64,000 nt of DNA from positions 1-64,000 of the forward strand of contig DATBHW010000011.1 in assembly GCA_036557285.1 (NCBI GenBank), given 5' to 3'. Within the stretch, counting starts at the first letter, position 1, and the number at the start of each line of letters is the position of its first letter. Source of the stretch: Ktedonobacterales bacterium. Lineage in GTDB: Bacteria > Chloroflexota > Ktedonobacteria > Ktedonobacterales > DATBGS01. Shown here piece by piece: positions 1 through 64,000 of the stretch. The translations under genes and the position numbers were made by a program. Under the pieces are notes generated by a model. It saw only the letters and a program-made list of their open reading frames with translations. It had not been told where the DNA came from and searched no databases.

Positions 1-38
1 CAGAGGGCTGCTCGCCACGCGTGGCGAGCAGCCCTCTG
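1..38. repeat. Perfect 38-bp palindrome, probable terminator
   Basis: Two 19-base arms are exact reverse complements with no spacer (centre ACGCGT). It lies 35 bases beyond the stop of the minus-strand gene at 74-253, so a transcription-terminating hairpin for that gene is the simplest reading. The flank to the left is outside the window, so a T-run cannot be checked. Confidence 0.6.
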
Positions 39-73
39 CTTAAGGAACCTTCAATCGCTGCCGTGCCTGGTCT

Positions 74-253
74 CTACACCATGCTTCTTGCTTTGGCGCT
101 TCCCCTGTAGGCGAAGGCGCCCAAAACCAGCAGGACGACGCCTACTACCAGAACGATGATGCTGAAAACGCCACCAGCAGAGATCAACAGATAAACACCG
201 ATGATCGCCAGAATGAGGCCAAGGACGGTGCCAATGATGCCAGTTGCCCTCAT
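74..253 (-). CDS. Small two-helix membrane protein (59 aa)
   Basis: Unrecognised 59-residue protein made almost entirely of two hydrophobic segments (about residues 4-25 and 28-48), separated by a short Gly-containing turn, followed by a basic tail (YRGSAKARSMV). The topology suggests a helical hairpin in the cytoplasmic membrane. The ATG is preceded at good distance by GGAGG (GAGGAGGTCTGTACA), which together with the clean membrane pattern makes this reading frame far more credible than the overlapping Trp/His/Arg-rich frame on the same strand. It resembles small membrane proteins such as DUF6458-type proteins only in general shape. No function can be assigned. Confidence 0.75.
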   Translation of the reverse strand: MRATGIIGTVLGLILAIIGVYLLISAGGVFSIIVLVVGVVLLVLGAFAYRGSAKARSMV

Positions 254-782
254 ATTGTACAGACCTCCTCAAAAACTATGCGGAACCCATCCTTTCCGCT
301 CTAGTGCAGAGGATACTCTCTCGCTCGGAAACAGTCAAGACTCAAAATGGTTCTCAAGAAGGGGATTCTGGAGAGAGGCGAATTAATACGCGCCTCTCGC
401 AAAGCAGAATAGCCAGGACAGAGGGGGACTTTTATCAGCCGATAATGCCCTGTTGTTACCAAAAAAAAGCTCTCTCGTTTCAGCGATTGGAGGTACCCAA
501 AGGCGCTATGCAGGGCGGCAGTGTTCTGCATAGGAGCGTGACAATTGCTATTCAGCCGGAAGCAGCAGGTGTTGCTCTGCTATCCTGGGCCTGCTCTTAG
601 CAGGACAGGGTATCCACCAATACGGCTGCTATTGAGAAGACGCTGAGGTCTCAATGGGATTAACTGAACACACCCTGGTTTTTGTGCAGGAACTGCCTCC
701 TGAGGGTGGTACTCCTGCATCCACGAGGGTGAACTGGGAGGTGAGAACTTCGGAGCAGAGTGGTAAGAAGAAGGAGTACGCT
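254..782. other. Gene-free stretch
   Basis: No convincing coding region: the open frames here lack ribosome sites and have non-protein-like composition. A short stem (CCTGC..GCAGG near 590-604) is visible. No recognisable riboswitch or RNA gene was found. It presumably holds the promoters of the divergent genes on either side. Confidence 0.4.
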
Positions 783-1010
783 ATGCAGCGTATCTTTGTT
801 GTCCCAATCTGCTCAGCATTTTCACTTGACGCGGCTAGCTATCGCCGCTTTCTACATGGCAGCGGCGCGATAGAACGGGCATGTGGCCTGCTGGAAGGAG
901 CCGACTTGGAAACGGGTGATGGAGCGATCATTGCCCGCAAAAAAGTACAGGCGTGCATTGTTGCTGCTGAGGTCGAGAGTATCCTCGACAGCTACCGCAT
1001 CGAAGCCTAG
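783..1010 (+). CDS. Hypothetical protein, 75 aa
   Basis: Short soluble protein beginning MQRIFVVPICSAFSLD. The frame is open further upstream to 654, but the ATG at 783 is preceded by AAGGAG at 8 bases and starts the protein-like part, so I chose it. Composition is ordinary (Ala, Glu and Arg) with one hydrophobic N-terminal strand, and no known domain is recognised. It is followed within 60 bases by a clear intrinsic terminator, which supports a real monocistronic transcript. Function unknown. Confidence 0.55.
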   Translation: MQRIFVVPICSAFSLDAASYRRFLHGSGAIERACGLLEGADLETGDGAIIARKKVQACIVAAEVESILDSYRIEA

Positions 1011-1060
1011 GCGCCCCTCGACGAAATCACCCGGTCTTATTCATGGTCCTTTATTACTCA

Positions 1061-1106
1061 GCGCCGTGAGTCGCTCTTTGAGAGAGCGTGTTCACGGCGC
1101 ATTTTT
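1061..1106 (+). terminator. Intrinsic terminator
   Basis: Stem GCGCCGTGA / TCACGGCGC with a second inner stem (CGCTCT/AGAGCG), followed directly by ATTTTT. It ends the transcript of the 783-1010 gene. Confidence 0.8.
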
Positions 1107-1117
1107 CTGTCTTCCCT

Positions 1118-1158
1118 ATCGCCACAGCAGCTAGGCTGAACCTGGCTGCTGTGGCGAT
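1118..1158 (-). terminator. Hairpin beyond the TPR gene
   Basis: Fourteen-base perfect arms (ATCGCCACAGCAGC and its complement) with further pairing inward. It lies 9 bases beyond the stop of the minus-strand gene. No T-run follows on the minus strand, so it may act as an RNA-stabilising or factor-assisted terminator. Confidence 0.55.
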
Positions 1159-1166
1159 GACGAAGC

Positions 1167-2210
1167 CTACCACTTCATATCTTTACCAGCGCCTGTCGCT
1201 GGCAGCGAACTGGTCACACCCAGACCGGGCAAAATGAGCGATTCCAGTAGCTGTGAAGAAAACCCCATTCGCACTGCCAGCCGTGCTCGCCGCTGCGCCT
1301 CCTCCAAAAGTCCTAGCCGATAGAGAACATAGGCCGTTAGCCCCTGCGCTTCGGCGCTTTCAGAATTGAGCAAGATCGCCGTCCGACAGTACCCTTCGGC
1401 GGCATCGAAGTGTTCCGCCTCGGCGTGAATCAGCCCCAGGTTGTAATTTGCGCCAAAATGCTTGGGTTCTTTTTCCAGTATGAGTTGATAGAGCCAGACA
1501 GCATCAGTTGTGCGATCTTCCTCGTGGACCTGCGTGGCAAGTTGGAAATTGCCATAAGAATCCCCAGCCAGCAGCGCCCCGCGCATTTCCTCATCAACCT
1601 GATTGGTACCCATTCCGACGCGAATGGCCTGGCGCACACGCTCGGCTCTCGCATTCAGACGCCGCCGATGCTCACGCGCCGCTCCCCAGGACAACACCGT
1701 CAAGAGCAGGACCAGGCTGGCAGCGGCGGGGAAGCGCAGGGGATGACGTGACGCTATTTCCAGCACTGGACTATCAAAGAAAGCCTCGGCGACGCTGGGC
1801 AGATTACCGGTAAAGAGTTCGATCAGATAGTCCAATGCGCCAGCGCCGATGACGATCAATCCGGCTGCCAACCAGAGCCACCTGGCGATCCGCCAGAAAA
1901 AGCGAAGCGGTTGGACCGGCCCTCCGAAGACTTTGGAAAGCAGGCGAGCCAGGCCCCTCGGCGCTGGTGGTGGAGGAAGGCTGGTCATGGTGATACGAGT
2001 TTTTCCATGAGCATAGCCTGGCATGCTTCTGGCCTGGCCGCTGGGGGCGGCCAGCGCCGATTCAGGTCTCTGGCCCACTGACGGGGGCTGTGATTGTCCT
2101 GGGCGACGCTCTATGTGTTTCATATATTCCGGTGCGGGCCTCTGAGCCTGCTCAGATGATGAGGAAAGCTGGCTCTGATCTTGATCTGGCTGGCGGCGCG
2201 TACTCTCCAT
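1167..2210 (-). CDS. Membrane-anchored TPR protein
   Basis: 347-residue protein. The first ~90 residues are polar, Pro/Gln/Ser-rich and probably disordered. Two membrane segments follow (about 103-130 and 158-178), then a soluble C-terminal domain (about 190-330) with helical tetratricopeptide repeats, seen in the pattern NYNLGLIHAEAEHFDAAEGY and the next repeat around AYVLYRLGLLEEAQRRA. TPRs are protein-protein interaction scaffolds, so this is likely a membrane-tethered adaptor. The partner is unknown. It is transcribed alone, away from mogA, and ends at a hairpin. Confidence 0.8.
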   Translation of the reverse strand: MESTRRQPDQDQSQLSSSSEQAQRPAPEYMKHIERRPGQSQPPSVGQRPESALAAPSGQARSMPGYAHGKTRITMTSLPPPPAPRGLARLLSKVFGGPVQPLRFFWRIARWLWLAAGLIVIGAGALDYLIELFTGNLPSVAEAFFDSPVLEIASRHPLRFPAAASLVLLLTVLSWGAAREHRRRLNARAERVRQAIRVGMGTNQVDEEMRGALLAGDSYGNFQLATQVHEEDRTTDAVWLYQLILEKEPKHFGANYNLGLIHAEAEHFDAAEGYCRTAILLNSESAEAQGLTAYVLYRLGLLEEAQRRARLAVRMGFSSQLLESLILPGLGVTSSLPATGAGKDMKW

Positions 2211-2512
2211 TGAAAGATTCCCTTACTAGGTTTACGGCTCAGCCAGGGAGCCACCAGTGGTCAAGGCCAGGCTGCTAAGCGCCGTCTGATCCTCGTTCCT
2301 CATTTGCGCATGGATCAGACGCCTTGCAACTACTGCTATTATGGCCCATTCATCCCGGCTTGGCAAGAGGCCAGCGGCACTATCTAGCCCATATGGTATA
2401 GGGTATAGAAGGGTGAGTTCGCCCTGGAGTGTCGGGGGTTTGCGACGAGAGCTATGATTCTCTCAGAGAAGTCTTCAAGCGGCCAGTGCTTATTCATGAA
2501 AGAGGGAGTGCA
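2211..2512. other. Intergenic region between divergent genes
   Basis: About 300 bases between the TPR gene and mogA. No gene is seen. It has an AT-rich patch with overlapping TATGGTATAGGGTATAG near 2392-2408 that could carry a -10 element, but no matching -35 is convincing. Confidence 0.3.
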
Positions 2513-3016
2513 ATGTTTAGCGTTGGAATCTTGACTATTAGTACCAAAGGCGCGCGCGGCGAGCGCGAAGACACCAGCGGCGCAGCCATCTGCGAACTGG
2601 TAAGTGTCTCAGAAATTGGCGGCCAGGTGGTCGCCTATGAAATTGTGCCTGATGACCGTTCGATGATTGAGGCGCGGCTGCGGCAGTGGGCCGACGATCA
2701 GAAGATCGGGCTGATTCTCACCACAGGAGGCACGGGCCTTGGCCCCTCTGATCTCACTCCAGAAGCTACACTGGCGGTGCTGGAGCGCCAGGCGCCAGGC
2801 ATTGCGGAAGCGATGCGGCTGGAAAGCCTCAAGCATACACCTTTTGGCATGCTCTCGCGCGCAGTGGCCGGTACGCGCGGAACAAGCCTCATCATCAATC
2901 TTCCTGGCAGCCCTAAAGGGGTGCGTGAATGCCTGGGGGCGATTTTGCCAGCCCTCCCACACGCTGTTGGGTTGCTGGCTGGTGAGATCACGGAGCATGG
3001 CAAAGGGAAGAGTTAG
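2513..3016 (+). CDS. mogA: Molybdopterin adenylyltransferase (MogA/MoaB family)
   Basis: 167-residue single-domain protein of the MoCF-biosynthesis fold. Diagnostic features are the TTGGTGLGPSDLTPEAT loop (about residues 66-82) and the INLPGSPKGVRECL segment (about 124-137), which in this family bind molybdopterin and form the active site. MogA-type enzymes adenylylate molybdopterin before molybdate insertion, while MoaB paralogues can substitute. The frame extends upstream to 2429, but the ATG at 2513 follows AGAGGGAG and begins the conserved first strand (MFSVGILTIST). The gene stands alone without other molybdenum cofactor genes nearby, so MogA versus MoaB cannot be settled here. Confidence 0.9.
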   Translation: MFSVGILTISTKGARGEREDTSGAAICELVSVSEIGGQVVAYEIVPDDRSMIEARLRQWADDQKIGLILTTGGTGLGPSDLTPEATLAVLERQAPGIAEAMRLESLKHTPFGMLSRAVAGTRGTSLIINLPGSPKGVRECLGAILPALPHAVGLLAGEITEHGKGKS

Positions 3017-3132
3017 CCGACACCAGGGCTTCGCGGAAATGAGGCAGCGGGTATGGTTTTTGCAGCTAGTGATGTTCTCTGATGGAGAGAGTGTGATCTG
3101 TTAGCTCCAACCATTACTAGAGAGCAGACCTT

Positions 3133-4137
3133 ATGGCAACCAAACCATCCAAACGCCGTTCTCCAATCGGCGGCGCCACAACAGCCCTGCTTGCTCTTGC
3201 TGGAGGGCTGGGAACGCTGGCTGTTGTCAACCGCGTGATCGATAGTAATGCCCATGATACGTTTAGCGTGCTGAGCGGTGAAAGCCACCGCTATCCCTGG
3301 ACAGAAGGAGATGTCTTCTATAAAGTCAAAGGACAGGGCGAGCCATTGGTGCTGGCGCATGGCATCCATGCTGGCGCTTCTGCATTTGAGTGGCGCAAGA
3401 ACTTTGACGCGCTCTCAGAGCATTTTCGCGTCTATGCGCCTGATCTCCTTGGCTTTGGCCTTTCCAGCCGCCCTCGGTTTCATTACACAGCCCAGACCTC
3501 TATCCAACTGCTCATTGATTTTATTCGTGAAGCAGCAGGAGGCGCCGAGCGCCCCGTCCATGTTGCGGCCAGTTCGCTGAGCGCCGCTCACATCATCCAG
3601 GCAGCTTCCCGCCGCCCCCACCTCTTTGAGCGCCTGGTGCTGATTGAGCCAACGGGCGTGTACGAACTCAATCAGCCTCCTACCCTGGCCCAGCGAGCTT
3701 TCCATCCGATCTTGCGCGCGCCCATCGTTGGCCCGTCCATCTATAACGCTGTCGTGTCGCGCCCTGGCATACGCTTCTATCTCTCACAACAAGTCTATCT
3801 GCGCCCGGAGGCCGTGACCAGTGACCTGGTTGATTACTACTATAACAGTGCCCACCAGCCTGGGGCGCGCTTTGCCACGATCAGGTTTATCACCGGCTAT
3901 CTCAACAGCAACATTGAGGAGTCCTTCGCGCGGCTCATTCAGCCGACGCTGCTTATCTGGGGGAGGCAGGCTAAACTCACGCCAGTAGAAGACGTTCAGA
4001 CGTTTCAGCGTCTCAACCCGCGCGCTCAGGTGGAGATCATTGAGGACAGCCGTATGCTGCCACACGACGAGCAGGCGGCTCTCTTTAACCAGAAAGTGAT
4101 CGAATGGCTGCGCCAGCCAGCCGCAGCCCGTACCTGA
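3133..4137 (+). CDS. Alpha/beta hydrolase, atypical active site
   Basis: 334-residue alpha/beta-hydrolase-fold protein with an N-terminal hydrophobic segment (about residues 12-36, basic residues before it) that probably anchors it to the membrane. The oxyanion region LVLAHGIHAGAS, the DLLGFGLSSRP strand and a C-terminal His in LPHDEQA are visible. The nucleophile elbow reads AASSLS instead of the usual GxSxG, and the position that normally holds the acid (WGxxDxxxP) reads WGRQAKLTP, so the catalytic Asp is missing there. It may use a shifted acid or be non-hydrolytic. Monocistronic, ended by the stem at 4177-4205. Confidence 0.85.
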   Translation: MATKPSKRRSPIGGATTALLALAGGLGTLAVVNRVIDSNAHDTFSVLSGESHRYPWTEGDVFYKVKGQGEPLVLAHGIHAGASAFEWRKNFDALSEHFRVYAPDLLGFGLSSRPRFHYTAQTSIQLLIDFIREAAGGAERPVHVAASSLSAAHIIQAASRRPHLFERLVLIEPTGVYELNQPPTLAQRAFHPILRAPIVGPSIYNAVVSRPGIRFYLSQQVYLRPEAVTSDLVDYYYNSAHQPGARFATIRFITGYLNSNIEESFARLIQPTLLIWGRQAKLTPVEDVQTFQRLNPRAQVEIIEDSRMLPHDEQAALFNQKVIEWLRQPAAART

Positions 4138-4176
4138 TCCCAGGCGCTCGCAGGCCAGTTTACTTGCATAGAACAA

Positions 4177-4205
4177 CCGGGCTACCCCGATAAAGGGTAG
4201 CCCGG
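4177..4205. terminator. Hairpin between convergent genes
   Basis: Perfect 11-base stem CCGGGCTACCC / GGGTAGCCCGG with a 7-base loop, between the hydrolase (plus) and the small gene at 4258-4458 (minus). It can serve both strands; T-runs are weak. Confidence 0.6.
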
Positions 4206-4257
4206 CTTGAGGGCGCAAAGCAAAAGAGAGGGAATAGAGCTAGCTCACCAGGAGCCG

Positions 4258-4458
4258 CTAGCCTTCGATTTTGCCGTTGATGTAGAGCCAGCGGATAAAT
4301 TCCAGGCGACGCTGCTCCGGTGGCTCATCTTTATAAAGACCGCTGGTGTATTGATCGCGGTAGCGCAGGATGATAGCAACTTGATCTTCTGAAAACCCTT
4401 GTTCTTGCAGGCATTGTATCTCTTCGTCGTGGGTGATGACTGATTCAATTGGAAGCAT
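4258..4458 (-). CDS. Small hypothetical protein, 66 aa
   Basis: Acidic helical 66-residue protein (MLPIESVITHDEEIQCLQEQ at the start) with a pattern of regular amphipathic helices and no membrane segment. ATG at 4458 is preceded by AAGAGGTG at suitable distance. The overlapping longer frame starting at 4478 is another reading frame and has poor composition. The QGFSEDQVAIILRYRDQY part resembles a small UBA- or HTH-like helical element, but I do not recognise a family. It is monocistronic and convergent with the hydrolase. Confidence 0.7.
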   Translation of the reverse strand: MLPIESVITHDEEIQCLQEQGFSEDQVAIILRYRDQYTSGLYKDEPPEQRRLEFIRWLYINGKIEG

Positions 4459-4676
4459 TCTAGCACCTCTTTGCCCACTGATTCGGGCTGTTGTGCGCCG
4501 CCTCGCTCAGAGAAGACGCCCAGGTCTGTCTATTAAAAATTACGAATGGTGATAGGGAAGGTTACATTTCCTGCACATCTCTATTCTTAGGATAACCGAT
4601 AGAAGCGGAAATGGCTGTAAACCATCTCACCTTCCCGTCGTGATCCTCAACACGCCAGTCCGCAGCCAGAGAAAAC

Positions 4677-4723
4677 AGAGATATGCCTGGCCCCTCTTCC
4701 AATGAGGGGCCAGGCATATCTCT
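4677..4723 (-). terminator. Strong hairpin after the histidine kinase gene
   Basis: Twenty-base perfect stem (AGAGATATGCCTGGCCCCTC and its complement) with a 7-base loop, 18 bases beyond the stop of the kinase. On the minus strand it is followed by GTTTTC. Confidence 0.75.
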
Positions 4724-4741
4724 GAAAAAATGCGCCAGATT

Positions 4742-6640
4742 TTATTGGCTGTTTGCTACTTCTGCCTGCGCCTCTGTTTTTTCCCTTGGCAATGCAAAAG
4801 CAAACATCGCGCCTGTCTCGCTCTGGCGCCGATTGCTCTCAGCCCAGATGCGCCCACCATGCAGCTTCAGAATGGCTTGGGCCAGATAGAGGCTTACCCC
4901 GATGCCGCCATATTGTTGAGAACTCAAGGCGCTGGGATGAGAAAAGCGATCAAACAGGTGATCGAAATGCTCAGGGGGGATGCCGATGCCCTTATCGCTT
5001 ACCGCTACCACCAGTTCATGCTCATCCCCCAGCACGTTCACTGTCACCGGCCCACCATTTGGAGAGTATTTAATGGCGTTGTCAATCAGGTTCCCGATAA
5101 TGACCCGGATGCGCTCACGATCAGCCAGAATCTGTGTATCTTGCGCCCAGGTGTTAAGGGTTATGCGATGCTGTTCAGCGGATGCCTGGATGGATTGTAC
5201 GGTCTGTCTCACCAGTTCAGCCAGATCGAATTCATGGGAGTGCAGTTGAATAGTACCGCGCTGGATCAATGAAAAATCAAGCAGATTATTCACCAGACGC
5301 TCAAGGTGTTCAGCCTCACTTTGGATGATGCCCAGGCAGCGATGCTCATAACTTTCAGGCGCCGATTGTTTGATATGGCTATCTGCCTCTTCGCTGGCAG
5401 AAGCTGCCAGGCGGCGCTCTGCGCGGCGCAACAGATGTTGTGTATAGCCTTTAATTGGGGTGAGTGGTGTCCTCAGTTCATGCGAGACGCTGGAGAGGAA
5501 TTCATCTTTCCACTGCTCAATTTGCTTGCGGTCGGTAATATCATTGAGGACGGCTACAGCCCCGACCAGTCGCCCATCGGCATCGTGATGGGGGAAGGCG
5601 CTGATATTGAGCGTGGTGGGTACAGATGCTGAGGGGATGCCAGCGATTACCTCTGCCTGAGTTGCTTCCTGGCGTCGCCACGCTTGCTCCAGTACCTGGC
5701 CGAGCGCCACCAGCCAGTGGTTTTCCGAAGCGCCGAGGAGCGCCGAGAGCGGAATGGACTCTCCGCTGACCTCCAGCCCCGCGCGTGCCAACAAAGTGCG
5801 CGCCATCGGGTTCATCGTATGAATCTGTCCCGCCTCGTCTACGATCAACAATCCCTCAGCCATGCCAGCAACAATACGCACCAGCCGCTGATGCTCCAGG
5901 TGGACCTGCTCCCAGAGATTGTGTTGTGCCTGGCGCAAACGGAGGTTCTCCAGTGCTATGGCCGCGTAATCAGCGAGAGCAGCCAGGAACTCCTCGTGCT
6001 GCTTGCCAAAGCTGCCCCAGCATTCATCGGCCAGTCCGAGCATGCCAATCATGCGCCCCTTGCCTATCAGCGGATAGGTGATAAAGGCTTCGATACGTTC
6101 GGCCAGCGGCTGATGGGGGGGAACGGCGATGCTGATCTCATCGGGCGCGTCAAGGGTCTGGCGCTCGGCCAATTGAGGGAGCTTCACCGGAGGCAGTCCA
6201 GAGCGTAAGACCTCAAATGCCAGCCGCTCGATATTTTGCTGCAAAAAGCGTTGGCTCAATGGGTGGCGCGCGATCACGACGAGATCATAGTTACCTGTCT
6301 CGTCTACCAGGAGGACAGAGCAAGCGGAAAAATGACAGACTTCTTTTAGAGAATTACTGAGCGCCCGCCAGATTTCTCGTTCGCTCGCTGCTGACACGAA
6401 ATCATGCCCTGCCTGCTGCATCAAGCGTAACTGATCGCTGGCAGATAGGTCGGGGGTCTGGTAAGCGAGCGGTAGCACTGCTGCCTGATCGGTAGACTGG
6501 GGTATTCGAGCGACGCGCACGGGATGAAAGGGAGGAGGTGGTACGGGAGCCAGCGGAGGCACTGGCATCTCCTGCTCAGCGTGATAGGCTGCAAGTGATT
6601 CACCGCTTGCAGACCTTGCCAGAGCATCGGGATTCTGCAC
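4742..6640 (-). CDS. GAF-PAS sensor histidine kinase
   Basis: 632 residues, no membrane segment, so a cytoplasmic sensor. After a Pro-rich N-terminus there is a GAF domain (about 85-240), a PAS domain (about 255-375), a HisKA dimerisation domain with the phospho-acceptor His in SSVSHELRTPLTPIKGY (about residues 392-408), and a HATPase_c domain with the N box (DNAIKYSPNG), G1 box (DKGIGIP) and G2 region (GGIGVSLYLA). Starts at GTG with AGAGGAGA seven bases upstream. No response regulator is adjacent, so it is an orphan kinase. A minus-strand promoter with TTGCAT and TATAGT (6713-6743) lies upstream. The signal is unknown; GAF and PAS domains commonly bind small ligands, haem or flavin. Confidence 0.93.
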   Translation of the reverse strand: MQNPDALARSASGESLAAYHAEQEMPVPPLAPVPPPPFHPVRVARIPQSTDQAAVLPLAYQTPDLSASDQLRLMQQAGHDFVSAASEREIWRALSNSLKEVCHFSACSVLLVDETGNYDLVVIARHPLSQRFLQQNIERLAFEVLRSGLPPVKLPQLAERQTLDAPDEISIAVPPHQPLAERIEAFITYPLIGKGRMIGMLGLADECWGSFGKQHEEFLAALADYAAIALENLRLRQAQHNLWEQVHLEHQRLVRIVAGMAEGLLIVDEAGQIHTMNPMARTLLARAGLEVSGESIPLSALLGASENHWLVALGQVLEQAWRRQEATQAEVIAGIPSASVPTTLNISAFPHHDADGRLVGAVAVLNDITDRKQIEQWKDEFLSSVSHELRTPLTPIKGYTQHLLRRAERRLAASASEEADSHIKQSAPESYEHRCLGIIQSEAEHLERLVNNLLDFSLIQRGTIQLHSHEFDLAELVRQTVQSIQASAEQHRITLNTWAQDTQILADRERIRVIIGNLIDNAIKYSPNGGPVTVNVLGDEHELVVAVSDKGIGIPPEHFDHLFDRFSHPSALSSQQYGGIGVSLYLAQAILKLHGGRIWAESNRRQSETGAMFAFALPREKTEAQAEVANSQ

Positions 6641-7243
6641 TGGGGTCTCCTCTCAACATCCTAAAGGGATTGCCCCTTGGCGTGCCTACAAATCCTGCTG
6701 CTTCCTTATAAGACTATACCATAGAGAGCAGGTAAAAATGCAACACATTGGTGTTACCTGGCAATGTCAGACAGTCGCAAGAGCTATTCAGCATACACTT
6801 CAGCCGCCAGCGCCGCCAGCATCATGAGCCGCGTGTTATGAAAGGTGGCGCGGCAAACACCCAATGTTGCCTGTTCGCAATCTTTGTGCCAGCCCCGGGC
6901 TTCTCATCCAAAATAAGAAAGTTTTCCTGCGCAAGTACTTCTTTCCTACTACTTTACTAAGGCTTGCCAGGACGGCTGCAAGGTCGCAGGACTGGCAGGG
7001 TTGACTCGCTGACGACAGAGCAAGCTCTGTGGAGGGGCTGATAGTGGGCTGGACACACAAGTTTTGGGGAGCTTATAATAGGCCCGGAGTTTACCACCCT
7101 CTCCACACAAAGAGTCAGAACTCGCGCACGTAATGTGTCCCCTCTAGCTTTCGCCCTTTTCCTGCCAGCTAACTCGCGGTTTGTCCTCTTGCTCCTTTCG
7201 AGCTAGAAGAAGATGCTGGGTTGAGGAAGGATCTTGCAAGCGC
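6641..7243. other. Divergent promoter region, kinase/ftsH
   Basis: About 600 bases without a gene. Minus-strand promoter candidate: TTGCAT at 6743-6738 and TATAGT at 6718-6713, 19-base spacer, for the kinase. The ftsH promoter at 7050-7079 is listed separately. The 160-base ftsH leader is otherwise featureless. Confidence 0.45.
7050..7079 (+). promoter_or_regulatory. ftsH promoter
   Basis: TGGACA (7050-7055), 18-base spacer, TATAAT (7074-7079): 11 of 12 matches to the sigma-70-type consensus, leaving a leader of about 160 bases before the chosen ftsH start. Confidence 0.7.
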
Positions 7244-9163
7244 ATGAACAGGTTTTTCAAATCACTTAAAAAGCAGACTCATCGTTCTCCCCATTCGACA
7301 CCATCTCCTGAACCATCTGGCCCTGGCCCCAAACGCCTATTCCCTGTGCCGCTGCTGTTTGGAGCGGCGATCATGGTTGTGGCCGTCGTTGGTATGGGCT
7401 TCCTGTTGTGGTTTGCTGTCAGTGGTCATCCCGGCGCCGATTACCAACAAGCGCCGATCAGTCAAATCCTGGATATGGCCGATAAACACCAGCTAAAAGA
7501 GGTCACTGTTAACGGGGATCAGATTCAAGCCAGAGCTGCCAATGGCAAAAATTATGAGGCTATCAAAGAGGATCAACAGACAATAACAGATCGCCTGATA
7601 AAAGATGGTGTCGAGGTGACGGTGGCTCCGGCTTCCGATGGGGTGAGCCGCTGGTCCCAGGTCGCCCTCAACGTGATCGTGGTACTCCTGATTGTGGGCG
7701 TCCTGATCGTGATCGTGCGCAGAAGTTCGATAGGCGGTGGTCAGGCTGTCCCCTTTGGACGCAGCAAAGCCAAGCGTTTTAGCGAGTCCCGCCCCTCTGT
7801 GCTTTTTGCAGACGTTGCCGGGGTAGAAGAGGCGAAGCAGGAGCTTGAAGAGATTGTCCACTTTCTGAAGCACCCGGAAAAGTTCAGCGCGATGGGCGCG
7901 CGTATCCCAAAGGGTGTTCTGCTGGTTGGCCCACCAGGCACCGGCAAAACGCTGATTAGCCGGGCAGTAGCGGGCGAGGCAAGCGTCGCTTTTTTCAGTG
8001 TGAGCGGCTCTGAGTTTGTCGAAATGTTTGTGGGGGTCGGCGCTTCGCGGGTGCGCGACCTCTTCCATGCCGCTAAAGAGAACAGCCCCTGCATCATTTT
8101 TATTGATGAAATTGATGCGGTGGGACGCCAGCGCGGCGCGATGCCGACCACCGGCAACGATGAACGCGAACAGACGCTCAACCAGCTTCTGGTAGAGATG
8201 GATGGGTTCGATACCCATACCAACGTGATCGTCATTGCCGCTACCAACCGGCCTGATGTGCTGGACCCGGCGCTGCTCCGTCCGGGGCGCTTTGATCGCA
8301 CCGTCACGCTCGAAAAGCCTGATATTCAGGGCCGCCGCCAGATTCTCGATGTGCACGCGAAAGACAAGCCGCTGGCTCCTGAAGTGGACCTTGGGCGGCT
8401 GGCCCGCCAGACGGCAGGGTTTTCAGGAGCCGACCTTGCCAACCTTATCAACGAGGCGGCGCTTCTCGCTGCGCGGTATGATCGTCCCGCGATTACCTAT
8501 CCTGACCTTGAAGAATCCATCCTGCGCGTGGTGGCGGGTCCAGAGCGCAAGAGCCGGGTCATTACCGAATCTGAGAAGGCGATTATCGCCTATCATGAGG
8601 TGGGCCACGCCATTGTGATGCGCTCGCTGCCTGGCTCCGACCCGGTGCAGAAGGTCTCCGCGATTGCGCGGGGCATGGCGCTGGGCATTACCGTTTCAGC
8701 GCCGGCGGAAGATCGCTATCTGATGCGTCGCTCGGAATTGTTGGCAAAGATGGCCGGGCTGATGGGCGGGCGCGCTGCCGAAGAGGTGATCTTTGGCGAC
8801 ATTACCACAGGCGCTGCCAACGATATTGAGCGCGTGACCGGCATCGCGCGGAAGATGGTCTGCGAGTTTGGCATGAGTCCGCTGGGGCAGATTCAATTTA
8901 AAACGGCTGAAGAAGGGGGATCGTTCAGTCCTCAGACCGCCGGACAAATAGATGTGGAGATTTGCTTCCTGGCCGACCAGGCGTATCAAACCGCCAAAGA
9001 CATTTTGCTGGAGCGCAAAGACAAGCTCATCGCCATTTCCGAGCATCTCATCGAAGTGGAAACCATTGACGGCGATGAACTCGATAGGCTGCTTTTGGAA
9101 AAACCCGATGAAGCATCCGGCCAGCAAACGGAGCCACTGACTCTGGAGACTCTGGCGCAGTGA
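7244..9163 (+). CDS. ftsH: ATP-dependent zinc metalloprotease FtsH
   Basis: Membrane AAA+ protease that unfolds and degrades membrane and short-lived cytosolic proteins as a hexamer. In the 639-residue version there are two membrane segments (about 34-58 and 139-158) flanking a small external domain, Walker A GPPGTGKT (229-236), Walker B IIFIDEID (284-291), the RPGRFDR arginine-finger region (346-352) and the zinc site HEVGH (451-455; the usual sequence is HEAGH). The frame is open to 7181, but ATG 7244 follows GAGGAAGGA and starts a typical basic N-terminus. A near-consensus promoter lies upstream, and thpR follows after 7 bases, probably cotranscribed. Confidence 0.96.
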
Positions 9164-9170
9164 AGGGAAT

Positions 9171-9773
9171 ATGACGCGCACTTTTATTGCGATTGAACTG
9201 AACGATGCGGCGCGAAGTTACCTGCATCAAGAGATTCAGCGGCTTGCGCGTGTCCTGCCGCGTGTGCGCTGGGTGGACCCGGAGACGCTGCATCTGACGC
9301 TGGCCTTTCTAGGTGATCTGGAGGATGCGCAGCTTGACCAGGCCATCAAAGCGGCAGGAGAGATCGCCCAGGCGGCCAGCCCGTTTACTGTGCGCGTCGG
9401 GTCGCTGGGCATGTTTGGCCCGGCGCAGAACCCGCATGTCATCTGGATAGGGTTGGCTGGCAATCTTCAGCCTTTGCTCGATGTGCAGGCGCGTCTGTCC
9501 GGGCGGCTGGCGAAGGATGGATTCCCCCCGGATGAACGCGGTTACAACCCGCATCTGACTCTGGCGCGTATCAAGACTCCGCTCAACAGTCAGGAACTCC
9601 TTGCCCTGCGACGAGTCATCTCATCGGCCTTGCCCGCCCGCAGCCACCCGAAGCAGACAGATGACCAGATACGCCCGGAAATCCCGGTTGCGCATCTGAG
9701 CGTCATGAAAAGCGATTTGACACGCGCTGGCCCGCACTATACCCGTTTGCGCCTCTGTCCATTTGCCGATTAA
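9171..9773 (+). CDS. thpR: RNA 2',3'-cyclic phosphodiesterase (2H family)
   Basis: 200-residue member of the 2H phosphoesterase family (LigT/ThpR), which opens 2',3'-cyclic phosphate ends of RNA and can act as a 2'-5' RNA ligase in vitro. Both signature HxTx motifs are present: LHLTLAFLG near residue 42 and PHLTLARIK near residue 127. The first residues TRTFIAIEL match the family's N-terminal strand. It starts 7 bases after the ftsH stop with AAGGGA in between, which suggests translational coupling in an ftsH-thpR operon. Confidence 0.92.
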   Translation: MTRTFIAIELNDAARSYLHQEIQRLARVLPRVRWVDPETLHLTLAFLGDLEDAQLDQAIKAAGEIAQAASPFTVRVGSLGMFGPAQNPHVIWIGLAGNLQPLLDVQARLSGRLAKDGFPPDERGYNPHLTLARIKTPLNSQELLALRRVISSALPARSHPKQTDDQIRPEIPVAHLSVMKSDLTRAGPHYTRLRLCPFAD

Positions 9774-9882
9774 GCATCCTCACAAAACCCTGGCCGGCGG
9801 CTCCACTCCAGAGTGGTTGGTGAGGCGTTCTAAGGCTCATCGCACCGCGCTGTTCCTGGCCGCCTCCCAGCTTCAGAGCGTC

Positions 9883-9911
9883 TTGCGCTCTCGATTCTGG
9901 TATGCTATACT
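9883..9911 (+). promoter_or_regulatory. Promoter of the HTH gene
   Basis: TTGCGC (9883-9888), 17-base spacer, TATACT (9906-9911), about 90 bases upstream of the coding start at 10003. Confidence 0.5.
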
Positions 9912-10002
9912 CACAATGACCAGATAGGCTTAAGTGCAGGGAGGCTCAATAAGAGCAAGCACGCGCTGAGGCGCTCACCAAACCAACCGGGGAGGAATGC
10001 GG

Positions 10003-10446
10003 ATGGCGCTCCGTAGTGACGAACTCCATGATAATCTGAAACATCTGAGCGGGTTGCTGACAACGCGCGAAGCGGCAAAGCAACTTCGTATGAGTTACTG
10101 GCATTTTATGCACCTGGTAGAGTCCGAGCGCATTCCGGGGACGCGGATTCTGGATCGCTGGCTTTTTTCACCAACGGACCTGGATGAATACCGCCGCCGC
10201 AAGTATGGCGAACTCGAAGATATGGCGCGATTGGCCCTTGAAAATCCGTTAGTGGAGCTAACCGAAAAACAAGAACACATCTGCCGGTTGCTCCTTGCGA
10301 GCCAGCGCCCGTCAGATATTGCGCGAGAACTTCAGCAATCCCGACAGGCGGTTCATTCTCAGATCGCCCTGATGAAAGAAAAAATTGCCCGCCTTCAGCT
10401 TCCCCGGTCCGCTGCTTCCACCGATGCTCAGGAAGGTCCGCAGTAA
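10003..10446 (+). CDS. Two-part HTH DNA-binding protein
   Basis: 147-residue soluble protein. Residues ~15-65 resemble an excisionase/MerR-like winged helix: LLTTREAAKQLRMSYWHFMH followed by a wing ending RWLFSPTDLDEYRRRKYGE. Residues ~85-125 form a second helix-turn-helix of the sigma-4/LuxR type (LTEKQEHICRLLLASQRPSD then IARELQQSRQAVHSQIALM). Two DNA-binding parts in one small protein suggest a regulator or promoter-architecture factor. Two in-frame ATGs exist (9997 and 10003). GGGGAGG abuts the first, so the second has correct spacing and is chosen. Target unknown. Confidence 0.75.
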   Translation: MALRSDELHDNLKHLSGLLTTREAAKQLRMSYWHFMHLVESERIPGTRILDRWLFSPTDLDEYRRRKYGELEDMARLALENPLVELTEKQEHICRLLLASQRPSDIARELQQSRQAVHSQIALMKEKIARLQLPRSAASTDAQEGPQ

Positions 10447-11107
10447 GACGTTTCCCTAATGGGTATGCGTAGTGGGGGATCACCGCTGCTTCCCCATTCT
10501 CCTTCCTTTCCCGGTTCCCACTGGTCCTGGCTTCTTCCCCGGCTATTTCGTTATTGGCGCCTCGCGCCCTTTTGCGCTGCCGGTTCTTGAGCGGGGCTTC
10601 TGCTTCCTGAGTCTGGTCAGCGAAGGGGCAGAAAAAGAAAACACTCCCCCATCATATATCGCTTGAGGGGCCAAAATATGACAATGCGCCCGCAATTACC
10701 CCCCCATTGGTACTATTCTGAAACGCTTTAGCGGGCAGGGGGCATGACAAAAGCTGGACAGTTTGCTACAATACTATTGTCGGGTTTCCCTTTAACCTCT
10801 CAAGCAGCGATCCTTCTCCACAACAGGATTTTTCCAGGGCTGGATACCAGCATTTGGGCCAAATGGTGGCACGAAACTTGTAAGTCATCCGTGCCTGGAT
10901 GGAGATTTCTGAGCTTCGCGTGGAGAAGCGATCCCTGTCCTATCCAGTCGGTAGCGCCTTGAATCGCGTAGATGCGCCTGGCTGTATCGGCAGGCAGGGA
11001 GGCCGTGAGGGAACGGGGGACGACAGGCGGTTCTATGCGCCTGGCTTGGACCATCCAGCGGAACCAAGAGAGCGCAATTTCAGCTTGGCAATTAAAGGAG
11101 GGTCGCA
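10447..11107. other. 660-base non-coding stretch
   Basis: No convincing gene in any frame. It contains a good promoter at 10744-10772 (listed separately), then about 330 bases of untranslated leader before the KGG gene. The leader is GC-rich with several short inverted repeats. No known riboswitch class is recognised. Confidence 0.45.
10744..10772 (+). promoter_or_regulatory. Promoter upstream of the KGG gene
   Basis: ATGACA (10744-10749), 17-base spacer, TACAAT (10767-10772): 10 of 12 consensus matches. The next gene downstream is the KGG protein at 11108, implying a leader of about 330 bases. Confidence 0.55.
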
Positions 11108-11299
11108 ATGGTGACGGAACGGAAAGGTCGGGGGCGTGGGTTCGCTTCGATGGACCCCGATAAACAGCGCGAGATCGCCAGTAAAGGCGGTCGAGCTGCT
11201 CATGTGCAGGGTACTGCCCATGAGTGGACCAGCGACGAGGCTCGCGCTGCTGGTCGCAAGGGTGGCGCTGCCAGTCGGCGTCGGGTCGTGATGACGTAG
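11108..11299 (+). CDS. KGG-repeat stress protein, 63 aa
   Basis: 63-residue basic protein of the stress-induced KGG (con-10/YciG-like) family. It has the characteristic GF-SMDPDKQREIASKGGRAA repeat, and a second repeat with RAAGRKGGAA. These are small, disordered, hydrophilic proteins associated with desiccation, acid or conidiation stress; the molecular mechanism is unsettled. A strong ribosome site (AAAGGAGG) precedes the ATG. The gene is monocistronic, has a long leader and ends at a two-tier hairpin. Confidence 0.85.
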   Translation: MVTERKGRGRGFASMDPDKQREIASKGGRAAHVQGTAHEWTSDEARAAGRKGGAASRRRVVMT

Positions 11300-11347
11300 C
11301 GTCGGTTGCCCTGCCTTCAGCAGCCTCCTGGTCACATCAGGAGGAAT

Positions 11348-11414
11348 GAAGCCTGGCGGCGTCTGTCCGGTGAGAGGTAAAGTAGCTTCTCACCGGCAAG
11401 CGCCGCCAGGCTTC
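11348..11414. terminator. Bidirectional two-stem terminator
   Basis: Outer stem GAAGCCTGGCGGCG / CGCCGCCAGGCTTC (14 perfect pairs) with an inner stem CCGGTGAGA / TCTCACCGG. It sits between the convergent KGG (plus) and DUF1786 (minus) genes and overlaps the last two bases of the latter's stop codon. Confidence 0.7.
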
Positions 11415-12582
11415 AGTTGTCTAGCACGGCGCTGATGGGAGCGGCAAAATCCGGGCGCTGGTCGGCAAACGCTCGCAGCAGCCCAAAGCAGCCGGCCAGC
11501 ATCATGTCCCCATGTGGCACAGCTTCGTAGGGGCGAAGCCCCGAGCCGCGCAGCATTTCCCGGCGGGGGCCGGTGACGGCCAGGAAAGGAAAGGCGCCAT
11601 TGCGATGGGTGCCACGCAAGAGCGCGCCATGACCGTTGTCGTCGAAGACTTCGGTGTTGGTGAGCGTGCCTGCCACGAGCTTGCGCAGCAGGTCTTCCAG
11701 CCTGGCCTGTTCCAGAAGGCCGGTGTGATGCTCAAACAGACCGGCAATCTGCCCATCGATCAGGTGAAACGCCAGCGTGTGGAAGTTGCCAATATTCACC
11801 AACACTGACTCTGGCTCACGGTTTACCTGGGGGTCATCCAATGTGCCCAGGACCGCTGCCGAGCCGGTATCCATGAGCAGCAGCGGCAGCGACTCGTGCG
11901 CTGCCGCCCCATTTGAGGAGCCAGCCGCCTGGTCGGCGTATCGTTGATAGTCGGCTGCGCTCTGAGCGACTGCCTGAAGACGGGTCAGATCGGCGGGGAG
12001 CGTCTCGCGCAGATAGGCGAAGGCAGCTGGTATGGGGCGGCGCTGGACAGTTTCGGCTATGTAGTTGAAGCGAAAGAGGCGGTCACTGATGCCAGGCGGC
12101 GCGGCGCCGTGATCGAAGACGGCCACAGCCAGCGCGTCAACGGCGGGGTCAATATCGAAAGCCCGCAGGGCAGTGACAATGGCTGCTGCGTCGAAGTCTT
12201 TCAGGTCCAAATGAACGCTCTCAGGCCGCCGGATCAGGGCAGCCGCCTCCTGCTCATCCACAATCTTCACCCCCATCTGTTCGACCATAGCAAGGTCGTC
12301 ATCGAAGGTGCGCGCAGCATCGGCGGTGGCGAACACAGGGAAACCAGCCAGCGCCTGGTCTCGCGCCGCCCAGCCGCAGGGGCCACCGCCCATGGTACGA
12401 CCTGTGAGGACCAGCCTGCTGCCGTGTGCATCGGCGCGTTTGATGCGGTCAGCCATGATGACCGTAGGCGAGGGCATGATAAGCTGGAAGCAGTTTTCAA
12501 TGGTTTTGTCGCTCTCAAAGAGCAGGATGTCTTGGGTGCCGGTGCCTACGTCAACGGCCAGGATGCGTAGGGCTTCGTTCAT
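11413..12582 (-). CDS. DUF1786 family protein
   Basis: 389-residue soluble protein of DUF1786, found in archaea and scattered bacteria and sometimes mis-annotated as a pyruvate formate-lyase activating enzyme. It has no CxxxCxxC radical-SAM motif. The N-terminus ILAVDVGTGTQDILLFE is a phosphate-1 loop of the actin/sugar-kinase (ASKHA) type, and a second Gly/Thr-rich region (LLMDTGSAAVLGTL, about residue 210) could be the phosphate-2 loop. That makes an ATP-dependent kinase- or activator-like role plausible, but this is inference. Monocistronic, and divergent from the next gene. Confidence 0.85.
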   Translation of the reverse strand: MNEALRILAVDVGTGTQDILLFESDKTIENCFQLIMPSPTVIMADRIKRADAHGSRLVLTGRTMGGGPCGWAARDQALAGFPVFATADAARTFDDDLAMVEQMGVKIVDEQEAAALIRRPESVHLDLKDFDAAAIVTALRAFDIDPAVDALAVAVFDHGAAPPGISDRLFRFNYIAETVQRRPIPAAFAYLRETLPADLTRLQAVAQSAADYQRYADQAAGSSNGAAAHESLPLLLMDTGSAAVLGTLDDPQVNREPESVLVNIGNFHTLAFHLIDGQIAGLFEHHTGLLEQARLEDLLRKLVAGTLTNTEVFDDNGHGALLRGTHRNGAFPFLAVTGPRREMLRGSGLRPYEAVPHGDMMLAGCFGLLRAFADQRPDFAAPISAVLDN

Positions 12583-12958
12583 CGGTGGCCTCCAAATGAA
12601 CCAGGGGTGAGAAGGATACGATTAAGTGCGAAAACGTACTCTTTCAACGTGCTGTTTTACCACATGTTCTTTCTCAGTCCTCTTTCTCAGTAATCTACCA
12701 CCAGGCCAGAGAGTGTCAAGCGGCGCTGGCTGCTTTCTGATAGGGTGGGAGGCAGCCACTTATGGCTTGATATGTGGCTGCATCTCAGCATGAGATATAA
12801 TGGTCCTGATCCTGCGGTCTGTGTTTGATGTCAATCGGATGCGGGAAGGGGAGAGACGGGAAGCAGAATGGCGTGAGAACAGCAGAGCGCAGTCTAAGCT
12901 GAAGCGAAAGGAAGGAGGAGCGCGGTCAGCCAATGCGGATTGGCCGCGCGCCACCAGG
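12583..12958. other. Divergent intergenic region with direct repeat
   Basis: Minus-strand promoter candidate for the DUF1786 gene: TTGAAA (12647-12642) and TTAATC (12625-12620), 16-base spacer. A 10-base direct repeat CTTTCTCAGT occurs at 12669-12678 and 12682-12691, just upstream of it. On the plus strand TATAAT lies at 12796-12801. The frame open from 12800 begins inside this -10 element, so those first codons are unlikely to be translated. Confidence 0.4.
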
Positions 12959-13312
12959 ATGGAAGACATCCGCTTTGACCGGCAGTTCCGCACCCCCTAT
13001 TCGGAAAGCTACGCGATTATGCAGGGGAATAGCCGCGTAGGCTCGGTGGACATTCATTTCACTACCACCTCCGTTCATGGGACACTGATTCTGGAACGCG
13101 AATTAGAAGAGTCTGAGATCGCCAAACTGATCGAGCAGATCGATGAGGATCTGGTCTGGTCTGCCGATACGACGCGCGAAGATTTCCTGGTCAGCGTCTA
13201 TGTCGGCAAAGATGTCGGGTTCTACAGCGATGACTATTTCGATGAAGACGATGACGAGGATGATTTCGAGTTGGAGCTAGAGGACGAGGAAACCGGAAAC
13301 GGAAAGCACTAA
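12959..13312 (+). CDS. Hypothetical protein with acidic tail
   Basis: About 117-residue protein starting MEDIRFDRQFRTPYSESYAI. An alpha/beta-like core (residues 1-90) is followed by a strongly acidic Asp/Glu tail (about 92-113), typical of proteins that bind basic partners or are highly soluble. Start choice is uncertain: the frame is open from 12800, with further ATGs at 12839 and 12959. I chose 12959 because the upstream part is low-complexity, basic and overlaps a -10 hexamer, but no good ribosome site precedes it (AAGGAGG lies 40 bases upstream). Convergent with the response regulator, stops 15 bases apart. No family recognised. Confidence 0.6.
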   Translation: MEDIRFDRQFRTPYSESYAIMQGNSRVGSVDIHFTTTSVHGTLILERELEESEIAKLIEQIDEDLVWSADTTREDFLVSVYVGKDVGFYSDDYFDEDDDEDDFELELEDEETGNGKH

Positions 13313-13327
13313 CGGTTGGCGCTGTCT

Positions 13328-14032
13328 TCATTCCTCCAACAGGCCGCGCCGCATCGCATATTTGACCAGTTCGGCGCGGCTATGGAGGTTGAGCTTGTCC
13401 ATGATGTGCGTGCGGTGGGTATCCACCGTTTTCGGGCTGATAAAGAGCCGCTCGGCGATCTGGTTGTTGGTGAGGCCCTCGGCAACGAGCTTCAGAATCT
13501 CGCGCTCACGTTCGGTCAGCCCGCTATAGCTATCTTTCTCTTCCCCAGTGCGGACGCGCTGTAAGTAATCTCCGACCATCATGCTTTGCGCAGAGGGTGA
13601 GAGGTAAAATCGGCCAGACTGTACGGCGCGGATAGCTGTGATGAGTTCGGTGTCGGCGGCTTCTTTGAGGATATAGCCAGCGGCCCCGGCGCGCAAGACT
13701 TGAAACAGATACTCTTCATTTTCGTGCATGGTCAGCACCAGCACGCGCATATCGGGCCGCTGGCGTCGCACCTGGCGCGTGGCCTCGATGCCGTTCATTT
13801 CGGGCATGGTAATGTCCATTAAGATCACGTCAGGCTGGAGGCGATACGCCTCGGCGATGGCCTGGTGGCCGTCGCTGGCTTCGCCCACGACTTCCATGTC
13901 GGGCTGCGCATTCAAGAGCATTTTGAGGCCCTGGCGCAAGATGGTGTGGTCGTCCACCAGCAGCACTCGTATCTTTGCCTCTGCTTCTCTGCTGCCGTCT
14001 CGTCTCAGAGTGAGTTCTTTCTCTGGTAACAT
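13328..14032 (-). CDS. NarL/FixJ-family response regulator
   Basis: 234-residue two-domain regulator. Receiver domain (about 20-140): acidic pair in LLVDDHTILRQG, phospho-acceptor Asp in ILMDITMPEMNG, conserved Thr in LVLTMHEN and Lys in GYILKEA. LuxR-type HTH (about 165-230): LTEREREILKLVAEGLTNNQ, then IAERLFISPKTVDTHRTHIM. It is the partner of the kinase that starts 22 bases upstream on the same strand, so the operon is kinase-regulator. The two inverted repeats at 15379-15419 upstream of the operon are candidate binding sites. Confidence 0.94.
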   Translation of the reverse strand: MLPEKELTLRRDGSREAEAKIRVLLVDDHTILRQGLKMLLNAQPDMEVVGEASDGHQAIAEAYRLQPDVILMDITMPEMNGIEATRQVRRQRPDMRVLVLTMHENEEYLFQVLRAGAAGYILKEAADTELITAIRAVQSGRFYLSPSAQSMMVGDYLQRVRTGEEKDSYSGLTEREREILKLVAEGLTNNQIAERLFISPKTVDTHRTHIMDKLNLHSRAELVKYAMRRGLLEE

Positions 14033-14054
14033 GGCGATTACTTCTCTGCTAGCC

Positions 14055-15218
14055 TCAATCTCTGGTTTCTTGCCCTGAGTTCACTTGCAAGGATGCGCTC
14101 ACCGTATGCTTCGCGCCGTTGAGCAGATGCGCCATCGTATCGGCGCTGTCATCTGTTGCTGCTCTGGTGAGCGGAAGTCTGGCCTCAATGGTCGTTCCTC
14201 CGCCTGGCTCCGTGGTGATAATGAGTGAGCCATCCAACAGCGCCGCGCGCTCGTGCATGCCAGCCAATCCCAGGCCGCGCTCCTGCCAGGGAAGTTTCAA
14301 GATCGTTTGCGCGTCAAAGCCTTGCCCGTTATCGCAAATGGTGGCGCTGACGCTGCCCTGCTCCTCTACGACGCTGATACGCACTCTGGTGGCTTTGGCA
14401 TATTTGGCGGTATTGGTCAGCGCCTCCTGCACAATGCGATAGAGGGACGTTTCAAGCTCAGACGGCAGGCGCTCTTTGAAATTGGTGGCGACAAACTCGA
14501 CCTCGATCTGGCATTTTTGCTGATACTCTTTGATATACCAGCGCAGTGCTGGAAGCAAACCCAGGTCGTCGAGCGCGCTGGGCCGCAGATCGATGCTCAG
14601 ATTGCGGATGGCTCGCAGCGTCTGGTGAACCAGCGAGCGCGTTTCCTCCACCCGCACCCGCGCCTCTGCGCTGGCGAGACCTTCTTCCAGGACTTTCAGG
14701 CTAATGAGCAAAGAGGTGAGTACCTGGCTGGTCTCGTCATGCAGTTCGCGCGCGATGCGTTTGCGCTCTTGCTCCTGGGCTGTCAATATCTGAGTGGCGC
14801 GTGAGCGGGCAGCTTCAGCCAGGGTTTCCAGCATGGTATTGAATGCCTCGGCGAGTTGGTCAGCTTCGGGATCCTGGCCGGTCAGGGGCGCGCGCAGTTC
14901 CGGGCTGCCAGCCTGAATGCGCTGCATGGTTTCGCGGAGTTGGGTGAGCGGGTGAAAGGCGATCTTGAGCAAGACGAAGTTGATAAGCACGCTAATGAGC
15001 CAGCCAGCGGTAATGAAGCCAATCAAAATAGCTGGCCCATTGGGCTGGTGGATACGGGTTGCCAGGTAGGTGCCCAGGGTGGCGCCGACCAGGATAACCA
15101 CGCTATTGGTAATTAACACCTTAAACAGGACAGGGAGCGCCAGCAGGCTCCGGTGGCTGCGCCTGGATTCGGAAGCTGATCGACTCTGGAGGGGCAGCAA
15201 TTTGCTGGGCTGCATCAT
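14055..15218 (-). CDS. NarX/DesK-like sensor histidine kinase
   Basis: 387 residues. Two membrane segments (about 28-50 and 60-85) with almost no extracytoplasmic loop between them, then a HAMP-like linker (about 90-140), a HisKA_3 domain with the acceptor His in RKRIARELHDETSQVLTSLL (about 153-172), and a HATPase_c domain ending GLGLAGMHERAALLDGSL. The tiny external loop argues for sensing within or at the membrane, for example redox, quinone or lipid state, as in DesK. It heads an operon with the NarL-type regulator and is driven by a near-perfect promoter at 15309-15337. Confidence 0.93.
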   Translation of the reverse strand: MMQPSKLLPLQSRSASESRRSHRSLLALPVLFKVLITNSVVILVGATLGTYLATRIHQPNGPAILIGFITAGWLISVLINFVLLKIAFHPLTQLRETMQRIQAGSPELRAPLTGQDPEADQLAEAFNTMLETLAEAARSRATQILTAQEQERKRIARELHDETSQVLTSLLISLKVLEEGLASAEARVRVEETRSLVHQTLRAIRNLSIDLRPSALDDLGLLPALRWYIKEYQQKCQIEVEFVATNFKERLPSELETSLYRIVQEALTNTAKYAKATRVRISVVEEQGSVSATICDNGQGFDAQTILKLPWQERGLGLAGMHERAALLDGSLIITTEPGGGTTIEARLPLTRAATDDSADTMAHLLNGAKHTVSASLQVNSGQETRD

Positions 15219-15308
15219 GCTGATCGCATTTCCAGCGGGTCATGCCCGCAGCTTGATACATGGTTGAGGCGCTTCATAAAAGCATTGCTGGCAACGCTTG
15301 CTGCTTGG

Positions 15309-15337
15309 ATTGTACTATCTGGGGAGGGTGATGTCAA
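15309..15337 (-). promoter_or_regulatory. Promoter of the two-component operon
   Basis: On the minus strand: TTGACA (15337-15332), 17-base spacer, TACAAT (15314-15309), 11 of 12 consensus matches. About 85 bases separate the expected start site from the kinase gene. Confidence 0.7.
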
Positions 15338-15378
15338 ATATCATCCCTGGCCTGCTGACAGCGCCAGAGCGGCGCATC

Positions 15379-15419
15379 TCAGGTGTATACCTGAAGCGAA
15401 AAATCAGGTGTCTACCTGA
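15379..15419. promoter_or_regulatory. Two tandem 7-2-7 inverted repeats (operator candidates)
   Basis: TCAGGTGTATACCTGA (15379-15394) and TCAGGTGTCTACCTGA (15404-15419), 25 bases from start to start, so on nearly the same helix face. Each has heptamer arms TCAGGTG and TACCTGA with a 2-base centre, the geometry used by NarL-type regulators. They lie about 85 and 110 bases upstream of the expected start of the two-component operon, and on the other side face the cytochrome operon. Confidence 0.6.
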
Positions 15420-15540
15420 TGGTTCACGCTTCCAGGTTGGGTACACTCTTCACCAGAGGGAGTAGCTAGCGCGCCAGGCGGTTCAGTTTTTCCGCCCGCC
15501 TGCATGCTGTGCGGCGGGAAGCGCCAGTAGTCCTCCCGCG

Positions 15541-15570
15541 TTGCATCCGCTTCTGGTGGTTTGATATAAT
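15541..15570 (+). promoter_or_regulatory. Candidate cytochrome bc operon promoter
   Basis: TTGCAT (15541-15546), 18-base spacer, perfect TATAAT (15565-15570). About 115 bases of leader precede the GTG at 15691. The -35 is weak, which would fit activator dependence. Confidence 0.5.
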
Positions 15571-15690
15571 ACGCACACAACAAGGAACCCAGCCTTCATC
15601 TGGACACCCAGGGCAGAACGCGGCATGCTGTGAGAATGAATGGGTAGGGGTATCTGGGATAGTCCAGTAATCTTTTACTAAGGAGGCAGC

Positions 15691-16464
15691 GTGAGCGCGA
15701 CGAATCGCAGTCTGCTGGATACGATCTCGACTAAGGTCTTTGAGAGCCAGCTTTGGCGGTCTATTTTCCGTCATGGGTATCCAGATACGCCGCTGAATCA
15801 GTCATTGGTGATGATGGGGAATGTCTTCCTGCATTTACACCCGGTCAAAGTGAGCCGCCAGGCTATGCGGATCACCTATACGTGGTGCCTGGGTGGGCTT
15901 TCCTTCTTCCTCTTTCTGGCACTGACGATCACCGGCGTTTTCTTGATGTTTTATTATGTACCCTCGACGACGGACGCTTACAGAAACATCCAGGAGATCA
16001 ATACTATCGTCAATTTTGGCGCGTTTGTGCGCAATATGCACCGCTGGGCCGCGCACTTGATGGTGATTACCGTGACCCTGCATATGATTCGGGTCTTCTA
16101 TCATGGCGCTTATAAGCCTCCGCGCGAATTCAACTGGGTGGTTGGCGTTTGTCTGTTCTTTTTGACGCTCTTCCTCAGCTTCTCCGGCTACCTGCTCCCC
16201 TGGGATCAGATCGCGTACTGGGCTGTGACGGTGGGTACGAACCTGGCAAACTATGCCCCGTTCATTGGCACCCAGGCACATACCGCGCTGATCGGCGGGG
16301 TGGATGTTGGGCAGAATGGTCTGCTGCGGTTCTATGTGATTCATGTGATTGCGTTCCCGTTGATTGCGGCGATTTTTATGGCAGTTCACTTCTGGCGCAT
16401 CCGCAAAGATGGCGGCGCTGCTGGTCCGCCACCGCCGTCGCGCCGCGAGCCGGAAGAAGTCTAG
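15691..16464 (+). CDS. qcrB: Cytochrome b6-type subunit of a bc complex
   Basis: 257-residue N-terminal-type cytochrome b carrying both b haems of a quinol:cytochrome c/plastocyanin oxidoreductase. Haem ligands: H117 and H131 (14 apart) and H218 and H233 (15 apart; 15 is the b6 spacing). Cys66 in YTWCLGG aligns with the cytochrome b6 Cys that covalently holds the extra haem c(n), so a b6f/menaquinol-type complex is likely. About 50 residues of amphipathic N-terminal extension precede the usual start. Begins with GTG and a strong AAGGAGG. First gene of a five-gene operon. Confidence 0.93.
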   Translation: MSATNRSLLDTISTKVFESQLWRSIFRHGYPDTPLNQSLVMMGNVFLHLHPVKVSRQAMRITYTWCLGGLSFFLFLALTITGVFLMFYYVPSTTDAYRNIQEINTIVNFGAFVRNMHRWAAHLMVITVTLHMIRVFYHGAYKPPREFNWVVGVCLFFLTLFLSFSGYLLPWDQIAYWAVTVGTNLANYAPFIGTQAHTALIGGVDVGQNGLLRFYVIHVIAFPLIAAIFMAVHFWRIRKDGGAAGPPPPSRREPEEV

Positions 16465-16489
16465 CAATTTCTGAGAGAGGATTCGAGAG

Positions 16490-17020
16490 ATGGCAACAGT
16501 CCAAGAGCCACCCATTCAACAGATTCAGCATAAGCGCTATCGCACGCTGGCTGTGGTGAAGCAGGAGGCGGTGACGCGCATCGAGAAGCAGCTCGAAGAC
16601 TCTGTCTTCGTCTGGCCGCATCTGCTGGTGCGCGAGTTTATGGCTGCGGTCTTTATGACGGGCATCCTGACGATTTTGTCCTTGCAAATCAATGCGCCGC
16701 TGCGCGAGCATGCGAACCCGAACTTCACGCCAAATCCGGCCAAGGCTCCGTGGTATTTCCTGGGGCTGCAAGAAATGCTGCACTATTTCCCGCCGACGAT
16801 TGCGGGTGTGTTGATTCCGGGGCTGACCCTGGTGGGTCTGGCGGCGATCCCCTATGTGGATCGCAATCCGAGCCGCGCGTTTGCGGATCGCAAATTGTCC
16901 ATTACCCTGTTTTCCATTTTTGCGGTCTTTTACGCGATGATCACGTTGATGGGGAGCTTCTTCCGAGGCCCTGGCTGGCTGTGGACCTGGCCCTGGCAGG
17001 GACTCTACTTCGATCTCTAG
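16490..17020 (+). CDS. qcrC: Cytochrome bc complex subunit IV
   Basis: 176-residue C-terminal half of cytochrome b, as a separate protein (PetD/QcrC type). It has three membrane segments (about 48-66, 98-117 and 135-157) and the quinol-oxidation-site motif in the form KAPWYFLGLQE, equivalent to PEWY in other complexes; PWYF is the variant of menaquinol-using bc complexes of the Bacillus type. It follows cytochrome b by 25 bases with GAGAGG upstream of its ATG. Together the two genes make a split cytochrome b, the b6f arrangement. Confidence 0.92.
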   Translation: MATVQEPPIQQIQHKRYRTLAVVKQEAVTRIEKQLEDSVFVWPHLLVREFMAAVFMTGILTILSLQINAPLREHANPNFTPNPAKAPWYFLGLQEMLHYFPPTIAGVLIPGLTLVGLAAIPYVDRNPSRAFADRKLSITLFSIFAVFYAMITLMGSFFRGPGWLWTWPWQGLYFDL

Positions 17021-17124
17021 CCTGCGGGGCTGCACGATAGGGCAACTGATTCCTCAAGAGGAAAAGCTGCTGCGTGCTGAAGTCCTGCTCCCTTTCATCT
17101 CAATGAGTGGAGGTCCACGTTTCT

Positions 17125-17826
17125 ATGAGTATCGAGACACCGAAGAAGCCCGATGGGTCATTGCTTCCCCAGGAATATGAGGAAGCGACTGGCGGTGGGG
17201 CTGAAGCGGCTGAAATGGCCCGCAGGGGTCTCTCGCGGCGGCAGGTGCTGCGCCGGGCGGTGGGTGGTGTGCTGGGCCTGTTCGCAGCGGAGGCCACCGC
17301 CGGATCGCTGGCGATGTTCTATCCCAATCTGGCCGGACAGTTTGGTTCGCCGATTGATGTTGGCGCGAAGAGTACGTTCCCGGCGTCGGCGCCGCATGAG
17401 GCCGAGATTGACTCGAAAGGCATCTTTTACAAGGCGTCTGCTAAAGCCTATATTGTGCATCTGGCTGCCGATACCGGTTTCTTGCTGAAAGGGACGGTGC
17501 TGGGCAACCAGCTTGATGCCGAATCCTGGGTCAAGGATGGCGATGGCACCTACTGGGTGGCGTTGTACCAGAAGTGTGTGCATCTGGGCTGTAAGGTGCC
17601 TTTCCGCGATGATTGCCACAGCTTTAAGTGTCCCTGTCACGGCTCGCACTATAACGTTGATGGCGAGTATCTTGATGGCCCGGCGCCGCGCAGCCTGGAT
17701 CGCTTTGAGATCACGTTCGAGGGCGCGAATGTGGTCGTGAATACCGGCAAGATCAACAGCGCGGTGGAGCGCCCTGATACCCAGACGCGGCTGATTTCAA
17801 CCGACGGTACTGCGTGCAGCGCATAA
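17125..17826 (+). CDS. qcrA: Rieske iron-sulfur protein
   Basis: 233 residues. A polar N-terminus is followed by a twin-arginine signal-anchor (SRRQVLRRAVGGVLGLF, about 37-53), implying Tat export of the folded protein with its cluster. The Rieske fold carries box 1 C151-x-H153-x-x-C156 (CVHLGC) and box 2 C169-P-C171-H172-G-S, giving two Cys and two His ligands plus the stabilising disulfide. It takes an electron from quinol and passes it to a c-type cytochrome. I chose ATG 17125 (after GGAGGT) rather than the GTG at 17107, which lies inside that ribosome site. Middle of the bc operon. Confidence 0.93.
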   Translation: MSIETPKKPDGSLLPQEYEEATGGGAEAAEMARRGLSRRQVLRRAVGGVLGLFAAEATAGSLAMFYPNLAGQFGSPIDVGAKSTFPASAPHEAEIDSKGIFYKASAKAYIVHLAADTGFLLKGTVLGNQLDAESWVKDGDGTYWVALYQKCVHLGCKVPFRDDCHSFKCPCHGSHYNVDGEYLDGPAPRSLDRFEITFEGANVVVNTGKINSAVERPDTQTRLISTDGTACSA

Positions 17827-17845
17827 GGGCCGAAAGTAAGGAAGA

Positions 17846-18940
17846 ATGTATATGGAGATGAGTCGTCGTAGCGCGGGGCTGTGGGCCGGAGTCATCGTCA
17901 CCGCAACTGTGGTGCTGATGGTGGCGCTGGCCGTTATGGAAGCCGTTTCGTGGGGTGTGGCTGTGGGCCTCATCGCCGGAGTGGTCTTCACCCTGGCGCT
18001 GCTCTATATTTTCTTTGGGCGGTTGAATAGCGTCCAGAAGACCGGGTATGCCTCGCTGCTTGGCGTAGTTCTGATCGCGCTTTTTATTCCCCTCTTCTGG
18101 CTCAGCCAGAACAGCAGCCAGGCGAGTTTCCAGGCTGATACCTATCAGCAAACGTTGAAGCGTGGGGCCGCACTCTACGGAACCTACTGCATACAGTGTC
18201 ACGGGGCCACCGGCCAGGGTGGGACTGGCCCGACACTGAATACCCCCTCTTCAACCGATGCAAAAAGCCCGACGGTGAACAACCTGACGGATGATGACCT
18301 CACGCGCATTATCTCGGCGGGTGTGCCAGCGAGTCCGCTCGATCTCAGCAACCAGGGGCTGTCAATGCCTGCCTGGAGCGAACTCTATGGTGGGCCGCTG
18401 ACGGCGGATGACATCAGCTATCTGGTGGCGCTGATTCGCTCGTCCGACCCGACCTATCTGAAAACTAATCACCAGAATGACATGACCAACGGGTTCACCT
18501 ATGTCTACGGGCAGCTAACCACCCAGGCGCAGATCGATGTTTTTAATCAGTATTGCGCTGAGCCTTCTCAGAACCGCACTCATTGCAGCCCACCCTCTAG
18601 CTTTGGCGAGGAAGTGGACATGACCAAGAGCAATCAGATTGCCATGAAGATCGTCAATGGAGGACCAGCGGGCTGGGGGTTCGAGTTTACCAATATTAAG
18701 ATCAAGGTGGGTACCACTGTGACCTGGACAAACGTCTCCAGCGCCCAGCATACCGTCACCAGTGGTACTCCAAATAAGCCGGATGGAATATTCGACTCTG
18801 GCACGACAAACTTTCTTCAACCAAACGACCAGGGGGCATCGAGCGTCTTCAGTCATACCTTTGATACTCCTGGGTCTTTCACCTACTATTGCATCATTCA
18901 CCCAGGGATGATAGCGAAAATCACTGTGGTGTCTGGCTAG
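17846..18940 (+). CDS. Membrane cytochrome c-cupredoxin fusion
   Basis: 364 residues. Three membrane segments (about 12-32, 36-57, 69-87) anchor a class I cytochrome c domain (C115-I-Q-C118-H119, axial Met174 in GLSMPAW), a linker of about 60 residues with two extra Cys (C237, C247), and a plastocyanin-like domain (about 265-364) with an intact blue-copper ligand set H302, C349, H352, M355 (YYCIIHPGM). This gives an electron chain from the Rieske centre through haem c to copper in one polypeptide, likely delivering to a terminal oxidase or soluble acceptor. Ribosome site AAGGA precedes the first ATG closely; M3 or M5 are alternative starts. Confidence 0.9.
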   Translation: MYMEMSRRSAGLWAGVIVTATVVLMVALAVMEAVSWGVAVGLIAGVVFTLALLYIFFGRLNSVQKTGYASLLGVVLIALFIPLFWLSQNSSQASFQADTYQQTLKRGAALYGTYCIQCHGATGQGGTGPTLNTPSSTDAKSPTVNNLTDDDLTRIISAGVPASPLDLSNQGLSMPAWSELYGGPLTADDISYLVALIRSSDPTYLKTNHQNDMTNGFTYVYGQLTTQAQIDVFNQYCAEPSQNRTHCSPPSSFGEEVDMTKSNQIAMKIVNGGPAGWGFEFTNIKIKVGTTVTWTNVSSAQHTVTSGTPNKPDGIFDSGTTNFLQPNDQGASSVFSHTFDTPGSFTYYCIIHPGMIAKITVVSG

Positions 18941-19098
18941 GGGCTGCAAGGCGCGCGTCCTGGAGTATTCCTGAGCGGCAGGTTGCAGCGAGAACGCCAA
19001 AACCTGCCGCCTGGCCTTGCGCTTCTTCAAGGCAATCATAAAGGTAATCATACCGCCCGTTATGGGCCGCAGCACACGCTGGAAAGGGATTGCGATCC

Positions 19099-20985
19099 AT
19101 GCAGCAAATACGAACACAGGATCAGCCGGAGCAGCGGATGTCCTGGGCGCGGGCAATTATCCTGGCGACTGGTCTCTTTTTTGTCGCCATGATCTTAATG
19201 AACCAGTTCCCTGGATATATGTACACGGTCTTCACCGGGGCGCGGCTGACGAAATTCGAGCAGGGCATGTTGGACGTGGCGCTGGTCTCGCTGGGGCTGG
19301 CGATCCTGCTCATGGTGGTTCTCTTTCTCTTCGACCCCAAGCCAGTGATCCCGCCGGTCCTGGTCGCGGGGTTTGGCGGCGTCCTCTTTGTGGCCGGGTT
19401 GGTCGGGCTGATTCTGATCGCTGTGACCGGCCATCAATACCTGCCTGATACCCCCGATTTCCCTGCTGGAACGGGCGGCACGCTCTTTGGCTCCACCTGG
19501 GGACTCCAGGCGCAGAGTATCGACCTGGAAGCCGTCAGCATGATCCTGATGGGGACCGGCTTTGGCGTGCTGGTCTACGCACTGCTTGCCCTGGCTGGCT
19601 TCCGCCAGGGGCTGGTCGGCGCGACGCGCGATTTCCTGGCCTGGGGCGCGGCGATCATTTCGGCGATCTTGATGGCGGTCTATGTGCTTCTCTATACGTT
19701 CCAGGGCGACGACATTCTGGGGCTGGGGCATGGCCCGGCGCTGTTGATGAGTAACGTGGTGTTGGGCCTGGCGCTCCTGCTGGCCTTTGGGGCGGTGCAA
19801 ATCTGGTTCTTGCCGGTGATGATCGCGGAGCGACGGCGCTATATGCCCGCCGCCTATCTGATCGTCTTCTTTGGGCTTTTGCCCATGTTTGCCATCTTCC
19901 TGGTGCTGTTTCTGATCGGCTACCCACTGGTCAATTGGATTCATGGGTGGGATACAACGAACTTCCTGACGGTCTGCGCGGTCAAGGCAGATGTACCCGC
20001 GACCTGTACCTACACGCAGTACAGCGGCTATATTCTGGCGACGATTGCGAATGGGCAGTTTTTTGTTGCCGGGCTGGCGGCGATTTACTGGTGGCGCAAG
20101 AATCGCCCGGCAGTGATCTTAAGTACGGTGGTGGGCTTCCTGCTCTGCGCCTTTGCCGCTGTGATCATTCACACTGACGATCAACTGCGCGTGGCGCTTT
20201 TTATTGGGACAGCCGTCCTGCTGCTGGCAATGATCTGGACCTATTCAACACGCCATGAATATGCCTCGGTGGCGGCAGTGCAGTTGGGCTGCGCCGGGCA
20301 GTGGCTGGTGATCGGGACAGTGATTCTGGTCTATCTGGCGGGGTTTGCCTTCTTCTCGATTCAACAATTCTTTGAGATCGAGGCGCTGGGCATTAACTTT
20401 GGCCCCGGCCCAACCCAGCTTCACGATGCGTTCTGGTCGTTTATTGTGTTTGGTGGCCTGGCGCTGGTGCAGTTTATCTTGCTGTCGCGCCGCTATGGTC
20501 TGAGCGGGCTGCGCAAGTTTTCGTTGTGGATTGTAATGCTGGGCATTACGCTGCTCATCATCAGCGGCATCCAGTTTAGTCTGGAATTTGGCGCTGGCGT
20601 CAAGGGGCGGCTGCTGATCTCCGGCACGACGATGTATGTCGTCGGTTTGCTCTTTGTGTTCCTGGGTTCGGCTTTTGAGATTTTCAACGCGCTCTGGGTG
20701 GGGAAACGCTTCTGGGGAATGCTCAGTTTCTTTACGCTGGGCTTCTTCCTGCTGCTCTCGATTAACCCGCTCGCGCTTATCATCAAAGACGCCACGCTGC
20801 CGACTGGTATCCCCTATACGCTGGCGGCCAGTCAGGAACTGATGAGCGCCTGGGTGACGGCGATTGCCTTCGGAGTGCTTGCCGGGTCCGGCGCGGTAAT
20901 CTCCAGTGTGGTCGGGCGCATCAGGCGTCCACGCGAAGAAATGGCGACGAATGGGACCGGGGTGGTAGCGACCACCGGGGATTAG
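19099..20985 (+). CDS. Unrecognised polytopic membrane protein in bc operon
   Basis: 628 residues with about 16 predicted membrane helices and very short loops; the longest are near residues 108-140 and 275-304, the latter with two Cys (TVCAVKADVPATCTY). I do not recognise a family. There is no His-His pair or conserved His pattern of haem-copper oxidases, no NuoL/Mrp signature and no CxxCH. As the last gene of the cytochrome bc operon, about 160 bases after the cytochrome c gene and before a strong terminator, it is probably a partner of the complex. Start ATG 19099 follows GGAAAGGGA; the upstream in-frame start at 19090 is less well placed. Confidence 0.75.
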   Translation: MQQIRTQDQPEQRMSWARAIILATGLFFVAMILMNQFPGYMYTVFTGARLTKFEQGMLDVALVSLGLAILLMVVLFLFDPKPVIPPVLVAGFGGVLFVAGLVGLILIAVTGHQYLPDTPDFPAGTGGTLFGSTWGLQAQSIDLEAVSMILMGTGFGVLVYALLALAGFRQGLVGATRDFLAWGAAIISAILMAVYVLLYTFQGDDILGLGHGPALLMSNVVLGLALLLAFGAVQIWFLPVMIAERRRYMPAAYLIVFFGLLPMFAIFLVLFLIGYPLVNWIHGWDTTNFLTVCAVKADVPATCTYTQYSGYILATIANGQFFVAGLAAIYWWRKNRPAVILSTVVGFLLCAFAAVIIHTDDQLRVALFIGTAVLLLAMIWTYSTRHEYASVAAVQLGCAGQWLVIGTVILVYLAGFAFFSIQQFFEIEALGINFGPGPTQLHDAFWSFIVFGGLALVQFILLSRRYGLSGLRKFSLWIVMLGITLLIISGIQFSLEFGAGVKGRLLISGTTMYVVGLLFVFLGSAFEIFNALWVGKRFWGMLSFFTLGFFLLLSINPLALIIKDATLPTGIPYTLAASQELMSAWVTAIAFGVLAGSGAVISSVVGRIRRPREEMATNGTGVVATTGD

Positions 20986-21014
20986 GACGAGTATCCTGCG
21001 ACGACGCTTAGTAT

Positions 21015-21069
21015 AAAAGCCCCGCCAGCGCAAGAGAGTTTGAAACCGCTTGCGCTGGCGGGGCTTTTT
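21015..21069. terminator. Strong bidirectional terminator
   Basis: Twenty perfectly paired bases (AAAAGCCCCGCCAGCGCAAG and its complement) with a 14-base loop, followed by TTTTT on the plus strand and preceded by AAAA for the minus strand. It separates the bc operon from the convergent protease gene. Confidence 0.9.
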
Positions 21070-21097
21070 GGCGCACTCCGCCTGGGTGTAGCACTTG

Positions 21098-22063
21098 CTA
21101 AAGCTTGAGCGTGACGCGCCGCTGCCTGTCTTCGCGCAGGAAGGTGATCGTGAGCGTTTCACCGCGACGATGGCGAGCCACGATCCGTTGCAGGTCTTTT
21201 GGCTCCAGAACGGGCTGGTCGTCGGCGGCGATAATAATGTCCAGCATGCGCAGCCCACTCTGCCCGGCTGGGCCGTCGCTGCGTACTTCCAACAGCAGCA
21301 TGCCGTTGCGCTGGTTGAGCCGCAGTTGTCCAACCAGGCGTTCTTCGATCTCGGTTTTCATGCCACCTACGCCAATGGAAACCCCCTGACGCGGCTCGTG
21401 AACCCGATGGACTCGCGCCAGAAAATCTTTGATGGTGTCAAGGGAGATAGAGAAGCCCAGACCCTGACCGAAGGGGACCATTGCGGTGGTGATGCCTACG
21501 ACATGGTTCTGACTATCCACCAGCGGGCCACCGGAGTTGCCAGGGTTAATGGGTGTGTCGCTCTGGATCAATTTCTTGAGTTTGTGGCCGTCAGGCGTGG
21601 GTAGTTCGCGGTCCAGGGCGCTGACGACTCCGGCGGTGACGGTCCAGCCCAGGCCGTAGGGGTTGCCGATAGCTATCACCAGTTGACCGACACGCAGCGA
21701 GTTGCGGCCAAGCTCGGCGACAGGCAGGTTCTGCGCGCCGATGCGCAGCACAGCCAAATCATACTCTGGTTCGATGCCCAGCAGCCCGGCGATGAACTTC
21801 CGCCCATCAGCTAGCGTCACCTGAATGCGCTGCGCCCCCTGGACGACATGGGCGTTGGTGAGTACCTGACCATCCGAGGCGAAGATGACGCCGGAGCCAA
21901 GCCCCTGGCCGCCTTCGGGGCGCGGCGGCCAGCCTCGCAGTCGTGGACGTCCGCGATCTGTATCAATACGTACCACGGCTGGCCCTACCCGCTCGGCGGC
22001 TGTGGTGACTGCCCGCGAGTAGGCGTCTAGCGCGTCGGTATCAGTCTCTTTGTTGTTCATCAT
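21098..22063 (-). CDS. HtrA/Deg-family serine protease without export signal
   Basis: 321 residues: trypsin-like domain with the triad His (TNAHVVQG), Asp (YDLAVLRI) and Ser (GNSGGPL), then one PDZ domain (about 235-320) ending in an FLREDRQRRVTL strand. Most bacterial Deg proteases have a signal peptide or membrane anchor. Here the reading from ATG 22063 has none, and the extra 39 codons available upstream (to 22180) give a basic, non-hydrophobic sequence. The protein therefore looks cytoplasmic, or the true anchor is lost. The ribosome site for 22063 is only moderate (AGAGAGG, 12 bases). Monocistronic. Confidence 0.88.
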   Translation of the reverse strand: MMNNKETDTDALDAYSRAVTTAAERVGPAVVRIDTDRGRPRLRGWPPRPEGGQGLGSGVIFASDGQVLTNAHVVQGAQRIQVTLADGRKFIAGLLGIEPEYDLAVLRIGAQNLPVAELGRNSLRVGQLVIAIGNPYGLGWTVTAGVVSALDRELPTPDGHKLKKLIQSDTPINPGNSGGPLVDSQNHVVGITTAMVPFGQGLGFSISLDTIKDFLARVHRVHEPRQGVSIGVGGMKTEIEERLVGQLRLNQRNGMLLLEVRSDGPAGQSGLRMLDIIIAADDQPVLEPKDLQRIVARHRRGETLTITFLREDRQRRVTLKL

Positions 22064-22267
22064 TGGAACCTGATGCCTCTCTTTTCTGCTGCTTCGCGCG
22101 CGCTCGCGTGCCAGGAGCCACGTTACCGGGCGGGCGATCAGGCGATGAGGAATAGCTGGTGGCGCTGCGTTCCAGGCCACCAGTGCAAAAGCTCTGAGCG
22201 TATGAGGCTCAAAGTTCTTATATAAAGTATTATAAGCATAATGCTAAGGTTGCGCAAGGGACATGTT

Positions 22268-22285
22268 CAGGCCAGCTTTGGCCTG
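22268..22285 (-). terminator. Weak hairpin after the LTD gene
   Basis: Seven-base stem CAGGCCA / TGGCCTG with a 4-base loop directly beyond the stop; no T-run follows on the minus strand. Confidence 0.3.
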
Positions 22286-22286
22286 G

Positions 22287-23210
22287 CTAGCTATCCTCAA
22301 GCGGTTCCTGGTTCCAGGTGCGCCAGTACCAGACGACTATGCTCAGCAGCGCAGCCCCGATCAAGGCGATGAGTGTGATTTTGAGCCAGGATGGTACGGC
22401 AAGGCTGCTGCTTCCTCCTGGGCCATCGAGTGAGTCGTCTCCAGGGTTCTTAAAAGCAATCCCGCCGGGTGTGTCGGTGGGGATAACGATGCTCCTGATG
22501 GGTGTTGGGGTGGCAGTTGGCTTGCCACTGCCGCCACTGCCGCCACCTCCACCACCCCCACTGGAGCGCCGCGTAGCGGTGGGGGTCGGGGTGGGCGTGC
22601 CGCCGCTCGTAAAGATGTTGGCTTTGCCGGGCGTGGGAGTGGTAGTCACATGCCACTGGCCGCTGGCGTTGCGGCTGAAGGATTGGTCTGCCCCCAGCAG
22701 GGGATAATTGACGATGTCGAGAGTGTTCCCTTCACCATCAAGGAGTTGAAGCTGACCAGAATCCTGTGCTAATGAAATGGAAGGGATTTGATAATGGAAC
22801 AGGACGAGGTATCCATTCGCAGCAATCCAATAGCTGGAGTTCAGGAGAAGCGCCTGACCCTGCGCTAGCAATTGCAGGCCAAAAAGGCTCTCGTCGTTCC
22901 CACTGGTATTTTTCAGTTCGATCCAGCGGTCGTCAGCGTTGATTTGCTCATCACAATTCCAATCGTGCTTTGGGACGGTCAGGATTTCGCTCAGTTTGAT
23001 GCTGCTGGGATCGAGGGGACTCAATGTAGGTGGCGGTGGCAGGCTCCCAACGCAGTCAGAAGCCGCCTGGGCGGCAGCCGCTGGCTCTTCTGCCCAGAGG
23101 AGGAAGAGTACGCTGCCTGCGAGTACCATGAGAAAGAGGGCGCTTATCAAGGAGATGAGCTTCGAGAGTGCGCGAGGGAAGCGGCTAGAGAAAGAGGAAC
23201 AGACACCCAT
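22287..23210 (-). CDS. Lamin-tail-domain surface protein
   Basis: 307 residues, exported and anchored at both ends: N-terminal signal or anchor helix (about 17-42), lamin-tail (LTD) beta-sandwich (about 65-180, with ILTVPKHDWNCDEQINADDR leading into WIELKN), a Pro/Thr-rich and Gly/Ser-rich spacer (about 195-245) and a C-terminal membrane helix (about 277-297) before a short charged tail. LTD domains occur in bacterial surface proteins, often near nucleases. The Thr-Pro repeats look like a wall-spanning stalk. No sortase motif is seen. Confidence 0.85.
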   Translation of the reverse strand: MGVCSSFSSRFPRALSKLISLISALFLMVLAGSVLFLLWAEEPAAAAQAASDCVGSLPPPPTLSPLDPSSIKLSEILTVPKHDWNCDEQINADDRWIELKNTSGNDESLFGLQLLAQGQALLLNSSYWIAANGYLVLFHYQIPSISLAQDSGQLQLLDGEGNTLDIVNYPLLGADQSFSRNASGQWHVTTTPTPGKANIFTSGGTPTPTPTATRRSSGGGGGGGSGGSGKPTATPTPIRSIVIPTDTPGGIAFKNPGDDSLDGPGGSSSLAVPSWLKITLIALIGAALLSIVVWYWRTWNQEPLEDS

Positions 23211-23332
23211 AACACAACCACCATCGCTTTCTGCGCCTGTGGCATGCTACAGCCCGGCGCGAGGATCTGTACACGCGCACTATAGCATGCCGCATGCTTG
23301 AAACGCAAGTAAGCGATGATGGTTCCGGGCTG

Positions 23333-23518
23333 CTATTGCAGCAGGAGGTCGAAGCGAACCTGCCGAGGTTGACGGAAAATCAATCGGTTGGCGAGGCGAC
23401 GCGCGCTGGACACGCCTTCATTGCCAACCTGAAAAGCGATGATCGTGCCGATAACCAGGCCGCACACCCCCCCTAACACCATGCCCTCAACAAAAAACCG
23501 ATTCCGAAGCGTCGTCAT
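23333..23518 (-). CDS. Small membrane protein, 61 aa
   Basis: 61 residues with one Gly-rich hydrophobic helix (VEGMVLGGVCGLVIGTIIAF, residues 10-29) and a basic amphipathic tail (about 38-58). The layout resembles YtxH-type envelope proteins, but it is too short to assign. GAGGAAGG precedes the ATG at good spacing. It starts 24 bases after rsfS on the same strand and is probably the last gene of a regulator-pyrF-rsfS-small protein transcript. Confidence 0.7.
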   Translation of the reverse strand: MTTLRNRFFVEGMVLGGVCGLVIGTIIAFQVGNEGVSSARRLANRLIFRQPRQVRFDLLLQ

Positions 23519-23542
23519 CGCCGTTTCACCTTCCTCAACTGG

Positions 23543-23929
23543 TTATTGCAGGTAGATTACCGTTTTGGCGGTACTCCAGAGGCGCTCCAGCCGATAGTAT
23601 TCGCGCTCTTTGGGGCCAAAGATATGCACAATGATGTCGCTGTAGTCCAGCAATAGCCACCCTGAATCTGCCACTCCTTCACGATGGAAGGTGGGCCGCC
23701 CATGCTCACTGAGTTTTTCATCAATAGCCGTCGCAATCGCGCGAATCTGGCGAGGGTTGGCTGCGGTGCAGATCACAAAGTAGTCGGCAATGGTGGAAAC
23801 GCCTTGAATATCAAGAAGCACAATATCAGTCGCTTTTTTATCGGAGGCGGCCTCCACTGCAAGCTTAGCGAGCTGTGCTGGTTCTAACTGGCGGTGTTCT
23901 ACACTGGCTTGAACCACTCTTCTCTCCAT
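23543..23929 (-). CDS. rsfS: Ribosomal silencing factor RsfS
   Basis: 128-residue RsfS/Iojap family protein, which binds uL14 on the 50S subunit and blocks subunit joining when nutrients are short. Family features visible: ATDIVLLDIQGVSTIADYFV (about 34-53), the AIATAIDEKLSEHG helix, and DSGWLLLDYSDIIVHIF (about 88-104), then YYRLERLW near the end. The first ~20 residues are variable; GTG at codon 5 is a possible alternative start because AGAGAAG precedes it. Often found next to nadD or the obg gene; here it follows pyrF. Confidence 0.93.
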   Translation of the reverse strand: MERRVVQASVEHRQLEPAQLAKLAVEAASDKKATDIVLLDIQGVSTIADYFVICTAANPRQIRAIATAIDEKLSEHGRPTFHREGVADSGWLLLDYSDIIVHIFGPKEREYYRLERLWSTAKTVIYLQ

Positions 23930-24008
23930 CCAGAAAGGTTTCTCTTACGCTGCTGACCTCTCCAGCATTATAGCACGCAATCGCGGTTCTTTGTAAGAGC
24001 AAGCTGAG

Positions 24009-24854
24009 CTATGATGTCTGGCGGATTCGCTGGCGGCGCGCTTGATTGGCGCTGTCACGCAGCGCGCGCGCGGCTTGCGCGGCGCTTTCAGCGAAGTCGC
24101 GCCCATTGCTGGCGTAGATGATCGCCCGCGAGACTGAGATGATCGCGCGCTCGCCCGCTGCATCAGTGCCATCTCGCGCAGCGGATGCCAGGTCGCCGCC
24201 CTGCGCACCGACGCCGGGGATCAGGATAGGAAGATCAGGCGCAATCTGACGAATGCGCTGCAATTCCTCTGGATAGGTGGCGCCAACGACCAGCCCGGCG
24301 TTGCCTGCCGTGTTCCACTTCAGCACCTGGCGTGCCACATATTCGTAGAGCGGCGCGGGTTGTTCTTGCTCCTGGCTCACCAGCATATCCTGAAAGTTGC
24401 GCGCGCCTGGATTGGAGGTGCGGCACAGGATGAGGACGCCTTTCTCCCGATATTCCAGAAACGGTTGCAGGCTATCAGAGCCAAGGTAGGGATTGACGGT
24501 GATAGCATCAAATCCATAAGTCTCGAAGAGCGCCCGCGCGTACTGGCGCGAGGTATTTTCTGTGTCGCCGCGTTTGGCGTCGCCAATCGTTGGGATATGG
24601 CCTGGAATAAGCCGCAAGGTTTCTTGCAGGATGGTTAGCCCTGTCGGCCCCAGGGCTTCGTAAAAAGCCAGGTTGGGTTTGTAGGCGCAGACAAGATCGG
24701 CGGTGGCTTCGATGATGGCCTGGTGAAAAGCAAGGATGGGATCGGGTTGATTGCGTAGATGCGCTGGCAGGCGCGTATGTTCGGGATCAAGTCCGATGCA
24801 GATCAGGCTGTTGTTGCGCCGCGAGGCGGCAAGCAGTTTTTCTAGAAAGGTCAA
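24009..24854 (-). CDS. pyrF: Orotidine 5'-phosphate decarboxylase, type 2
   Basis: 281 residues of the PyrF type 2 subfamily: decarboxylates OMP to UMP in pyrimidine synthesis. Visible features: LICIGLDPEHTRLP near the N-terminus, the catalytic block IGDAKRGDTENTSRQYARAL (about 92-111) with the Lys-Asp pair, and the phosphate-binding LIPGVGAQGGD loop (about 208-218). Starts with TTG seven bases after GAGAGGAC. It follows the XRE-GAF regulator gene by 39 bases on the same strand. Confidence 0.94.
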   Translation of the reverse strand: MTFLEKLLAASRRNNSLICIGLDPEHTRLPAHLRNQPDPILAFHQAIIEATADLVCAYKPNLAFYEALGPTGLTILQETLRLIPGHIPTIGDAKRGDTENTSRQYARALFETYGFDAITVNPYLGSDSLQPFLEYREKGVLILCRTSNPGARNFQDMLVSQEQEQPAPLYEYVARQVLKWNTAGNAGLVVGATYPEELQRIRQIAPDLPILIPGVGAQGGDLASAARDGTDAAGERAIISVSRAIIYASNGRDFAESAAQAARALRDSANQARRQRIRQTS

Positions 24855-24893
24855 GGGAGTCCTCTCGCTCTTTGCTCTCTTTAGAACTTCATC

Positions 24894-25961
24894 TCACCAC
24901 TCGTGGCGCAGTGAGGGGGGGGACACGTCAGGCTCATGCAAGGCAACGTTGGCAGCCAGATGTACCGTGTTCCAATCATAAAAATCCTGCATGCAGAGTG
25001 TCAAGAGGCGGGCGAAGGCTTCAAGGGCTGGCGTGTCTTCGTCGCGGAAATAATCTGCTTGCGCGCTGGTGATCGTGAGGACGCCGGCCACTTTGGAGCC
25101 AAATTTGATGATCGGGGTTGCCAGGCCGGAGCGTTGGTTGCCAAACCTGATAAAAGGCATCTGTTGATCCAGTGCGTGGGCGGTTTGGAGCATGCCAGAC
25201 TCATGGTGCGGGGCATCCTCTGGCTCCAGGTCCAGGCCACGCTTCCCCACAGTCATATGGGTATCCAGCGCCCGCCCGCAGAGACTATTGGCTCCCAGCC
25301 GGAAGCCAATCGCGTAGTGGATGGGAGCATCACGCCCAAAGGTCTGGGTGACTTGCAGGCGGGTGATGGTGTCCCCATCTTCAGGGCGCGGCCAGCAGCG
25401 AGCGATGTGGGCAATGGTTGAGATGGTGGCGGCATCGAAGTATGCGCACAGCCGCCGCAAGATACGCATGATGGCGCGATGCTCGGCGCGTTTCGGGTTC
25501 GACTCCGTGGCGATCAGTTGGGCGAGTTCATCGGCAAGGTCGCCCAGGTTCGGGGGGCCGTAACGGTGGGGGCCATGAGCAGCGTGGCTTTGCTGAGGGT
25601 TGTTACGCCTGTGGGGCCAGGCGCTGATTCCGGCAGGGCGCGCTGCCGCTCTCTCAGGGGGAGTTACTAACTCTCTATTGAGAGACGTATCGCCAGAGCC
25701 GGGCGGGGCGCTGCTGCGCGAGGATGGGGCGTTGATGCCGCCACCGGCAATGCCACTCAAGAGCGATGCTTCTACGTGCAGCGCGGCACTCAACCGGCCA
25801 AGCAGCGCAGGAGATGCGCGGCGCGCGCCCTGCTCCAACAAGGTGATCGTGGCGCTGGAGACGCTGGCCCGACGGGCGAGTTCGTTTACTCGCAGTCCCT
25901 GTTGCAGGCGCAGATGTCGGAGAACGGTCCCTTCAGGAACCAGATGTTGATCATCAGACAT
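24894..25961 (-). CDS. XRE-family HTH plus GAF-domain regulator
   Basis: 355 residues. The N-terminal Cro/CI-type HTH (about 9-68: GTVLRHLRLQQGLRVNELAR, then ASVSSATITLLEQGARRAS) is joined by a Pro/Ser-rich linker to a C-terminal GAF-like sensor domain (about 160-335), with SGLATPIIKFGSKVAGVLTI as a typical central strand pair. DNA binding controlled by a small ligand or redox state is likely. A strong AAGGAGG precedes the ATG. The upstream intergenic region carries repeated TTTACT/AGTAAA motifs that are candidate operators, also facing the small membrane gene at 26254. Confidence 0.85.
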   Translation of the reverse strand: MSDDQHLVPEGTVLRHLRLQQGLRVNELARRASVSSATITLLEQGARRASPALLGRLSAALHVEASLLSGIAGGGINAPSSRSSAPPGSGDTSLNRELVTPPERAAARPAGISAWPHRRNNPQQSHAAHGPHRYGPPNLGDLADELAQLIATESNPKRAEHRAIMRILRRLCAYFDAATISTIAHIARCWPRPEDGDTITRLQVTQTFGRDAPIHYAIGFRLGANSLCGRALDTHMTVGKRGLDLEPEDAPHHESGMLQTAHALDQQMPFIRFGNQRSGLATPIIKFGSKVAGVLTITSAQADYFRDEDTPALEAFARLLTLCMQDFYDWNTVHLAANVALHEPDVSPPSLRHEW

Positions 25962-26253
25962 GACTGGCCCTCCTTACTGGGCTGATAGATCGCTGCGCGT
26001 CTCTGCCGAAGCAAAAATGCTATTGTTAGCAGTTTACTTAATAACGGTGTGTTTGTCAATGGTTTACTGAAATCGTGGGTAAATATTGTATTTACTGATA
26101 GAGATTAGTAAGCACAACAGGAACCTCTATTAGGGAATATCGTGGCGTTTACTGTTGACTTTTTATTTACAGTATGTTACATATATATGTGGTTGGTAAA
26201 AGTAAATAAAAGGTTACAGGAGTAAACACTGAACTGACACCGGAGGTTTCGAG
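25962..26253. promoter_or_regulatory. AT-rich region with repeated GTTTACT motif
   Basis: Exact GTTTACT at 26032-26038, 26062-26068 and 26147-26153, its complement AGTAAAC at 26221-26227, and near copies ATTTACT (26090-26096) and AGTAAAT (26201-26207). Base composition is sharply more AT-rich than the surroundings. TTGACT (26155-26160) followed by TACATATATAT is a plausible plus-strand promoter for the gene at 26254. The motif array is a candidate operator for the XRE-GAF regulator encoded on the other side. Confidence 0.55.
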
Positions 26254-26475
26254 ATGGGAGCGTTCTTCCTGAGTATTGCAACCCTTGTCGCTCTGTTAGT
26301 GATGGCAACAGCGGTTTGTGTTGCCCTTCGGTTTGGTATCGCGCAGCGAATCGCGCCGTCATCTGTAGCAGGAGATGAGTTCACGCAGCCTCGCCATATC
26401 TCTGCGGGAACGCTGGTGGCTGGCCTGGCGCTGCTGTTTGGCGTGACGCTGTTGTTTGCGGTGATGAGTCACTGA
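26254..26475 (+). CDS. Small two-helix membrane protein, 73 aa
   Basis: 73 residues with two hydrophobic helices (about 3-27 and 51-69) separated by a polar loop of about 23 residues (RIAPSSVAGDEFTQPRHIS). ATG follows CCGGAGG at good distance. It diverges from the XRE-GAF regulator across an AT-rich, motif-rich region, so it may be that regulator's target. No family recognised; an envelope-stress or subunit-like role cannot be distinguished. Confidence 0.75.
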   Translation: MGAFFLSIATLVALLVMATAVCVALRFGIAQRIAPSSVAGDEFTQPRHISAGTLVAGLALLFGVTLLFAVMSH

Positions 26476-26608
26476 GCAGCAAACGCGCGCTAACGGGGAT
26501 AAACGAAGCGGCGAGAATGTGCGCTATTTGTGATGGTAATTGTGTTGCTGCTCCCGTAGCATTTGTGTCCTTCTGAGTTATCCCTTCCCGAACTGAGGAT
26601 ACAGGAGA

Positions 26609-28069
26609 TCAGCCCTGTGACCTCTTGCGGCTAAGGAGCAATCCCACCGCGAGCAGCACAGCGCCGATACCGATAGCTGTTCCAGGGCTTCGCTTTCTTG
26701 GCGCTGGTAGGCTATACGCGCCGCCAGCGCGATAGGCTTCATCCAGCAGTTGGATCGGATGAAGCGCCTGGATGGGCAAATCGCGCTGGCTTGCCCCATA
26801 GGCAATCTGCATCATGCAGCCGGGGTTGCCGGTGGCAACGACCTGAGCGCCGGTATTTTCAATATGGCCCATTTTGCGGTCCAACAGCTTGCCCGCCATC
26901 TCCTGGTTGGTGATATTATAGATGCCCGCGCTGCCGCAGCACCAATCCGCTTCTTTCAGGTCTACCAATTCCAGCCCAGGAATACGTTTGAGCAGCGCGC
27001 GGGGCTGGTTCTTGATTTTCTGGCCGTGTGCCAGATGGCAGGCGTCGTGGTACGTGACTCGACGCTTGATTTCGCCTAGCTGGGGATTGAGGTCAATCAT
27101 CGCCAGGAATTCGCTGATGTCTTTGACCTTGCTGCTGAAGGCAGCGGCGCGCTCAGCGTAGCTGGGGTCATCGCGCAGCAGGTGGCTGTATTCTTTGAGG
27201 TTTGAGCCACAACCCGCTGAGTTGATGATGATGTAGTCACAGCCCCAATGCTCGAACGCCTCGATGTTGGCGCGGGCCAGGGCGCGCCCGCGCTCGGCCT
27301 CGCCGGAGTGGACGTGCAGCGCGCCACAGCAGCGTTGGTCACGCGGAACAACGACTTCGCAGCCATTGGCCGCCAGCACGCGAATGGAAGCTTCGTTGAT
27401 GTCGTGGAAGACCTGATCCATGATGCAGCCAGAGATAAAGCCCACACGGTAGCGGCGCTGTTCAGGCGCTGGGGTGATCGTGGGAAGCGCGTTTTGGAAT
27501 AGCGAGCCTTCGATATGTGGCAGCAGCGCCTCCGGTTCCTTGAGTTTTCCAGCCAGCGTGCCAGGCACGTAATCGAGCAGGTTGAGCTTGCGTACCAGGC
27601 TCTGAGCGCCGCTGCGCTGGTAGAGTTTGAGTCCGGTGAACATGAACGAGGTCAGCAGGCGCGACGGAAGCACACCGCCGAAGACGGCGCGACGCAGAAG
27701 ACGCTCGACGCCGTTGTGCTGCTGAGGCGCAGCCGCTTCGATCTCTTCACGCGCACTTTCGATAAGTTTTCCAAACTGGACACCAGAAGGACAGGCGGTT
27801 TCGCAGGCGCGGCAGCCCAGGCAGCAGTACATATGCTCGATAAAGTCAGGGCCAATGCTCATACGACCATCGGCAATCGCCTGCATCTGATAGATGCGCC
27901 CGCGCGGCGAATCCATTTCGACGCCCAGCACCGCGTAGGTGGGGCAGGTGGGCAGACAGAAGCCACAGTGAATGCACTGGCGGATCAGATCATAGGTATG
28001 TGTCCCCCGGCGCAGCGGCCCTTCCATAAGCTGCGTGATTGGTTGGATTTCCTGTGGCTCACTGCTCAT
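26609..28069 (-). CDS. glcF: Glycolate oxidase iron-sulfur subunit GlcF
   Basis: 486 residues. Two [4Fe-4S] motifs near the N-terminus (CIHCGFCLPTCP and CCLGCRACETACP), then two CCG domains (cysteine-rich DUF224 repeats), with RCCGALHVHSG and WCCGSAGIYN visible. The protein passes electrons from the flavin subunits to the quinone pool or another acceptor. A C-terminal hydrophobic segment (about 463-481) ending in Arg/Lys is an extra feature that could anchor the complex in the membrane. Last gene of glcDEF; it starts 2 bases after glcE. Confidence 0.93.
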   Translation of the reverse strand: MSSEPQEIQPITQLMEGPLRRGTHTYDLIRQCIHCGFCLPTCPTYAVLGVEMDSPRGRIYQMQAIADGRMSIGPDFIEHMYCCLGCRACETACPSGVQFGKLIESAREEIEAAAPQQHNGVERLLRRAVFGGVLPSRLLTSFMFTGLKLYQRSGAQSLVRKLNLLDYVPGTLAGKLKEPEALLPHIEGSLFQNALPTITPAPEQRRYRVGFISGCIMDQVFHDINEASIRVLAANGCEVVVPRDQRCCGALHVHSGEAERGRALARANIEAFEHWGCDYIIINSAGCGSNLKEYSHLLRDDPSYAERAAAFSSKVKDISEFLAMIDLNPQLGEIKRRVTYHDACHLAHGQKIKNQPRALLKRIPGLELVDLKEADWCCGSAGIYNITNQEMAGKLLDRKMGHIENTGAQVVATGNPGCMMQIAYGASQRDLPIQALHPIQLLDEAYRAGGAYSLPAPRKRSPGTAIGIGAVLLAVGLLLSRKRSQG

Positions 28070-28071
28070 TG

Positions 28072-29430
28072 CTAAAGTCCTCCCACGAAGCGGCCTTTGA
28101 CGAGCGTATGGTGAGGGTCAAATTTCTGTTTGAGCGTTTCCATCAGGCGCAGGTCAGGTCGCGCTTCGCCCCAGACGTTGATCTGTGCTTTGAGTGCGGT
28201 GGGGGCATGGGTGATGACCAGGCTGCCTTTGCTCTTCAGCGCCTGGGCGCGTAACTGGCTGATGACAACCGCCAGCCGATCAGTGGCGTCTGGTGGGCGA
28301 AGTTGGAGGTAGATCACCCCGCTGCCTGCGTGGGCGATGGCGCTGGCTTCAAGCTGCTGCTCCTGGCAAATGGTTTGCGCATGGGCCAGGAAAGGGGCAA
28401 GCTCGTTGATGAGCAGCGAGACTTTACAGACAACCGGCCCGATCTGCTGGGCGCGAACAGCGGCCCAGAAAGCGTCGTGCGCTGCATCCTCAAGATGATC
28501 GCCTGGGCTGCCAGCGTGGCGTGTCGCGGTTGTGCGGGTATCGGCAAGCTGGCGAGCGACAGCCTGAGCACCGCCGGAAAAGGAGATCGCCAGCAGGTGC
28601 GCTGGCCCTTCCCACAGGGCCAGCGCACCTGCTGGCAGCATCTTGATGGCCTGTTCGGAGAGATGGCGTTGCGCGGCTGGGTCAAGCAGTTCGATGGCTG
28701 TCGGGGTAACGACTGAACTGAGCAGAGCAATTACCGTCTCCATTGCCGCTGGGGCGTTCTCGAAGGAGACCAGTAATGTTTCCTGCCGCTCAGGTCGAGG
28801 GATCAGCTTAAAGTTGGCCTCAACGATGATGCCCAGCGTACCCAGCGAGCCAATATAGAGCTTATTCAGATCATAACCAGCGACGTTCTTTACCACTTTG
28901 CCGCCGCTGCGGGCAATCGTCCCGTCGCCCAGCGCCACGCGCAGGCCGATGACCAGATCGCGCGCCGCGCCGTAGCGCAGGCGCTGGGGGCCGCTGGCGT
29001 TGGCGGCCAGAATGCCACCGATGGTGGCCCGCTCAGCGTTGGGCGGGTCCAACGCCAGGAACTGGCCTTTGGCTGTCAGATACTGCTGAAGAGCGGCTAG
29101 AGGCATCCCCGCCTGCACGCTGCACGTCAGATCAGCCGCCTCATGCTCAAGCAGCGCATTCAGGCGAACTGTGCAGATGGCAAGGTCGTAGCGTTCTGGC
29201 GGCTGGCCGAGTTCTAGCTCCGTACAGCCGCCAACCGGGAGAACGGCCAGATGCCGCTCGCTGGCGATCTTCAGCAGCGCGGCCACGTCGTCAACGACGC
29301 CGGGCAGCGCGACCACTTGTGGCTTCACGCCATCAACCGCGAAGCGTTTCAGATCGCCGGAACTGGTCAGCAATTCCGTCTGTGGCGCGGCTGCGTGGAG
29401 TTGATCAGTGAGCAGGCTCAGCTTTGTCAT
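28072..29430 (-). CDS. glcE: Glycolate oxidase FAD-binding subunit GlcE
   Basis: 452-residue member of the vanillyl-alcohol-oxidase flavoprotein family. The FAD-binding part (about 35-215) shows LPVGGCTELELG, the ANASGPQRLRYGAARDLVIG pyrophosphate-binding block and GKVVKNVAGYDLNKLYIG. The C-terminal cap is typical of GlcE, which pairs with GlcD to oxidise glycolate (or D-lactate) to glyoxylate. GAGGAGGG precedes the ATG. The gene lies between glcD (18-base gap) and glcF (2-base gap), so translation is coupled. Confidence 0.92.
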   Translation of the reverse strand: MTKLSLLTDQLHAAAPQTELLTSSGDLKRFAVDGVKPQVVALPGVVDDVAALLKIASERHLAVLPVGGCTELELGQPPERYDLAICTVRLNALLEHEAADLTCSVQAGMPLAALQQYLTAKGQFLALDPPNAERATIGGILAANASGPQRLRYGAARDLVIGLRVALGDGTIARSGGKVVKNVAGYDLNKLYIGSLGTLGIIVEANFKLIPRPERQETLLVSFENAPAAMETVIALLSSVVTPTAIELLDPAAQRHLSEQAIKMLPAGALALWEGPAHLLAISFSGGAQAVARQLADTRTTATRHAGSPGDHLEDAAHDAFWAAVRAQQIGPVVCKVSLLINELAPFLAHAQTICQEQQLEASAIAHAGSGVIYLQLRPPDATDRLAVVISQLRAQALKSKGSLVITHAPTALKAQINVWGEARPDLRLMETLKQKFDPHHTLVKGRFVGGL

Positions 29431-29448
29431 TTGCCGCCCTCCTCGTGT

Positions 29449-30927
29449 TTAGTGCCAGGCTCCTTCGACCTCGGCCTGGGCGTAGGCGGGGCTGTGCTGC
29501 TGTCCAATGAGCAGCTTGATGTCGGCGCAGCGTCCGGGCGTTGGTAAGATTTTGCCAGGATTGCAGAGGTTGTGCGGATTGAACGCCTCGCGCACGCGTG
29601 TCATCACCGCAAGGTCGTCGTCGCTGAAGATGAGCGGCATGGCATCGCTCTTTTCCATGCCAACGCCATGTTCGCCAGTAATCGAGCCGCCCGCGTCGGC
29701 GCAGACCTTCAGGATTTCAAAACCAGCCTGGCGCACTTTTTCCACCTGCCCCGGAATCTGAGAATCAAAAAGAATCAGGGGATGCAGGTTGCCATCTCCG
29801 GCGTGGAAGACATTGCCCACGCGCAATCCGTAGCTGGCGCAAATCTCGTTCACGCGGTCAAGGACGAAAGGCAGTTTGGTGCGCGGCACGACGCCATCCT
29901 GCACATAAAACTCGTGCGAGATACGTCCTACGGCTCCAAAGGCTTCTTTACGCCCCGACCAGAGCAATTGGCGCTCCTGCTCGTCTTTGGCGATGCGAAC
30001 GGCGCGCGCGTGATTGGCTTCGCAGACGGCAACGACGCGGCTGACCTGCTCGTCAACGGTATCGCGCAGGCCCTCGACTTCGATCAACAGGACAGCGGCG
30101 GCATCCAGAGGATAACCCGCGTGAATATAGTCTTCGACGGCCTGCAAGATGATCTGATCCATCATCTCCAGCGCGGCGGGAATGATTCCAGCTTCGACGA
30201 TGCCAGAGACGGTATTGCTGGCGTCGTCAACAGTGTTAAAGACGCCTACCAGCGTCTTGACGGATTCAGCCTGATGTACAATGCGCACTGTAATGCTGGT
30301 GACGATGCCCAGCGTGCCTTCGGAGCCGACCAGCAGGCCGGTCAGGTCGTAGCCAGGCGTGTCGAGCGTGGGGCTGCCAACTTCAACGATCTCGCCATCG
30401 GTCAGCACGACTTCCAGGCCCAGGACATGGTTGGTGGTGACGCCATAGATGAGGGTGTGCGGACCGCCGGAGTTTTCGCCAACGTTGCCGCCAATGGTGC
30501 AGGATTTCTGGCTGGAGGGGTCAGGCACGTAGTAGAAGCCGTTGGGCGTCATGGCGTTGCTGAGATGCAGGTTGACCACGCCCGGCTGCACAACGGCGCG
30601 CAGGTTCCTATAGTCAATGTCGAGGATGCGGTTCATGCGCTGGAAGGCAATGACGATGCCGCCCTCCAGCGGGACCGCGCCACCCGAAAGGCCAGTGCCA
30701 GCGCCGCGCGCTACAAAGGGGACGTTGCGCTGGTTCGCCAGCTTGACGATGGCGCTGACCTCGGCGGCGCTGGCAGGGAAAACGACTACATCAGGGCGGG
30801 CGCGATCAATGGAAGCATCGTACTCGTAGAGCATGAGATCGTATTCTGAGGAGAGAACATAGCGGACGCCCACAATTGCGCCGAGTTCGCTGACCAGGGT
30901 GGCTTTTTCGCCTGCGTCCATTGTCAT
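29449..30927 (-). CDS. glcD: Glycolate oxidase catalytic subunit GlcD
   Basis: 492-residue flavoprotein. FAD-binding domain with ARGAGTGLSGGAVPLEGG (about 72-89) and SCTIGGNVGENSGGPHTLIY (about 141-160); C-terminal FAD-linked oxidase domain with the HAGDGNLHPLILFD metal/substrate motif (about 382-395) and the GSITGEHGVGMEK motif (about 422-434). It oxidises glycolate or a similar 2-hydroxyacid. ATG 30927 follows AAGGAGG; the open frame extends 8 codons further. A promoter (31080-31108) lies about 150 bases upstream. Whether the substrate is glycolate or D-lactate cannot be told from sequence alone. Confidence 0.93.
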   Translation of the reverse strand: MTMDAGEKATLVSELGAIVGVRYVLSSEYDLMLYEYDASIDRARPDVVVFPASAAEVSAIVKLANQRNVPFVARGAGTGLSGGAVPLEGGIVIAFQRMNRILDIDYRNLRAVVQPGVVNLHLSNAMTPNGFYYVPDPSSQKSCTIGGNVGENSGGPHTLIYGVTTNHVLGLEVVLTDGEIVEVGSPTLDTPGYDLTGLLVGSEGTLGIVTSITVRIVHQAESVKTLVGVFNTVDDASNTVSGIVEAGIIPAALEMMDQIILQAVEDYIHAGYPLDAAAVLLIEVEGLRDTVDEQVSRVVAVCEANHARAVRIAKDEQERQLLWSGRKEAFGAVGRISHEFYVQDGVVPRTKLPFVLDRVNEICASYGLRVGNVFHAGDGNLHPLILFDSQIPGQVEKVRQAGFEILKVCADAGGSITGEHGVGMEKSDAMPLIFSDDDLAVMTRVREAFNPHNLCNPGKILPTPGRCADIKLLIGQQHSPAYAQAEVEGAWH

Positions 30928-31079
30928 CGCTGCGCCTCCTTTGGGTTGCAAGCAGTGGCCTGAATGCTCAGATAGATAGCTGCGTGGTGAGGAGCGGCCC
31001 TATAAACACAGAGCTAGAGAAAGTGCTGGTTGCTGATCGTGAGAAGTACTATACAGGTTGAAGGTGCTTCCTTAAATAT

Positions 31080-31108
31080 ATCATACCATGCGCAGCGGCT
31101 GGCGGCAA
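31080..31108 (-). promoter_or_regulatory. glcDEF promoter candidate
   Basis: Minus strand: TTGCCG (31108-31103), 17-base spacer, TATGAT (31085-31080). The remaining ~300 bases between glcD and the glycosyltransferase gene hold nothing else recognisable. Confidence 0.5.
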
Positions 31109-31221
31109 TTTGCCGGGAGGAGAAATCATTGATATTCTTGGTAACGCAGGTGCATTATCAGTAGTGTTCACAAGCGGTTTTCAACAAGATGTGGTATGGA
31201 GCGCCGGACAGGAGAAACACG

Positions 31222-32226
31222 GTGCGGATTGCAATGGCTCATTCGCAGCTCACCACATTAGGAGGCGGTGAGCGGTTTGTGTTGGAAGTCAGCCGTCGGC
31301 TTGCCGCCCGGCACGAGATTACGCTGTATACCAGCGCATTTCTGCCTGAAGCGACCTATCCTGGGCTGGCTGATTTTCCACTGATCAGGCTGGATGCGTT
31401 CCAATGGGCCAGGCTGCGCCTTCCTGCTGATGCTATTCTCGCGCATACGTTTGGCGCGAATCTGCTGGCCCTTCGCAACGCCAACGTTGCCTATTATGTT
31501 CATACGCTGCGCAGCCGCTATCTGGTCGGAGGGAACCGGCTTGATCTGGCAGCGCGCCGGATGCTCGACAGGCGCGCGGTGCGGCGTGATCGGCGCATCA
31601 TTGCCAACAGCGCCTATACCGCAGCAAAGTTTCAGCGGCTTTATCAGCAGTCTGTCACCGATCAAGTCTATTGCGGTGTTGACCCGCCGCTGTTCGATCT
31701 GCCTGAATCGGTTGGCGGCCACGCGCTCTATATTGGCAGGCTTGCGCCGGAGAAGGGACTGGAGCGACTGCTCAAATGGTGGGAGCCGATTGAGTATCCG
31801 CTGCATATCATCGGGAGAGGTGAGCCAGCCTATGTCGAGTATCTCAAGCAGCAGAGTGGCAAGCAAGTGCGCTTTTTAGCGCCAGTCTCTGGAGAAGGAG
31901 TTGCTGCCGCTTATCGAGCGTGCCGCTTTGTGGCTTATCTGCCGTTTGAGGAGGAACTGGGTATTGTGCCTCTGGAAGCGATGGGCGCGGCGAAGCCGGT
32001 GATCGTTTCTCGTGAAGGTGGTCTGACGGAGACGGTGCTTGCCGACAAAACGGGGTTTCTGGTGAAGACCGAGGCGGAGTTTCAAGAGGCGGCGCGCCAG
32101 CTTATCGCTTCGGATGAAACCTGCCTGGCCCTTGGGCGCGCCGGAAGAGGGCATGCGCGGCCCTTTACCTGGGAGCGAACGACAGAGCAGATTGAGCGCA
32201 TCTGCGTCGAGATTGCTGAGGGGTGA
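31222..32226 (+). CDS. GT4-family glycosyltransferase
   Basis: 334-residue GT-B fold glycosyltransferase. The N-terminal acceptor-side domain begins RIAMAHSQLTTLGGGERF. The C-terminal nucleotide-sugar domain has LYIGRLAPEKGLERLLKWW (about 163-181) and the E-x7-E region FEEELGIVPLEAMGAAKPVI (about 231-250) typical of retaining GT4 enzymes. Donor and acceptor are unknown; polysaccharide or glycolipid synthesis is likely. I prefer the GTG at 31222 after AGGAGAA; an ATG 33 bases upstream is open but has no ribosome site. Monocistronic, terminated at 32234-32277. Confidence 0.88.
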   Translation: MRIAMAHSQLTTLGGGERFVLEVSRRLAARHEITLYTSAFLPEATYPGLADFPLIRLDAFQWARLRLPADAILAHTFGANLLALRNANVAYYVHTLRSRYLVGGNRLDLAARRMLDRRAVRRDRRIIANSAYTAAKFQRLYQQSVTDQVYCGVDPPLFDLPESVGGHALYIGRLAPEKGLERLLKWWEPIEYPLHIIGRGEPAYVEYLKQQSGKQVRFLAPVSGEGVAAAYRACRFVAYLPFEEELGIVPLEAMGAAKPVIVSREGGLTETVLADKTGFLVKTEAEFQEAARQLIASDETCLALGRAGRGHARPFTWERTTEQIERICVEIAEG

Positions 32227-32233
32227 AGAGACA

Positions 32234-32277
32234 AAGCGGGCTCTGTTCTTAGCAACTGTTGAGAACATAGCCCGCTT
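32234..32277. terminator. Terminator between convergent genes
   Basis: Stem AAGCGGGCT / AGCCCGCTT continuing after one mismatch with TGTTCT / AGAACA, between the glycosyltransferase (plus) and trxB (minus). Confidence 0.7.
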
Positions 32278-32288
32278 CAGAAAGGCGT

Positions 32289-33296
32289 TTATGAGCGCGA
32301 GGCTGAGTGTGGCAAACCCGCTGGTTCGCCCCAGGCGCCTGGGTCGGCAACGCGCTCTTTGTCCACTTCGCCCTGCGCCTCCAACCAACGCTCGGCATCA
32401 ATAGCGGCGCGGCAGCCGTCACCAGCCGCCGTGACTGCCTGGCGATAGCGATGATCGGTGACATCGCCAGCCGCGAAGACGCCGGGTACGTTGGTCATGG
32501 TATGCTCGCGCGGGATGATGTAGCCCTGCGCGTCCATGTCGATCTGACCTCTGAAGAGGGCGGTGTTTGGCGTGTGACCGATGGCGATAAAGACACCCTG
32601 CACAGTTAGCGAGCTTTCTTCGCCGGTCTTCAGATTGCGCAGACGCAGTTTCTCAACCGCCTGCTCGCCATGCACTTCCTCCACCGCCGTATCCCATATG
32701 AAGCTGATCTGAGGGTGCTTGAAGGCGCGCTCCTGCATGATTTTGCTGCCGCGCAGGCTGTCGCGCCGGTGAATGATGGTGACATGCGAGGCGTATTTGG
32801 TCAGGAACAGGGCTTCTTCCAGGGCGGTGTCGCCGCCGCCGATGACCGCCAGGTCTTTGCCCTTGAAGAAAAATCCATCGCAGGTGGCGCAGGCGCTCAC
32901 GCCCCGGCCACGCAGCCGTGTCTCGCTCTCCAGTCCCAGCCAGCGGGCGCTTGCCCCGGTGCTGATGATGATGGCCCGGCCCAGGGCTGGCTCCTCGCTC
33001 CCATCGGGATAGACCTTGAATGGTCGCTCGCTGGTGTCCAGGCGAATGACATCTTCGTCGCGCATCTCTGTGCCGAAGCGCCGCGCCTGCTTTTCCATAT
33101 GCTCCATCAGGTCGGGGCCGAGAATGGCCTCCTCAAAGCCAGGGTAGTTTTCTACATCGCTGGTCAGCATGAGTTGTCCACCGGACTCGTATCCCCGAAA
33201 CATGAGGACAGAAAGATTGGCGCGAGCGGCATAGAGCGCAGCCGTATAGCCAGCCGGACCAGAGCCAATAATAATCACGTCATACGTCGTTGTCAT
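32289..33296 (-). CDS. trxB: Thioredoxin reductase
   Basis: 335-residue low-molecular-weight flavin reductase that uses NADPH to reduce thioredoxin. FAD-binding GSGPAGYTAALYAARA at the N-terminus, redox-active CATC in ACATCDGFFF (about residues 136-139), NADPH-binding GGGDTALEEALF, and the C-terminal FAD motif GVFAAGDVTDHRYRQAVTAA. The C-terminal ~25 residues (LEAQGEVDKERVADPGAWGE) are a non-conserved tail. AGGAGAA precedes the ATG. The promoter is a consensus TTGACA-N18-TAAAAT with a CsoR/CstR-like operator in the spacer, suggesting copper- or persulfide-responsive repression. Confidence 0.95.
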   Translation of the reverse strand: MTTTYDVIIIGSGPAGYTAALYAARANLSVLMFRGYESGGQLMLTSDVENYPGFEEAILGPDLMEHMEKQARRFGTEMRDEDVIRLDTSERPFKVYPDGSEEPALGRAIIISTGASARWLGLESETRLRGRGVSACATCDGFFFKGKDLAVIGGGDTALEEALFLTKYASHVTIIHRRDSLRGSKIMQERAFKHPQISFIWDTAVEEVHGEQAVEKLRLRNLKTGEESSLTVQGVFIAIGHTPNTALFRGQIDMDAQGYIIPREHTMTNVPGVFAAGDVTDHRYRQAVTAAGDGCRAAIDAERWLEAQGEVDKERVADPGAWGEPAGLPHSASRS

Positions 33297-33385
33297 GCGT
33301 TTCTCCTGCGCGGATTTCAGCTATGATGGGCAAAGTCTGTAACGCTCATCTGGCGGGAAGTTCGGTATTATACTTCTCGAAGAAA

Positions 33386-33415
33386 ATTTTACCATACCCA
33401 GGGGGGGTATGTCAA
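33386..33415 (-). promoter_or_regulatory. trxB promoter with CsoR/CstR-like operator
   Basis: Minus strand: TTGACA (33415-33410), 18-base spacer, TAAAAT (33391-33386). The spacer contains ATACCCCCCCTGGGTAT (33410-33394), an ATACCC/GGGTAT inverted repeat followed by GGTA, the pattern of operators bound by the CsoR/CstR repressor family. A second possible -10 (TATAAT, 33372-33367) lies downstream. Confidence 0.65.
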
Positions 33416-33459
33416 GAAGGTACCACAGTGCCAAAGAGCCACGTCCTAAATAGGTAAGT

Positions 33460-33489
33460 TTGCGAGAACGGTGAGCTTGGGTGTACAAT
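33460..33489 (+). promoter_or_regulatory. Promoter of the bifunctional-nuclease gene
   Basis: TTGCGA (33460-33465), 18-base spacer, TACAAT (33484-33489), with AAGGAGGGAAG then following before the ATG at 33540. Confidence 0.5.
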
Positions 33490-33539
33490 AGGGATGAAGT
33501 GGCCGAACGCATTCCCGACCGAAGGAGGGAAGCATTATC

Positions 33540-34049
33540 ATGGTGGAGATGACTGTCGAGAGCGTGCGCATTAATCTGGCGACAGGGCAGCGCGTCGTCA
33601 TCCTGAAAGATATGAAGGTTGACCGCTACCTGTTTATCTGGATTGCCAACGCTGAGGCATACGCGATAGCTATGGAGCTTCAGGGAACCACAGCGCCGCG
33701 CCCGCTCACACATGATCTGTTGAAGTCGGTCATTACCGAACTTGGCGGTACGATGACCAATGTTGTTATTTCCGACCTTGTGGACGATATTTTCTACGCC
33801 CGCCTGGTGATAGACGCTGATGGACGGCACGTGGAAGTTGATTCGCGCCCTAGCGATGCCATTGCGCTGGCGGTACGGGCAAAGGCGCCTATTTATGTGT
33901 CAGAATCAGTGCTGGAGCGTGCAGGGGTGACGTTAGAGAATCCTGAAGAGCAGCAGGAGCAGCAAAAGCAGGAGAAAGATAATCTGGACATTTACCGCGA
34001 CTTTATCAATAGCCTGGATGTGCTGGATGAGTTTGGGAAATCGGACTGA
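33540..34049 (+). CDS. Bifunctional nuclease family protein (DUF151)
   Basis: 169-residue BFN/DUF151 protein. The conserved core runs from VRINLATGQRVVILKD to VDSRPSDAIALAVRAKAPIY (about 101-120), the family signature. Plant members have been reported to possess RNase and DNase activity; bacterial members are poorly characterised. A Gln/Glu-rich hydrophilic segment (about 138-148) precedes a short C-terminal helix. The ribosome site AGGAGGGAAG lies 10-15 bases upstream. It is likely cotranscribed with the zinc-ribbon gene 43 bases downstream. Confidence 0.9.
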   Translation: MVEMTVESVRINLATGQRVVILKDMKVDRYLFIWIANAEAYAIAMELQGTTAPRPLTHDLLKSVITELGGTMTNVVISDLVDDIFYARLVIDADGRHVEVDSRPSDAIALAVRAKAPIYVSESVLERAGVTLENPEEQQEQQKQEKDNLDIYRDFINSLDVLDEFGKSD

Positions 34050-34092
34050 CCGGCCTTTTCCTTTGGACTCGATAAAGAAGCGAGGCTGACTT

Positions 34093-34506
34093 ATGCACGC
34101 GCAAGAACGGTTGATCCGGCGGTTGTTTACAACCCAGCACTGTAGTCATTGCCAGTGCGCGTATGAAGGGGAGAATGTGACTGTCCTGGCCCGGCGCAGT
34201 GAGGTCTGGATGGTGATGGTTCGGTGCGACTCGTGTGGGCGTAAGGGCATATTCGTAATATCGTTCCCTGGCAGCACGCGCAGCGAGCGGCGCAAGGCGA
34301 TTTTGGAAGCCGAAGCCCTGGGCGAGGGGGCGCTGACGGAGGCTGCGCTGGCTGATGAACCACCCGCAGCAGCGGATGCCGATCCAGGCGCTCCTGTCAC
34401 CGCTGATGATGTGATCGACATGCACCTCTTCCTCAAGGGCTTTGATGGGAACTTTGCCGCCTTATTTGCCTCGCCACCTGGCGGCGAGCAGCATTTTCTG
34501 GATTGA
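34093..34506 (+). CDS. Zinc-ribbon-like hypothetical protein
   Basis: 137 residues. Two CxxC knuckles (HCSHC at about 17-20 and RCDSC at about 45-48) separated by about 24 residues form a probable zinc ribbon with a beta-hairpin between (VTVLARRSEVWMVMVRC). The C-terminal half is Ala/Glu-rich and low complexity, ending in a short conserved-looking piece (DVIDMHLFLKGFDGNFAALF) with the pattern of a small helical motif. It follows the BFN gene and could be a nucleic-acid- or RNA-polymerase-associated partner, but that is conjecture. No family recognised. Confidence 0.75.
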   Translation: MHAQERLIRRLFTTQHCSHCQCAYEGENVTVLARRSEVWMVMVRCDSCGRKGIFVISFPGSTRSERRKAILEAEALGEGALTEAALADEPPAAADADPGAPVTADDVIDMHLFLKGFDGNFAALFASPPGGEQHFLD

Positions 34507-34791
34507 TGCAGCGATTTCCTCTTCCCTCTGGTTTATCTACTGGTTTGTCTCGGTTTGTGCGCTGTTGATCGGTGGGCGCCGTGCCAGCGCGCCTTGCGCG
34601 GCTTCACTTCCCCTGCCCACGATGATACACCCTTACAAGGCTGTGCATCTCTCAACCAGCGAAGCAGGTTTCTCAACAAGACTGCTACCCAGGGCGCCTT
34701 GCCAATTCCCCTATGAACGACTACAATCTCGCGGAGAGTGCTGCCTGACTACAGAGCAGAACGCTGGAAGATCTTTTCTGGAGGCAGTTTT

Positions 34792-35760
34792 GTGAATGTG
34801 CTTGTATCGGGTGGGGCCGGATTTATCGGTTCGCATCTTTGCTCCCGCTTGTTGGATGAAGGATATTCCGTTCTCTGTGTTGATAATTTGCTCACCGGGG
34901 CGCGTGGGAACATTGAGGCATTGCTGGGCAAACCACGCTTCACGTTTCTTCAGCACGATGTTGTTGAGCCGCTGGCCTTTGAGGCAGATGCGGTCTTCCA
35001 TTTAGCCAGCCCGGCCAGCCCGGTAGGATATATGGATCACCCCTTCGAGACGATCCTGGTGAATAGTATGGGAACCTATCGGCTGCTCCAGCGCGTGCGA
35101 GAGGCAGGCGCGCGGTTTTTAATCACTTCCACCTCTGAAATCTATGGCGATCCATTGGTTCATCCGCAGCGAGAAGACTATTTTGGCAATGTGAATCCCG
35201 TCGGCCCTCGCGCTTGCTATGATGAAAGCAAGCGCCTTGGCGAGACGATTACGATGGAGTTTTGCCGACAATATGGGGTTGATGCGCGTATCGTGCGTAT
35301 CTTCAATACCTATGGCCCACACAGCCAGATGGACGACGGGCGGATTATTCCGAATTTTATTACGCAGGCGTTGGATAACCGACCTCTGACGATTCATGGC
35401 GATGGTTCGCAAACGCGCAGCCTGTGCTATGTGACCGATCTGGTTGATGGGCTGATGCGCGCTATGTTCACGCCTGGAACGACTGGTGAGATTTATAATT
35501 TGGGCAACCCGGAAGAGCATACCGTTCTCGAATACGCTAGGCTAATTGCCCGTTTGTGCGGGTCTTCATCGAAAATGGTTTTTGAGCCTAAGCGACAGGA
35601 TGATCCAGATCGTCGTCGCCCCGATATTAGCAAAGCCAGGGAACAGCTTGGTTGGGAACCTGCGGTGGGTTTGGAGGCGGGCATGACCTGGACGATAAGC
35701 TGGTTCCGGCAAGAGCGCGCCCGACATACAACCGAGGCACAACGGATGCCAGTGGGGTGA
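34792..35760 (+). CDS. UDP-glucuronate decarboxylase-like SDR epimerase
   Basis: 322-residue extended short-chain dehydrogenase. NAD-binding GGAGFIGSHL at the N-terminus, Thr/Ser-Tyr-Lys catalytic set in TSTSEIYGDP and YDESKRLGE (YxxxK, about residues 142-146), and the GDGSQTRSLCYVTDLVDG block (about 203-220). This combination (SEIYGDPxxHPQ and ACYDESKR) is typical of UDP-xylose synthase/UDP-glucuronate decarboxylases, making nucleotide sugars for polysaccharides. The GTG at 34792, seven bases after GGAGG, is preferred to an ATG 18 codons upstream. A dTDP-glucose dehydratase is the main alternative. Confidence 0.88.
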   Translation: MNVLVSGGAGFIGSHLCSRLLDEGYSVLCVDNLLTGARGNIEALLGKPRFTFLQHDVVEPLAFEADAVFHLASPASPVGYMDHPFETILVNSMGTYRLLQRVREAGARFLITSTSEIYGDPLVHPQREDYFGNVNPVGPRACYDESKRLGETITMEFCRQYGVDARIVRIFNTYGPHSQMDDGRIIPNFITQALDNRPLTIHGDGSQTRSLCYVTDLVDGLMRAMFTPGTTGEIYNLGNPEEHTVLEYARLIARLCGSSSKMVFEPKRQDDPDRRRPDISKAREQLGWEPAVGLEAGMTWTISWFRQERARHTTEAQRMPVG

Positions 35761-36168
35761 GGCCGGGGCATAGGATGTGCAAAGCTGGTATCTGCTCTGG
35801 CTGCTCTCCGCTTCTGGCTGCTCGCGCTTCTTTACCAAGGGCGAGCGCAGCAGAGGATTTCTGGAAGCGCCGTCCGATGTTACCTGGCGCTTTGATAAAA
35901 CGTCATCCCTGATGAAGCATTTGCTCACTTAGCGGTGGCCTCCTCTCTTGCGGAGGCATACAAACCTGATGATAGACCCTCTTAATGCCTTGGGAAGAAC
36001 ATATCAAACATTCGGGGTTGAGAGGTCTGGAGGTGTCCCATTTCGCCTCACTTTGATCAATCGGATACACGCGGCTCACCCCCTTCAGATCGGTTTTTTG
36101 TCGGCCACTCCAAACAAAAGCCTTCCTCGGATGAAGCGAGGCCGTCAGAGATAGGGCGAGATGAGGAC
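35761..36168. other. Gene-free stretch
   Basis: About 400 bases with only short, unconvincing open frames on both strands. No clear promoter, repeat or RNA structure was recognised. It could hold a decayed gene, but no similarity is apparent to me. Confidence 0.35.
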
Positions 36169-37269
36169 GTGGCAGAGCTGAACCCGCAACGGCCTTCCAT
36201 TGGGAAGAGGTTACTTAGTTGGCGGACGATTGTCCCGCTGGCGCTGGTCATCGTGGTCTTTGCTCTGGTAGCGCAGCGCCTGAGCCTGGAACTGAATCCC
36301 AAGAGCATTGCTGCGGCCTTGGGGCGCGCTAATGTCTGGTTATTTGCGGTGGCTTTTGTAATCTATTACTGCTCCTTCCCGATGCGCGCCCTGCGTTGGC
36401 GGCTGCTGTTAGAGAATGTGGGCTACCGTAAAGAGGATGGGGTTTATCTCCCCAGTTTTCTCAACCTCAATAAAATCCTCTACCTCTCGTGGTTTGCGAA
36501 TGTGGTTGTCCCCGCGAAGCTTGGCGATATCTATCGCGCCTATCTGCTGCGCCAGGCTGCGAATGTTTCGACTACTCGGTCCTTTGGCACGGTACTGGCT
36601 GAACGTATTCTCGATCTGATTGGCTTGCTGCTGCTGTTTATTTCGGCGATCTTGATTAGTCTGCATGGTCAGCTACCTGCGGAGCTTGAACTGGCGCTGC
36701 GGGTATGTCTGGCGCTGGTGGTAGGGCTGGTCGTTGGGCTGGTGGGGCTGCGTGTCTATCGTGATCGGATTGGCAGGCGCATTCCTACACGTTTCCGGGT
36801 GCAGTACGTGCATTTCCAAGAGGGTACGCTCGGCTCGTTTAAGCGGCTGCAATTGCTGGCCCCGCTGACACTGGCGGTCTGGTCGCTGGAATCGCTGCGT
36901 TTCATGTTTGTGGCTCTGGCGGCTGGCTTGCTGGGTGGCGATCTTCCTCATATCTTTGCGGCGGCGCTCTTTATTGCACTGGGCGAATCGCTGCTGACAA
37001 CGGTGCCGCTGACCAGCGGCGGGGTGGGTTTTGTGGAGGCGGGGATGTTTGCGATGATCCTGCTCTTTACCCCCCAGACGACGGCAGCGCAGAACGCGGC
37101 TGCTGCGGCTATTCTGCTGGACCGTCTGATTAGCCTGGTAAGTATTCTGCTCTTTGGCGGGCTGCTCTTCTTCTTTACCATCGTTGTGGGGAAGGGGTTG
37201 AGGCGGCGCGTGAAGGGGCCAGAGAAAGCGGATGCGCCAGGCGAACCAGAGGTTGCCTCTCCTCTTTAG
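36169..37269 (+). CDS. UPF0104/AglD-like flippase-type membrane protein
   Basis: 366 residues with about eight membrane helices, belonging to the lysylphosphatidylglycerol synthase transmembrane (UPF0104) superfamily. Family features: FPMRALRWRLLLENVGY (about 69-85), YLSWFANVVVPAKLGDIYRAYLL (about 104-126; the PxRxGD/PAKLGD motif), ERILDLIGLL and LTTVPLTSGGVGFVEAGM. Members are proposed to move lipids or lipid-linked sugars across the membrane. Starts at GTG with GAGGAC immediately upstream; no better in-frame start exists. Proximity to UXS and glycosyltransferase genes suggests glycoconjugate export. Confidence 0.85.
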   Translation: MAELNPQRPSIGKRLLSWRTIVPLALVIVVFALVAQRLSLELNPKSIAAALGRANVWLFAVAFVIYYCSFPMRALRWRLLLENVGYRKEDGVYLPSFLNLNKILYLSWFANVVVPAKLGDIYRAYLLRQAANVSTTRSFGTVLAERILDLIGLLLLFISAILISLHGQLPAELELALRVCLALVVGLVVGLVGLRVYRDRIGRRIPTRFRVQYVHFQEGTLGSFKRLQLLAPLTLAVWSLESLRFMFVALAAGLLGGDLPHIFAAALFIALGESLLTTVPLTSGGVGFVEAGMFAMILLFTPQTTAAQNAAAAAILLDRLISLVSILLFGGLLFFFTIVVGKGLRRRVKGPEKADAPGEPEVASPL

Positions 37270-37304
37270 GCTTGCACAGCGCGACGTTCACCAGAGGAGG
37301 AGTC

Positions 37305-37766
37305 ATGGCGCGCTACCCCTATGATATTACCGTGATCGGCGGGGTCCGGTGGGCTGCCAGCCGCGCGGCTGGCAGCGGCGCTGGGCGCACGAACAGCCCT
37401 GATTGATAAGGAGCGCCTGGGCGGCGATTGCCTGCATTATGGCTGCGTATGGTGCGCCTGCGCTGGCACACGCTTGATCGCGCCCAGACGGCAGGAGAGC
37501 TTGAAGGGTTTATCAAGCTGATTGTGTCTCAGAAGGGCGACAGATTCTGGGGGCGCATATCGTGGGAGCGCACGCCGGTGAACTGATCGGTGAACTGGCG
37601 CTGGCGATGCGGCACAACCTTGGCCTGGGCGCTGTGCTGGCGACGATTCACGCTTCCCACGCTGGGTACCAGCCTTCAGCAGACGGCGTTCGAGTGGTAT
37701 GTGGGATCAAGATCGCTTGGGCGTGCTAGAAAGATTATTCGGCCTCTGCTGGCCTGGTGCGGGTAA
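37305..37766 (+). pseudogene. Degraded flavin disulfide reductase (MerA/Lpd-like)
   Basis: A clear ribosome site (GAGGAGG) and ATG lead into MARYPYDITVIGG. A one-base frameshift follows, and the next frame gives SGGLPAARLAAALGARTAL and the active site LGGDCLHYGCV (CxxxxC). About 37450 the sequence jumps to the C-terminal dimerisation domain: QILGAHIVGAHAGELIGELA, then after another shift LPTLGTSLQQTAFEWYVGS and the stop TAA at 37764. At least three frameshifts and a deletion of roughly 300 central codons (NAD and middle FAD domains) make it non-functional. The intact protein would be about 470 residues, like mercuric reductase or dihydrolipoamide dehydrogenase. Confidence 0.85.
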
Positions 37767-37871
37767 TAACGCCTGCGAGCGAATGCGAGCGGCTGCTCCC
37801 TGTAGTGCTCCTGTCTCGGCAGCGATACAGGAGGCAGCCGCGATGCAATCGGATGCCTTTTTATTTCCACC

Positions 37872-38261
37872 TTATTCCACCACGAGCGCATCCATCAGCG
37901 CGGCTTCGCGGGCGGTATCGCTGGCGTCTTCAGGGAGTTCTTCCAGCAGCCAGCCTTTGCGGCTGGGAATATCGAAGACAGCCAGCGGCCAGCCGCGAAT
38001 GCAGAGGGCGGCGCGCTGTCCATGTTCGGCCCAGTAAATCTGGATGTAGTCCTCACGCATGGGCAGCGGTAGGTCGGCGGTTTGATAGATTTCGACGTGG
38101 CTGAGGATTTCTTTAGGATTCAAGGCGCAGAGATAAAAATATCCTGTCTTGCCATCATCCTCGAAGATGGCGCCGAAACTTTTGTCGCCATTGGCGCGCG
38201 CGACCCAGATAGTGGGTTTGCGGTTCTGGGCGCGTTTGCCCTGAGCGCCTACTTTTTGCAT
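37872..38261 (-). CDS. DUF2251-like protein
   Basis: 129-residue soluble protein with the hallmark segments of DUF2251: AIFEDDGKTGYFYLCAL (about 34-50), IQIYWAEHGQRAALCIRGWP (about 73-92) and LAVFDIPSRKGWL. Function of the family is unknown. ATG 38261 is preceded by GGAGG; the slightly longer frame (TTG at 38279) starts inside that ribosome site. It stands between the decayed reductase and the endonuclease IV gene, on the latter's strand. Confidence 0.8.
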   Translation of the reverse strand: MQKVGAQGKRAQNRKPTIWVARANGDKSFGAIFEDDGKTGYFYLCALNPKEILSHVEIYQTADLPLPMREDYIQIYWAEHGQRAALCIRGWPLAVFDIPSRKGWLLEELPEDASDTAREAALMDALVVE

Positions 38262-38312
38262 ACTGATGTACTCCTCCAAATATCCATCACTGATTCTGAC
38301 CAGAAAACAGTG

Positions 38313-39293
38313 CTAGCGTGTCGGCTGGTCGATCTGAGGCGGCATAGTTTCTGCCGAGCCTTCGGCTGCGGGCGCTTGCCCTGGCTGCGGCCCCGGCGCT
38401 CTCGATCCCGCGCCCAGCGCCCGCACACGGGCAAGGTGTTCTTTATCATGCGCCCAATCAGGGCGGGTCTCGTCATCCTCAAGTGTCTGGATCGGCGTTT
38501 CCAGAATGATGGCGACGTCTTGCAGGGCAGGATGCCTGAGCAGGGTACGCAGCCCGACCTCTGGAATGATGCCTTCACCGATGCGGGCATGCAAGTCGCG
38601 GCGCCCGCCTAGCGCAGTAGCGGTATCGTTGAGGTGGATTACCGGCAGACGCCGCAAGCCAACCAGACGATCAACATCTGCTAGCAGGCGCGTGACCTCC
38701 TCCGCGCTGCCAAGATCGTAACCAGCCCCCCAGAGATGCGCGGTGTCCAGGCAGATGCCCAGGCGTGCCGCGTGTTCAGGCAGCGCATCCAGGACGGCTG
38801 CCAGATGCTCGATCCGGGAACCAACCTGGTTGCCCGCCCCCACATCGTTTTCAAGCAGGACCACAACTTCGTCTGGCGCGGCTGGCAGGATGCGGCGCAG
38901 GCCGTCGGCGATGCGCTCGATGCCCGCTTCGACGCCTGCGCCCCGGTGGCTGCCCATGTGAAAGACAACATAGCGAGCGCCAAAGCGCCTGGCACGCTGT
39001 ATCGTTCCGCCCAGCAGTATAACAGACTTGTCAAAAATAGTCTCGTCGGGCGAGGCGAGGTTAATGAGATAGGGCGCGTGGACGACGACGGGCGAGAGTC
39101 CACGCTCGGCGACGGCACAGGCAAAGGCGCTCGGCGGGTCGAGCTTTCCTGGCGCTGCCGGAACATCGCGTGGCGGCTGCCAGGAGGTAGGATTGTTGAC
39201 AAAAATCTGGATAGTGTCACAGCCTAGCGATTGGGCGATTTCGGCGGCCTGGACTGGTCTGGAACTGGTGGGAAGATGGCGACCTAACTTCAA
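38313..39293 (-). CDS. nfo: Endonuclease IV (AP endonuclease)
   Basis: 326-residue xylose-isomerase-like TIM barrel that cuts the backbone at abasic sites in base-excision repair using three zinc ions. Metal-site blocks: VVFHMGSHRG (about 94-103), VVLLENDVGAGNQ, LGICLDTAHLWGAGYDL (about 176-192) and VIHLNDTATALGGRRDLHAR (about 216-235). The last ~45 residues (Ala/Pro/Gln-rich) extend beyond the family's ~280 and are probably disordered. TTG start overlaps the scpB stop by four bases (TTGA), indicating translational coupling. Confidence 0.93.
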   Translation of the reverse strand: MKLGRHLPTSSRPVQAAEIAQSLGCDTIQIFVNNPTSWQPPRDVPAAPGKLDPPSAFACAVAERGLSPVVVHAPYLINLASPDETIFDKSVILLGGTIQRARRFGARYVVFHMGSHRGAGVEAGIERIADGLRRILPAAPDEVVVLLENDVGAGNQVGSRIEHLAAVLDALPEHAARLGICLDTAHLWGAGYDLGSAEEVTRLLADVDRLVGLRRLPVIHLNDTATALGGRRDLHARIGEGIIPEVGLRTLLRHPALQDVAIILETPIQTLEDDETRPDWAHDKEHLARVRALGAGSRAPGPQPGQAPAAEGSAETMPPQIDQPTR

Positions 39294-39991
39294 CCTGACT
39301 CCTCCTCGCCCTCTTGCCTGGCTGGCGAGATAGCTGACTGTTCGGACGGCTGCGGCTCTGCAATGGATCGCTCGCTATGCCCGTTAGCCGCAGGGGCGCG
39401 ATGGTCCGCTCCATTGGGGAGCGATTCCAACGCCTGAAGGCTTTCGCCGGGGAGGTCGAGTGTGGGCAGATGCTCCAGGCTGGTCAGGCCGAACTGCTGA
39501 AGGAATTCGGGCGTGGTGGCGAAGAGCGCAGGCCGACCAACGGTGGCGGCGCGCCCAATCTCGTTGACCAGGCTATGGGCGATCAGACTGGCAAGCGCCC
39601 GATCACTATTGACGCCGCGAATGGTTTCGATCTGGCTGCGGGTGATTGGCTGGCGATAGGTGATGACGGCCAGCGTTTCCAGAGCGGCAGTGGTGAGCTT
39701 GACCTGGCTAGGCAAGCCCAGGAACGCGGCGATATAGCGGGCGTTCTCCGGCGCGGAGACAAGCTGCACCTGGTTGCCCAGGCGCTGTACGCGCACACCG
39801 CGCTTTTCGCACTCGGCAGCCAGGGTGGCAAGTGTGGCTTCAAGCTGGCCCTCGTTGATTGCCAGCAAGCGCCGCAGTTCGGCCCGCTCCAGGGGGCGTC
39901 CGGCCACGAAAAGAAGGCTTTCGAGGGCAGATTTCAGTTGTTCAGCGGCGGTCTGCTGGGTTTCTGCTTCGTGGGAATCTGCTATCTGCAT
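39290..39991 (-). CDS. scpB: Segregation and condensation protein ScpB
   Basis: 233 residues, two winged-helix domains (about 15-95 and 100-180). Family blocks: LKSALESLLFVAGRPLERAE, LTTAALETLAVITYRQPITR then SQIETIRGVNSDRAL, and GRPALFATTPEFLQQFGL. ScpB binds the SMC-ScpA ring that compacts and segregates the chromosome. The acidic/Gln-rich C-terminal tail is variable. scpA is not next to it here, which is unusual but not rare. Overlaps nfo by four bases. Confidence 0.93.
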   Translation of the reverse strand: MQIADSHEAETQQTAAEQLKSALESLLFVAGRPLERAELRRLLAINEGQLEATLATLAAECEKRGVRVQRLGNQVQLVSAPENARYIAAFLGLPSQVKLTTAALETLAVITYRQPITRSQIETIRGVNSDRALASLIAHSLVNEIGRAATVGRPALFATTPEFLQQFGLTSLEHLPTLDLPGESLQALESLPNGADHRAPAANGHSERSIAEPQPSEQSAISPARQEGEEESG

Positions 39992-40388
39992 AGTTTCGGA
40001 TGTAGCGCCTGGGAGAGTTTCTCTTAGCGCACTGCGCGCTCTTCACATACTACCCGATTATAACACGGCGCTTGCAGAACGCAAAGTTTTTCAGCAAGTT
40101 TGCGTGGAACGCTGCCACGCACGTATTTGCCATCGGGGAGTACATTTGGGACCGTTTATCTTTTACTCACTCGCCAGTAGGAAAGGTAGCCAGACCCCGG
40201 TTGTGCACGGTATGTCGCACATTATGTCCAACATGATATAAGGTAGTCAGGCCCCGGTTCTGCATGGTATAATGAAGAAAAGAGCGGCGCACCCGCGAAA
40301 ACAGGTGCGCTAGCGCACCGCCCCCCTTATCTTCGGGAGGCGGTTCTTCTGCTGCGCAGAAATATGCAAAGGATGGGAAAGAGCAGCG
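39992..40388. other. Divergent region with duplicated promoter-like segment
   Basis: About 400 bases between scpB and pth. It contains an imperfect ~30-base direct repeat (40184-40213 and 40241-40270), an extended -10 TGGTATAAT ending the second copy (-10 at 40268-40273), and a 16-base perfect palindrome GGTGCGCTAGCGCACC (40304-40319) in the leader of pth. Confidence 0.55.
40184..40270 (+). repeat. Imperfect direct repeat upstream of pth
   Basis: The unit around GGTAGYCAGRCCCCGGTT with a TGCAYGGTAT end occurs at 40184-40213 and 40241-40270, 57 bases apart with about four mismatches in 30. The second copy runs into TATAAT, the first into TATGTC, which suggests a duplicated promoter or operator. 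Confidence 0.6.
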
Positions 40389-40973
40389 GTGAAGTTGGTT
40401 GTGGGCCTGGGCAATCCAGGCAGAGAGTATGAGAAGACGCGCCATAACGTGGGCTTCCATGTGGCTGATCTGGTGGCTGAGGCCGAGGGCTGGACCTGGA
40501 GCGGGAAACGCGGCAAGACGCTGCTGGCCGAAGGGCTGATCAACGGCGAGAAGGTTGTGCTGGCGAAGCCGCAGAGCTACATGAACCTGAGCGGCAAGCC
40601 GGTCGCCGACCTGGCGCATTGGTATAAGGTCGCTCTGGACGATCTGCTGATTGTCTGCGACGACCTCGATCTCCCCTTTGCCAGAATGCGGCTGCGTCCG
40701 CGTGGCAAGTCGGGTGGGCATCATGGGCTGGAGTCGGTCATCGAGGCGCTAGGGTCAAGTGAGTTTCCTCGCCTGAAGCTGGGGATTGGCCGACCGGCGG
40801 TGAATCCAATGCAGACGGCGGGTTATGTGCTGAAGCCTCCGCGCGGCAAAGAGAAAGAGACGCTGGAGGAAGCCGAGCGGTTAGCAGCGGAGGCGGTGCG
40901 CTCTTTTCTGCGCGAGGGCGTGCTGGTGGCAATGAATCGGTTTAATAGTGTCCGTGTTTCAGAGAAAGCCTGA
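40389..40973 (+). CDS. pth: Peptidyl-tRNA hydrolase
   Basis: 194 residues. Releases peptides from prematurely dropped peptidyl-tRNA. Conserved features: VGLGNPGREYEKTRHNVGFH with the catalytic His (about residue 20), the substrate-binding KPQSYMNLSG (about 59-68) with its Asn, CDDLDLPF with the catalytic Asp (about 93), and RGKSGGHHGLESV. Starts with GTG preceded by GGGAAAGAGC. mfd follows by 63 bases on the same strand, a common pth-mfd pairing. Confidence 0.95.
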   Translation: MKLVVGLGNPGREYEKTRHNVGFHVADLVAEAEGWTWSGKRGKTLLAEGLINGEKVVLAKPQSYMNLSGKPVADLAHWYKVALDDLLIVCDDLDLPFARMRLRPRGKSGGHHGLESVIEALGSSEFPRLKLGIGRPAVNPMQTAGYVLKPPRGKEKETLEEAERLAAEAVRSFLREGVLVAMNRFNSVRVSEKA

Positions 40974-41036
40974 ATCTGCCTGTAGCACTGCCAGAGATGG
41001 CTGTGCCACAAGCAAAACGACTCATGGGGAGGATAG

Positions 41037-44000
41037 ATGTCCTTACAGGGTTTACTCCCGATAATGAGAGAGCGGCCAGAGTTTCGCCGCCTGGTCGAGC
41101 AATTGGAGCATGGCGAAGCGCCCCCGGAACTGCATGGCGTGAGTGAGTCCAGCAAGCCGTATCTGCTGGCGGCACTGGGTACCGCGCTGAGTCGGCCATT
41201 GTTGATTGTCGTGCAGGATGAGAATCGGGCGCGGGACGTGGCCGAGATGCTGCGACCGCTCACGGGCCGCCCGGAGCAGGTGCTGTTGTTCCCTGACCGG
41301 GATGCCCTGCCCTATGAGCGCATGATTGAAAATGCCGAGACGATGCAGCTACGACTGGGTACGCTGGCACGCCTGGCAAACGGCAGAACGAAGCCGAAGC
41401 CACAGGCTCCGGATGCGGCGCTGATTGTCGTTGCCTCGGCGCGGACGCTGACCCAGCCGATTATCCCGCCAGACGAGCTGCGCAGGGCGCTGGTGGAGCT
41501 GCGGGTGGGCGAGGAGTTGGACCTGGAACTGCTGCTGGAGCAGTGTTATCACCTGGGCTATGAGCCGGTAGCGGAGGTGGAGGAGCCAGGGCAGATGACG
41601 CATCGCGGCGGCATCGTAGATATTTTCCCGCCGACGCTCGTTCGGCCTGTACGGATCGAGTTCTTTGGCGATGAGATTGAGTCTATTCGCACCTTCGACC
41701 CTGAGACGCAGCGTTCGCTCAATCCCATAGATTCGGTGCTGCTCGCGCCTTCCAGGGAAGCACTGCCGCTGCGCGGGCCAGAGGCGGCGGCTGAACTGGA
41801 GCGGCTGCCGATAACGACGCTGCATCAGGATGCGGCTGATCGCTGGGCGCGTGATCTGGATGCTTTGCGGTCCCGGCAGTCGTTTGATGATCTGGTCTTT
41901 TATCTGCCCTATCTGCATCGCCCGGCAACGCTGGTCTCCTATCTACCGCCCGATGGCGTGCTGGCGCTGGATATGCCTGATCGGCTGGAAGAGGTGGCGC
42001 TGCGGCTGGCCGATCAGGCTGAAGAGGTGCGCGTTTCGCGGGAGCGCGATGGGGAGAATCCGCCCGGGCTGCGCCCGGCCTTTATCGGCTGGCATGACCT
42101 TTGGCCGCAGCTTGAGGCGCGGCGGTATCTGCGCTTTGCCAGCTTTCTGACAGACGAAAGCCTGCCCCCTGGTGATCAGCGCGTGGCAGGCAATGGAAGC
42201 CAGACCAGAGATGAGAGGCGCGCGCTGGCGCCTGATCTGCACGCGGCCAACTCGTATGGGGGGCGCTTGCGGGCCTTTGTGGTGGAAACGCGACGGGCGA
42301 TGCGTGAGCGGCAGCGCGTAGTGGTGGTGACAGGCCAGGCGCGGCGGCTGTGTGAGGTGTTTGGGGATGAGGCGCAGTTTGGCGCGGATGCTGTGCAAGT
42401 TTCGCCCGTGATTCACCTGGCCGAAGCGCCGGAGCCTGGCTTGCTGGCGATTGTCCAGGGGCATCTGGCGGAAGGCTGGCAGAGCCGCGCGCTGGCGCTG
42501 ACGGTCTTTACCGATACGGAAGTTTTTGGCTGGTCGAAGCGGCGTGAGGCAGCGCGCCGCAAGCCGGTAACTCCGGCGACCTTCCTGGCGGAAGTTCATC
42601 CGGGCGATTTTGTGGTGCATCAGGATCATGGCATCGGGCGCTTCGAGGGGCTGGTCAAACTCAATAGTACCGGAGTCGAGCGCGAGTACCTGTTGATTCA
42701 GTACGCCGGAACGGACCGGCTGTATATCCCGACGGATCAGCTTGATCGCGCCACCAAGTTTATCGGCATGGGCGATGCGACGCCCGCGCTTAGCAAGCTG
42801 GGCAGCGCAGAATGGGCGCGCGCCAAGCAGCAGGTCAAAGAGAGCGTGCAGAACATCGCCAGCGATCTGCTGCGGCTCTACAGCGTGCGCGAGGCGGCGG
42901 ACGGTCACGCCTTCCCGGCTGACAGCGAGCAACCCTGGTTGCAAGAGCTTGAAGAGGCGTTCCCTTATGAGGAGACTGCCGATCAGGCGCGGGCCATTGA
43001 TGAAGTCAAGGCCGATATGCAGCGGCCCCGCCCGATGGATCGGCTGGTCTGCGGAGATGTGGGCTATGGCAAGACGGAGGTGGCGCTGCGGGCCGCTTTC
43101 AAGGCCGTTCTCGATCAGCGCCAGGTAGCTGTCCTGGCTCCGACGACGGTTCTGGCACTTCAGCACTTCAATACCTTCAGCGAGCGGCTGCGGCCTTATC
43201 CTATTCGCGTCGAGTTACTGAGCCGCTTCCGCTCGGAGAAAGAGCAGAAGCAGGTGTTGGAAGACCTGGCGCTGGGCCGCGTTGATGTTTTGATCGGCAC
43301 ACACCGGCTGCTCCAGAAGGATGTTGTCTTCAATAACCTGGGGCTGCTGATTATTGATGAAGAGCAACGCTTTGGCGTTGTCCACAAGGAGCGGCTGAAG
43401 CAATTGCGCATGGAGATTGATGTGCTGACGCTGACAGCGACGCCCATCCCGCGCACGCTGCATATGGGATTGGTCAATGTGCGCGATATGAGCGTGATTG
43501 AGACGCCTCCACAGGAGCGGCTGCCGATTCGCACCTCGATTCGTGAATGGGATGATGCGCTCATTCGTGAGGCGATTCTGCGCGAGGTGGATCGCGGCGG
43601 CCAGGTCTTCTTTGTGCATAACCGTGTGCAGGGGATTCAGGTGATTGCCCAGCGGCTGCAACGGCTTATTCCAGAGGCGACGTTTGCGGTGGCACATGGG
43701 CAGATGGCCGAGGATCAGCTTGAGCACGTCATGCTGGCCTTTTCCAGCGGCGAATATAACGTCCTGGTCTGCACGACGATCATTGAAAATGGGCTGGACA
43801 TTCCCAACGCCAACACGATTATCATCAACAACGCGGCGAACTTCGGGCTGGCGCAGTTGTATCAGTTGCGCGGGCGCGTGGGGCGCGGCTCACATCAAGC
43901 TTATGCCTATCTGCTCTTCAATAAGGAGACGAAGCTGACGCCCATTGCCGAAAGACGGCTGCGGGCGATCTATGAGGCAACGGAACTGGGTGCGGGTTTC

Positions 44001-44633
44001 CGTATTGCGATGAAAGACCTAGAGATTCGCGGCGCGGGCAATCTGCTGGGGCCGGAGCAGTCCGGGTTTATGAACGTCGTTGGCTTTGATCTGTATAGTC
44101 GGCTGCTGGCGGAAGCGATTCAGGAGCTTCAGGGTAAGAAAGCTGAGGCTGCCGTTCCTGTCGTCACGATTGATTTGCCGGTGGATGCCTATATCCCCGA
44201 TGAGTATATCAATGACCGGGCGCTAAAGATGAACTTCTATCAGCGATTGGCGAACCTGATGACGCGCGAGCAGGTGGAAGCGATGAGATCTGAACTGCAA
44301 GATCGCTTCGGGCCGCTGCTGCCGCCGGTTGAGAACCTGCTGAAGCTGATCGCGCTCAAGGTAGGGGCTGGGGAGATGGGCTTTGAGTCGATCAGTCTGA
44401 AGGAGGGTGTGGTGATCATCAAGGCGCGGCGCAATATGACGCCTAACCGGGTGGCGCTCTATCGGCGCTTCCGTAACGAGGTGAAGGTGCAGCTTGGAGT
44501 GATTCAGATTCCTCGTCGCTTGCTGCCCGACGACTCGCAGGCGTTGATTGCGGCGCTGCATGACCTGCTGCCGCAGATCAGCACAGTTGGTGGCCCACAG
44601 ATGCAGACGGTAGGTGTTAGCGCGGCTCAATAA
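41037..44633 (+). CDS. mfd: Transcription-repair coupling factor Mfd
   Basis: 1198 residues, full length. Releases RNA polymerase stalled at DNA lesions and recruits UvrA. Domain order: UvrB-like N-terminal module (about 1-320), a CarD-like polymerase-interacting domain (about 520-590; VHQDHGIGRFEGLVKL and LYIPTDQLD), the RecG-like translocase with Walker A CGDVGYGKTEVALRAAF (about 674-690) and DEEQ box (IIDEEQRFGV), motif VI (QLRGRVGRGSHQAYAYLL) and the C-terminal TRCF domain (about 1030-1150). ATG follows GAGGATAG. Downstream HAD gene starts 19 bases later. Confidence 0.97.
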   Translation: MSLQGLLPIMRERPEFRRLVEQLEHGEAPPELHGVSESSKPYLLAALGTALSRPLLIVVQDENRARDVAEMLRPLTGRPEQVLLFPDRDALPYERMIENAETMQLRLGTLARLANGRTKPKPQAPDAALIVVASARTLTQPIIPPDELRRALVELRVGEELDLELLLEQCYHLGYEPVAEVEEPGQMTHRGGIVDIFPPTLVRPVRIEFFGDEIESIRTFDPETQRSLNPIDSVLLAPSREALPLRGPEAAAELERLPITTLHQDAADRWARDLDALRSRQSFDDLVFYLPYLHRPATLVSYLPPDGVLALDMPDRLEEVALRLADQAEEVRVSRERDGENPPGLRPAFIGWHDLWPQLEARRYLRFASFLTDESLPPGDQRVAGNGSQTRDERRALAPDLHAANSYGGRLRAFVVETRRAMRERQRVVVVTGQARRLCEVFGDEAQFGADAVQVSPVIHLAEAPEPGLLAIVQGHLAEGWQSRALALTVFTDTEVFGWSKRREAARRKPVTPATFLAEVHPGDFVVHQDHGIGRFEGLVKLNSTGVEREYLLIQYAGTDRLYIPTDQLDRATKFIGMGDATPALSKLGSAEWARAKQQVKESVQNIASDLLRLYSVREAADGHAFPADSEQPWLQELEEAFPYEETADQARAIDEVKADMQRPRPMDRLVCGDVGYGKTEVALRAAFKAVLDQRQVAVLAPTTVLALQHFNTFSERLRPYPIRVELLSRFRSEKEQKQVLEDLALGRVDVLIGTHRLLQKDVVFNNLGLLIIDEEQRFGVVHKERLKQLRMEIDVLTLTATPIPRTLHMGLVNVRDMSVIETPPQERLPIRTSIREWDDALIREAILREVDRGGQVFFVHNRVQGIQVIAQRLQRLIPEATFAVAHGQMAEDQLEHVMLAFSSGEYNVLVCTTIIENGLDIPNANTIIINNAANFGLAQLYQLRGRVGRGSHQAYAYLLFNKETKLTPIAERRLRAIYEATELGAGFRIAMKDLEIRGAGNLLGPEQSGFMNVVGFDLYSRLLAEAIQELQGKKAEAAVPVVTIDLPVDAYIPDEYINDRALKMNFYQRLANLMTREQVEAMRSELQDRFGPLLPPVENLLKLIALKVGAGEMGFESISLKEGVVIIKARRNMTPNRVALYRRFRNEVKVQLGVIQIPRRLLPDDSQALIAALHDLLPQISTVGGPQMQTVGVSAAQ

Positions 44634-44652
44634 CGCTGTAAGGAAATGATGG

Positions 44653-45291
44653 ATGCCTGAGCAACAACTTTTGCAACAACCCCGTGCGGTTGTTTTGGAT
44701 ATTGGCAATGTGCTGGTTGAGGTTGATTTTTCTCGCTCCCGGCGTCGTCTGCAAAGCCTCTTCCCTGAAGAGAAGCAGCTTGCTCGTATCCAGCGTTGGC
44801 TGAGGAGCAATGAAGACCGCTACGCATTAGGGCTGATGACGACGAATGAATTTGTAGGAGGGGCGTTGGCGGAGCTTGGCCTTGACCGCGCGGCGTTTAT
44901 TGATCTCTGGAATGATATATTCGTTGAGCGCACCTATATACCGCTGTTTATGCAGGAACTCCGGGCGCAGGGCTATATGCTGGCTATCTGCTCCAATACC
45001 AATGAGCTACATATGGATTACCTCCAGAGTATCTCTCCCTGGTTTGCCGAAGCGCAGCATATCATCTTCTCATATCAAGTTGGCGCGCTGAAGCCTGACC
45101 TGGCGATCTATCGTGCTGTGGAAGCTGCGACCGGTCATCCTGCCGCCGGGCATCTCTTTCTGGATGATCTGCCGGAAAATGTGGCTGGCGCTCGCGCGGC
45201 TGGCTGGGATGCCATCTGCTTTGAGACGCCAGAGCAGGTTCAGGCAGAACTGGTTGCCAGGGGCATTCGATTCACGCCCTGGAAGCTGTAG
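44653..45291 (+). CDS. HAD-IA phosphatase (YihX-like)
   Basis: 212-residue haloacid dehalogenase-like hydrolase. Motif I is LDIGNVLVEVD (nucleophile Asp at about 15; the second position is Gly instead of Asp, as in YihX-type glucose-1-phosphatases), motif II CSNTNE, motif III the Lys in GALKPDLAIY and motif IV LFLDDLPENV. A cap of helices lies between motifs I and II. Substrate unknown, probably a sugar phosphate or nucleotide. Immediately downstream of mfd with AAGGAA before the ATG, likely cotranscribed. Confidence 0.88.
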   Translation: MPEQQLLQQPRAVVLDIGNVLVEVDFSRSRRRLQSLFPEEKQLARIQRWLRSNEDRYALGLMTTNEFVGGALAELGLDRAAFIDLWNDIFVERTYIPLFMQELRAQGYMLAICSNTNELHMDYLQSISPWFAEAQHIIFSYQVGALKPDLAIYRAVEAATGHPAAGHLFLDDLPENVAGARAAGWDAICFETPEQVQAELVARGIRFTPWKL

Positions 45292-45312
45292 AAGCTGCGA
45301 AAGAAGGGCCTG

Positions 45313-45843
45313 ATGGAGATGCCTACCAGGCGGTTGCTCCTACGAGATTTTGCGGCGGAAGACGAGGCTGCGGTTCTTGCCCTGGAGGCCGATCCGGCCC
45401 TTCATCACTTTCGTGGCGGCGGCCAGCTCACTGAGGGAGAGGGGCGCGCCCTGTTCCAACGGACCCAGGACTGGCTCACGCTCAACCCGCGCCCGGTTTA
45501 TGCTCTGGCGATAGTGCTGCGCGACGAAGGGCGGCTGATCGGGATGGTCTTTCTGACCATTACGAATCGGGAGTTGGGCCAGGCAGAACTGGGCTATCGG
45601 CTCAGCCCTGCGGAGTAGGGACAGGGATATGCTACCGAGGCCGCTCAGGCGCTGGTTGATTTCGGGTTCTCCACTGTTGGGCTTCACCGCATCTATGCGC
45701 TGTGTCACCCGGATAATACTGGCTCGCAGCGGGTGATGGAGAAGATAGGCATGCAGTATGAGGGGCGCCTGCGCGAAGACTTTCGCAATAGAGATGGCTC
45801 CTGGCGTGATAGCCTGCTCTATGCCATCCTTGACCATGACTGA
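45313..45843 (+). pseudogene. GNAT acetyltransferase interrupted by one amber codon
   Basis: The frame encodes a RimJ/RimL-like N-acetyltransferase of 176 residues: TRRLLLRDFAAEDEAAVLAL at the start, LGYRLSPAE, then TAG at 45616-45618, then in the same frame GQGYATEAAQALVDFGF, LHRIYALCHPDNTGSQRVME and a stop TGA at 45841. In homologues the interrupted position is normally Trp (WGQGYATEA), so a single TGG-to-TAG change explains the break. The part before the stop lacks the acetyl-CoA loop and would be inactive. Everything else is intact, so this is either a very recent pseudogene or a sequencing error. Confidence 0.85.
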
Positions 45844-45851
45844 CTGGCGCT

Positions 45852-46004
45852 TCAAGGGACTTCTTGTGGCCCGTATTCTGGCAGGTCTATCCTGGGGTCA
45901 ACCTGATCGAACTCTTCAGGGGAATGGAAGAGATCGTCGAGATCCTTCTGTTCGATGGCGCGCAGCCGAATCCTTTCGCTGCGCCAGAAGTTATAGTTCG
46001 CCAT
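45852..46004 (-). pseudogene. N-terminal fragment of a second GNAT acetyltransferase
   Basis: A 50-codon frame with a good ribosome site (GAGAGGAT, six bases) begins MANYNFWRSERIRLRAIEQK and continues DLDDLF, matching the first strand and helix of RimJ/RimL-type acetyltransferases (compare the neighbour at 45313). It stops after residue 50, before any acetyl-CoA-binding element, only 8 bases from the end of the opposing GNAT gene. It is most simply a truncated gene whose remainder was lost by deletion; a genuine small protein is less likely. Confidence 0.65.
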
Positions 46005-46060
46005 GAGCTATCCTCTCACCTATGGAGCATCTTCTTGTCAATTCACGGCGCAAATGAAAG

Positions 46061-46091
46061 AGCCGGAGAGGTGAATCGCTCCTCTCCGGCT
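46061..46091 (-). terminator. Terminator after ftsZ
   Basis: Perfect 11-base stem AGCCGGAGAGG / CCTCTCCGGCT with a 9-base loop, 13 bases beyond the ftsZ stop. A second hairpin (46091-46102 with 46110-46121) spans the stop codon itself. Together they close the division cluster transcript. Confidence 0.65.
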
Positions 46092-46103
46092 TCCTGCGCC
46101 GCG

Positions 46104-47468
46104 TTAGCGGCGGCGCAGGAATGCAGGGATTTCGATGCCATCCAGCGGGCCAGAGCGCCGGGGCGTGTCTGGTGGGCGCTGGATGACTTGCCGGACGGGG
46201 CGGCTCTGGCTGGGCGGCTCTGGCCGTCCGGTATCCGGCAGAGGCGGCGTCGGCTCCGCTACCACCTCTGTGTCGGGGTCTGTGGCTGGCTCGCCAGAGG
46301 TGGGGCGCAGATGAGCCGCCGGGACTCCAGGGCGGTTACCAGGCGCGCTGGTGGCGCGCAGCCGCGCCGAATCAGGCAGAGGCGTTGATGTCGGTGGCAG
46401 ATGCGGCGTGGGGCCAATCGGCCCGTGATTGACCGGGTAAGCCGGACGCGAACTGCCAGCCTGGGCGTAGACCATGCGGCGATCATACTCGCTGCGGCCC
46501 TGGAGCGCCCGGTTCTCAAAACCGGTGGCAATCACCGTAATCTTGATACGGCCATCGTACACCGGGTCTTGCACTGCCCCAAAGATGATATTGGCCTCCG
46601 GGTGTGCGGCCTTGCTGATAATGTCGGCGGCCTCGTGAACCTCGAAGAGCGTCAGGTCGTTGCCGCCAGTGACATTAAACAGCACCCCACGCGCGCCGCT
46701 GATGTCAATATCGAGTAGTGGGCTGGCGATAGCCTGGCGCGCGGCATCCACCGCGCGCGTTTCGCCGCTGCCCTCACCAATTGCCATCAGGGCGCTGCCG
46801 GCATCGGCCATAATGGCCTTGACATCGGCAAAGTCCAGATTGATGATGCCTGGCACCGTGATCAGGTCGCTGATGCCCTGGATGCCCTGGCGCAGCACGT
46901 CGTCAGCAAGCCGGAAGGCTTCGGACAGCGGCATCTTTTTATCAGCCACCTGGAGCAGCCGATCATTCGGGACAGTGATCAGCGTATCAACATGCTGCTT
47001 GAGCGCGGCGATGCCCTCTTCGGCAGCGATGCGGCGCTTGTTGCCCTCGAAGGAGAATGGCCTGGTCACGACGCCGACGCTGAGCGCACCAGCCTCCTTG
47101 GCGATCTGCGCGACCACAGGGCTGGCGCCGGTTCCGGTACCCCCGCCCATGCCGGAGGTGATGAAGACCATATCCGAGCCTTTAATCGCCTCGTAGAGTT
47201 CTTCGCTGCTCTCCTCGGCGGCTTTCGCGCCGATGGCAGGGTTGCCGCCTGCGCCAAGGCCGCGTGTCAGCTTATCACCGATGCGGATGCGATGCGGTGT
47301 TTCGGCCAGCAGCAGCGCCTGGGCGTCGGTGTTGACAGCGATAAACTCGATGCCGAGCATCTGCGCCTGAATCATCCGGTTGACAGCGTTGCTGCCGCCG
47401 CCACCGACGCCGATGACGCGAATCTGAGCAAACCCCTCAACCTGATGATGGTTCATTTGTGGCGCCAT
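46104..47468 (-). CDS. ftsZ: Cell division GTPase FtsZ
   Basis: 454 residues: tubulin homologue that forms the Z ring. GTP-binding [18 protein letters not shown] (about 16-33), the tubulin signature [13 protein letters not shown] (about 110-122), and the T7 loop [12 protein letters not shown] long Pro/Ser/Thr-rich linker (about 325-440) leads to the C-terminal peptide [12 protein letters not shown], which binds FtsA. ATG 47468 follows GGGAGG; the frame is open 55 codons further, but that part is not FtsZ-like. Last gene of the dcw cluster, 73 bases after ftsA. Confidence 0.97.
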
Positions 47469-47541
47469 GTTCCAAGCCTCCCTTCTATCCGAAGGCTGCA
47501 AAGGAAAATCGAACGGCACGATTGCTATTCGATTTGTTTTC

Positions 47542-48777
47542 CTATGGTAGTAACGTTTGAAGCCACTGCTTAAAACGCTGATAGACAAAAGGTACTTCCT
47601 GGCTGCGAGCTTCATCCGCAGCCAGCGCCTCACTCTGGCGCAATCCCCACAGCAGCAGACCTACCCCGGTCGAGAACGCGGGCTTATTCACCAGCGAATC
47701 AACGACTTCGTGCAGCCCGCGCGGTGTGCCGATGCGCACCGGCAGGTTAAATGTGGACCGCGCTTTTTCGATGATGCCAGGCAGTTCGGCAGTGCCGCCA
47801 GTAATCACAATGCCGGAAGGCAAGAGGCCATCGTACCCGGATTTGGTAATCTCTTCCTGGCACTTTTCAAAGATTTCCTCCACACGCGCCTCGATGATTT
47901 CTGCCAGCGCATGCTGATCGGCATCCTCTTTGCAGTCGGGAACAAAAGGCTCCAGGTCAACCCTTTGCCCGGCTGGAATCTGGCTGGAGTCGGCATGGCC
48001 GTGTGTGACCTTCAGTTCTTCGGCGGCCAGGAACGGGATGCGCAGGCCATAGGCAATATCATTGGTAATGAGATTGCCACCCAGCGACAAGACAACGGTA
48101 TGCCAGATAGCGCCTTCTACAAAAATAGCGACATCGGTGGTGCCGCCGCCGATGTCCAGCAGCACGACGCCAAGCTCTTTTTCGCTGGGCGTCAGGACAG
48201 ACTCACTGGAGGCCAATGGCTCCAGAACCAGATCATCTATCTCTACCTGAGATTTCTGGACACATTTAATCAGGTTTTGGATGGAGGCCACGGCGCCAGT
48301 CACGATATGACATTCCACCTCCAGCCGATAGCCTGACATGCCAATAGGATTCTTGACGCCCTCTTGCCCATCCACCAGGTAGCCGCGCGGAATGACATGA
48401 ATTACCTCGCGGCTGCTGGGTACTTCGATAGCGCGCGCTGCTTCAATTGCCCGGTTGATGTCACTGGGGACAATTTCGCGGCTGTTGGGGGAGATGGCGA
48501 CGACACCTCTACTATTCAACGATTCAATGTGGCTACCAGCCACACCTACATAGGCCGCCGCGATTTTGCGCCCTGAAAGACGCTCGGCGCGGTCAAGGGC
48601 AGAGGTGATGGACTCCACCGTTTCGCTCATATTGATGACCACGCCGCGCCGCAGCCCGCGCGAAGGACACAGGCCGGCGCCCAAAATATTGATTTTTCCG
48701 TTGCGGTCCTGTTCGCCGACGAGAACACAGACTTTTGTCGTTCCTACGTCGATTCCGACGATGATCCGATCTGGCAC
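47542..48777 (-). CDS. ftsA: Cell division protein FtsA
   Basis: 411-residue actin-fold protein tethering FtsZ to the membrane. [17 protein letters not shown] at the N-terminus (phosphate 1), the 1C/SHS2 region (about 85-160), [14 protein letters not shown] (phosphate 2, about 203-216), and the adenosine motif [14 protein letters not shown]. The C-terminus ends [12 protein letters not shown], a short amphipathic helix as expected for membrane attachment. GTG start after GGGGAG. About 215 bases separate it from ftsQ, enough for an internal promoter, but none is obvious. Confidence 0.95.
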
Positions 48778-48992
48778 GGCACACGCTCCCCGTTATCCGG
48801 CAGAACTCAGGTTCCAGGTTTGGACCCCATGAACCCCTGAGAGACAGTGGTCTGGAAGGGTCTGATACGCAGACCCAGGGAAACGGTTTCAAGCGCCTTT
48901 TCTGATACAAATAAGCAGGCGCCGTTGGCTACGCAAGAGAAGGCAAATACTTACGCAGGCAGCTAATCGGTTGAAGCCTTCTGCTGAGGGCT

Positions 48993-50069
48993 TCATGGTT
49001 CAGCGCCTGGACTCTTCAGACGATAATACGGGTAAAATCCAAAGCGGAGGTCAACCAGCGCGAGCTGCTGGCCCTGCTGTTTGACAAGTTGTAAGATGGC
49101 GGCAAGCTCTTTGATCTTGTTCTCCAGGTTATCGGGGGCGCCAAAGCGCGCCTGCCAGCCATCCGCGCTTATCAGGACAACTCCATACGCAAGGGTATCG
49201 CGCAGCGTGAAGCTGGTGATACCAATCGCTGTCGGAACCTGCTCTAGCAATTGACGGGCCATTTGTATGATCTTTGGGTCAATTTTGCCGCCAGGCGCAA
49301 AGGGTTTTCCATGCTGGTCGCCTGTATGCTCATCGCGCACGACTGGCAGCCCACCGGTGTGTTGCACCTGAGCAATGATGCTGCCTCCAGCATCAACGCT
49401 ATACTGGTTTGTGCCAACCTGCCAGATAAGCACAGGCTGGCGCTCTACTACGTGGACGAGCAGCGTATCGGGCAGGTTACGTGTCACGCTGGCATCAGCA
49501 ATTGGCGGGAGCGTCTTGATGTGTGCCGCATCGGCGCTGGTGTCGGCGAGAAAAATATTGATCCCATCGAGATGAAGCCGCTGGATGGCGGCAATTAATT
49601 GCCCGTTGCGCGTGCCTTCAACCGTGATGTGCTGGACCTCAAAATAAGGGATGGTCAAGAGGGTATGCAGCCCAAAGACGATTGCCAGCAGCAGCGGCAC
49701 GACAATCAGCATGCGCCTGATCCATCGCTCACGTCTGCTTCTGGGCTGGCGGCGTTTTGGGCTGGCCTGCATCTCTGCATGCTTCAGTGCGCCTGAACGC
49801 GCCCAGCCGACCCCGATCATCGTACTGGTTGGCTTCTCTTCAGCCAGGGCCGACGCGGCTATGTTCGCGGGCCGTGCGGGCTTCCGCTCTCCCCTGGAAA
49901 GTCTGGTCTGGTTTCGTGGCTGTCGGCTAAACGTCACATCGATCAGGCTGCTCTCGCTTGCAGTCCTTGTTGATGCGCTGCCTGGCGCTGCCTGCTGGTT
50001 CTTGACTCTCTTGCTTCGTCTGAACATGTATCTATCTGCATGCAGATGAGCGGACCTTTTGGGGTCCAT
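48993..50069 (-). CDS. ftsQ: Cell division protein FtsQ
   Basis: 358-residue bitopic protein. A long basic, Ser-rich cytoplasmic region (about 1-115) precedes one membrane helix (RRMLIVVPLLLAIVFGLHTLL, about 118-138), then a POTRA domain (FEVQHITVEGTRNGQLIAAI, about 144-163) and the FtsQ beta domain (about 215-350). FtsQ links early and late divisome proteins. Start uncertain: ATG 50069 (GAAGGAAG at 13 bases) keeps clear of murB, while ATG 50027 also works. The cytoplasmic part is longer than usual. Confidence 0.9.
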   Translation of the reverse strand: MDPKRSAHLHADRYMFRRSKRVKNQQAAPGSASTRTASESSLIDVTFSRQPRNQTRLSRGERKPARPANIAASALAEEKPTSTMIGVGWARSGALKHAEMQASPKRRQPRSRRERWIRRMLIVVPLLLAIVFGLHTLLTIPYFEVQHITVEGTRNGQLIAAIQRLHLDGINIFLADTSADAAHIKTLPPIADASVTRNLPDTLLVHVVERQPVLIWQVGTNQYSVDAGGSIIAQVQHTGGLPVVRDEHTGDQHGKPFAPGGKIDPKIIQMARQLLEQVPTAIGITSFTLRDTLAYGVVLISADGWQARFGAPDNLENKIKELAAILQLVKQQGQQLALVDLRFGFYPYYRLKSPGAEP

Positions 50070-50091
50070 AGACAGGTCGTTGCTTCCTTCT

Positions 50092-51135
50092 TTACGGTGT
50101 TTCGGCCTCCGTTTCTCCGCGCAGTTCGATCTCAAGCTCAAGCTCGACGCCGAAGCGCTCGCGCACCGTTGCGCGGGCGAGGGCGATCAGCGCCAGGATG
50201 TCGGCGGCGCGTGCGCCTCCTAGATTGACGATAAAATTGGCATGGCGCGACGAGAGCTGCGCTTTGCCGATCTGCTTGCCCTTCAGGCCAGCCGCCTCTA
50301 TCAACCGACCCGAATAGTCTCCAGGAGGATTCTTGAAGACTGAGCCGGCGCTGGCCTGGGGTGGTTGGGTCTCTTTGCGATGCTGTTTGTAATGAGCCAC
50401 GCGCGCTTTGAGCGTCTCTGGCGCTTCACGTCGCAGCCGACAGGTGACGGATGTGACGATCTCGGCAGGCTCGATCAGCGCGCGCGGCGGCGGCAGTGGT
50501 CGGCCCTGGTTGTCGAACTCGACCCGGCGGCGCGCCCGGAAGCGGCTGTCGCGGTAGGCCATCTGGAGCACAGCCAGCGGATAATCATGTACCTGGGGGC
50601 CAGTTTCCAGGTTATGAGTGTCCAGGATGCGCGCCGACTGAAGCGTATCGCTCAGGTTGGAGCCATGCGCGCCTGCATTGCTGATGACTGCGCCGCCCAG
50701 GCTGCCCGGAACGCCTGCGCCCCACTCCAGCCCGCCCCAGCCTTGCGCCGCCAGGTCATTGACCAGTTTAGGGAGGTTGACGCCTGCGCCGCCAACCAGT
50801 TGCGCGGTCCCATCGCCAAGGTCGGTGAGCGCCCATGTGGAAAGCGCGTTCTGGACGACGATGCCGCGCACTCCAGCATCGGTGTAGAGCAGGTTGGTGC
50901 CGTTGCCAACGAGCATCAGCGGCCAGCGCGCCCCGGCGGCCAGCGAGACGAGATCAATAAGATCGCCTTCGTTATCTATCGCCAGCCAGGCGTCGGCTGG
51001 GCCACCGACGCCAAAGGTACCGTGTCGCGCCAGCGGCTCATTGAGGCGCACGCGCGCTCCAAAACGCTGGCGCAATGTGTGGGTCATTTCAGCCAGATCA
51101 AAGTTCCAGTGCGATGATGTCAGTGATTGATTCAT
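50092..51135 (-). CDS. murB: UDP-N-acetylenolpyruvoylglucosamine reductase MurB
   Basis: 347 residues. NADPH-dependent reduction that completes UDP-MurNAc. FAD-binding features: RHGTFGVGGPADAWLAI (about 39-55), LVGNGTNLLYTDAGVRGIVV, GGLEWGAGVPGSLGGAVISN (about 134-153), and the catalytic Ser in ASAGSVFKNPPGDYSG (about 281-296). The C-terminal domain 3 lacks the insertion of type I enzymes, which fits type II. Lies between murC and ftsQ, the standard order. Confidence 0.95.
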   Translation of the reverse strand: MNQSLTSSHWNFDLAEMTHTLRQRFGARVRLNEPLARHGTFGVGGPADAWLAIDNEGDLIDLVSLAAGARWPLMLVGNGTNLLYTDAGVRGIVVQNALSTWALTDLGDGTAQLVGGAGVNLPKLVNDLAAQGWGGLEWGAGVPGSLGGAVISNAGAHGSNLSDTLQSARILDTHNLETGPQVHDYPLAVLQMAYRDSRFRARRRVEFDNQGRPLPPPRALIEPAEIVTSVTCRLRREAPETLKARVAHYKQHRKETQPPQASAGSVFKNPPGDYSGRLIEAAGLKGKQIGKAQLSSRHANFIVNLGGARAADILALIALARATVRERFGVELELEIELRGETEAETP

Positions 51136-51153
51136 TCCCAGTATCCAGATCAG

Positions 51154-52626
51154 TTATCCAAGCAGTGGCGATGGCCCGAACATGGCCTCGGTGATTTTGT
51201 AAATTGTTCCTGAACCCATTAACAGCGCGATGTCATTGGGTGCGAGCATCGCTTCAAGCAGGCGCTGTGTTTCAGCCAGTGAAGCTCCATAGATGACATG
51301 ATCGCCGCGCCCGGCAAAGGTAGGCCGCTGCTGAATGGCCGCGACCAACCTCCGCGTGTGAATATCGCCAGGGTCGTGTTCACGCGCGCCATAAATATCG
51401 CTGATGATAACTTCATCCGCCTCGTCGAAGGCTGCAACGAATTCCTCGAAAAAGCGTTTGGTGCGTGTGAACAGCGCGGGCTGAAAGACGGCAATCAGCC
51501 GCCGCGTCGGGTAGCGCAGCCGCGCTGCTGCAATGGTGGCTGCCACTTCGCTGGGGTGATGGCCGTAATCGTCAATGATAATCTGGTCGTTGGCGGTGGA
51601 GCGAATTTCAAAACGACGCTGTAAGCCGCTAAATGCTGCCAGGCTGGCACGCGCTGCATCGGGCGTGACGCCGCACAGGCTCGTCGCGGCAATGGCGGCG
51701 ATGGCATCTTCGACCAGATGGCGGCCCGGCAGAAGCAGATTGAAGCGCCCAAGCGAGGTGCCTCTGCGCTGCACCTCAAAGCTGGTCTCTCCTTCCAGAC
51801 GCACATCGGCGCCCAGGAAGTCGGGTTCGCTGGCCGGGTTCAGCCCGTAGGTCAGGATGTGGCCAGGCCAATCGGCAAGGCGTCTTCGGAAATCGGCGAC
51901 GCCTTTGCCTTCCGCACCCAGGATCAGGGTGGGCGGGATGTCCCAGCGGTCACTCATATCCATGCCGCGCACAAATCGCTCGAAGCCTATCAGATAGTCA
52001 TCAAATGTTGGATAGTTCTCGACATGGTCGTGGTCGAAGTTAGTGATGATGGCGATGCGTGGATGATAGTGCAAAAAGTTAGAATTATACTCGTCGGCCT
52101 CGTTTACAAAATACTGGCTGTGGCCCAGGCGGAAATTGGCGTGAAAGCGTGGGACCACAGCGCCAACCTCACAGGTAGGGTCCAGCCCGGCATCAACCAG
52201 CAGCAGCGAAACCATAGCTGAGGTCGTGCCTTTGCCGTGCGACCCGGCAATCGAGATGCCCAGCGCCTCGCGCATATACTCACCGAGCAACTCCTGCCAG
52301 GTAATGGCGCGGATGCCGCGCTCACGAGCGGCCAGGTACTCTGGGTTCTGTGGGTTAAAGACCAGCGCCGCCGGGACGTAGACCAGCAGATCAACGCCAT
52401 CGAGATGGGCGGGGCTGTGGCCTTCCAACACGGGGATGCCCGCATCCTGCACCATGCGGGTGATTTCGCTGTCGCCCAACGTCCGTTCGCAACCGCTGAC
52501 ATGCTCGCCTAGCGCCTGAGCAAGTTGAGAAACTGCCGAACACCCATGTCCGCCAATTCCCATAAAGTGAATATGCCTCGTGGGCTTTCCGCTGTTCATC
52601 TGGTTAACTGAGCTATATTCTACCAT
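51154..52626 (-). CDS. murC: UDP-N-acetylmuramate-L-alanine ligase MurC
   Basis: 490-residue Mur ligase adding L-Ala to UDP-MurNAc. Rossmann-like N-domain (HIHFMGIGGHGCSAVSQLA), central ATPase domain, NEADEYNSNFLHY (substrate and Mg binding, replaces the usual EADESD) and ITNFDHDHVENY, then a C-domain with IIDDYGHHPSEVAATIAAAR. The P-loop reads AGSHGKGTTSAM (128-139): Gly replaces the Thr/Ser that normally follows the Lys, as in folylpolyglutamate synthases. ATG 52626 chosen; ATG 52599 is also possible, and neither has a strong ribosome site. Confidence 0.92.
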   Translation of the reverse strand: MVEYSSVNQMNSGKPTRHIHFMGIGGHGCSAVSQLAQALGEHVSGCERTLGDSEITRMVQDAGIPVLEGHSPAHLDGVDLLVYVPAALVFNPQNPEYLAARERGIRAITWQELLGEYMREALGISIAGSHGKGTTSAMVSLLLVDAGLDPTCEVGAVVPRFHANFRLGHSQYFVNEADEYNSNFLHYHPRIAIITNFDHDHVENYPTFDDYLIGFERFVRGMDMSDRWDIPPTLILGAEGKGVADFRRRLADWPGHILTYGLNPASEPDFLGADVRLEGETSFEVQRRGTSLGRFNLLLPGRHLVEDAIAAIAATSLCGVTPDAARASLAAFSGLQRRFEIRSTANDQIIIDDYGHHPSEVAATIAAARLRYPTRRLIAVFQPALFTRTKRFFEEFVAAFDEADEVIISDIYGAREHDPGDIHTRRLVAAIQQRPTFAGRGDHVIYGASLAETQRLLEAMLAPNDIALLMGSGTIYKITEAMFGPSPLLG

Positions 52627-52674
52627 ACGATCTCTACCGAGGTACAGATCTCTTCCTACGGGCATCTAGTATGT

Positions 52675-53790
52675 TCACTTTGCCAGGCTGGCGACCAGGG
52701 CCGCCAGATCAGCAGCAGCAGCAGGCCGGGCGAGCGAACGCGCCGCCATTCGCAGCCCGTTCAACCGCTCTTGATCTTGCAAGTACGGCAGGAGAGCAGT
52801 GCTTAAAACATCCGGTGTCAGATCAGCGTCGCGGATGATTTTTGCCGCGCCATGCTGCGCAAACATCGCGGCGTTGATTTCCTGGGGCGAGCCACCAAAA
52901 CCTGGCGGCAGCGGTATCAGGATGCTGCCTTTGCCGAGCGCGGCCAGTTCGCTGAGTGTGGCTGCGCCAGAACGGCAGAGTACCACATCCGCTGCGGCAA
53001 GCGCCAGGGGCATCTCGGCATCAAGGTATTCATAGAGTCTGTAATGAGGCTTCCAGTCGGGATGCTCTTCCAGCACGCGCTCTGAAGCGCTTTTCGTAGC
53101 GACAAAAGTGCGCGCACCGCTGATCTGAAGCACCTGGCAGACTGGGAGCAGCCAGTTCAGGCTGGCAACGACTACTTCATTAAGGTGCCTGGCTCCCTGG
53201 CTGCCGCCTGTGACCAGCGCCAGGGGCAGAGCAGGATCGAGGCCGAACGATTGCTTTGCTGCGCCAGGCTCCATGCCGATGACGTTTAGGATCGCTTCGC
53301 GGACAGGATTGCCAATCAGCGTTGTCTTTTTGGCAGGGAAATAGCGCAGCGAACCCTCAAAGGAGACAGTGATGCGTGTTGCCAGTGGCCGCAGCAGGCG
53401 GTTTGCCAGATTCGGCGAGACATCTTGCTGATGGGTGACTAATGGAATACCTGACCAACGCGCAGCGAAGCCAGCCGGTACGGAAACATAGCCGCCGCTG
53501 GTGAAGGCGACATCTGGCCGGAAGCGGCGAACATGGCCGATGGCCTGCGCGAAGCCAACGGGTATCCGGCCCAGATCGTTTATGGTTTTCCAGGAGAGGT
53601 AGCGCCGCAGCTTGCCCGCGCGAATGCCAACAAAGGTAAGCCCGGCTTTGGGGACAAGCTGTGTCTCCGGGCCGCGCTCATCGCCGAGATAGAGGATCTC
53701 GGCGTCATAATCGCTCTGGAGCACTTTGGCGACGGCCAGCGCCGGGTAGATGTGTCCCCCGGTCCCGCCGCCTGAAATCAATACCCGCAT
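52675..53790 (-). CDS. murG: Lipid II synthase MurG
   Basis: 371-residue GT28 glycosyltransferase that adds GlcNAc to lipid I at the inner membrane face. N-terminal loop MRVLISGGGTGGHIYPALAV, second G loop (TSGGYVSVPAGFAARW), VTGGSQGARHLNEVV (about 199-213), LCRSGAATLSELAALGKGSI (about 276-295) and PLPPGFGGSPQEINA. AGGA lies 11 bases before the chosen ATG. The gene starts inside the 3' end of ftsW: 86 bases overlap in different frames. Confidence 0.95.
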   Translation of the reverse strand: MRVLISGGGTGGHIYPALAVAKVLQSDYDAEILYLGDERGPETQLVPKAGLTFVGIRAGKLRRYLSWKTINDLGRIPVGFAQAIGHVRRFRPDVAFTSGGYVSVPAGFAARWSGIPLVTHQQDVSPNLANRLLRPLATRITVSFEGSLRYFPAKKTTLIGNPVREAILNVIGMEPGAAKQSFGLDPALPLALVTGGSQGARHLNEVVVASLNWLLPVCQVLQISGARTFVATKSASERVLEEHPDWKPHYRLYEYLDAEMPLALAAADVVLCRSGAATLSELAALGKGSILIPLPPGFGGSPQEINAAMFAQHGAAKIIRDADLTPDVLSTALLPYLQDQERLNGLRMAARSLARPAAAADLAALVASLAK

Positions 53791-55129
53791 CGTTCTGTGT
53801 TCCTGACCGTGATGAATGAGCACTGTAACGAGAGATATTCAGCAGGATGCCAACGGCGGCCATCGTCGTGACCAGGGAAGAGCCGCCAAAGCTGATAAAT
53901 GGGAGAGGCACGCCCGTAAACGGGATGAGCGCCACGACCGAGCCAATATTCAGGATGGCCTGGACGGCAATCCAGCAGGAGATGCCAGCCGCCAGCAGAG
54001 CGCCGTACATTTCAGGGGCGCGTCGTCCGGCGCGAAACGCACGATAGGTCACGGTGGCAATCAAGAGCAGAATGACACCGCAGCCGATAAAGCCGATCTC
54101 CTCGCCAATCACCGCAAAAATGGAGTCGGTCCAGGGGTTTGGCAGATAGCCGGCTTTCTGGCGGCTGGCTCCCAGGCCAAGGCCGGTGAGGCCGCCGGAA
54201 CCAAGGGCGATCAACCCCTGGCAAACTTGATAGGAGGCGCTGGAAGCGCAGTTGAGGGGGTCGAGGAAGGCTTCCAGCCGCGATACTCGGTAGGGGGTGC
54301 CGAAAGTAATAAACACAAAAGCGCCCACTCCAGAAAGCATCATTGGCAGCAGGTGAAGGAGATTGGCGCCCGCTGCGAAGAACATAGCCACTGCGAAAGC
54401 AGCGATGATAATAGCGGTCCCCATATCGTTCTGGAGGATGACCAGCACAATTACTACCCCGGTGAGAACGGCGAAAGGGACCAGCCCGTATATAAAGCTG
54501 CCGACCTGTTTCCCTTTGCGCGAAAGCCAATCCGCAATATACAGGGTAAAGGCGAGCTTGGCAAGTTCGCTCGGCTGGAAGGTGAAGGGGCCAATTGGCA
54601 GCCAACGCTGGCCGCCGTTGATTTTTTTGCCAACCACCAGCACCAGAATCAGCAGCAGCAGCGAGCCAACCAGGATGGGTACAGAGATGCGCCGCCAGCG
54701 ATCATAGGCAATACTGGTGGTGATGAACATGGCTACGAGACCCAGGCCCACCCAGAGAAGCTGGCGGCGGAACCAGTAAGAGGGATCGCTATAGTCTGCC
54801 GCTGCGCTGGCGCTGTAGACCATGACCAGGCTAAAGCAGAGCAAGGCGCCTACTGCGGCGAGGAGCTTATAATCGCCACGCCCGGTTGGCGTCGGCAAAG
54901 GCTCGATGCGCCCCTCTGCCTCTGCATCTGAGGCTTCATCTTGAGTCTCGCGGGCATTGTTGAGTGGGCCAGAAGGACGCGCTTTGGGGCGCTGCTTCTC
55001 TTCAGCAACGCTTACCGCGTGGCCTCGGCGCTCTGGCGGCGTGGCAAGCTGCCCCAGGTTATCTAACGCTGGAGACCGAATAACAGGTGGCTGGTTATCC
55101 CGGCCCTTGGTGTTTGTTTTCAATGCCAT
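53705..55129 (-). CDS. ftsW: Septal peptidoglycan polymerase FtsW
   Basis: 474-residue SEDS protein with ten membrane helices (about 88-440), the glycan polymerase paired with FtsI. Signature regions: NGGQRWLPIGPFTFQPSELA (about 170-189), ILQNDMGTAIII, and the C-terminal GVPLPFISFGGSSLVTTM (about 411-428). An unusual ~85-residue polar N-terminal tail rich in Arg, Pro and Glu precedes the first helix. The C-terminus (about 30 residues after LLNISRY) reads through the first 86 bases of murG and is Arg-rich, probably an artefact of tight packing rather than a domain. Confidence 0.94.
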   Translation of the reverse strand: MALKTNTKGRDNQPPVIRSPALDNLGQLATPPERRGHAVSVAEEKQRPKARPSGPLNNARETQDEASDAEAEGRIEPLPTPTGRGDYKLLAAVGALLCFSLVMVYSASAAADYSDPSYWFRRQLLWVGLGLVAMFITTSIAYDRWRRISVPILVGSLLLLILVLVVGKKINGGQRWLPIGPFTFQPSELAKLAFTLYIADWLSRKGKQVGSFIYGLVPFAVLTGVVIVLVILQNDMGTAIIIAAFAVAMFFAAGANLLHLLPMMLSGVGAFVFITFGTPYRVSRLEAFLDPLNCASSASYQVCQGLIALGSGGLTGLGLGASRQKAGYLPNPWTDSIFAVIGEEIGFIGCGVILLLIATVTYRAFRAGRRAPEMYGALLAAGISCWIAVQAILNIGSVVALIPFTGVPLPFISFGGSSLVTTMAAVGILLNISRYSAHSSRSGTQNDAGIDFRRRDRGTHLPGAGRRQSAPERL

Positions 55130-55151
55130 CTCTGCTGCACCAGACTCTCCG

Positions 55152-56552
55152 TTACTGCTCGCTCAGACTTTTGGCCTCTCTGGCGAATTGTTCGCCTCGA
55201 TCAGCAAAGTCAATGAAGAGGTCGTAGCTGGTCCCGCCAGGCGAGAGCAGCACAACATCACCGGGCCGCGCCAGGTCGGCAGCGAAATGTACAGCATCCG
55301 CCATACTGGTTGCGCGATAAACTTCTTGCAGTGATTGTTCGTTGGCAGGAACACGCTCGCGGGCGGCGCTGACCGCGTTGGCTATCAGTTCGGTGGCTTC
55401 GCCCAGCAGGACGAGCGCGTGAACCTGGCGTACAATCCGTTCAGCGCACTCTTCCCAGGGCAGGTGCTTATCGCGCCCGCCAGCAATCAGCACTAATGGT
55501 TGGCGCTGCTGCTCGTAGACTTTGAGGGCAGCCATCATGCGCTCTGGCGCGGTAGCAATCGAATCGTTGATGTAGCGAACGCCGTTGATCTCAGCCACGT
55601 ATTGCAAGCGGTGTGCCACGCCTGGAAAGCTGGTAATGACGCGCGTCATGGCCTCCGGCTGGACGCCCGCCAGGCTCGTTGCCGCGATGGCCGCCAGTAC
55701 GTTCTCGCGGTTGTGATCGCCAGGGATGATTGTCTGGTCGGCAGGACAGATGCGCGTGTCGCGGCCAGTGAAATCGCGGAATACATACCAGCCCTCCTCC
55801 AGAAAGGCCCCCACGTCTACCGGGTGCTGGCGGCTGAACCAGAGTACCTTCCCTGGAGTGCAGGCGCGCGACTCGAAGCTGAGCTGATTATCAGGATTCA
55901 GAATCGCAAAATCGTCAGGGCGCTGGTGATAGAGAATCTGGCGTTTACATTCGGTATAAACTTCCATCGTGCCACAGCGGTCCAGATGGTTCGGCGTGAT
56001 GTTCAGCAGCAAGGCGATATGTGGGCTTTGCGTCATGATTTCAAGCTGGTTAAAGCTCATCTCCAGAACAACAATAGAATCGGGTGTGATGTGAGGCAGT
56101 TCCCCCAGGATGGTGCGGCCAATATTGCCGCCGACAATGACCTGGCGGCCCCCCTGTGCTTTGAGTAATTCCCCGATCAGTGTGGTCGTCGTTGTTTTGC
56201 CGCTGCTGCCGGTGATGCCGATGATAGGCGCGGGGCAGAGTTCCAGGAAAAGACGGGTAATGCTGCTGATGGGGATGCCAAGCTGGCGCGCCTCGACGAG
56301 CGGCGGCAGGTCGGTGGGGATGCCCGCGCTGATAAAGATCACGTCGGCCTGGCGAAAATCTTCAGGGGCGTGTGCGCCAAGGGAGAGGCTGGCGGGAATG
56401 CCCTTAATTTGCGCCAGGGAGGGAGCGAGCGCGGCCTCGGTTTTACTATCGCTGACGGTAATGCGGGCGCCTTGCTCGTTCAGGTATTGGATGAGGGCTA
56501 TACCTTCGCGAGCCAGGCCAACTACAGTCACACGCTTGCCACTAAACTGCAT
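55152..56552 (-). CDS. murD: UDP-MurNAc-L-Ala-D-Glu ligase MurD
   Basis: 466-residue Mur ligase adding D-Glu. N-terminal uridine-binding domain (VTVVGLAREGIALIQYL), P-loop GITGSSGKTTTTTLIGELL (about 114-132), EMSFNQLEIM and NITPNHLDRCGTMEVYTECK (about 185-204), C-domain with YINDSIATAPERMMAALKVY and LIAGGRDKHLPWE. Directly upstream of ftsW (22 bases) and downstream of a small unknown gene rather than of mraY, so the cluster is rearranged here. Confidence 0.95.
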   Translation of the reverse strand: MQFSGKRVTVVGLAREGIALIQYLNEQGARITVSDSKTEAALAPSLAQIKGIPASLSLGAHAPEDFRQADVIFISAGIPTDLPPLVEARQLGIPISSITRLFLELCPAPIIGITGSSGKTTTTTLIGELLKAQGGRQVIVGGNIGRTILGELPHITPDSIVVLEMSFNQLEIMTQSPHIALLLNITPNHLDRCGTMEVYTECKRQILYHQRPDDFAILNPDNQLSFESRACTPGKVLWFSRQHPVDVGAFLEEGWYVFRDFTGRDTRICPADQTIIPGDHNRENVLAAIAATSLAGVQPEAMTRVITSFPGVAHRLQYVAEINGVRYINDSIATAPERMMAALKVYEQQRQPLVLIAGGRDKHLPWEECAERIVRQVHALVLLGEATELIANAVSAARERVPANEQSLQEVYRATSMADAVHFAADLARPGDVVLLSPGGTSYDLFIDFADRGEQFAREAKSLSEQ

Positions 56553-56714
56553 ACAGTGGTCCTCAATAACATGTCCAGAGTATAAAATCGCTGCGCAGTT
56601 GCCCCCTTGTTCGCCTGCTTTGTGGCCGAAAAATACCCTCGCGTAGCTGGGCGTTGAGCGGCGCGCTCGACCATGCCTGGGCGCGCTATAGCTTTCACCC
56701 AGGCGAGCAAACGA

Positions 56715-56948
56715 TCAGGAATTATCAACTGTCAAATGCTGCTCATCTATAAAACGTTCGACAGCCCGATCATGCGGAACAGTAATTAAACGCACCCGCC
56801 GCTCTCGTCGTAGGACAAAATTAAAAGCGGTCCTGGTATCGTTGACAGATGACCAGAGCGGGCGGGCAAAAATAGGTTGCACGATCTCCCAGCCATCGGC
56901 CAGAGCAGCGCGAAGCTCTGCCAGGCGAATCGTGGCTATGGTCGGCAT
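56715..56948 (-). CDS. Small unknown protein in dcw cluster, 77 aa
   Basis: 77-residue soluble protein, MPTIATIRLAELRAALADGW at the start, with a helix then beta strands (NFVLRRERRVRLITVPHDR). A strong GAGGGAGGG precedes the ATG at 56948; 16 more upstream codons are open but lie before this site. It occupies exactly the place where murE, murF and mraY usually sit between ftsI and murD. It is not a fragment of any of these as far as I can see. Function unknown; a role in division or wall synthesis is only suggested by position. Confidence 0.7.
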   Translation of the reverse strand: MPTIATIRLAELRAALADGWEIVQPIFARPLWSSVNDTRTAFNFVLRRERRVRLITVPHDRAVERFIDEQHLTVDNS

Positions 56949-57129
56949 GGTTGGTAGCCCTCCCTCCTCGTTTAATGCTCCTTGTTGTTGGTCCATGATT
57001 CTGTGTCAGCCTTGCCTAGTGTTGGGATCAGATGTTCTGCCTCCTTCAACATACTTCCCGTGGTCTTCCTCACTTTCATCTTCATTCCTGCCGGGCCAGA
57101 AATCGGTTGCGCCTCCTGCGCTTCTCTTG

Positions 57130-58896
57130 CTATCCGCCCGTTGATGGCTGATCGGGTGAAATGCGGTAGTAATGGAAGAGCCAGGTGGCAATATCGTGCC
57201 AGAGCGGTCCGGCGACCAGTCCGCCAAAGATCGGCGCTCTGGGATGATCAATTTTGACGAGCATGACAAATTGTGGGTTGGATGCTGGCGCGTATCCGGC
57301 AACCGATGCGTAGGTATAGCCTGTAGGCTTCTCTGGCGGTGTCGAGGTTCCAGTTTTAGCAGCGATCTGATAGCCTGGAACGAGCGCCTGAGCCGCCTCT
57401 CCATCCACGGCAGATTGCACCAACATCTGGGTAATAGTCTGCGCTGTCCCTGGGCTGATGACTTGCCGGACGCGCTGAGGGCCAAATTGGGTGGCGTGCC
57501 CATGCTGAACCACTGAGGTGACGACGTATGGTCGCATCAGTGTCCCATCGTTGGCAAGCGCCGCGTAGGCCATCACCATTTGCAGAGGTGTCAAACTGAT
57601 GCCTTCGCCAAAGCTGTTCTCTGCCAGCGTCAGGTTGGTGCGATCAGCAGGAGCAGGCAGCAGGCCGCCGCTTTCGTTGGGCAGGTCCACGTCGGTGGGC
57701 GCGTCGAAGCCAAACAGGCTCAGGTAGTGATAAAAGTTCCTGGCGCCCAGCTTTTGCAGTGCTACCCAGATGGCCCCAACATTGGCCGAATGCTGAAGCA
57801 CCTGGGTCATCGTCTCCGGTCCATAGCTCGTATCATCGAAGTTATGGATGCGGATACCATCAACGTCGTAGTAGCCAGGGTCGTTGAACGTGGTGTTCGG
57901 TGTGATGAGGTGCAGGTCCAGCGCCGCCGCCATAGTCACTGCTTTCATGGTTGAGCCGGGATCGTAAATCTTGCTCGTGATTGGATTGTTAAAAAGATCG
58001 TAAGAGGAGACGGCGTTATATTGATTGGGGTCAAAGCTGGGTTGACTTGCCATAGCGATGATCGCGCCGGTTTTGGGGTTCACGATGATGACAGAGCCGC
58101 TATCTGCTTTGTGCTGGACAATGGTATTGTGAAGCATCTGCTCGACAGTTGCTTCTACATTCGCGTCAAGCGTGAGGGTCAGATCGGCGCCATTCACCGG
58201 CGGCTGCCAGACTTGATCGCCCAGGGCCAGCGGATTGCCGTTCGCATCTGCCTGGGCGATGAGCTTGCCTGGTTGGCCTGTAAGCTGGGAGTTGTAATAT
58301 TTTTCCAGACCATATTGCCCAACGCCTGTATCCTGCTGCACAAAGCCCAGGAGTTGAGCGGCCAGGCTGCCATCAACATACACGCGCAAGCTTTCGGGCC
58401 GCAAGCCAATACCGACAAGCTGTTCGTTGTTCAGCAGTTCCTCGATGCGTTTGCTTTGACTCTGGGTGGCGTGAATCTTCTGCCCTTGCGCGTCGAACAG
58501 AAACGTAAAGATGACTGGCTGCCCATGCTGTTTCAGGAGCAATTGGGGGCGAAGCAGGTCGGCTGGCTGAGCCAGGATGGAGGCAAGCTGTCTAAGCGTC
58601 TGGTCCATTGAGCCTGGGTGATCGCCTTCCTCTTGCTGGATGGCCTGGGGGGCAGCGGCTACAGCGTTTTCAGTGATATTGAGGGCCAGCAGATGGCCGT
58701 TCACATCATACAAAGAGCCACGCCCGGCAAGCACGATAGTGGGCTGCCGGTGTTCCTGGTCGGCCAGGGCAGCCAGCGCCGTATGCTGTTCAAGCTGCCA
58801 ATACGCCAGACGGCTTGCGATGGCGAGCAGACTTCCGCAAATCAGCAGAAATAAGATCGCCTGGCGAAAGCGAGCGCGGCGCAATTTGTTGCTCAT
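57130..58896 (-). CDS. ftsI: Septal transpeptidase FtsI (class B PBP)
   Basis: 588 residues: short basic cytoplasmic tail, one membrane helix (about 13-35), a pedestal domain (about 45-230) and a transpeptidase domain. Active-site motifs SxxK STMK (315-318), SxN SAN (370-372) and KTG (514-516) are intact, and the SSxDPN-like FDPNQYN precedes them. It crosslinks septal peptidoglycan together with FtsW. No PASTA domains. ATG 58896 has GGAG 11 bases upstream. Follows the ftsL-like gene by 131 bases. Confidence 0.95.
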   Translation of the reverse strand: MSNKLRRARFRQAILFLLICGSLLAIASRLAYWQLEQHTALAALADQEHRQPTIVLAGRGSLYDVNGHLLALNITENAVAAAPQAIQQEEGDHPGSMDQTLRQLASILAQPADLLRPQLLLKQHGQPVIFTFLFDAQGQKIHATQSQSKRIEELLNNEQLVGIGLRPESLRVYVDGSLAAQLLGFVQQDTGVGQYGLEKYYNSQLTGQPGKLIAQADANGNPLALGDQVWQPPVNGADLTLTLDANVEATVEQMLHNTIVQHKADSGSVIIVNPKTGAIIAMASQPSFDPNQYNAVSSYDLFNNPITSKIYDPGSTMKAVTMAAALDLHLITPNTTFNDPGYYDVDGIRIHNFDDTSYGPETMTQVLQHSANVGAIWVALQKLGARNFYHYLSLFGFDAPTDVDLPNESGGLLPAPADRTNLTLAENSFGEGISLTPLQMVMAYAALANDGTLMRPYVVTSVVQHGHATQFGPQRVRQVISPGTAQTITQMLVQSAVDGEAAQALVPGYQIAAKTGTSTPPEKPTGYTYASVAGYAPASNPQFVMLVKIDHPRAPIFGGLVAGPLWHDIATWLFHYYRISPDQPSTGG

Positions 58897-59027
58897 CGCG
58901 TATCTGGCTCCAGAATGCGGCTGTTTCAACTACGTCTACCTTACGTCAATATCAAAAAAGTACACTTTCGGTAAATAGGTTTTCGTGATAGATGTTCTCG
59001 TTGTCGCTGGCCGGGCGACTGCTATCT

Positions 59028-59417
59028 TCAGGGTGGCCCAGGGATCACAATCGTGTGAACTCTGGCGGGGTCTTCTGGGATCATACCCATGCGGATCGCC
59101 TGTTGAACGATATAGCCTGGCGATTGCAAAATGCCCTGCTGTTCACGAAGCTGCTGGTTTTGTTGTTGAAGCTGCGTTTGCTGGTTCGCAAGCTCCTGAA
59201 GGCGCAGTCTGGCCTGAGTCGCCAGCCCAACCTCGTTGAGATAGAGTAAGGCCAGCAGGCTGATAAGGATGGCTCCGATGATGCCTAGCGGGATTGGACC
59301 CAGGCGAAAGAGCGATGAGGCCAGCCGCCGTCTTGCGCGGGCCACCTGCAAGGGTTTCGTCTGCTCATCTACTCTTTGCGCATCATGAGCGCCGCTGATC
59401 CTCTCTCCCTCAGTCAC
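59028..59417 (-). CDS. ftsL: FtsL/DivIC-like division protein
   Basis: 129-residue bitopic protein: cytoplasmic basic region (about 1-42), one membrane helix (LGIIGAILISLLALLYLNEV, 44-63), then a Gln/Leu-rich coiled coil (about 68-95; QELANQQTQLQQQNQQLREQ) and a short extracytoplasmic end. This is the standard form of FtsL, which with DivIB/FtsQ and DivIC activates FtsWI. Assigned by topology and by its place between rsmH and ftsI. GTG start with AGGAG seven bases upstream. Confidence 0.88.
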   Translation of the reverse strand: MTEGERISGAHDAQRVDEQTKPLQVARARRRLASSLFRLGPIPLGIIGAILISLLALLYLNEVGLATQARLRLQELANQQTQLQQQNQQLREQQGILQSPGYIVQQAIRMGMIPEDPARVHTIVIPGPP

Positions 59418-59477
59418 CTGCGCTCTCCTTTGCCTTTCGCTATCACAACCTACGCAATATACGCTTCCAGTGAAAGA

Positions 59478-60464
59478 TTATTGCTCTGCTTTGCCAGGTT
59501 TCGCATTCACTTCCAACCGCTCCACGACGCGCAGTTTGGCGCTCCGCGCGCGTGGGTTCTGCTGCTGCTCAGTTTGGGATGCGACCAGCGGATGTCGCGT
59601 AATGAGCCGCACCCGCGCCTGATGTCCACAGATACACACAGGAGTCTGCGGCGGACAGATGCAATCGCGCGCCTCGGCTTGAAGACAGCGTTTGATGATA
59701 CGGTCTTCCAACGAGTGAAAGCTGATGATCGCCAATCTTCCCCCTGGAGCCAGCAGGTTCACTGCCTGCGGCAAGACATCCACCAGATTTTGTAGCTCAT
59801 TGTTGACGGCGATGCGCAGCGCCTGAAACGTGCGGGTTGCAGGATGTATCCCGCCGGGATGGCCGGGAACGCCAGCCGCCGCGAGCTGCGCCAGTTCCGC
59901 TGCTTGCGTTATGGGCTTACGCAGACGCGCCCGGACAATTCGACGGGCGATCTGACGCGCGCGGCGCTCTTCCCCGTAGCGCCAGAGGAGATCAGCCAGC
60001 CCACTTTCTGGGAGTGTGTTGAGGAGATCAGCCGCTGTCGTTGGGGTGGCTGGGTCGAAGCGCATATCCAGGGGTCCATTGCCCGCGAAAGAGAAGCCGC
60101 GCTCGTGGTCGGCAAGTTGATCGGATGAAAGACCGAGATCGAGCAAAATCCCATCAACCTTTTGGAAGCCAGCCTGCTCAGCGAGCCGCTGCAATTGGGC
60201 AAAGTTGCCCTGGACCAATGTCAGCCGTCCCAGGGCTAGAGGCGCTTGCAAGCGTTCTGCGATGCGCGTTAGAGCCTGGGGATCGGCGTCAATGGCGAGC
60301 ACCTGGCCGTTCGGGGCACTGCGTTCCAGCAAGAGCGTGGTATGCCCCCCGCCACCAGCGGTGCCGTCTATATAGCGTCCGTCGGAGTGTGGGCGGAGCG
60401 CTTCCAACACTTCAGCAGGCATGACTGGAATATGTTGAGTTGTCACGGTTTTGGTAAGCATCAT
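59478..60464 (-). CDS. rsmH: 16S rRNA m4C1402 methyltransferase RsmH
   Basis: 328 residues. SAM-dependent N4-methylation of C1402 in 16S r[16 protein letters not shown] near the start, SAM-binding [16 protein letters not shown] (about 31-46), [14 protein letters not shown] with the LDLGxSS motif (about 100-113), [16 protein letters not shown], and the C-terminal [15 protein letters not shown] (about 252-266). Of several Met codons at the beginning, the ATG at 60464 has GGGAGAAG at good spacing. Second gene of the dcw cluster after mraZ. Confidence 0.95.
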
Positions 60465-60512
60465 TACGATGGCTTCTCCCATGCCGCCTGGCTCTTGCTG
60501 CCTGGCTCTCAG

Positions 60513-60947
60513 TCAAAATGGGAGGTCTAGCCCTTTCAAATCTTCAGACTCGATCTGCGCCAGCGCCTCACGATATTGAGCTGTATTCCAGAGTTCCAGA
60601 CGATCTCGCGCCCCGACAATCAGGACATCATTTTCCAGGCTGGCGCGTTCGCGGTACTTTGCCGGAATGGTCACACGGCCCTGGGAATCAAGCTCTAATT
60701 CGGTGGCGTTGCCAAAAAAGACGCGCTCGACGTGGCGGCGTTGGGCTGCGTTCAGGTTTTTTTCGTCAATCTGCCTGGCTTTGGCTTCCCAGGCTTCCAT
60801 AGGATACACATACAGGCAGGCTTCTACCCCAGGGGTGATGACGGCCCCGGCCTCGAAGCGCAAGCGATAGCGAGCCGGAAGCGCCAGGCGCCCCTTCGCA
60901 TCCAGGGTATGGGTAAATTCGCCGGTAAAGCCAATGAAAACTGCCAT
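60513..60947 (-). CDS. mraZ: Transcriptional regulator MraZ
   Basis: 144 residues with two AbrB-like MraZ domains: residues 5-55 (FTGEFTHTLDAKGRLALPAR, then YRL) and about 80-130 (TELELDSQGRVTIPAKYRER), each with the DxxGRxxxPxxxR signature. MraZ forms a ring and represses its own dcw promoter by binding spaced GTGGG boxes. Three such boxes lie upstream at 61003-61028. The frame is open far upstream through the promoter, so ATG 60947 (GGGAGG 14 bases upstream) is taken as the start; ATG 60959 is too close to that site. Confidence 0.95.
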   Translation of the reverse strand: MAVFIGFTGEFTHTLDAKGRLALPARYRLRFEAGAVITPGVEACLYVYPMEAWEAKARQIDEKNLNAAQRRHVERVFFGNATELELDSQGRVTIPAKYRERASLENDVLIVGARDRLELWNTAQYREALAQIESEDLKGLDLPF

Positions 60948-61002
60948 ATGACCGCACATGTCCTCCCAAACGCAAGTTACTCCCTTTATAGCAAGTTTTG
61001 TT

Positions 61003-61028
61003 CCCCACTTTGCCCCACTTTGCCCCAC
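61003..61028 (-). promoter_or_regulatory. MraZ operator: three GTGGGG boxes, 10-bp period
   Basis: On the minus strand GTGGGG occurs three times exactly 10 bases apart (61028-61023, 61018-61013, 61008-61003), as GTGGGGCAAA, GTGGGGCAAA, GTGGGGAACA. This is the known MraZ binding layout. It starts just downstream of the -10 element, so bound MraZ would block initiation. Confidence 0.85.
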
Positions 61029-61035
61029 CAGGAGC

Positions 61036-61064
61036 ATTATACTCTTTTTGCTGTCTCGCGTGAA
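61036..61064 (-). promoter_or_regulatory. mraZ/dcw promoter
   Basis: Minus strand: TTCACG (61064-61059), 17-base spacer, perfect TATAAT (61041-61036). The expected start at about 61029 coincides with the edge of the MraZ boxes. Confidence 0.7.
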
Positions 61065-61145
61065 GTCATCTGCTGCGCCAGAGCGTGATGTGATTGGTGG
61101 TAAGCCAATCATACTACGACGGTGGCGCATCCTCGCAGTGGGGCG

Positions 61146-61154
61146 TGCTATAAT
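61146..61154 (+). promoter_or_regulatory. guaA extended -10 promoter
   Basis: TGC followed by TATAAT (61149-61154) is an extended -10; no good -35 is visible. It overlaps the ATG at 61153, which argues that guaA translation starts further downstream. Confidence 0.5.
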
Positions 61155-61266
61155 GCGGGCAAGAGCGCGGGTGATGAGACAAAACGAAGCGCGGGCCGGT
61201 CAGGAGCAGGCAGCAGTGATACAGACAGCACAAGACCAGGTGAATCAAGAGCAGACGAGCTCTGAA

Positions 61267-62835
61267 ATGACAGAGCGCGAAACGATTGCGATTCTGGATT
61301 TTGGGTCGCAATATAGCCGGTTGATTGCGCGGCGTGTGCGCGAATGCCACGTCTACTGCGAACTTCTTCCCGCAGAGACGACCCTGGCCGAACTGTGTCG
61401 GCTGAACGTGCGCGGGGTGATTCTGTCGGGCGGGCCCAACAGCGTCTATGACCCTGGCGCGCCGCTCTGCGATCAGGCGCTCTTGGAGAGCGGCCTGCCG
61501 ATTCTGGGCATTTGTTATGGCATGCAGTTGCTGGCCCATCAATTAGGAGGACAGGTAGACCCTGCCACCGGCCAGCGTGAATATGGCGCAGCAGAACTTG
61601 ATCTGCTGCGCCCACCAGAAGACCGGCATCCGATCTTTCGGGGTTTGGCGCTTCCAGACGAGGCGCGGTTGCGAGCGTGGATGAGCCACGGGGATAGCGT
61701 GGCTGCTTTGCCGCCGGGCTTTGTGTGCCTGGCAAGCTCAACCAACACTCCGATTGCGGCGATGGCTGGCCCTGGTGGGCTGGTGGGCATACAGTTTCAC
61801 CCGGAGGTCGCTCACACGCCACAGGGAACGATGATCCTGCAAAACTTCCTCTATGAGATTTGCGGCTGCCAGCCTACCTGGACGGCGGGAGCGTTTATCG
61901 AAGAGGCGACGACCAGGATTCGCGCACAGGTGGGTAGTGGCCGGATGATCTGTGGCCTTTCTGGGGGTGTGGATTCGGCTGTTGCGGCGGTGCTGGCGTA
62001 TCGTGCGGTGGGCGACCAACTGACTTGCATCTTTGTGGATACCGGCTGTATGCGCGCTGGCGAGCGTGAACAGGTGATTGAGACGTTCCAGCGGCATCTG
62101 CATATTCCGCTAGTGGCTGTCGATGCCTCAGCACGCTTTCTGAAGCGGCTGGCTGGGGTGATTGACCCTGAAGCGAAGCGCCGCATTATCGGCGAAGAGT
62201 TTGTGCGCCTCTTCGAGGAAGAGGCGGGTAAACTGGAGCAGGTGGATTTCCTGGCGCAAGGCACGCTTTATCCCGATGTGATTGAGAGTACCAGCCATGA
62301 CACCAGCGCCGCTGCGCGTATCAAGACACATCATAACGTTGGCGGGCTGCCGGAGCAGATGGCGCTCAATCTGGTAGAGCCGCTGCGCTATCTGTTTAAG
62401 GACGAGGTACGCGAGGTTGGCCGCGAGTTAGGGCTGCCGGAGGAGTGGGTCTGGCGGCACCCCTTCCCTGGCCCTGGCCTGGCGATTCGCGTGATCGGCG
62501 AGGTGACGGAAGAGCGCCTGGCAACCCTGCGCCGCGCTGACGCGATTGTGCTGGAGGAAGTGCGCCGCGCTGGCCTCTACCACGAGCTTGGGCAGGTCTT
62601 TGCGGTTCTCACGCCGCTTCAGAGCGTGGGAGTGATGGGCGATGGCCGCACGTATGCCAATGTAGTGGCGGTGCGCGCCGTGACTACCGGGGATTTCATG
62701 ACGGCTGATTGGGCCAGATTGCCCCATGATCTGCTGGCGAGCATCGCCAATCGGCTGGTCAATGAGGTGGCGGGCGTCAATCGGGTGGTCTATGACATTA
62801 CCAGTAAACCACCAGCAACGATTGAATGGGAATGA
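61267..62835 (+). CDS. guaA: GMP synthase (glutamine-hydrolysing)
   Basis: 522 residues in the chosen version, close to the 525 of the E. coli enzyme. N-terminal class I glutamine amidotransferase with [18 protein letters not shown], oxyanion/nucleophile [17 protein letters not shown] (Cys about 80), and catalytic His-Glu in [12 protein letters not shown]-pyrophosphatase domain with [16 protein letters not shown] (about 225-240); C-terminal dimer domain ending [14 protein letters not shown]. Converts XMP to GMP. ATG 61174 would add 31 polar residues; the upstream frame beyond it lies in the promoter. Diverges from mraZ. Confidence 0.96.
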
Positions 62836-62852
62836 CACCGGGCTTCACACGA

Positions 62853-63359
62853 TCAACTGGCGTTGCGCCTGGAGGCGCGCTTCCTGACAAGCCCTTCGGC
62901 CTGGCGCAGGATATGGCTATCGCTTTCGTAGGTGAGGCGCTGGTAGGCTTCGGCGAGAGGAAACCAGCGTACTTCATCGTATTCATGGTCGTGGAGCGAT
63001 ATATCCCCACCGACAGGTTCCATCAGGAAATAGCGCACTTCTTTTTCGTAGCGCATAGTGTTGCGCACAAAGGAGTAGTGGATGCTGCCGATGTTGGCAA
63101 GGATGCGGGTCTGGAGGCCGGTCTCTTCGTTCACTTCGCGCAAAGCGACTTGCTCCACTGTCTCCCCTTTGCGGGGAGTTCCTTTGGGCAGCGCCCAGAT
63201 GCCGGACGGGCTGCGCCCTACCAGCACAACCTCGATCTCGTCTGTTCTGGTATCCACAGCGGATGCTTTCTGAGCGCCAGGATCGGGCAGCGCAGTATGT
63301 CCCTGGCGGAAGATGACCCCTCCGGCTGAAAAGGCGCGCTGAGACCGATTTCTCTGCAT
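62853..63359 (-). CDS. NUDIX hydrolase
   Basis: 168 residues with an intact Nudix box GTPRKGETVEQVALREVNEE then TGL (about residues 58-80), which binds Mg and hydrolyses nucleoside diphosphate-linked substrates. AGGVIFRQG at the N-terminus and a Trp-containing WALPKGTP strand match the fold. The YDEVRWFPLAEAYQRLTY segment is typical of MutT/Ap4A-like members. Substrate unknown. Convergent with guaA, stops 17 bases apart. Confidence 0.9.
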   Translation of the reverse strand: MQRNRSQRAFSAGGVIFRQGHTALPDPGAQKASAVDTRTDEIEVVLVGRSPSGIWALPKGTPRKGETVEQVALREVNEETGLQTRILANIGSIHYSFVRNTMRYEKEVRYFLMEPVGGDISLHDHEYDEVRWFPLAEAYQRLTYESDSHILRQAEGLVRKRASRRNAS

Positions 63360-63430
63360 GGGTGACTTCGCGTTTCTGGTTGGCTGCGCACAGGCGCTCT
63401 CTAAATGATTGGATATATGGTTGGCCCAGA

Positions 63431-64000
63431 CTAGACGGCTGCTACCCGTTTTTCCCGATTGATGCGCAGGATTTTCAACAGATACTGCTCGGAGTTCAGA
63501 TAGTAAGGATTGCGCTTGATGAACTTACCCACAACGGCGATGGGGTGAAGTTTGAGCATTTCAACGACCAGGCCGCCGGGTAATTTGGAGTAGTCGTAGT
63601 GCATCAAGGCGATGATGGGAGCGCCCTGGAAGGTAAAGACAGCGTCAGAAGCTGCCTCATACTTGAGGATTTGTTCTGGCGTAGCGACATCGCGGGTTAG
63701 CCAGGTCATATCAATCGAGATACGCACTGCCTTCCAGCCCTCGCGCATGGCCTGGGCGATAAAGGTCTGATGGGTAGAGAGCAGGTGCCAGGGATCAAAG
63801 TGTTTCCCAATTAAGAAGGCTTCGCGGTCACTCGTCAGGGTAAGCTGGCCGCTGGTATAAGCGGCTTCGACATTGACGCCAAATTTGGCGAGGGCCTCTT
63901 CCATATCGCGCACTGTGTTTGGCGCGCCAGCAAAAAGGCACTTCTCTGAGGCAGAGAGACCCACATGGAGTAATCGAGACGTGACGCCAGCGATCTCCCC
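63431..64000 (-). CDS. MEDS-domain protein, 5' end beyond window
   Basis: The frame is open to the right edge (first residues seen GEIAGVTSRLLHVGLSASEK), so at least 190 residues belong to this gene and its start is missing. The visible part matches the MEDS (DcmR-type sensory) domain: a His-containing first strand, AYTSGQLTLTSDREAFLIGK, VRISIDMTWL, ILKYEAASDAVFTFQGAPII, ALMHYDYSKLP and the closing HPIAVVGKFIKRNPYY. MEDS domains act in sensory regulators and anti-sigma pathways. An upstream HTH or other domain may lie outside. Confidence 0.75.
   Translation of the reverse strand, partial: GEIAGVTSRLLHVGLSASEKCLFAGAPNTVRDMEEALAKFGVNVEAAYTSGQLTLTSDREAFLIGKHFDPWHLLSTHQTFIAQAMREGWKAVRISIDMTWLTRDVATPEQILKYEAASDAVFTFQGAPIIALMHYDYSKLPGGLVVEMLKLHPIAVVGKFIKRNPYYLNSEQYLLKILRINREKRVAAV

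Follow-up and report, generated by a model that had tools for sequence, protein, structure and literature searches.

A b6-type bc operon of Ktedonobacterales encoding a cytochrome c-cupredoxin fusion, with a haem site predicted to be dispensable among relatives, and an apparently obligate multi-helix partner protein

Introduction

Complexes of the cytochrome b6f and b6 type contain a split cytochrome b with a separate subunit IV, a Rieske protein and a cysteine at the haem c_n position, all of which are also encoded by the operon described here. In the sulfocyanin-containing bc-oxidase supercomplexes of Sulfolobales, a blue-copper protein acts in the place of cytochrome c; it forms a subunit of its own there, and the organisms concerned are poor in cytochrome c. 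A further point of reference is provided by the plastocyanin-, halocyanin- and amicyanin-type cupredoxins, with which the fusion protein described below has in common both the fold and the complete set of type 1 copper ligands, four in number.

The window, by which is meant the whole stretch of 64,000 nucleotides that was analysed (C11:1-64000 of a 5.1-Mb assembly from a Ktedonobacterales bacterium), carries on its forward strand, at 15691-20985, a five-gene operon encoding cytochrome b, subunit IV, a Rieske protein, a cytochrome c-cupredoxin fusion and a 628-residue protein, referred to here as the partner. No description of either the fusion or the partner was found in the open-access papers searched, which is weak evidence.

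The operon and its core genes

The core genes and a divergently oriented regulatory pair are located as follows.

13328-14032, reverse strand: response regulator (Pfam, LuxR-type), divergent from the operon
14055-15218, reverse strand: histidine kinase (Pfam, HisKA_3), divergent from the operon
15691-16464, forward strand: cytochrome b, b6-like, 257 aa (Pfam Cytochrome_B, E 1e-47; NCBIfam ExtP, 303.7 bits, exceeding the cut-off of 290)
15886-15888, forward strand: codon of Cys66 of cytochrome b (in TYTWCLGG), invariant in 38/38 operons
16490-17020, forward strand: subunit IV, 176 aa (Pfam Cytochrom_B_C, E 3e-11)
17107-17826, forward strand: Rieske iron-sulfur protein (Pfam Rieske, E 2e-8), whose cluster-binding motifs CVHLGC and CPCHGS are both invariant in 38/38 operons

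Judged by its sequence, the Rieske/cytochrome b complex of the window is of the b6 type, having a split cytochrome b, a separate subunit IV and Cys66, which we take to correspond to the cysteine of cytochrome b6 to which haem c_n is attached. An open reading frame for subunit IV was found in all but one of 37 operons (L070). Homologues of the kinase/regulator pair adjoin the bc operon in approximately 20 of 40 related loci and the pair may regulate it. A 170-aa protein encoded nearby (12800-13312, forward strand) has no Pfam match; homologues of it lie close to the bc operon at 20 related loci, with identities of 59-77% among the rows shown. The window's own genome also encodes a distant second cytochrome b (35% identical), outside the window (G000:C11:103635-104162, reverse strand).

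The cytochrome c-cupredoxin fusion and the loss of its haem site among relatives

The fourth gene of the operon has the following features.

17846-18940, forward strand: cytochrome c-cupredoxin fusion, 364 aa, with an N-terminal three-helix anchor (from Pfam, hydrophobic segments and ligands)
18188-18202, forward strand: haem c motif CIQCH, residues 115-119
18365-18367, forward strand: Met174 (in LSMPAW), distal haem ligand, conserved in 23/41 homologues
18677-18928, forward strand: cupredoxin domain with copper ligands H302, C349, H352 and M355

An earlier note on this DNA, made from the sequence alone, had described a single polypeptide with three membrane helices, a haem c site (CIQCHG with Met174) and a complete set of blue-copper ligands. 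This description is borne out: the open reading frame contains three hydrophobic segments (residues 16-34, 38-56 and 69-87), and the haem and copper ligands are all found at the positions that it gave. The fusion is matched by Pfam Cytochrom_C/Cytochrome_CBB3 and also by Copper-bind, and it is predicted to be a type 1 copper protein, with His, Cys, His and Met ligands in a cupredoxin fold.

The two redox sites have fared very differently among relatives. In 41 fusion homologues the copper ligands are invariant (41/41), whereas the haem-ligating histidine is retained in 24, being replaced by Tyr in 13 and Phe in 3 and unreadable in one. The c-type haem signature of the exit subunit (CxxCH and Met174) is thus present in the window and absent in at least 18 relatives, a total that includes two additional sequences from one assembly (G034); CxxCH is kept in 27. 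In the haem-less fusions, which are confined to family f2 (genera g2, g17 and g19-g26), CxxCH has become C-x3-C-Y/F, and neither the distal Met nor the GxxGQGxxGP loop is present. When the rows of a 28-sequence fusion alignment, 14 of them haem-less, were scanned with Pfam, Copper-bind was matched by 28/28 and Cytochrom_C by 14/28. A structure model of a haem-less fusion (pLDDT 88.4) has the cupredoxin fold in all of the best 50 fold matches shown. On a tree built from cytochrome b, subunit IV, the Rieske protein and the partner, haem loss requires one to three events, and a single haem-less clade is not rejected (p-AU 0.199). Judged from this comparison of sequences, relatives can do without the haem c site in the fusion, but not without the copper site.

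Loss of cytochrome c maturation was considered as the cause and rejected, as the cytochrome c assembly family is found in 47/47 genomes and the haem c of the oxidase persists: in haem-less genomes, oxidase subunit II has both CuA and CxxCH intact (8/8 read). The loss of the haem motif is specific to the fusion. The presence of ResB does not correspond to the haem pattern. Each haem-less genome has one PF00034 match, located beside COX1, although this profile may miss c-type cytochromes of too great divergence. One assembly (G034) has two differing copies of the operon, both haem-less (C551 and C132; L173 and L174), which may represent a true duplication or mixed bins (contamination estimate 7%).

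It could be argued that the haem-less group still carries a c-type haem, attached through C-x3-C with Tyr or another group as axial ligand. Both cysteines are indeed preserved, and attachment of c-type haem through unusual motifs is known elsewhere. Against this, Phe, which is unable to ligate iron, occupies the position in three sequences. The haem-less fusions as a group have also lost the distal Met, the GxxGQGxxGP loop and the match to the Cytochrom_C profile, and we consider such retention decidedly unlikely. If haem is absent from these proteins, the copper site probably takes electrons directly from the Rieske centre.

The partner protein

The last gene of the operon begins with an ATG at 19099, preceded by a GGAAAGGGA stretch, and ends with a stop at 20985.

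19099-20985, forward strand: order-specific partner protein, 628 aa, 16 helices (from homologues and an AF2 model)
19144-19239, forward strand: helix 1 (residues 16-47), matching the first anchor helix of accessory proteins (joint profile E 1.4e-3)
19975-20007, forward strand: extracytoplasmic loop with C293, P300 and C303, invariant in 41/41 homologues
20017-20100, forward strand: helix 8 (residues 307-334), matching the second anchor helix of accessory proteins (joint profile E 1.3e-4)
20506-20982, forward strand: C-terminal extension, helices 13-16, absent in family f2

The estimate of about 16 helices in the earlier note proved accurate, as an AF2 model computed from 41 homologues contains exactly 16 long helices (pLDDT 80.4, pTM 0.82), and loop charges are consistent with both termini being inside. 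The reading frames are not chance ones, since the 41 homologues (27-98% pairwise identity) have 27 invariant columns. In family f2 the protein is a shorter, 12-helix form that ends near residue 470, and helices 13-16 are therefore optional.

The absence of an oxidase, Mrp or NQR signature, also noted earlier, extends to every search that was made. The partner has no match in Pfam or NCBIfam, none in the PDB by sequence, whether as a single protein or as a profile, and nothing significant when its model is compared with PDB folds using Foldseek; profile search and structure prediction of the lone protein, which had been proposed as a check, thus found no known family, whether Mrp, Nqr, oxidase, NrfD/ACIII or other membrane subunits and transporters. 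The top Foldseek matches, membrane pyrophosphatases, were rejected (best E 0.27, TM 0.23). A hidden oxidase-like or b-haem protein was likewise rejected, as only one His is invariant. Profile self-comparison gave a best E of 0.04, and no internal repeats are claimed.

The invariant residues, which include R18, D79, P82, R245, C293, P300, C303, H358, E387 and C398, are placed in loops and at helix ends. C293 and C303 probably form a disulfide. Across the 41 homologues, mid-helix positions hold no conserved charged residue; conservation of this kind is seen only nearer the helix ends, at R18, where helix 1 begins, and at Q458, close to the cytoplasmic end of helix 12. This pattern argues for a structural or assembly role and against an ion pump or a bis-His haem protein. 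Of the two functions put forward in the earlier note, a scaffold fits best, while energy coupling finds no support in the conserved residues. The many helices adjoining a redox complex are what an ion-translocating or energy-coupling subunit would have, but such a subunit would be hard to reconcile with this lack of mid-helix charge, with four helices that family f2 can dispense with and with the absence of any sequence or fold match to antiporter, Nqr or pump families; we regard it as very improbable.

Distribution and gene order

The earlier note had also proposed that the protein is a dedicated membrane partner, to be checked by the co-occurrence of the five genes; gene order, co-occurrence and one case of joint loss lend this strong support. 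Homologues of the partner are found in 46/47 genomes of the same order and in 0/14 other genomes of the phylum, and when 301 genomes of the phylum were searched with a profile, 38 were matched, all of the same order, the other 263 having none. In 40/40 loci, covering 26 genera, the partner adjoins the fusion on the same strand with a gap of 3-461 bp; cytochrome b and the Rieske protein are also present in 37 of these, and the remaining three end at contig borders. No homologue of the partner was seen away from bc genes in the genomes and neighbourhoods examined. As several of the genomes that carry the partner are assembled in one or few contigs, the pattern is not an artefact of draft assembly.

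The sole genome of the order without the partner (G043) also lacks this cytochrome b, and its only match to the fusion is cupredoxin-like. This 10.7-Mb genome (L189), devoid of this bc operon, encodes an oxidase subunit II with intact CuA and CxxCH. From these comparisons the partner is apparently obligate in the bc operon across a bacterial order. The lack of any recognised domain would suit a transporter unrelated to the complex, with no tie to it beyond the common operon; nevertheless, no unrelated transporter family was matched, and adjacency in every locus over so many genera, restriction to operon-bearing genomes and the joint loss make this reading scarcely credible.

Two genomes have no match to a haem-copper oxidase profile, and in a third (G017) the match is no more than a weak fragment. 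The operon is nonetheless present in all three, which are incomplete drafts, and the electron acceptor may differ between families. Separately, family f3 encodes a 722-aa protein adjoining a cbb3-like oxidase gene (G008:C25; L190, 9170-11338, forward strand), with similar frames in G005 and G011. Several repeated stretches of this protein match part of the haem-copper oxidase subunit I profile (around positions 270-413), with repeated THI/HAHINM/HAQMN-like motifs, giving it the appearance of an oxidase-like tandem-repeat protein.

Possible origin of the partner

The bc operons of other Chloroflexota, whose cytochrome b is approximately 57-71% identical to that of the window, in some cases contain an extra membrane gene after cytochrome c. 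In family f12 this gene encodes a four-helix protein of approximately 193 aa; in families f22 and f31 its product is 489-519 aa long and has a Kelch domain flanked by one helix at the N terminus and one at the C terminus. A helix pair is common to the two types (E 3e-8), and it is this pair that helices 1 and 8 of the partner match, weakly yet in a reproducible manner. The helices are short and the statistics modest; even so, hydrophobicity-preserving shuffles reached the real best scores in 0/150 cases each, and controls with reversed or unrelated alignments gave at most about 21, compared with 35.8 and 28.5 for the real matches. The Kelch types have a conserved Cys-pair loop, and in the window protein a Cys-pair loop lies ahead of helix 8.

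The four-helix and Kelch proteins occupy the same operon slot after cytochrome c as the partner. They differ from it in having a short loop or a Kelch domain between the matched helices, where the window protein has six more helices, with further helices after the pair. These likenesses in sequence are suggestive of a common two-helix bc anchor with differing inserts, the insert in this order being six helices, and the partner probably arose by enlargement of a small accessory subunit with two helices, encoded in bc operons of Chloroflexota. Kelch membrane proteins were observed directly after cytochrome c at L140-L142, L153-L155, L157, L158, L160 and L161; with their domain set between two anchor helices, they are possibly an unrecognised type of bc accessory subunit.

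This relationship bears on a further proposal, namely that the partner is not a stable subunit and instead serves as an assembly factor, or a copper or thiol maturation factor, for the fusion. Its invariant extracytoplasmic Cys pair and His358 would suit such a function, as would its constant position directly after the copper-bearing fusion. However, helices 1 and 8 have relatives in bc operons that encode a cytochrome c lacking a cupredoxin domain, the two cysteines, 11 residues apart, are more like a structural disulfide and there is no likeness to known copper chaperones or maturation proteins. A maturation factor is thus unlikely, and we favour the reading of the partner as an expanded docking subunit, as its putative ancestry and conservation pattern suggest.

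Proposed model

The five genes would together specify one b6-type quinol:acceptor oxidoreductase. Cytochrome b/subunit IV would oxidise quinol together with the Rieske centre, and the exit path for electrons would be the membrane-anchored fusion arm, leading probably to an aa3-type cytochrome oxidase, whose subunit II has its own haem c and CuA in the species checked. The partner would serve this complex alone, as a structural subunit docked either to the bc core or to the fusion. Where the cytochrome c domain is without haem, as would be the case in one family, copper alone would probably accept the Rieske electrons, the simplest route running from quinol to Rieske, to copper, to the haem c of oxidase subunit II and on to CuA. 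Taken as a whole, with its single oxidoreductase, fusion arm, docking subunit and copper-only family, we hold this account to be fairly probable. Its most specific form is that a large group of these Chloroflexota has an exit subunit without c-type haem, in which the Rieske protein passes electrons to a blue copper covalently attached to a haem-less cytochrome c scaffold, with the arm held by the order-specific 12- to 16-helix subunit; we would give this an even chance.

If the account is correct, extant species whose fusion has both haem and copper would illustrate how copper came to take the place of a haem carrier in a single protein. Naturally occurring forms of this protein range from 'haem c plus copper' to 'copper only', which makes the dispensability of a cytochrome c1/f-type haem in a Rieske/cytochrome b complex testable. 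The comparison also adds an uncharacterised, apparently obligate multi-helix gene to what is known of the bc operon in an entire bacterial order.

Comparison with known systems

The operon differs from that of b6f complexes in having no cytochrome f, in the place of which it encodes the c-cupredoxin fusion, haem-less in part of the order, and in its extra gene for a 12- to 16-helix protein. The fusion is set apart from cupredoxins of the plastocyanin, halocyanin and amicyanin type by its covalent link to a membrane-anchored cytochrome c domain and by its place in a bc operon. In contrast to the separate copper subunit of Sulfolobales, the copper domain is here fused to a cytochrome c domain that is losing its haem, in organisms that retain both the haem c of the oxidase and the genes for cytochrome c maturation.
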